The notes under the pieces are model-generated. The model saw only the letters and a program-made list of their open reading frames with translations, had not been told where the DNA came from and ran no database searches. Position numbers and translations under genes: made by a program. Positions 1 to 16,139 of a stretch of 16,139 nucleotides of DNA are shown piece after piece (position 1 is the first letter of the stretch; every line of letters begins with the position of its first letter). Source of the stretch: an uncultured Ruminococcus sp. (GTDB lineage: Bacteria; Bacillota; Clostridia; Oscillospirales; Acutalibacteraceae); assembly GCA_902773265.1 (NCBI GenBank), contig CACYDZ010000149.1, positions 1-16,139 of the forward strand, read 5' to 3'.

Positions 1-317
1 AGAACATCACAGCCGAAAGTTTTTGCCAGCAGATTGATGTTGGAATTTCCCAGACTGATAGCTTTGGCAACAGCACTTGTCACTGTACTGTCACTTTGGG
101 AAATGTTTTCGTCCACAACGCCGTTGTCTGCACACATCACTACGGCTATGCGTTTCTCTAATCTGAAATTTTCATTACCCACAATCCCCGCAATCTTATT
201 GACAGAAGTTTCCAGTAACCCCAGACTGTAGAGTGGTTTAGCAATTGTTTTCCATTTTTCTTCAGCTTTTTTTAAAGCGGAACTGTCAGAGGGTTGAATG
301 TGTTGTATTCTTTCCAT
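1..317 (-). CDS. cobT: CobT N-terminal part: nicotinate-nucleotide-dimethylbenzimidazole phosphoribosyltransferase (truncated by window edge)
   Basis: CobT transfers phosphoribose from nicotinate mononucleotide to dimethylbenzimidazole or another lower ligand base, giving alpha-ribazole phosphate for the nucleotide loop of cobalamin. Only about the first 105 residues are in the window. The N-terminus fits the family. An I-x-P start region is followed by KPLYSLGLLE at about residues 27-36, matching the KPpGSLGrLE signature. MCADNGVV at about 61-68 matches the family (A)AD(H/N)GV motif, and the N variant is one I associate with clostridial CobT. The ATG at 317 lies inside the 3' end of cbiA, giving a 32-nt overlap, so the two genes are almost certainly co-transcribed and translationally coupled. 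The ribosome binding site is weak. This fits a start that depends on ribosomes arriving from cbiA. Confidence 0.88.
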   Translation of the reverse strand, partial: MERIQHIQPSDSSALKKAEEKWKTIAKPLYSLGLLETSVNKIAGIVGNENFRLEKRIAVVMCADNGVVDENISQSDSTVTSAVAKAISLGNSNINLLAKTFGCDV

Positions 318-1650
318 TTCGATAAATCTCACACCGTTTCAGAAAATTTTGCATAGCGTCTTGATTGCCGTAAAAATACAAGTGAGGATAACCTGCATAT
401 AAATTATCATCAGCATGAATACAGGCATATTCTTTCTGATTGCTGACTTTCACCGCCAGAAAATCATTACCAATATTGGTACTGTTCCAGTAGTGAAATT
501 CGTGAACTTTGAGATAATCCCCTTTTTTACACAACAGATTATCTTTTTTGGCATAGAGTTTTGCGTAACCAAAATTCTGTAGTTTTTTTGTCTGATAACA
601 CTTTCCGGCGATAATACCAACCATCGGATAATATTCTCCTTTGTCGGATTGCAGAAATTCATGCAGATACATAAACCCTCCACATTCGGCGATAGCCGGA
701 ATTTTATCCTCAAGAATTTTTTTTCTGATACTATCCAGCATAGCAGTATTTTCAGCAAGCCGTTCGGCATACAGTTCAGGATATCCGCCTGTCAGTATCA
801 GACCATCGATATTTTCAGGAAGTCCGTTGTCGTGAAGCGGTGAAAATCTCACAACCTCACAACCGCACCTTTCCAGAAAATCTACATTGTCCTGATACAA
901 AAAACAAAATGCTTCATCATCACTGACCGCAATTCGTAATGAAAAATTCTCAACGGGTAGTTGACAATGGGTAACTGACAATGGGCAGACAATTTTAGTA
1001 CTGTATTGTAAAATCTTATCTATATCCAGATGTTTTTCGGCAATCATGGAAAGATAATTCATTTTCTTTTTTAAGGCGGTTCTGTCCAAATCTGTAGAAA
1101 GTCCTAAATGACGGCTTTCCAGCAGAATATCCTTGTCGTAGGGCAAATAACCGAAATATTCCGTGTTCATTTCCTGACATAATTTCTTTGCCTGACTAAC
1201 CAGACTTTCCGACAGACGATTAAAAATAAATCCTACAATATTGTTATACCGCCGAAATGCCAGAAACCCTTTCATGATTGCTCCGACAGACATACTCATT
1301 CCCTTACAGTCAATTACCAGAATAACAGGCGTATCTGTTTGTACAGCCAGTGTAAAAGCTGAAAAATTTTCTCCTATGCCATCGTAGAAACCCATAACAC
1401 CTTCAATAATCCCATAATCACAATCCGTATGAAAAAGATAGTGGATTGTTTTTTTGTCGCAGAAGAAATTATCCAGATTGTGACTTTTTACGCCGATAAT
1501 ACGGCTATGAAAAATAGGGTCGATATAGTCACAGCCGCATTTGAAAGATTGTACTGATAAATTTCTGCCCACTAATGTCTGCAATAATGCACAGGTGACG
1601 GTTGTCTTTCCGCAACCACTGTGCGTACCTGCTATCATGATTTTTTTCAC
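286..1650 (-). CDS. cbiA: CbiA: cobyrinate a,c-diamide synthase
   Basis: CbiA is a glutamine- and ATP-dependent amidotransferase that amidates the a and c carboxylates of cobyrinate (or hydrogenobyrinate) in corrin ring synthesis. The N-terminal dethiobiotin-synthetase-like ATPase carries the P-loop GTHSGCGKTT at about residues 8-17 and IIEGVMGFYDG at about 82-92. The C-terminal class I amidotransferase domain has LILTGGYPELYA at about 284-295, the nucleophile cysteine in AECGGFMYL (about C323) and a His in VHEFHYW (about H383). I chose the GTG at 1650 because AGAGGAG lies 9 nt upstream. An in-frame ATG at 1698 would add 16 residues but lacks a good ribosome binding site. With the GTG start the protein is 454 aa, normal for the family. 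The linker between the two domains is encoded by short tandem DNA repeats (955-993). I see no cobalamin riboswitch upstream. Confidence 0.93.
   Translation of the reverse strand: MKKIMIAGTHSGCGKTTVTCALLQTLVGRNLSVQSFKCGCDYIDPIFHSRIIGVKSHNLDNFFCDKKTIHYLFHTDCDYGIIEGVMGFYDGIGENFSAFTLAVQTDTPVILVIDCKGMSMSVGAIMKGFLAFRRYNNIVGFIFNRLSESLVSQAKKLCQEMNTEYFGYLPYDKDILLESRHLGLSTDLDRTALKKKMNYLSMIAEKHLDIDKILQYSTKIVCPLSVTHCQLPVENFSLRIAVSDDEAFCFLYQDNVDFLERCGCEVVRFSPLHDNGLPENIDGLILTGGYPELYAERLAENTAMLDSIRKKILEDKIPAIAECGGFMYLHEFLQSDKGEYYPMVGIIAGKCYQTKKLQNFGYAKLYAKKDNLLCKKGDYLKVHEFHYWNSTNIGNDFLAVKVSNQKEYACIHADDNLYAGYPHLYFYGNQDAMQNFLKRCEIYRNGKNTTHSTL
955..993. repeat. Three tandem copies of a 14-bp unit inside cbiA
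   Basis: Two full units, GGGTAGTTGACAAT and GGGTAACTGACAAT, are followed by a third that lacks 3 nt, GGGCAGACAAT. The unit sizes (14, 14, 11) sum to 39, a multiple of three, so the reading frame of cbiA is kept. They encode the residues between the ATPase and amidotransferase domains, a place that tolerates length change. Confidence 0.8.
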
Positions 1651-2020
1651 GCTGTCCCACTCCTCTTTGATTTTTTCAGTATAGCAAGTTTTCTCCATTT
1701 TGTAAATCAGTAGCCATCTGTTTTTTGAAAAAAAGTTTTAAGGTTCACTTCGTCCGGAATACTCCACTAAGTGTCAGCTGTGACAACTGAAAGTTTTTGT
1801 CGAACTTTTTTCAAAAAGTTCGTGGGGTCAAGGGGTGAAACCCCTTGCGGGATTTTTAAGGGCAACGCCCTTAAACTCTCCAGAAAAATCCAAAATCTGC
1901 GTAAGCAGATTTTGACATAATTCTTCAAGGTAAAATTCCTACTGCTTTCGGAATAACAGAACGCAGTTGACGATATTGACTTTTTGCGAGATTGGTTGTT
2001 CCCTCCATTTCCCAAATAGC

Positions 2021-2061
2021 AAAATTCCCTTTCAGACCTTAAAGGTCTGAAAAGGAATTTT
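2021..2061. repeat. Near-perfect 20-bp inverted repeat with a 1-nt centre
   Basis: The arms are 2021-2040 and 2042-2061, with a single mismatch (C against T) and one central base. The outer part reads AAAATTCC and the inner part TTTCAGACCTT. Such a tight palindrome would extrude as a cruciform or fold as a long stem. It is the longest stem of the element that contains it. Confidence 0.85.
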
Positions 2062-2127
2062 GTCTGTTTGATTGGAACGCTTCTGTAAAAATTTGCTGAT
2101 GCAAATTTTTTTTGGAATATTTATCCG

Positions 2128-2169
2128 TTAAAGGGTTGCCGCACAGTGTCTGTGTTCCCAACCCTTTAA
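2128..2169. repeat. Two-part stem-loop, 11-bp outer and 5-bp inner stem
   Basis: The outer arms TTAAAGGGTTG (2128-2138) and CAACCCTTTAA (2159-2169) pair perfectly. Inside, CACAG and CTGTG pair around a TGT loop, with small internal bulges. It sits next to the right end of the hairpin-array element. No poly-T tract follows closely, so it is not an obvious intrinsic terminator. Confidence 0.75.
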
Positions 2170-2295
2170 AATCCTGCTAACTTTTTTTTTAAAAGTTGAC
2201 AAAAACTTTTCATTGTGTACGCTATATTGTGAAAAACATTCAAGATATAAAAATACATTCAAAATTTTATTACAAAATGTTTTTCTTTATTGTTC

Positions 2296-2315
2296 AATGT
2301 AGTTTAAGCTACATT
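2296..2315. repeat. Subterminal hairpin at the 3' end of the tnpB relic, probable IS200/IS605-type right end
   Basis: AATGTAG (2296-2302) and CTACATT (2309-2315) form a 7-bp stem with a 6-nt loop that overlaps the tnpB stop codon. IS200/IS605 elements carry imperfect palindromes near their ends that TnpA recognises, and the right-end one often lies at or just past the end of tnpB. The position fits, but no tnpA gene or matching left-end hairpin was found, so the assignment is an inference. Confidence 0.45.
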
Positions 2316-3245
2316 TATTACAAATGGGTGTAACACGCACCCTCTATCCCATTTGATTGGGACTACTTTTCTTAAAATCTGATATGCTCCGTTTAAATCG
2401 GCATTGATTTTTATTCCTCTTGCCGATACAAACAATCCTCTATGTATTCTTCTTGCTTTGTTGTAATTTTCTTTTACAGGTTCTTCACTGTCAATGAAAC
2501 TTGTACCGCTCGTATAGCTTTCTTCGGTCAATATGACTGCTATTCCTTTCGTACTGTATCATTTCAATTAACCTTGCAAAAGGTATCTGAACAAAGTTCT
2601 GATTTACTTTTTTGGAAAGTCTGCTGTTTTGTTTCCACTCTTTGTTTTTGCCTATGACAATCGTATGAATATCGGTTTTTACACAATAATTGATAATGTA
2701 TCGTCTTGTTTTATGCAGACCTGTCTTTATGCGGTATCAGTTTGACTTGCTGAAAAGATACAAAATTTTCTTTCTCCGTAAATTTGGGCGTAATTGTAAA
2801 GCCTTGAAATACTTTCGAAAAATATATTTTTACCTCTCTCAGTTTACAGTTCTGATTTGTCAAAATCAAAATATAATGGCTGTCCTTTTTACGATATTTC
2901 GGCAATCTGGGTTTTCCTCTATATTTTTCCTTATGTTTGCTCCAATCTTTAATACTCACCATAAACGCTTTCCAATTTTTATCAAGCAATCGTAAAATTT
3001 GTTGTGCAGATTTTACTGTCGGCATATTCTGATAATCAGGATATTCTTCATCTGCTTTCAGCATCTTGTCTAAATCTTTGTATTTTATCAATTTTTGATT
3101 TTGGGTAAATTCCTGACAGATAAGATAATTGGCATGGTTGTACAGATTTTTTGATTGTTGGCAAAAATACAATAGCAAAGAAAAGTAAAAATCAGATGAT
3201 TTTATCTTATATTTTTCAGTCCTTGCAACTATCGAATCTCTTCAT
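2304..3245 (-). pseudogene. tnpB: Degraded IS200/IS605-family tnpB (RNA-guided nuclease), internal deletion plus frameshifts
   Basis: Pieces of one TnpB lie in order on the minus strand. The N-terminal part (about 3226-2714) contains SKNLYNHANYLICQEF and the helical region ending near LPKYRKKDS. A middle piece (about 2715-2540) reads LHKTRRYIINYCVKTDIHT, then TIVIGKNKEWKQN and FARLIEMIQY, the RuvC-II neighbourhood. The C-terminal piece (2531-2304) has TEESYTSGTSFID and NADLNGAYQIL, which holds the RuvC-III aspartate. The stretch carrying the RuvC-I motif (usually GIDLGVNN) is missing between the first two pieces, about 100 residues by comparison with usual TnpB. A frameshift near 2550-2565 separates the last two. 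Another near 3235 separates the ATG at 3245 from the body. The protein cannot be an active nuclease. No tnpA is present. Confidence 0.85.
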
Positions 3246-3325
3246 TTTCTGGTATATTATCACAAAAGCATTATATTATTTCAATATATCCTTTAATATT
3301 TTTTATATTTATACTACTATACGAA

Positions 3326-4066
3326 TTAATCTCTTCTTTTGCCGAATATTGCCAGAATACGGATAAAGAGGTTGACATAATCCATATAGAGTGATAAAGC
3401 ACTCAGAATACTGGCTTTTTCCAGAAGTTGTGTATCAGCATATTGTAATCTTTGAAATTCTTTTCTGATTTTGAAGTTGTCGAATATGGTAAATCCCATA
3501 AAAATCACGATAACAACAATGTTAATAATCAGGTCATTGAAAGGAGTGCGGATAAAGAAGTAGGAAATCAGGGAATAAATCAGAATGCCGAAAAGACTTA
3601 TCCCGAGAACTGACCCTAATTTTGACATATCCCTTTGAGTAGTCAGACCGATAAGAGCAAGTACAAGATAGATACCTGCGGTAGCGGCAAATACGCCAAT
3701 CACACTGCCAAATTCATACAGAAGCAAAGTAGGGGTTAAAATTATTCCCATATCAGCAGAATAGAGAATAAAAATAATTTTGGCTGCCAGAGGGGGAAGT
3801 TTGTAGACCAGAAATCCTATAATAACCACAAATATAAGACTGGCAATCACACCGCCCATATAAAGTTCAAAGTTATCAGCAATAAAATCCACTACGGATG
3901 CAGATTTCAAGGTCATAAAAAATGAAAGTCCGAAAGTAATACCGAGACCTAAAAACATCCATAAATAAGTTTTAGCGATGTATTCGGAAAAACTGATACC
4001 TTGTGTATAGGTATTACTATAGCTGTTGTAAGATGAGTTGTTAAAAAAGCCGTTTCCGTTGTTCAT
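3326..4066 (-). CDS. Bax inhibitor-1/YccA family membrane protein
   Basis: The 246-aa protein has a polar Asn/Ser/Tyr-rich N-terminus (about 1-20) followed by seven likely membrane helices from about residue 30 to 195, plus a C-terminal hydrophobic stretch. The C-terminus shows the family pattern: SALSLYMDYVNLFIRILAIFG at about 222-242 with the conserved aspartate (about D229), and TIFDNFKI at about 193-200 with another acidic site. Members of this family (TMBIM/BsYetJ) act as pH-sensitive calcium leak channels or modulate membrane proteases. Which applies here cannot be told. AAGGAGG sits 7 nt before the ATG and overlaps the end of the nif3-like gene, 12 nt away, so it is the last gene of the trmK-nif3 operon. 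Confidence 0.88.
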   Translation of the reverse strand: MNNGNGFFNNSSYNSYSNTYTQGISFSEYIAKTYLWMFLGLGITFGLSFFMTLKSASVVDFIADNFELYMGGVIASLIFVVIIGFLVYKLPPLAAKIIFILYSADMGIILTPTLLLYEFGSVIGVFAATAGIYLVLALIGLTTQRDMSKLGSVLGISLFGILIYSLISYFFIRTPFNDLIINIVVIVIFMGFTIFDNFKIRKEFQRLQYADTQLLEKASILSALSLYMDYVNLFIRILAIFGKRRD

Positions 4067-4078
4067 AAGAAAACCTCC

Positions 4079-4843
4079 TTAAACATAGTTGATATAGTCT
4101 GTAAAAGTTTGTGATTTGACAAAAGTAACTTCATCAAAGGCTTTTTGCAGTTTTTCTTTTAAAGGGTTAATCACAACATCTTCTGTTTTATAGTGTCCTG
4201 CGTCAACGACAGTCAGTGGCAACGCATGAGATTCTATAATAAAGTTATGTTTGATTTCTCCTGTCACGAAAGCGTCCGCACCGAGTTCTTTGGCAAGACA
4301 GATATATTCTCCGCAGGCACCGCCTCCGACAGCCACTCTTTTGATATCGTTGGGAATATCTGTATAACGGACACCTTTACAGTCAAGATGTTTCTTGACA
4401 AATTCCGCAAAGCGTCTGGAACTGAAATTTCCCCACCGATAAGGATTTTCAATATCCCCGACAGCTATACCGTCTTTGGTTACGGTAATATTTTCCAGAC
4501 CAAGTTTTTGGGCAAGGTGAAAATTAACACCGTCAGGTGATAAATCAAGATTAGTGTGTGCTGAAATGACATTCAGATTTTTTCTTGCCAGCATATAGGG
4601 CAGAGCGTTACTTTCCAATGATTTTATTGCACGAAAAATCACAGGGTGATGAGTGATAATCAGTTGTGCCTGAATACGGTCTGCTTCTCCAATAACTTCT
4701 TCCGTTACATCAAGCGACAGCAGTACTTTCCTGACATCAGCATTTTTATCTCCGACTAAAATTCCTACATTATCAAAATCCAGTGCAGAAGTAAACGGAG
4801 CAAAACTGTCAATAAAGTCATAGATGTCTTTTACGGTTGTCAT
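4079..4843 (-). CDS. Nif3-like dinuclear metal centre protein (YqfO/GTP cyclohydrolase 1 type 2 family)
   Basis: The 254-aa length and motifs match the compact Nif3 family. IITHHPVIF at about 62-70 supplies two histidine ligands. SAHTNLDLSPDG at about 94-105 supplies an aspartate. VDAGHYKTE at about 213-221 supplies the C-terminal His and Glu. AVGGGACGEYI (about 171-181) and ADAFVTGEIKHN (about 189-200) are typical of the second half. These proteins form toroidal hexamers with a two-metal site. The in vivo substrate is unsettled. The larger insert domain found in some Firmicutes YqfO proteins is absent. The start ATG overlaps the stop of trmK by 4 nt (ATGA), with AAGGAGGG 5-6 nt upstream, so translation is coupled. 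This trmK-nif3 pairing is common in Firmicutes. Confidence 0.9.
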   Translation of the reverse strand: MTTVKDIYDFIDSFAPFTSALDFDNVGILVGDKNADVRKVLLSLDVTEEVIGEADRIQAQLIITHHPVIFRAIKSLESNALPYMLARKNLNVISAHTNLDLSPDGVNFHLAQKLGLENITVTKDGIAVGDIENPYRWGNFSSRRFAEFVKKHLDCKGVRYTDIPNDIKRVAVGGGACGEYICLAKELGADAFVTGEIKHNFIIESHALPLTVVDAGHYKTEDVVINPLKEKLQKAFDEVTFVKSQTFTDYINYV

Positions 4844-5547
4844 AAAATCCCTCCTTTTTCCGCATATGCAAAAATCTGTTCGGCAAAACGGACTTGTTGT
4901 TTTCCTTCCACACTGTCGGGGTCAGCGGATAACATTCCCTTTCCTTTTTTCAAAAGAGCATTTGCGGTTTTGATGAGATATTCATAATTATAAGCAGATT
5001 GTTTCGGATTGATTGCCCCATAATACTTTTGAATTTCGGTAAATTCAGAAAAAAGCCCTGTATAATATACACTCATAACGGTATATAGTTTTCTATCGGC
5101 ACAGGTGCATTGTTCTTCCTGTATGGAAAAGCCATTGCGATAGAGATAATCTCTCAACAGTTCGGCTTTGGTCATAGGCTGTAAAATGAGATGATAGGCA
5201 GGATTTCTGAGCCATTCGGTTTTACGGATAATCTCAGCGATTAATTCTCCGCCCATACCTGCGATAACGATATCATTGATTTCATTTTTCCTTATAGCCG
5301 AAAGTCCGTCAGATAAGCGTGTTTCAATACAATTTTCAAGACCGTATCGGACAATCGTTTTCTTACCGCTTTCCAGCGGTAACGGGTTGATATCCACAGC
5401 AATCGCCTGAGCAATACGCTTATTCTGACACAACCACACCGGCAGATACGCATGGTCTGTACCGACATCGGCAAGTATACTGTTTTCCCTGACAAATTTT
5501 CCACACAGTTGCAGACGATTATCCAGTTTCAGAATACTTTCTCGCAT
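4840..5547 (-). CDS. trmK: TrmK: tRNA (adenine(22)-N1)-methyltransferase
   Basis: TrmK uses S-adenosylmethionine to make m1A22 in bacterial tRNAs. Class I methyltransferase motif I is ILADVGTDHAYLP at about residues 24-36, followed by AIAVDINPLPLE, then the family signature DIVIAGMGGELIAEII at about 92-107 and LILQPM near 120. A C-terminal helical region follows, as in known TrmK. The total is 235 aa from the ATG at 5547. An in-frame ATG at 5559 abuts AAGGAG (5560-5565) with no spacing, so it is unlikely to be the start. The ATG at 5547 has a 12-nt spacing, which is long but workable. The ribosome binding site follows directly on the T-tract of a terminator, so expression probably depends on read-through. 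Confidence 0.92.
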   Translation of the reverse strand: MRESILKLDNRLQLCGKFVRENSILADVGTDHAYLPVWLCQNKRIAQAIAVDINPLPLESGKKTIVRYGLENCIETRLSDGLSAIRKNEINDIVIAGMGGELIAEIIRKTEWLRNPAYHLILQPMTKAELLRDYLYRNGFSIQEEQCTCADRKLYTVMSVYYTGLFSEFTEIQKYYGAINPKQSAYNYEYLIKTANALLKKGKGMLSADPDSVEGKQQVRFAEQIFAYAEKGGIL

Positions 5548-5565
5548 AAAAACACCCATCTCCTT

Positions 5566-5603
5566 AAAAAAACAGTGATTAGCACCACAAAAGCACTAAT
5601 CAC
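5566..5603 (-). terminator. Rho-independent terminator between the DUF1858 gene and trmK
   Basis: On the minus strand GTGATTAG (5603-5596) and CTAATCAC (5582-5575) form an 8-bp stem around a 13-nt loop, followed by TGTTTTTTT. It lies about 33 nt after the stop codon of the DUF1858 gene. The T-run leads straight into the AAGGAG of trmK, leaving no room for a separate trmK promoter. It therefore looks like a partial terminator or attenuator inside a transcription unit. Confidence 0.78.
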
Positions 5604-5636
5604 CGGAAATTCCCTCACGATATCAGCAGGCAAAAA

Positions 5637-5834
5637 TTATTTCTTAGTTATTGCACTGATTTTGGAAAGAATGTCGTTGACATCAACACCATGTGCTTTG
5701 CAGGCATCACCAATGCTTTCGCCTCTGGAAGCAGGACAGCCTAAGCAGTGCATACCCATAGACATCAGAATAGGAGCTACTGCAGGTGCTTGTTTGAGAA
5801 CATCGCCGATTAAAGTATCTTTGTTAATTTCCAT
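5637..5834 (-). CDS. DUF1858 domain protein (hybrid-cluster-protein-associated redox disulfide family)
   Basis: This small 65-aa protein starts MEINKDTLIGDVLK and carries GMHCLGCPASRGESIGDACK at about 27-46. The CxxC (C30, C33) and a third cysteine (C45) are the hallmark of the DUF1858/TIGR03980 redox-disulfide family, often found near hydroxylamine reductase or other redox proteins. The exact role is unknown. No hcp gene is next to it here. The ATG at 5834 has GGAGG about 9-10 nt upstream. A longer in-frame extension to 5888 has no such site and is rejected. A terminator follows the gene. Confidence 0.87.
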   Translation of the reverse strand: MEINKDTLIGDVLKQAPAVAPILMSMGMHCLGCPASRGESIGDACKAHGVDVNDILSKISAITKK

Positions 5835-5984
5835 GATAAAAAACCTCCGTATCAATAATTTGAGATTATTATACCCTACTTTTTCCAAAAATTCAACAAC
5901 TTTACAAAATATTTACAATAAGGTTAAAGGTTGTCCCCTCAAAAATAAAATTGCTATGAGCGATTTTTCCTGCCGAAAAAGGCT

Positions 5985-6032
5985 ATGTCTTTCACTTTTT
6001 TGAAAAAAGTGGACAAAAAACTTTTAAGTGTC
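5985..6032 (-). terminator. Stem-loop belonging to the dispersed repeat family, downstream of the kinase-nuclease gene
   Basis: CACTTTTTT (5993-6001) and AAAAAAGTG (6003-6011) form a 9-bp AT-rich stem. On the minus strand it is preceded by AAAAGTTTTTTGTCC, the same phrase that ends the 1787-2212 element. It lies 20-70 nt past the stop of the 1400-aa gene and may act as its transcription end, though the stem is weak. It may simply be another repeat copy. Confidence 0.5.
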
Positions 6033-6052
6033 ATAGTTTGATGATGAGCAAC

Positions 6053-9000
6053 TCAATCATTATTGACACCGTACTCTCTGTTGATGATATGCAACAATGT
6101 ATTACCTATATTTTCAATTTCTTCAGGTTTCCGGATGGTCACGACATTCATCTTATCCCCGCGTATGCATTGCATACTATTGACAGGAACAGTATCATAG
6201 AAACTTTTTTCCTGTGTATCAGCAATCAGAACAGCAGTGGCATTGATACCGAATTTATTTTTTAATTCAGCAATTTTGTAGTAATAATTCTGTTGGATAT
6301 GGGAACATGCCTTACATTCAACAAAGAGGGAAGAGAAATTTTTAGTGATGATACAATCAAATTCACTTTTCACTTTTGTACCTTCCCAGTTGACTTCGTA
6401 ATTACAAACAACATCATCGAATTGACCAAGTTCCTTTACTTTATGATAAGTATAGATTTCCAGCATTTTACCGGAAGTAGTCAGTAATTCTTTGATTTTT
6501 TTACTGGCGTAAGTAAAGCTGAATGTATCTTCCGAAACAGAAATAAAATTAATAATATATTGCATTTCTTTAAAAAATGTCATCAGTTCTATAAGGTCTG
6601 TTTTTTGGCTTTCATTGAATTTTACCTGCGAAACAACAAGATTATCAAAGGCAATAATGACCGTATGTTCAATAGTATTAGCATAAGCCGTGATGTCATC
6701 TGTGTTCATCAAAGCATATACATTGGAAAATAATTTATCATATTCCTCACGATAATGGTAACAGTCGACTATGGTGATTTTACAGGAATCTGTCGTATAG
6801 GTTTCCATACAGCTTTCATTTTCCAAAATTTTATTTTTTTTCAGAAATGACAGAATTTTATTCACGCTTCTGTTACATGAAACAGGCAGAATATAGGAAT
6901 AGGTCTGTGCCTGTGTATCTTTTCTCCTTGCTACCCTGCTGAACGAAGCGATGATGTCATTTGTTGAAGCATATCTTTTAAGTGTATCGCATAGAGCTTT
7001 CCAGACAGAGTTCTTATTCTGATATTTTCTCCAGAGTTTTTTATAATCCTGAAAAAATTCAGGATTATTACTGCTTTCACTGGCAGAACATTGGAGTGCC
7101 ATCATATCCGATACTGTAATACTTGGAAATTTGATAATATAGTTAAGCATATCACAGTTGAATAAATCTTCAAATTTCATCGTATGGGAAGTAAAGCGGT
7201 AGCTGGAAAATTCATTGTACGCTGGTGTTATTTGTAACATATAAGAAAGACTTGTCCTGTTTTTTTCCATAGCAAAGAAATTTTTTCCTATGCGGCGTTG
7301 TTTGAGATAAGTAATTAATTTTGTCGGAACATCTGCTATCTGACTGACCGCCATAAAATTTACTAAGCGAATCCGTCCCTTTCCTGTTTCTTTAATTTCA
7401 TTCTCCAGATTTTCAATGACAATGTTTTTTAATGCTTCAGTATAAATCAGAACGAAATCCACAACCGTTCTGAATTTTTTCTTATTCATATAGGTAATCA
7501 CGCCTGAAAGTGACTCCAGAAATTTGCTGATATCCTGCTTTTGTTCGAATAAGACAATGTACAGAATTTTTTTAGGATTTATCACAGTTGCCACAGCGAC
7601 ATTACCAAAAATCTCATTTTTTCCCACACTTGCATAGGGAATAACCAGATAGGAATTTTCGCTGTAAGTCAGAATAAAAGGAATATGATTGATAAATTCC
7701 ACATCGTTTTGTTTCCAGATTTGATACTCCATACTTGCCAAAACAGGATAGAAAATGGTTTCAAATGCTTTAACCTGTTTCTCAACAGCTTCTTGGCTAT
7801 CTTTCGGCAAAGACTTGAGACTGCTCAGAAATGATTGCTTTAAACCTTTGTATAAATAAACTTTTTCTTTTTTTCTCTCTTTTAAAGAGGTTTCATCTCT
7901 ATTGGCGATTTCCTTTATACAAGTGAACCACTCTTGAAAAGTAATCATTGCCTCTTTATGACCTTCTATAAGAGTACGAATACCGAAAATAATATTTCCT
8001 GATAATAAGTTCTGTATCCGAACTGTTTCTGTTTTACGCTTATACATACGGTGTAGCTCAACAGACATACGGTCTAAATCATCTAATGCCAAAAGTTCTT
8101 TGTTTGAAGCGGTGTCCCATTTTTCATAATTATTGACAGTATATTCTTCAGCTAGTTTTTGGTCAGGTCTGCTTTTCAGAATACAGATATGTTTTTTATG
8201 CCGTTCGTCCCTTGTCATTCCGTAAGCACAGTCTTCAAGATTCTGTATACTCTGCCAGCCAAGACAGAGTTTTTCAGTAACCCATCGGCGATGTTCAATC
8301 CAGATAAGTTCATTTTTGACGGATAAATTAGCTGTATTGGTAATAATGTCTTTAACCTGACGGGCAGCCTCCTCAAAACTGACGGTGCTTAAATCAATGC
8401 CTATACTGTAAAGTTTATATTTCAATGATAATACATTGGAAACACACGAGTCATAGCAATATGCTTTTTGGAAATCGGCTTTTATCTCTTTGTAATCCAC
8501 ATTGAGATTTTTTTCCCATACCAGATGAGTATTGAATGCCATTCTTTCAATTTCGGGATAAAAGGCAGATTTTCGGATATTCCGATTGACATATACAGGG
8601 TAAAGAGCAGAAACGGATTTATCAGAATCCTGAATATTTTTGCAGACATAATTGATAGCACAATCTGTCTTCAATACTTTCGTTGCTTTCTGACAGACCT
8701 TTGCCATAGCCAGATTCAAATTATCTTCTTCAAGTGCAATAAAGATATAGTGCAGAGGTTTGTTATTATATTGTTGTTGGATAATCTTCTGTATAACATT
8801 TGAATTGACCACAAAATTGTTGTACTCCAATTCTGCGGTCATAAATATAATATCGCCGTAGGTATTACTATTTCCCTGCAAAGAACCGTCTATATTGAAA
8901 AAGTCTGCCAGTTGCGGTCTTTCTGATAAATAAATCTCTTTGTCCGTTTCATCATCAGATATAACTGTAATCTGTAATTTCTTGTTTCTCATCTGTCCGT

Positions 9001-10255
9001 TTTGTAGACAGGCATCTGAAAATTTCTGCCCGTAATTTCCAAAACCTATAATCAGAACATTGATGTTTTCTTCCTCATCAGAACTGTACTGATATAGTGG
9101 ATATTCATATAAATGGTACTGAATAGCCAAAAAGGAATTTTTTTCTTTATTGGTATCCAGAGATTTTTCTGCATCGGCCAGAATCCATTTTTCTTTGGAA
9201 AGATTTTTTCGGGCAATATCAGAAGGTAACACATAGTAAAGTGCTTTTTCCAAATCATTTTGCAATTCTTCACAATTAGTATAGCGGTATATTCTTTCAC
9301 AAAGACACTTCCTCAGTATTCTGGTAAGGATATTTCTCAGTCTGGGATGGGAATTTGCTTCTGATGCTTTAATCAGTCTGGATTCATCAACCATTTCATG
9401 CAGTCTGTCATAATAATCACTGTTGTAAAGAAAGCCGTTCTTTTCGGTTTCGTTGGTGACAATAATCGCATGAAACAGAGTAGCCCCGATAGAATAGATA
9501 TCCGTCTTGTTGCTGACCGTTTTATATCCTGCTTCAGGCTCAATATATCCCTCTGTACCTAACTCTCTTGATTTGCCATAGACGGAACATATCGAATTGA
9601 TATCGAACAACGATAAGGTTTGTGTCAGAGTTTCGTTTCCACGATGGATAAAGCCAAAATTACAGGGATTGATATCGCAATGTACCATCTCTGCCATATG
9701 TAATGCACAGATACATTTAGTCAGAGATTCAATCGCTGTCAGCACAGTCAGTAGTTTATGTTCAGGATTATTTTGGGGATGTTTGTGAATTTCATGACAA
9801 ATCTTATCAAAAGTTTCTACTTTAGAATCAGGGGTCCATATATAGACAGTACTTGTGTCTGAACTGTTTTCATCACAGCCATAGTATATTTCAAATGACG
9901 GAATAAAAGTAGCCAAATCTTCATTTTGTCCGTTGCGTTTTGTTTCCATAAGCATTTTGTATGGTTCGATATACTCTTCTTTAGCTTTTTTAAACGCTTC
10001 CAGCATATCGCCAAACTCCGCTGAATGTATTAATTGTCCGTTTTCCATTCTTTCCAGAGCATAGTTTACCAAAGGGTAAAACTCTTTTAAAATGCCTCTG
10101 CTGCCACCCTCTTCATAATAAGCCTCATAGCATACAGAAAAAGCTCCTTCTCCTTTGTTCAGCTTGTTGACGATAATGAATCTCCTTGAAAATATTTCTC
10201 CATTACTCTTTCCATAAAGGAGAATGGATTTTTTTAGATATTGACGCTTTTTCAT
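6053..10255 (-). CDS. Giant multidomain protein: Ser/Thr kinase-like + Rossmann/TrkA-like + RyR-like + unknown region + Card1/DUF1887-like PD-(D/E)xK nuclease
   Basis: The 1400-aa protein shows no signal peptide or membrane helix, so it is probably cytoplasmic. Residues about 24-345 are kinase-like: glycine-rich loop GEGAFS (35-40), likely ATP-binding lysine K57 in ILKEF, catalytic loop HCDINPCN (192-199), metal aspartate D218 in LFDIN, GYIEPE (236-241) and TDIYSIGATLF (251-261). The usual lysine of DxKPxN is Asn here, and DFG reads DIN. Residues about 397-525 start with INVLIIGFGNYG, a Rossmann dinucleotide-binding glycine motif like TrkA-N. Residues about 645-730 look like a RyR domain: WIEHRRW, then GW, a TRDERHKKHICI stretch and a closing DDLDR. 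About 745-1100 I do not recognise. The C-terminus (about 1258-1350) fits a Card1-type nuclease: GKMLEIYTY, D1300, FVECK (E1313, K1315) and KIAELKNKFG. The start overlaps the phosphatase stop by 4 nt. Domain calls are by eye: the kinase and nuclease are the firmest, RyR and Rossmann good. Confidence 0.82.
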   Translation of the reverse strand: MKKRQYLKKSILLYGKSNGEIFSRRFIIVNKLNKGEGAFSVCYEAYYEEGGSRGILKEFYPLVNYALERMENGQLIHSAEFGDMLEAFKKAKEEYIEPYKMLMETKRNGQNEDLATFIPSFEIYYGCDENSSDTSTVYIWTPDSKVETFDKICHEIHKHPQNNPEHKLLTVLTAIESLTKCICALHMAEMVHCDINPCNFGFIHRGNETLTQTLSLFDINSICSVYGKSRELGTEGYIEPEAGYKTVSNKTDIYSIGATLFHAIIVTNETEKNGFLYNSDYYDRLHEMVDESRLIKASEANSHPRLRNILTRILRKCLCERIYRYTNCEELQNDLEKALYYVLPSDIARKNLSKEKWILADAEKSLDTNKEKNSFLAIQYHLYEYPLYQYSSDEEENINVLIIGFGNYGQKFSDACLQNGQMRNKKLQITVISDDETDKEIYLSERPQLADFFNIDGSLQGNSNTYGDIIFMTAELEYNNFVVNSNVIQKIIQQQYNNKPLHYIFIALEEDNLNLAMAKVCQKATKVLKTDCAINYVCKNIQDSDKSVSALYPVYVNRNIRKSAFYPEIERMAFNTHLVWEKNLNVDYKEIKADFQKAYCYDSCVSNVLSLKYKLYSIGIDLSTVSFEEAARQVKDIITNTANLSVKNELIWIEHRRWVTEKLCLGWQSIQNLEDCAYGMTRDERHKKHICILKSRPDQKLAEEYTVNNYEKWDTASNKELLALDDLDRMSVELHRMYKRKTETVRIQNLLSGNIIFGIRTLIEGHKEAMITFQEWFTCIKEIANRDETSLKERKKEKVYLYKGLKQSFLSSLKSLPKDSQEAVEKQVKAFETIFYPVLASMEYQIWKQNDVEFINHIPFILTYSENSYLVIPYASVGKNEIFGNVAVATVINPKKILYIVLFEQKQDISKFLESLSGVITYMNKKKFRTVVDFVLIYTEALKNIVIENLENEIKETGKGRIRLVNFMAVSQIADVPTKLITYLKQRRIGKNFFAMEKNRTSLSYMLQITPAYNEFSSYRFTSHTMKFEDLFNCDMLNYIIKFPSITVSDMMALQCSASESSNNPEFFQDYKKLWRKYQNKNSVWKALCDTLKRYASTNDIIASFSRVARRKDTQAQTYSYILPVSCNRSVNKILSFLKKNKILENESCMETYTTDSCKITIVDCYHYREEYDKLFSNVYALMNTDDITAYANTIEHTVIIAFDNLVVSQVKFNESQKTDLIELMTFFKEMQYIINFISVSEDTFSFTYASKKIKELLTTSGKMLEIYTYHKVKELGQFDDVVCNYEVNWEGTKVKSEFDCIITKNFSSLFVECKACSHIQQNYYYKIAELKNKFGINATAVLIADTQEKSFYDTVPVNSMQCIRGDKMNVVTIRKPEEIENIGNTLLHIINREYGVNND

Positions 10256-10962
10256 GAGATTCTTTTTCTCCTTTCAATTTGTCTGATATTCAAAGAAATA
10301 AAACTACAATCGTCAGAACATTTTTTGCCGGTAAAAAATGTTTTCAGCCTGTCATATTCGTTATTGACAAGCAAATTGAAAATTTCAGGTTTCATTCTGC
10401 TTTTATTGAACATTTGTTTCCATGCACCGTTAGAACAAATGACAACAGAATCTACAAATTCTATATCAAACATCCGAACAGATACCATTTTATAGGCATT
10501 TATGGTTGTGGTAACATAACCATTTTTACTTTCTGCCGGCATAGACAAAATACGGCATTTCCCTCTGCCACTTGCCATAATCATACCATCGCCAAGATTG
10601 AAACACAACATTCGGTTTCTCTTCTTGTCTATCAGAACGCTGGCAACTGTACTGGAATATTCTTCGATATTTTCAGCAGTATTTTCTGCACATTTTTTCA
10701 GTTCAAAAAGAATATGCGAAAGAACCAATTGGGCAACTTGTTCCTGCTCAAATTCCAAAAAATAATCTCCTTTTTTCAACAACAGATTGGTAATGGCTCC
10801 ACTGGCGATTTCTGCACCGCTTTTAGCTTCCTTGCACCCCGAAACACCATCGGCCAAAGAAATCACACAGAATTGCTTGTTTCGGGCATGACGGACAACA
10901 TCTTGATTTTCAGTGTTGCTGTCTATATAATACAGACCCGTCTGACTTAATTTTTTTACCAT
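10252..10962 (-). CDS. PP2C-family protein phosphatase (short PP2C_2 type)
   Basis: This 236-aa metal-dependent Ser/Thr phosphatase is predicted to remove phosphates placed by the kinase encoded next to it. The PP2C motifs occur in order: NQD (19-21), SLADGVSG (35-42, metal aspartate D38), SSTVASVLI (103-111), FNLGDG (121-126), VVICSNG (173-179) and a closing SDDCSFI (216-222, D218). In most PP2Cs the VVICSNG site is SDG. Here the metal-binding Asp is Asn, which could lower activity or change metal use, while the other acidic residues remain. The gene shares ATGA with the kinase-nuclease gene, implying translational coupling and a fixed ratio of the two products. The ribosome binding site is modest (GAGAT, 8 nt before the ATG). 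Confidence 0.87.
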   Translation of the reverse strand: MVKKLSQTGLYYIDSNTENQDVVRHARNKQFCVISLADGVSGCKEAKSGAEIASGAITNLLLKKGDYFLEFEQEQVAQLVLSHILFELKKCAENTAENIEEYSSTVASVLIDKKRNRMLCFNLGDGMIMASGRGKCRILSMPAESKNGYVTTTINAYKMVSVRMFDIEFVDSVVICSNGAWKQMFNKSRMKPEIFNLLVNNEYDRLKTFFTGKKCSDDCSFISLNIRQIERRKRIS

Positions 10963-11008
10963 TATATATCATCTCATTTCTTTACCGACAATCATATACC
11001 ATACTGTG

Positions 11009-11045
11009 ACATATTCCCATCACCGATGCTTTGCTTAGAATATGT
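11009..11045. promoter_or_regulatory. Inverted repeat ACATATTC/GAATATGT in the phosphatase leader, possible operator
   Basis: Two 8-bp arms, perfect complements, lie at 11009-11016 and 11038-11045, 21 bp apart and about 47-83 bp upstream of the phosphatase ATG. The centre-to-centre spacing of about 29 bp and the position suit either an operator for a dimeric regulator or a leader stem. The function is inferred only from position. Confidence 0.35.
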
Positions 11046-11072
11046 TTACGGTGGCATTTCAATTTCGGTCGT

Positions 11073-11118
11073 GATTTGTCTGACAGCAAGGATAAGTCCA
11101 TTTTCTGACAGACAAATC
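11073..11118. repeat. 14-bp inverted repeat (one mismatch) in the phosphatase leader
   Basis: GATTTGTCTGACAG (11073-11086) pairs with CTGACAGACAAATC (11105-11118), with one internal mismatch and an 18-nt loop. On the plus strand TTTTAT follows, but no plus-strand gene ends here. It is therefore either a remnant or a regulatory stem of the minus-strand leader. Confidence 0.65.
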
Positions 11119-11406
11119 TTTTATATCACTTATATCACCTTTATTCTGAAGAATAACATAAATCTAGGATTATAGTTGATAATATTCAGCCTACGGCTGA
11201 AAGGCAATTCATACTGTTGCCGATAGAGATGGAAAACTTCTTGTCCGTTAAGTTAAACTCCTGCTTATTTTTCCCTCAAAAAATGAATAAAAACTTTCAA
11301 AGTTTACGGCATTTGGATTGATTACCAGACTATCAGTTATACAATTAAACATTTTAGGGTCAAGGGACAAAGCCTTTTAACAGATAAAAATTTCCGAAAA
11401 ATTCAC

Positions 11407-11434
11407 CTCTGAAAATTTTGATAAATTCTCAGAG
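11407..11434 (-). terminator. Stem-loop overlapping the stop codon of the 593-aa gene
   Basis: CTCTGAAAATTT (11407-11418) pairs with AAATTCTCAGAG (11423-11434) around TGAT. One position is A opposite C in the plus-strand sequence, a G-U pair in the minus-strand RNA. On the minus strand GTGAATTTTT follows, giving a modest U-tract. It would end the 13813-11429 transcription unit and separate it from the phosphatase/kinase locus. Confidence 0.6.
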
Positions 11435-13210
11435 ATTAATATAGGCATATGAAGAAAAAGCAACCAGTACATCAAAAATATTTCTTTTACTGAATTTCTG
11501 ATAATAGGCTTCTTCTAATTTTTTGTCAATTCCTTCTTTGAATTTCTCAAACAGTTCGGCAAAGTTCTTCCAGTTTTTTTCTCTGGTATGACGGGCATTA
11601 AAGTAATAATAATACGCAACTATCATCGAAGTACGGGTAACTTTTTCTGCTGAAGAAATATATAAGGCTTTGGTCTTTGTCTTAGAAAGTTTTTTCCACT
11701 CTTCATTGTGGTTGTTGCTACCGATTGTTTCTTTAACAGTATGCCCCATAAATCTGTTCATTTGCTGAAGAAAAGTGACGAACTGGTTAAATTCTTCCTG
11801 AGAAACATTTTCCCACGAGTTGCTGATATTATATCCCTTTTTGCTGAACATAGCAACATCAGTAAACCAAAGACCATAGTTGCACTGTTCAAGGATAATC
11901 TCATCGATTTCCGTTAATTTCTTGATAATAGACTTGTATGCTTTGAAAGCGGATTCCTGTTTTGTTTCCATCTGTATTTGAGGGGTTATCAAATCTATTA
12001 CCCTTCCGTCCAGTTTGATATAGCTTTTTTTATAGGTATCGCAATTATAATTGTTACAGATGAAATCTTCAAATTGTTCTTCGTCAAGACTGAATATGTC
12101 TTCGCTGAACAGCTTTTTGCTGTCTGCCTTTTGAAATAACTCCCTGTAATGAGCTGTTCCACCCGCTTTTTTTGTGTCGATATGCCCCTTTTTGAACTGC
12201 TTTTTACTCACTTTTTTAATCATTTGTTCCGATAACCTGATTTTATCCTGTCTGCTACAATCTTTGGCAATATAATACAGATATATCATTTCGGCAAAAT
12301 TTTTATAATTAATTCCCTGTCCCGATGGGTCAAGTTCATATTCACATAGATTTCCTGTATATGCCTTGGAAATAAATCGGATAAGATTATTGGTATAATA
12401 ATCACGAAACAGATTTGTTTCTATATCCGTCTTGAAAATATCTGCACAAACATCCGCACTATCATCATTTTGTGTGTCATGCAAAGCGTAGGTCATTCCA
12501 TAAACCATAGCAAACAAATACAGACTTTTTTTGGTTTTCCCATTCGTATAGAATTGTCCGATTGCCAAATCATTAACCAATTTCAACAATCCGAATTTAC
12601 CGTTCGGCTTTTTTTGCGGTTTTGTGGCTGTTTTCAGTAACTCGAATACGGTATCATCAAGATATGTCAGAATTTCTGCCTCCGACAACTCCGTTTTTTC
12701 TTCATTTTCTGAAACGATATGAGCTACTTTATGTTTTACAAATTTAATGATTTCCATTTTTCCGCCGAAACCTGCATCGGAGAGATAATTTCCGTATTTT
12801 ATGAACTGTTTCAGAATTCTGATACGCAAGGTATCATTATTCCAGCCATCTTTATCTGAACAAAGTCTGTCAACCATACGCTTCATATAGTCTTCGGGAG
12901 AGGGATATTCTTTATACAACAAATATACCTTGAACAGTAGTTTATCTTCCAGTTGCGAAAATGTGGGAATATCTGAATGATATACTAAATTTTTATAATA
13001 CTCATAACTCATTCGGGGCTTGTATTCTATTTGGCAATCGTCAAATAAATAATAGAGTTCTTTCAATATACTTGGTTTGCTAGATTTGTTCCATGATTTA
13101 TATAACTCTTCCAGTTTGTATTTGAATTCGTCAATGCAATGAAAAGACCTGAATTCTTCTTTCAGGTTGTCCATAGCAGTTTCAATTTTTCTTGTAATTG
13201 TTATTTCCAT
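11429..13210 (-). CDS. Unrecognised 593-aa, mostly helical protein
   Basis: I do not recognise the family. The protein is rich in Lys, Glu, Tyr and Phe, with long amphipathic stretches, few glycines and no signal peptide or convincing membrane helix, which suggests a soluble all-alpha fold. Visible landmarks include a very basic segment around 331-348 (KKVSKKQFKKGHIDTKK), an acidic segment HDTQNDDSADVCAD near 244-257, a short polar motif LDPSGQG near 293-299, and repeated aromatic runs such as YYYYFNARH near 533-541. None is a known catalytic signature to me. The start ATG at 13210 has AAGGAG 9 nt upstream. The gene follows the PGDYG-like gene by 60 nt and shares its promoter. A terminator-like stem covers its stop. 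An effector or scaffold in an accessory island is possible, but function is unknown. Confidence 0.8.
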   Translation of the reverse strand: MEITITRKIETAMDNLKEEFRSFHCIDEFKYKLEELYKSWNKSSKPSILKELYYLFDDCQIEYKPRMSYEYYKNLVYHSDIPTFSQLEDKLLFKVYLLYKEYPSPEDYMKRMVDRLCSDKDGWNNDTLRIRILKQFIKYGNYLSDAGFGGKMEIIKFVKHKVAHIVSENEEKTELSEAEILTYLDDTVFELLKTATKPQKKPNGKFGLLKLVNDLAIGQFYTNGKTKKSLYLFAMVYGMTYALHDTQNDDSADVCADIFKTDIETNLFRDYYTNNLIRFISKAYTGNLCEYELDPSGQGINYKNFAEMIYLYYIAKDCSRQDKIRLSEQMIKKVSKKQFKKGHIDTKKAGGTAHYRELFQKADSKKLFSEDIFSLDEEQFEDFICNNYNCDTYKKSYIKLDGRVIDLITPQIQMETKQESAFKAYKSIIKKLTEIDEIILEQCNYGLWFTDVAMFSKKGYNISNSWENVSQEEFNQFVTFLQQMNRFMGHTVKETIGSNNHNEEWKKLSKTKTKALYISSAEKVTRTSMIVAYYYYFNARHTREKNWKNFAELFEKFKEGIDKKLEEAYYQKFSKRNIFDVLVAFSSYAYINL

Positions 13211-13270
13211 ACCCTGTTTCTCCTTACTGTGTTCAGATTTTTTCCTGCTTTTCTATGTCAATATATCGAC

Positions 13271-13813
13271 TTATCCTTCAAATGCCTTGTACAGTTTATT
13301 AAATATTTCTCCATTGACAATCCTTCCGTAATCTTCAAAATTCGGCTGATATTTACTATCTATCAGTCTTGTCGCTACAAGCACATAATCTCCCTGACCG
13401 TGACTTATACTTTCTCTGTTTCCTTTCAATATAGCTTTTTCGCCGTAATCTACCTCAAGTGTAAATTTCGTATCAAGCGGTATCCTTATACCTGCATACA
13501 CAGTGTCGGTTTCTACTGTATCCACCTCTTTAGGTTCTAATGTAACAGACGATGGATTTACATTATATTTTTTTACAGCACTTTCGCCTATCGGCCACAT
13601 CTCGCCTGCGAGACCTGTTACCACATAGCCTTTGTCTCCAACTTTTTCGTAGGAATCTTCCAGACAATTATAAACTACTCCTGCTTTGTCTGGTACATTA
13701 TATATCTGAGAGGAACTGGCAAGCTGTATTTTTGCTTTATAAGATTTGTTGGTATATAACTGCCATTTTTTCGTACTGTCCATTATCCATTTAATATTTT
13801 CACTGATATTCAT
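13271..13813 (-). CDS. PGDYG-like domain protein, 180 aa
   Basis: The protein has two related halves. GDKGYVVTGLAGEMWPIGES at about 59-78 matches the 'GDYLVTGPKGEQWPI'-type segment. About 140-175 has GDYVLVATRL followed by EDYGRIVNGEIFNKLY, close to the 'PGDYG-VVDAEIFARTY' ending of PGDYG proteins. These small domains occur in phages and in bacterial accessory loci. Their biochemistry is not established to my knowledge. The protein is probably cytoplasmic. The ATG at 13813 has AAGGAG 8 nt upstream, and a near-consensus promoter lies 29-57 bp upstream (13842-13870). It is the first gene of a two-gene unit with the 593-aa protein. Confidence 0.72.
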   Translation of the reverse strand: MNISENIKWIMDSTKKWQLYTNKSYKAKIQLASSSQIYNVPDKAGVVYNCLEDSYEKVGDKGYVVTGLAGEMWPIGESAVKKYNVNPSSVTLEPKEVDTVETDTVYAGIRIPLDTKFTLEVDYGEKAILKGNRESISHGQGDYVLVATRLIDSKYQPNFEDYGRIVNGEIFNKLYKAFEG

Positions 13814-13841
13814 AAACTTATCTCCTTAAATATATATATCT

Positions 13842-13870
13842 AGTATACAATAGAAGTTCTTCTTTTTCAA
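13842..13870 (-). promoter_or_regulatory. Near-consensus sigma-70-type (SigA) promoter for the PGDYG-like gene
   Basis: On the minus strand TTGAAA (13870-13865) and TATACT (13847-13842) are separated by exactly 17 nt. The start of transcription would fall near 13835, about 20 nt before the coding region. This is the clearest promoter in the window. It shows that the 13813-11429 unit can be expressed separately from the genes upstream. Confidence 0.78.
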
Positions 13871-13887
13871 GAGCTTGCTATACAGGA

Positions 13888-13929
13888 ATTTCTTTCCCGA
13901 ATCCTTATTCAAGTGTTCGGGAAAGAAAT
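13888..13929 (-). terminator. 14-bp perfect stem-loop after the 357-aa gene
   Basis: ATTTCTTTCCCGAA (13888-13901) and TTCGGGAAAGAAAT (13916-13929) pair perfectly around a 14-nt loop, 19 nt past the stop of the 357-aa gene. No poly-T run follows on the minus strand, so termination is inferred from stem strength and position. It sits directly upstream of the promoter of the next unit. Confidence 0.65.
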
Positions 13930-13948
13930 CACCGATAAAAACAAAAAC

Positions 13949-15022
13949 TTATAATGTTCTTGTCAATGGGTGATAAAAAATAGAGTGAAATTCCTGTGCA
14001 TACATATTGTAAAATTCTTTGTTTTCCCTATTGTCAAATAAAATAGAACATCTCTCGTGTGAAGAGAAAACAGCATTGTAGATGTCTATCTTCAGATAAG
14101 AAATTTTCGGCTTCTTCGTTTGCAGAACACTGTAAGCTATCGGCACGGAAACGGTTTTGACACATACCTGATACGGAAATTCCGCTTTCAGTTTCAGAGC
14201 AAACTCAATACTGTTGTAAATAACCTTTTTTTCGTTGGCAAAGCTGTTGCCGTACATGAATGTTTTCGTCAGTTCTAAAGCGTAGTCACACTCCGGGTCA
14301 AGAAACACCATGTTCAATTTTGGCTTTTTTTCCGACAGCAAAGCATTTATCAATGCTTTTTTGTTGGTTTGTTTAAAAACATCTGCATATTTTTCTATCA
14401 GTGACGGACATGAAATCTGTAACATATTGATTTCTTCTGAACCGTTCAGCAAAACATCAAAATTTTCATCAATTACACTTCTGTTGTATACTCTTACATA
14501 GTTACAATCACTCTTGATGTTATATCTCTTTGTCGGATAAATAATTCTGTCTGTCTGTGCCAGAATAAGCAGTGTGGCAATCGTTTTGGTAACATCTGTA
14601 TTACGGTAAATATTGTTCAATGCATTTTTCTGTGCTTCATTCCACGAAAACTTGTATTTCAAATGAGTTTTCGGGCGGTAAACCATATCTTCGACTAATT
14701 TCTTCAGCTTTTCATCATAGTGCTTCTTGAGAACAGTTTTCAAGTGTTCATAACAGAGATTGTAAATTACCTCCGGAAATGAATCAAGACTGCTTTGTCT
14801 GAGCAGTGTTCCAAACATAGGTACGGTTATATGCTTAGTCATCCACTGATAAGCTGTACGGTGATAATCGGAAACTTCTACTTTTTTTATTCTTAAATTT
14901 GTCTCAATTTCTTCGGTCCAGCCGTACATTGCTATGTAATAATCGTACTGATTGCCAAGTGCCAGCTCTTGCCTGAAATACATTTCAAAAAAATTTTGAT
15001 TGATATTTCTAAATAAACTCAT
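13949..15022 (-). CDS. Unrecognised 357-aa protein with a PLD-like (HKD-less) C-terminal half
   Basis: The N-terminal half (about 1-160) is helical and unassigned. The C-terminal half (about 195-352) has a pattern I associate with inactive phospholipase-D-like sensor domains. It shows INMLQISCPSLIEKY near 198-212, then KLNMVFLDPECDYALELT near 235-252, and a closing SYLKIDIYNAVFS near 308-320, RCSILFD near 324-330 and EFYNMYAQEFHSIFY near 336-350. There are no HxK(x)4D catalytic motifs. Such domains are found as C-terminal modules of bacterial regulators and conflict proteins. The gene follows the membrane protein gene by 43 nt and has AAAGGAG upstream, so the two are likely co-transcribed. 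The similarity is by pattern only and could be a coincidence of fold. Confidence 0.72.
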   Translation of the reverse strand: MSLFRNINQNFFEMYFRQELALGNQYDYYIAMYGWTEEIETNLRIKKVEVSDYHRTAYQWMTKHITVPMFGTLLRQSSLDSFPEVIYNLCYEHLKTVLKKHYDEKLKKLVEDMVYRPKTHLKYKFSWNEAQKNALNNIYRNTDVTKTIATLLILAQTDRIIYPTKRYNIKSDCNYVRVYNRSVIDENFDVLLNGSEEINMLQISCPSLIEKYADVFKQTNKKALINALLSEKKPKLNMVFLDPECDYALELTKTFMYGNSFANEKKVIYNSIEFALKLKAEFPYQVCVKTVSVPIAYSVLQTKKPKISYLKIDIYNAVFSSHERCSILFDNRENKEFYNMYAQEFHSIFYHPLTRTL

Positions 15023-15065
15023 TTCTCATGCCTCTCCTTTCTGTATCTTAAAAAGTTACCTCTTT

Positions 15066-15467
15066 TCATGTATATATATTTCCTGAAGTGAATAGGGTAT
15101 AGAAGTTTACCGTCCATAAAAATGGAGTGAACAGGAAAAAAATTGTTGTGATACTGTTGGAACCTGAACACAGCATTTCAAATAACAGCTTACCCCAAAA
15201 AATATCAGAACCTCTGTTTTTGGCAACGGAAAATATTTTGTAACCACCTGTCAGAAAACAAAAACCGACTATAACAAATTTCAATTTGAATGTAGCTATC
15301 AGAACAGTACCTCCACCGATACTGCATACAAAGAGCAGTGCAAGAAATTTTGAAAAGATTTTTTTGTAAGTCTTTTGAACTTTCTCTTTTCTAAAAAATC
15401 CAACCAGTCCTAAAATGAGTTCGCCCATTAATACTACAGGTAATACTTCATATATCATATCAGTCAT
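15066..15467 (-). CDS. Small integral membrane protein, four predicted helices
   Basis: I do not recognise the family of this 133-aa protein. Hydrophobic segments lie at about 7-25, 40-60, 62-80 and 104-128. Basic loops (RKEKVQKTYKK at about 26-36, and KNR near 83) suggest which loops stay in the cytoplasm. There is no enzymatic motif. AAGGAG lies about 9 nt before the ATG. It is the first gene of a unit with the PLD-like protein. A membrane partner next to accessory-looking soluble proteins is a common theme in defence loci, but that is only suggestive here. Confidence 0.72.
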   Translation of the reverse strand: MTDMIYEVLPVVLMGELILGLVGFFRKEKVQKTYKKIFSKFLALLFVCSIGGGTVLIATFKLKFVIVGFCFLTGGYKIFSVAKNRGSDIFWGKLLFEMLCSGSNSITTIFFLFTPFLWTVNFYTLFTSGNIYT

Positions 15468-15637
15468 AAACAGTCACTCCTTAAAATTGTTTGTTCTAAA
15501 TGAGCAAATTTGAAAAATTGCACAAATACTTGTTATTCCGTGCATCGTTCAAAATTTTTTTAAGACCTATAACGAAAGTTCAGAGCGATAAACCGTGTAT
15601 ATTTATTGTGAATAATCACGAAAAATGGTATATTTGC

Positions 15638-15684
15638 TCAATTATAGTTCAATTATAGATTTGTTAATGAAAAATCCTTGTCAA
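15638..15684 (-). promoter_or_regulatory. Possible promoter/operator with a direct repeat, upstream of the membrane-protein operon
   Basis: On the minus strand TTGACA (15684-15679) is followed 21 nt later by TATAAT (15657-15652) and 11 bp further by a second TATAAT. The two lie in direct repeats CTATAATTGA at 15658-15649 and 15647-15638, with a period of one helical turn. The 21-nt spacing is too long for an ordinary promoter, so it may need an activator or be inactive. The site is about 170-215 bp upstream of the ATG at 15467. Confidence 0.4.
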
Positions 15685-15760
15685 CCCTGCAACAGAAAAT
15701 TTACACATCTATTATCTCCACATTGTGGGAGGATATACTCTTCCAGCTTCCTTACCTCTT

Positions 15761-15793
15761 CTTTCAAAAAGTGAACAAAAAAATTTTTGTAAC
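15761..15793 (-). repeat. Partial copy of the dispersed repeat
   Basis: On the minus strand the phrase ACAAAAATTTTTTTGTTCAC is followed by TTTTTGAAAG. This parallels the AAGTTTTTTGTCCACTTTTTTC phrase near 6000 and the end of the 1787-2212 element. Only the end segment is present, without the GC-rich hairpins. Confidence 0.45.
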
Positions 15794-15872
15794 TGTTCAG
15801 ACTCCAACAAAGGTAGTAAAAAATCTCCAAATATGATATAATGTTGACACTAGATAAACGGAGATGAATGGA

Positions 15873-15947
15873 ATGCCGGAAATAAACAAATTTATCGAAT
15901 ATCTGATGAACCGGTTTCTTTGCAAATCACTATACATGAAAATATGA
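15873..15947 (+). CDS. Doubtful 24-codon plus-strand open frame
   Basis: This would be the only plus-strand gene. An ATG at 15873 (or in-frame at 15864) is preceded by ACGGAG and by a perfect TATAAT at 15837-15842, but no good -35 box is seen. The product would start MPEINKFIEYLMNRF. The +1/+2 frame of the same DNA runs on as SDEPVSLQITIHENMNG and beyond, which suggests a remnant of a longer gene with a frameshift. I recognise no family. Confidence 0.2.
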   Translation: MPEINKFIEYLMNRFLCKSLYMKI

Positions 15948-15960
15948 ACGGATTATCTGT

Positions 15961-16006
15961 CCCGGACAATGTGAGAAATCTTTCAAGCACTCCCACATTG
16001 TCCGGG
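15961..16006 (-). terminator. 13-bp perfect stem-loop downstream of the edge gene
   Basis: CCCGGACAATGTG (15961-15973) and CACATTGTCCGGG (15994-16006) pair perfectly around a 20-nt loop. It lies 21 nt past the stop codon of the minus-strand gene at the right edge, as expected for a terminator, but no T-tract follows on either strand. It is much richer in GC than the surroundings. Confidence 0.6.
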
Positions 16007-16027
16007 GGATACGGAGTTTATCTGAAT

Positions 16028-16139
16028 TTAGTCAGATGTACTGTCATCGCTGTCCTGTTCTTCTGTTGCCGTGTCAGTTCCCAGACGGGCTTTCAGCCTC
16101 TCAATCATCTTGTCAAGCTCTCCCGGTGTTGTATCTTCG
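16028..16139 (-). CDS. C-terminal fragment of an unrecognised protein with an acidic tail
   Basis: Only the last 36 residues are in the window, entering from the right edge and ending with TAA at 16030-16028. The fragment has a short amphipathic helix (GELDKMIERLKARLG) and then a low-complexity acidic Ser/Thr/Asp tail ending DSDDSTSD. Base composition is clearly higher in GC than in the neighbouring genes, which hints at a different origin, for example a mobile element gene. No family can be given from this much. Confidence 0.6.
   Translation of the reverse strand, partial: EDTTPGELDKMIERLKARLGTDTATEEQDSDDSTSD

Follow-up and report, generated by a model that had tools for sequence, protein, structure and literature searches.

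The window, that is, the whole 16,139-nt stretch of DNA analysed here, carries on its minus strand an operon of three genes, which we call c1, the PP2C gene and c0. It comprises the following features:

11429..13210, minus strand: c1, the third core gene, encoding a 593-aa all-helical orphan protein (c1 cluster found at 42 of 54 other loci; no Pfam family; structure model)
10963..11428, minus strand: 466-bp gap between c1 and the PP2C gene, with a dispersed repeat of ∼68 bp at 11289-11355 and, at 11405-11436, a terminator-like hairpin that overlaps the end of c1
10252..10962, minus strand: PP2C phosphatase, 236 aa (PF13672, E 4.7e-20); D21, D38, D125, D217 and D218 kept, Asn at 178
6053..10255, minus strand: c0, a 1400-aa kinase / RCK-Rossmann / RyR-like / CARF / PD-(D/E)XK protein (ORF, Pfam, homologues, alignment, fold comparison)
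9221..10183, minus strand: Ser/Thr kinase domain, c0 residues about 25-345, with K57, D194, N199 and D218 (kinase matches; PF00069 in relatives)
8573..9142, minus strand: TrkA/RCK-type Rossmann domain, c0 residues about 372-561, with GxGxxG at 404-409
8036..8338, minus strand: RyR-like domain, c0 residues about 640-740, with H655, W658, H689 and D725/D728 (profile comparison, residue counts, weak 6uhi match)
7151..7663, minus strand: CARF domain, c0 residues about 865-1035
6074..6538, minus strand: PD-(D/E)XK nuclease, c0 residues about 1240-1394, with D1300, E1313 and K1315 (PF09002, E 4.9e-11)

A preliminary description of this DNA had reported two overlapping genes, and this holds: c0 (6053-10255) and the PP2C gene (10252-10962) share the nucleotides ATGA at 10252-10255. 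Of the other loci, 32 have PP2C as a gene of its own; the same 4-nt overlap was called in 11 of them and a 1-base overlap in five more. The PF13672 match bears out the identification of the smaller gene as a phosphatase. Missing from the two-gene unit of c0 and PP2C proposed there was the third gene, c1.

Kinase matches at residues 131-359 and 171-354 of c0, together with fold comparison, support the kinase region. PF00069 was unmatched in the window's c0 at E values up to 1 in the Pfam scan; it scores over threshold in the relative L005 (E 1.4e-13) and is among the precomputed domains of most of the 120 c0 homologues listed. K57, D194, N199 and D218 are invariant in the 39 aligned c0 proteins, as are G404 and G406 of the Rossmann domain, whose fold is likewise supported. 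At the C-terminus, the suggested resemblance to Card1 is upheld by Card1_endonuc (PF09002), which matches residues 1261-1348 over the Pfam cut-off, and by the fold; D1300, E1313 and K1315 are each retained in 33 of 39 proteins. CARF and PD-(D/E)XK domains in succession give c0 the whole fold of cA4-activated nucleases. The kinase, Rossmann and nuclease domains of the preliminary list stand, but the list had overlooked the CARF domain and the catalytic-loop residue D194. For the RyR-like domain, support is of a different kind. Its fold is a weaker, RyR-like one, and E654, H655, R657 and W658 occur in 39/39 aligned proteins, but a Pfam scan of the window that allowed E values up to 1 did not list it. 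The internal domain carries an insertion; in the c0 homologue L033, PF02026 reaches 13.5 bits, under the family cut-off. Profile comparison of this stretch with the standalone RyR neighbors described below gave P values of 3e-5 to 8.5e-5 (probability 60-73%); six other profiles gave a probability of ≤12.2%. A weak match to 6uhi was also obtained (E 0.044).

In all, c0 has 424 homologues. Of the 120 listed, one of which is the window's own, 119 have all five segments (the exception, P0118, lacks the nuclease), a count that is partly circular, since it used HMMs built from related loci. These data indicate that the architecture of c0 is not due to chance. In alignment A1, five proteins (P0083, P0090, P0107, P0110 and P0117) have lost the nuclease catalytic residues and kept those of the kinase; judging from these residues, they are possibly regulators without nuclease activity. 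No RyR-CARF-kinase architecture is described in the available portions of PMC7159879, PMC8195603 and PMC7016017.

With Card1/Can2/VC1899 (DUF1887), c0 shares the CARF and PD-(D/E)XK fold, and with Card1/Can2 the catalytic D...ExK. Yet Card1/Can2 is a small two-domain protein of about 370 aa, whereas c0, at 1400 aa, has three further domains (kinase, RCK and RyR-like) in front of the nuclease and lies in an operon with c1 and PP2C. In type III CRISPR systems, CARF nucleases are known for reading cyclic oligoadenylate. Card1/Can2 is ancillary to those systems (PMC9704534, accessible part), whereas no CRISPR linkage was found for c0. Independence from CRISPR, as previously proposed, is in line with the distribution of Cas10: there was no match in the window's own genome (76.8% complete), and of 20 Cas10 matches in 49 genomes with c0, none lies on a c0-bearing contig, many of these contigs being short and the assemblies fragmented. 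The Cas10 palm scored over the cut-off in 15 of the 49 genomes and was unmatched in 32. These numbers bear on an alternative that makes CARF the chief sensor. In it, a cyclic oligonucleotide from elsewhere (Cas10 or a CD-NTase) would open the nuclease, and the RyR-like and Rossmann domains would be structural or minor. Both the complete CARF-nuclease fold and the 15 Cas10-positive genomes fit such a scheme, but the 32 genomes with no match, the lack of Cas10 on c0 contigs and the presence of RyR and TIR genes as neighbors instead lead us to consider it unlikely, a judgement that covers the Cas10 half of the scheme.

The c1 family (∼580 aa) is represented at 42 of 54 other loci, and a separate PP2C gene at 32 of 54; these loci were drawn from a genome collection, and several of the contigs are cut short. 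The corresponding cluster counts, 44 for c1 and 34 for PP2C, include the window and the copy in its own genome. There are 455 homologues of c1. No Pfam family was found in 56 members beyond one-off weak matches (best E 0.001), Pfam gave no kinase match in c1, and no PDB match was found to its model, which is confident and all-helical (pLDDT 84.4). The three genes are co-inherited. Across 30 loci, the window among them, c0 proteins diverge from one another in step with c1 (correlation of pairwise distances, r 0.94) and with PP2C (r 0.93), in a comparison without an outgroup control.

c1 is also coupled to the kinase. Among 53 c0 copies with at least 1.5 kb of upstream sequence (the window's copy left out), c1 accompanies 41 of the 44 that have a kinase and none of the 9 that lack it (Fisher P 5e-8). 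The kinase-bearing copies without c1 are L011, in which the catalytic-loop Asn is replaced by Ala, L015, in which the kinase is split, and L022, in which PP2C is fused in front. This distribution suggests that c1, the kinase and often PP2C behave as a single cassette that can be removed from a shared RCK-RyR-CARF-nuclease body. Such a body stands alone: of the 85 homologues found for the L062 protein (query included), 83 are Rossmann-RyR-CARF-nuclease proteins without a kinase. The kinase-less proteins constitute a family of their own. The preliminary gene set captured the kinase-bearing form but not the kinase-less versions, several of which come with TIR genes. The latter are L040, where kinase-less c0 and the TIR gene overlap by 11 bp; L048 and L062, where c0 is accompanied by RyR and then TIR; and L056, where TIR genes flank c0 on both sides. 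In L031, kinase-less c0 follows a DUF4062-like gene with a 4-nt overlap. HMM searches of 1.5 kb downstream and 3.5 kb upstream found no TIR in five of the nine kinase-less copies (L031, L041, L063, L065 and L066), and L041, L063 and L065 have neither TIR nor RyR nearby.

PP2C follows a similar pattern. When copies with 0.8 kb or more of upstream sequence are compared, 34 of the 48 that bear a kinase have PP2C upstream or fused, against none of the 9 that lack one. The expected pairing of PP2C and c0 in other genomes is thus seen, with separate genes at the 32 loci above and a fusion in L022, but it is missing from 14 of 48 kinase-bearing copies, which counts against PP2C being necessary. The L022 fusion (3602-8515, plus strand) is a single ORF of 1637 aa, with PP2C at the N-terminus of the kinase-nuclease protein and degenerate nuclease residues. 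An anti-phage role is described for the KKP (kinase-kinase-phosphatase) operon in the accessible part of PMC11341870. Like KKP, the operon combines a Ser/Thr kinase with a PF13672 PP2C; but KKP has two separate kinases, whereas here a single kinase is fused to a nuclease and the third gene is the orphan c1. On that precedent, the operon could be a KKP-like phosphorylation toxin-antitoxin, with the kinase (with c1) as toxin, PP2C as antitoxin and the nuclease as one of several targets or add-ons. Adjacency of PP2C and kinase, the L022 fusion and the better retention of kinase residues (39/39) than of nuclease residues (33/39) agree with this idea. It accounts poorly for the 14 copies without PP2C and for the kinase-free body of the L062 homologues, and we hold it to be improbable.

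The window's own copy has peculiarities. Its PP2C retains D21, D38, D125, D217 and D218, which, with the Asp usual at position 178, we take to be metal-binding. At 178, a conserved motif position, it has Asn (SNG), whereas 32 of 32 other copies have Asp (the alignment has 34 rows, two of them the window's own gene). The phosphatase may be weakened by N178, which likewise speaks against PP2C being indispensable. In 31 other loci the spacing of c1 and PP2C ranges from –65 to 93 bp (median 21 bp), against 466 bp here, and the ∼68-bp repeat in the window's gap recurs at seven other sites in its genome with 73-84% identity. N178, the gap with its hairpin and repeat, and the lack of RyR and TIR neighbors described below suggest that the window copy may be tuned differently or decaying. 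Upstream of c1, three minus-strand ORFs (13271-13813, 13949-15022 and 15066-15467) gave no Pfam (above chance), PADLOC or PHROG family. A transposase fragment lies at 2711-3178 on the minus strand (phrog_506, E 1.7e-11; TnpB-like by reading), and the genes downstream of the operon look, by reading, like housekeeping genes.

The neighborhood of c0 was assessed from Pfam matches within 10 kb of it in 48 c0-holding genomes. RyR (PF02026) is enriched: 28 of 38 matches fall within this distance versus 0.40 expected, in 26 genomes, and c0 itself is absent from these matches. For TIR_2 (PF13676) the figure is 38 of 150 listed matches versus 1.55 expected, in 18 genomes; because TIR matches cluster, Poisson P values overstate the effect and the genome count is the safer figure. 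No TIR_2 match is among those listed within 10 kb of c0 in 30 of 48 genomes, and no RyR match in 22 of 48. DUF4062 gave 2 of 17 versus 0.17 expected, one of the two being under the cut-off, and the control, N6_Mtase (PF02384), gave 2 of 89 versus 0.91; a single family served to gauge whether defence genes in general are enriched. TIR genes directly adjoin the operon in L013, L024, L040 and L067, and the L067 protein also matches the ThsB profile. In L024, a TIR-NACHT-TPR-RyR protein with a NACHT-type NTPase (3944-7384, plus strand) is encoded directly upstream of c1-PP2C-c0. DUF4062-like proteins adjoin c0 in L008 and L031.

The preliminary description had recognized RyR within c0 but missed the standalone RyR gene of relatives, which scores over the PF02026 cut-off (E 2.8e-33 in L054, 5.9e-32 in L009). 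In L045, for example, the operon reads c1-PP2C-c0-RyR. According to the available part of the RyDEP preprint (PMC13232231), phage RyR proteins cleave or sequester 2'/3'cADPR, and H75, W78, H100 and D117 contact the ligand. With these residues mapped by spacing, without the RyDEP sequence, 17 of 17 standalone RyR neighbors have His, Trp, Thr/Ser and Asp at matching positions, the Thr or Ser standing in all 17 where RyDEP has the His that holds the ligand phosphates. c0 retains H655, W658, H689 and D725 or D728 at ligand-type positions. Pfam found neither a RyR nor a TIR gene among the eight window proteins scanned. Elsewhere in the window's genome (76.8% complete) there was no RyR match, in a search that matched none of 14 controls either, and one TIR_2 match, on contig C295 rather than the window's. 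An NAD- or nucleotide-type ligand fits the RyR and TIR neighbors.

Effectors known from Thoeris and other TIR/ADPR-signal systems are of SLOG, Macro or membrane type. The c0 loci resemble such systems in that 18 of the 48 genomes have TIR genes no farther than 10 kb from c0 (among the matches listed), sometimes directly adjoining, and in having RyR neighbors that belong to a family whose phage members bind or cleave 2'/3'cADPR (PMC13232231, in the part available). The window differs in having no TIR NADase gene and in its effector, a CARF nuclease that carries a kinase itself. DUF4062 is presented in the accessible text of PMC13174449 as a TIR-like NADase, with Swarozyc depleting NAD+ and acting with the phage portal. 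The DUF4062-like proteins of L008 and L031 are the point of likeness; the same text describes no CARF nuclease or kinase partner for Swarozyc.

A search of 394 genomes from the order at E 1e-20 recovered c0 in three, one of them the window's. The window's c0 is 53% identical to those of L007 and L009, labeled Synergistales and Synergistaceae, versus 27-42% to many labeled Clostridia. c0 had no match in phage records, and none was confirmed in viral contigs. VirD4/TraG-like genes, as read from sequence, lie near the operon in L006, L011, L013, L015, L019, L024 and L033 (five also have Clp-protease-like genes), which suggests carriage on conjugative elements. Three c0 proteins (L039, L054 and L055) are 98.7-99.6% identical on contigs labeled Anaeroplasma, [Clostridium] spiroforme and Christensenella, reflecting recent transfer or misbinning. 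Patchy spread and the RyR and TIR neighbors support the conflict-type context originally suggested. RCK/TrkA domains sense ions and nucleotides, and the operon might instead be a stress or housekeeping regulator, unrelated to conflict, whose RCK domain senses NAD, K+ or redox state. The housekeeping-looking genes downstream in the window would suit this, but rarity within the order, the closer identity to Synergistales and Synergistaceae copies and the TIR and RyR neighbors make it very improbable.

This rare and patchy gene set looks like an undescribed immune switch. We give about even chances to the operon being a CRISPR-independent suicide or dormancy effector gated by ligand and phosphorylation. 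The anatomy, the co-inheritance, the coupling of c1 to the kinase, the enriched neighbors and the lack of a CRISPR linkage are observed; the ligand, the order of events, the direction of phospho-control, the nuclease substrate and protection against phage belong to the model that we infer. By analogy with Card1/Can2, its output would be a CARF nuclease that cuts nucleic acids after the CARF dimer opens. In a first layer, the RCK-Rossmann and RyR-like domains would sense a ligand derived from NAD or ADP-ribose, whose source in many relatives would be neighboring NADase-type proteins, TIR or, less often, DUF4062-like; most likely, ligand bound at RCK/RyR and/or CARF would open the nucleic-acid-cutting body. 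In a second layer, the kinase, with c1 and usually PP2C, would set the threshold, c1 probably acting as the sensor of infection or as a substrate. By buffering or breaking down the signal, the standalone RyR would probably play the part that ring nucleases have for cyclic oligoadenylate. Weighing against the model are the lack of TIR and RyR genes in the window, the genomes and kinase-less copies with no such match near c0, the Thr or Ser of the standalone RyRs, the insertion in the internal RyR-like domain, N178 and the copies without PP2C, and the loss of nuclease residues in some lineages. A more specific version, which we put forward tentatively, is a switch that has taken a CARF nuclease out of CRISPR: TIR or DUF4062 proteins would write an NAD-derived signal, RCK/RyR read it and standalone RyR erase it, with the interchangeable c1-PP2C-kinase cassette as second input and c1 as an infection sensor of a new type.

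With 455 homologues and no match found to an established family or fold, the c1 family offers a new target. If the model is correct, a CARF nuclease would be controlled by a protein kinase and possibly respond to NAD-derived signals, and three currencies of immune signaling (NAD products, cyclic oligonucleotides and phosphorylation) would meet in one polypeptide. RyR domains would then act as readers or erasers of ADP-ribose signals in bacterial cells, beyond phages; a similar role for animal ryanodine receptors is left open in the available part of the RyDEP preprint (2026, PMC13232231).
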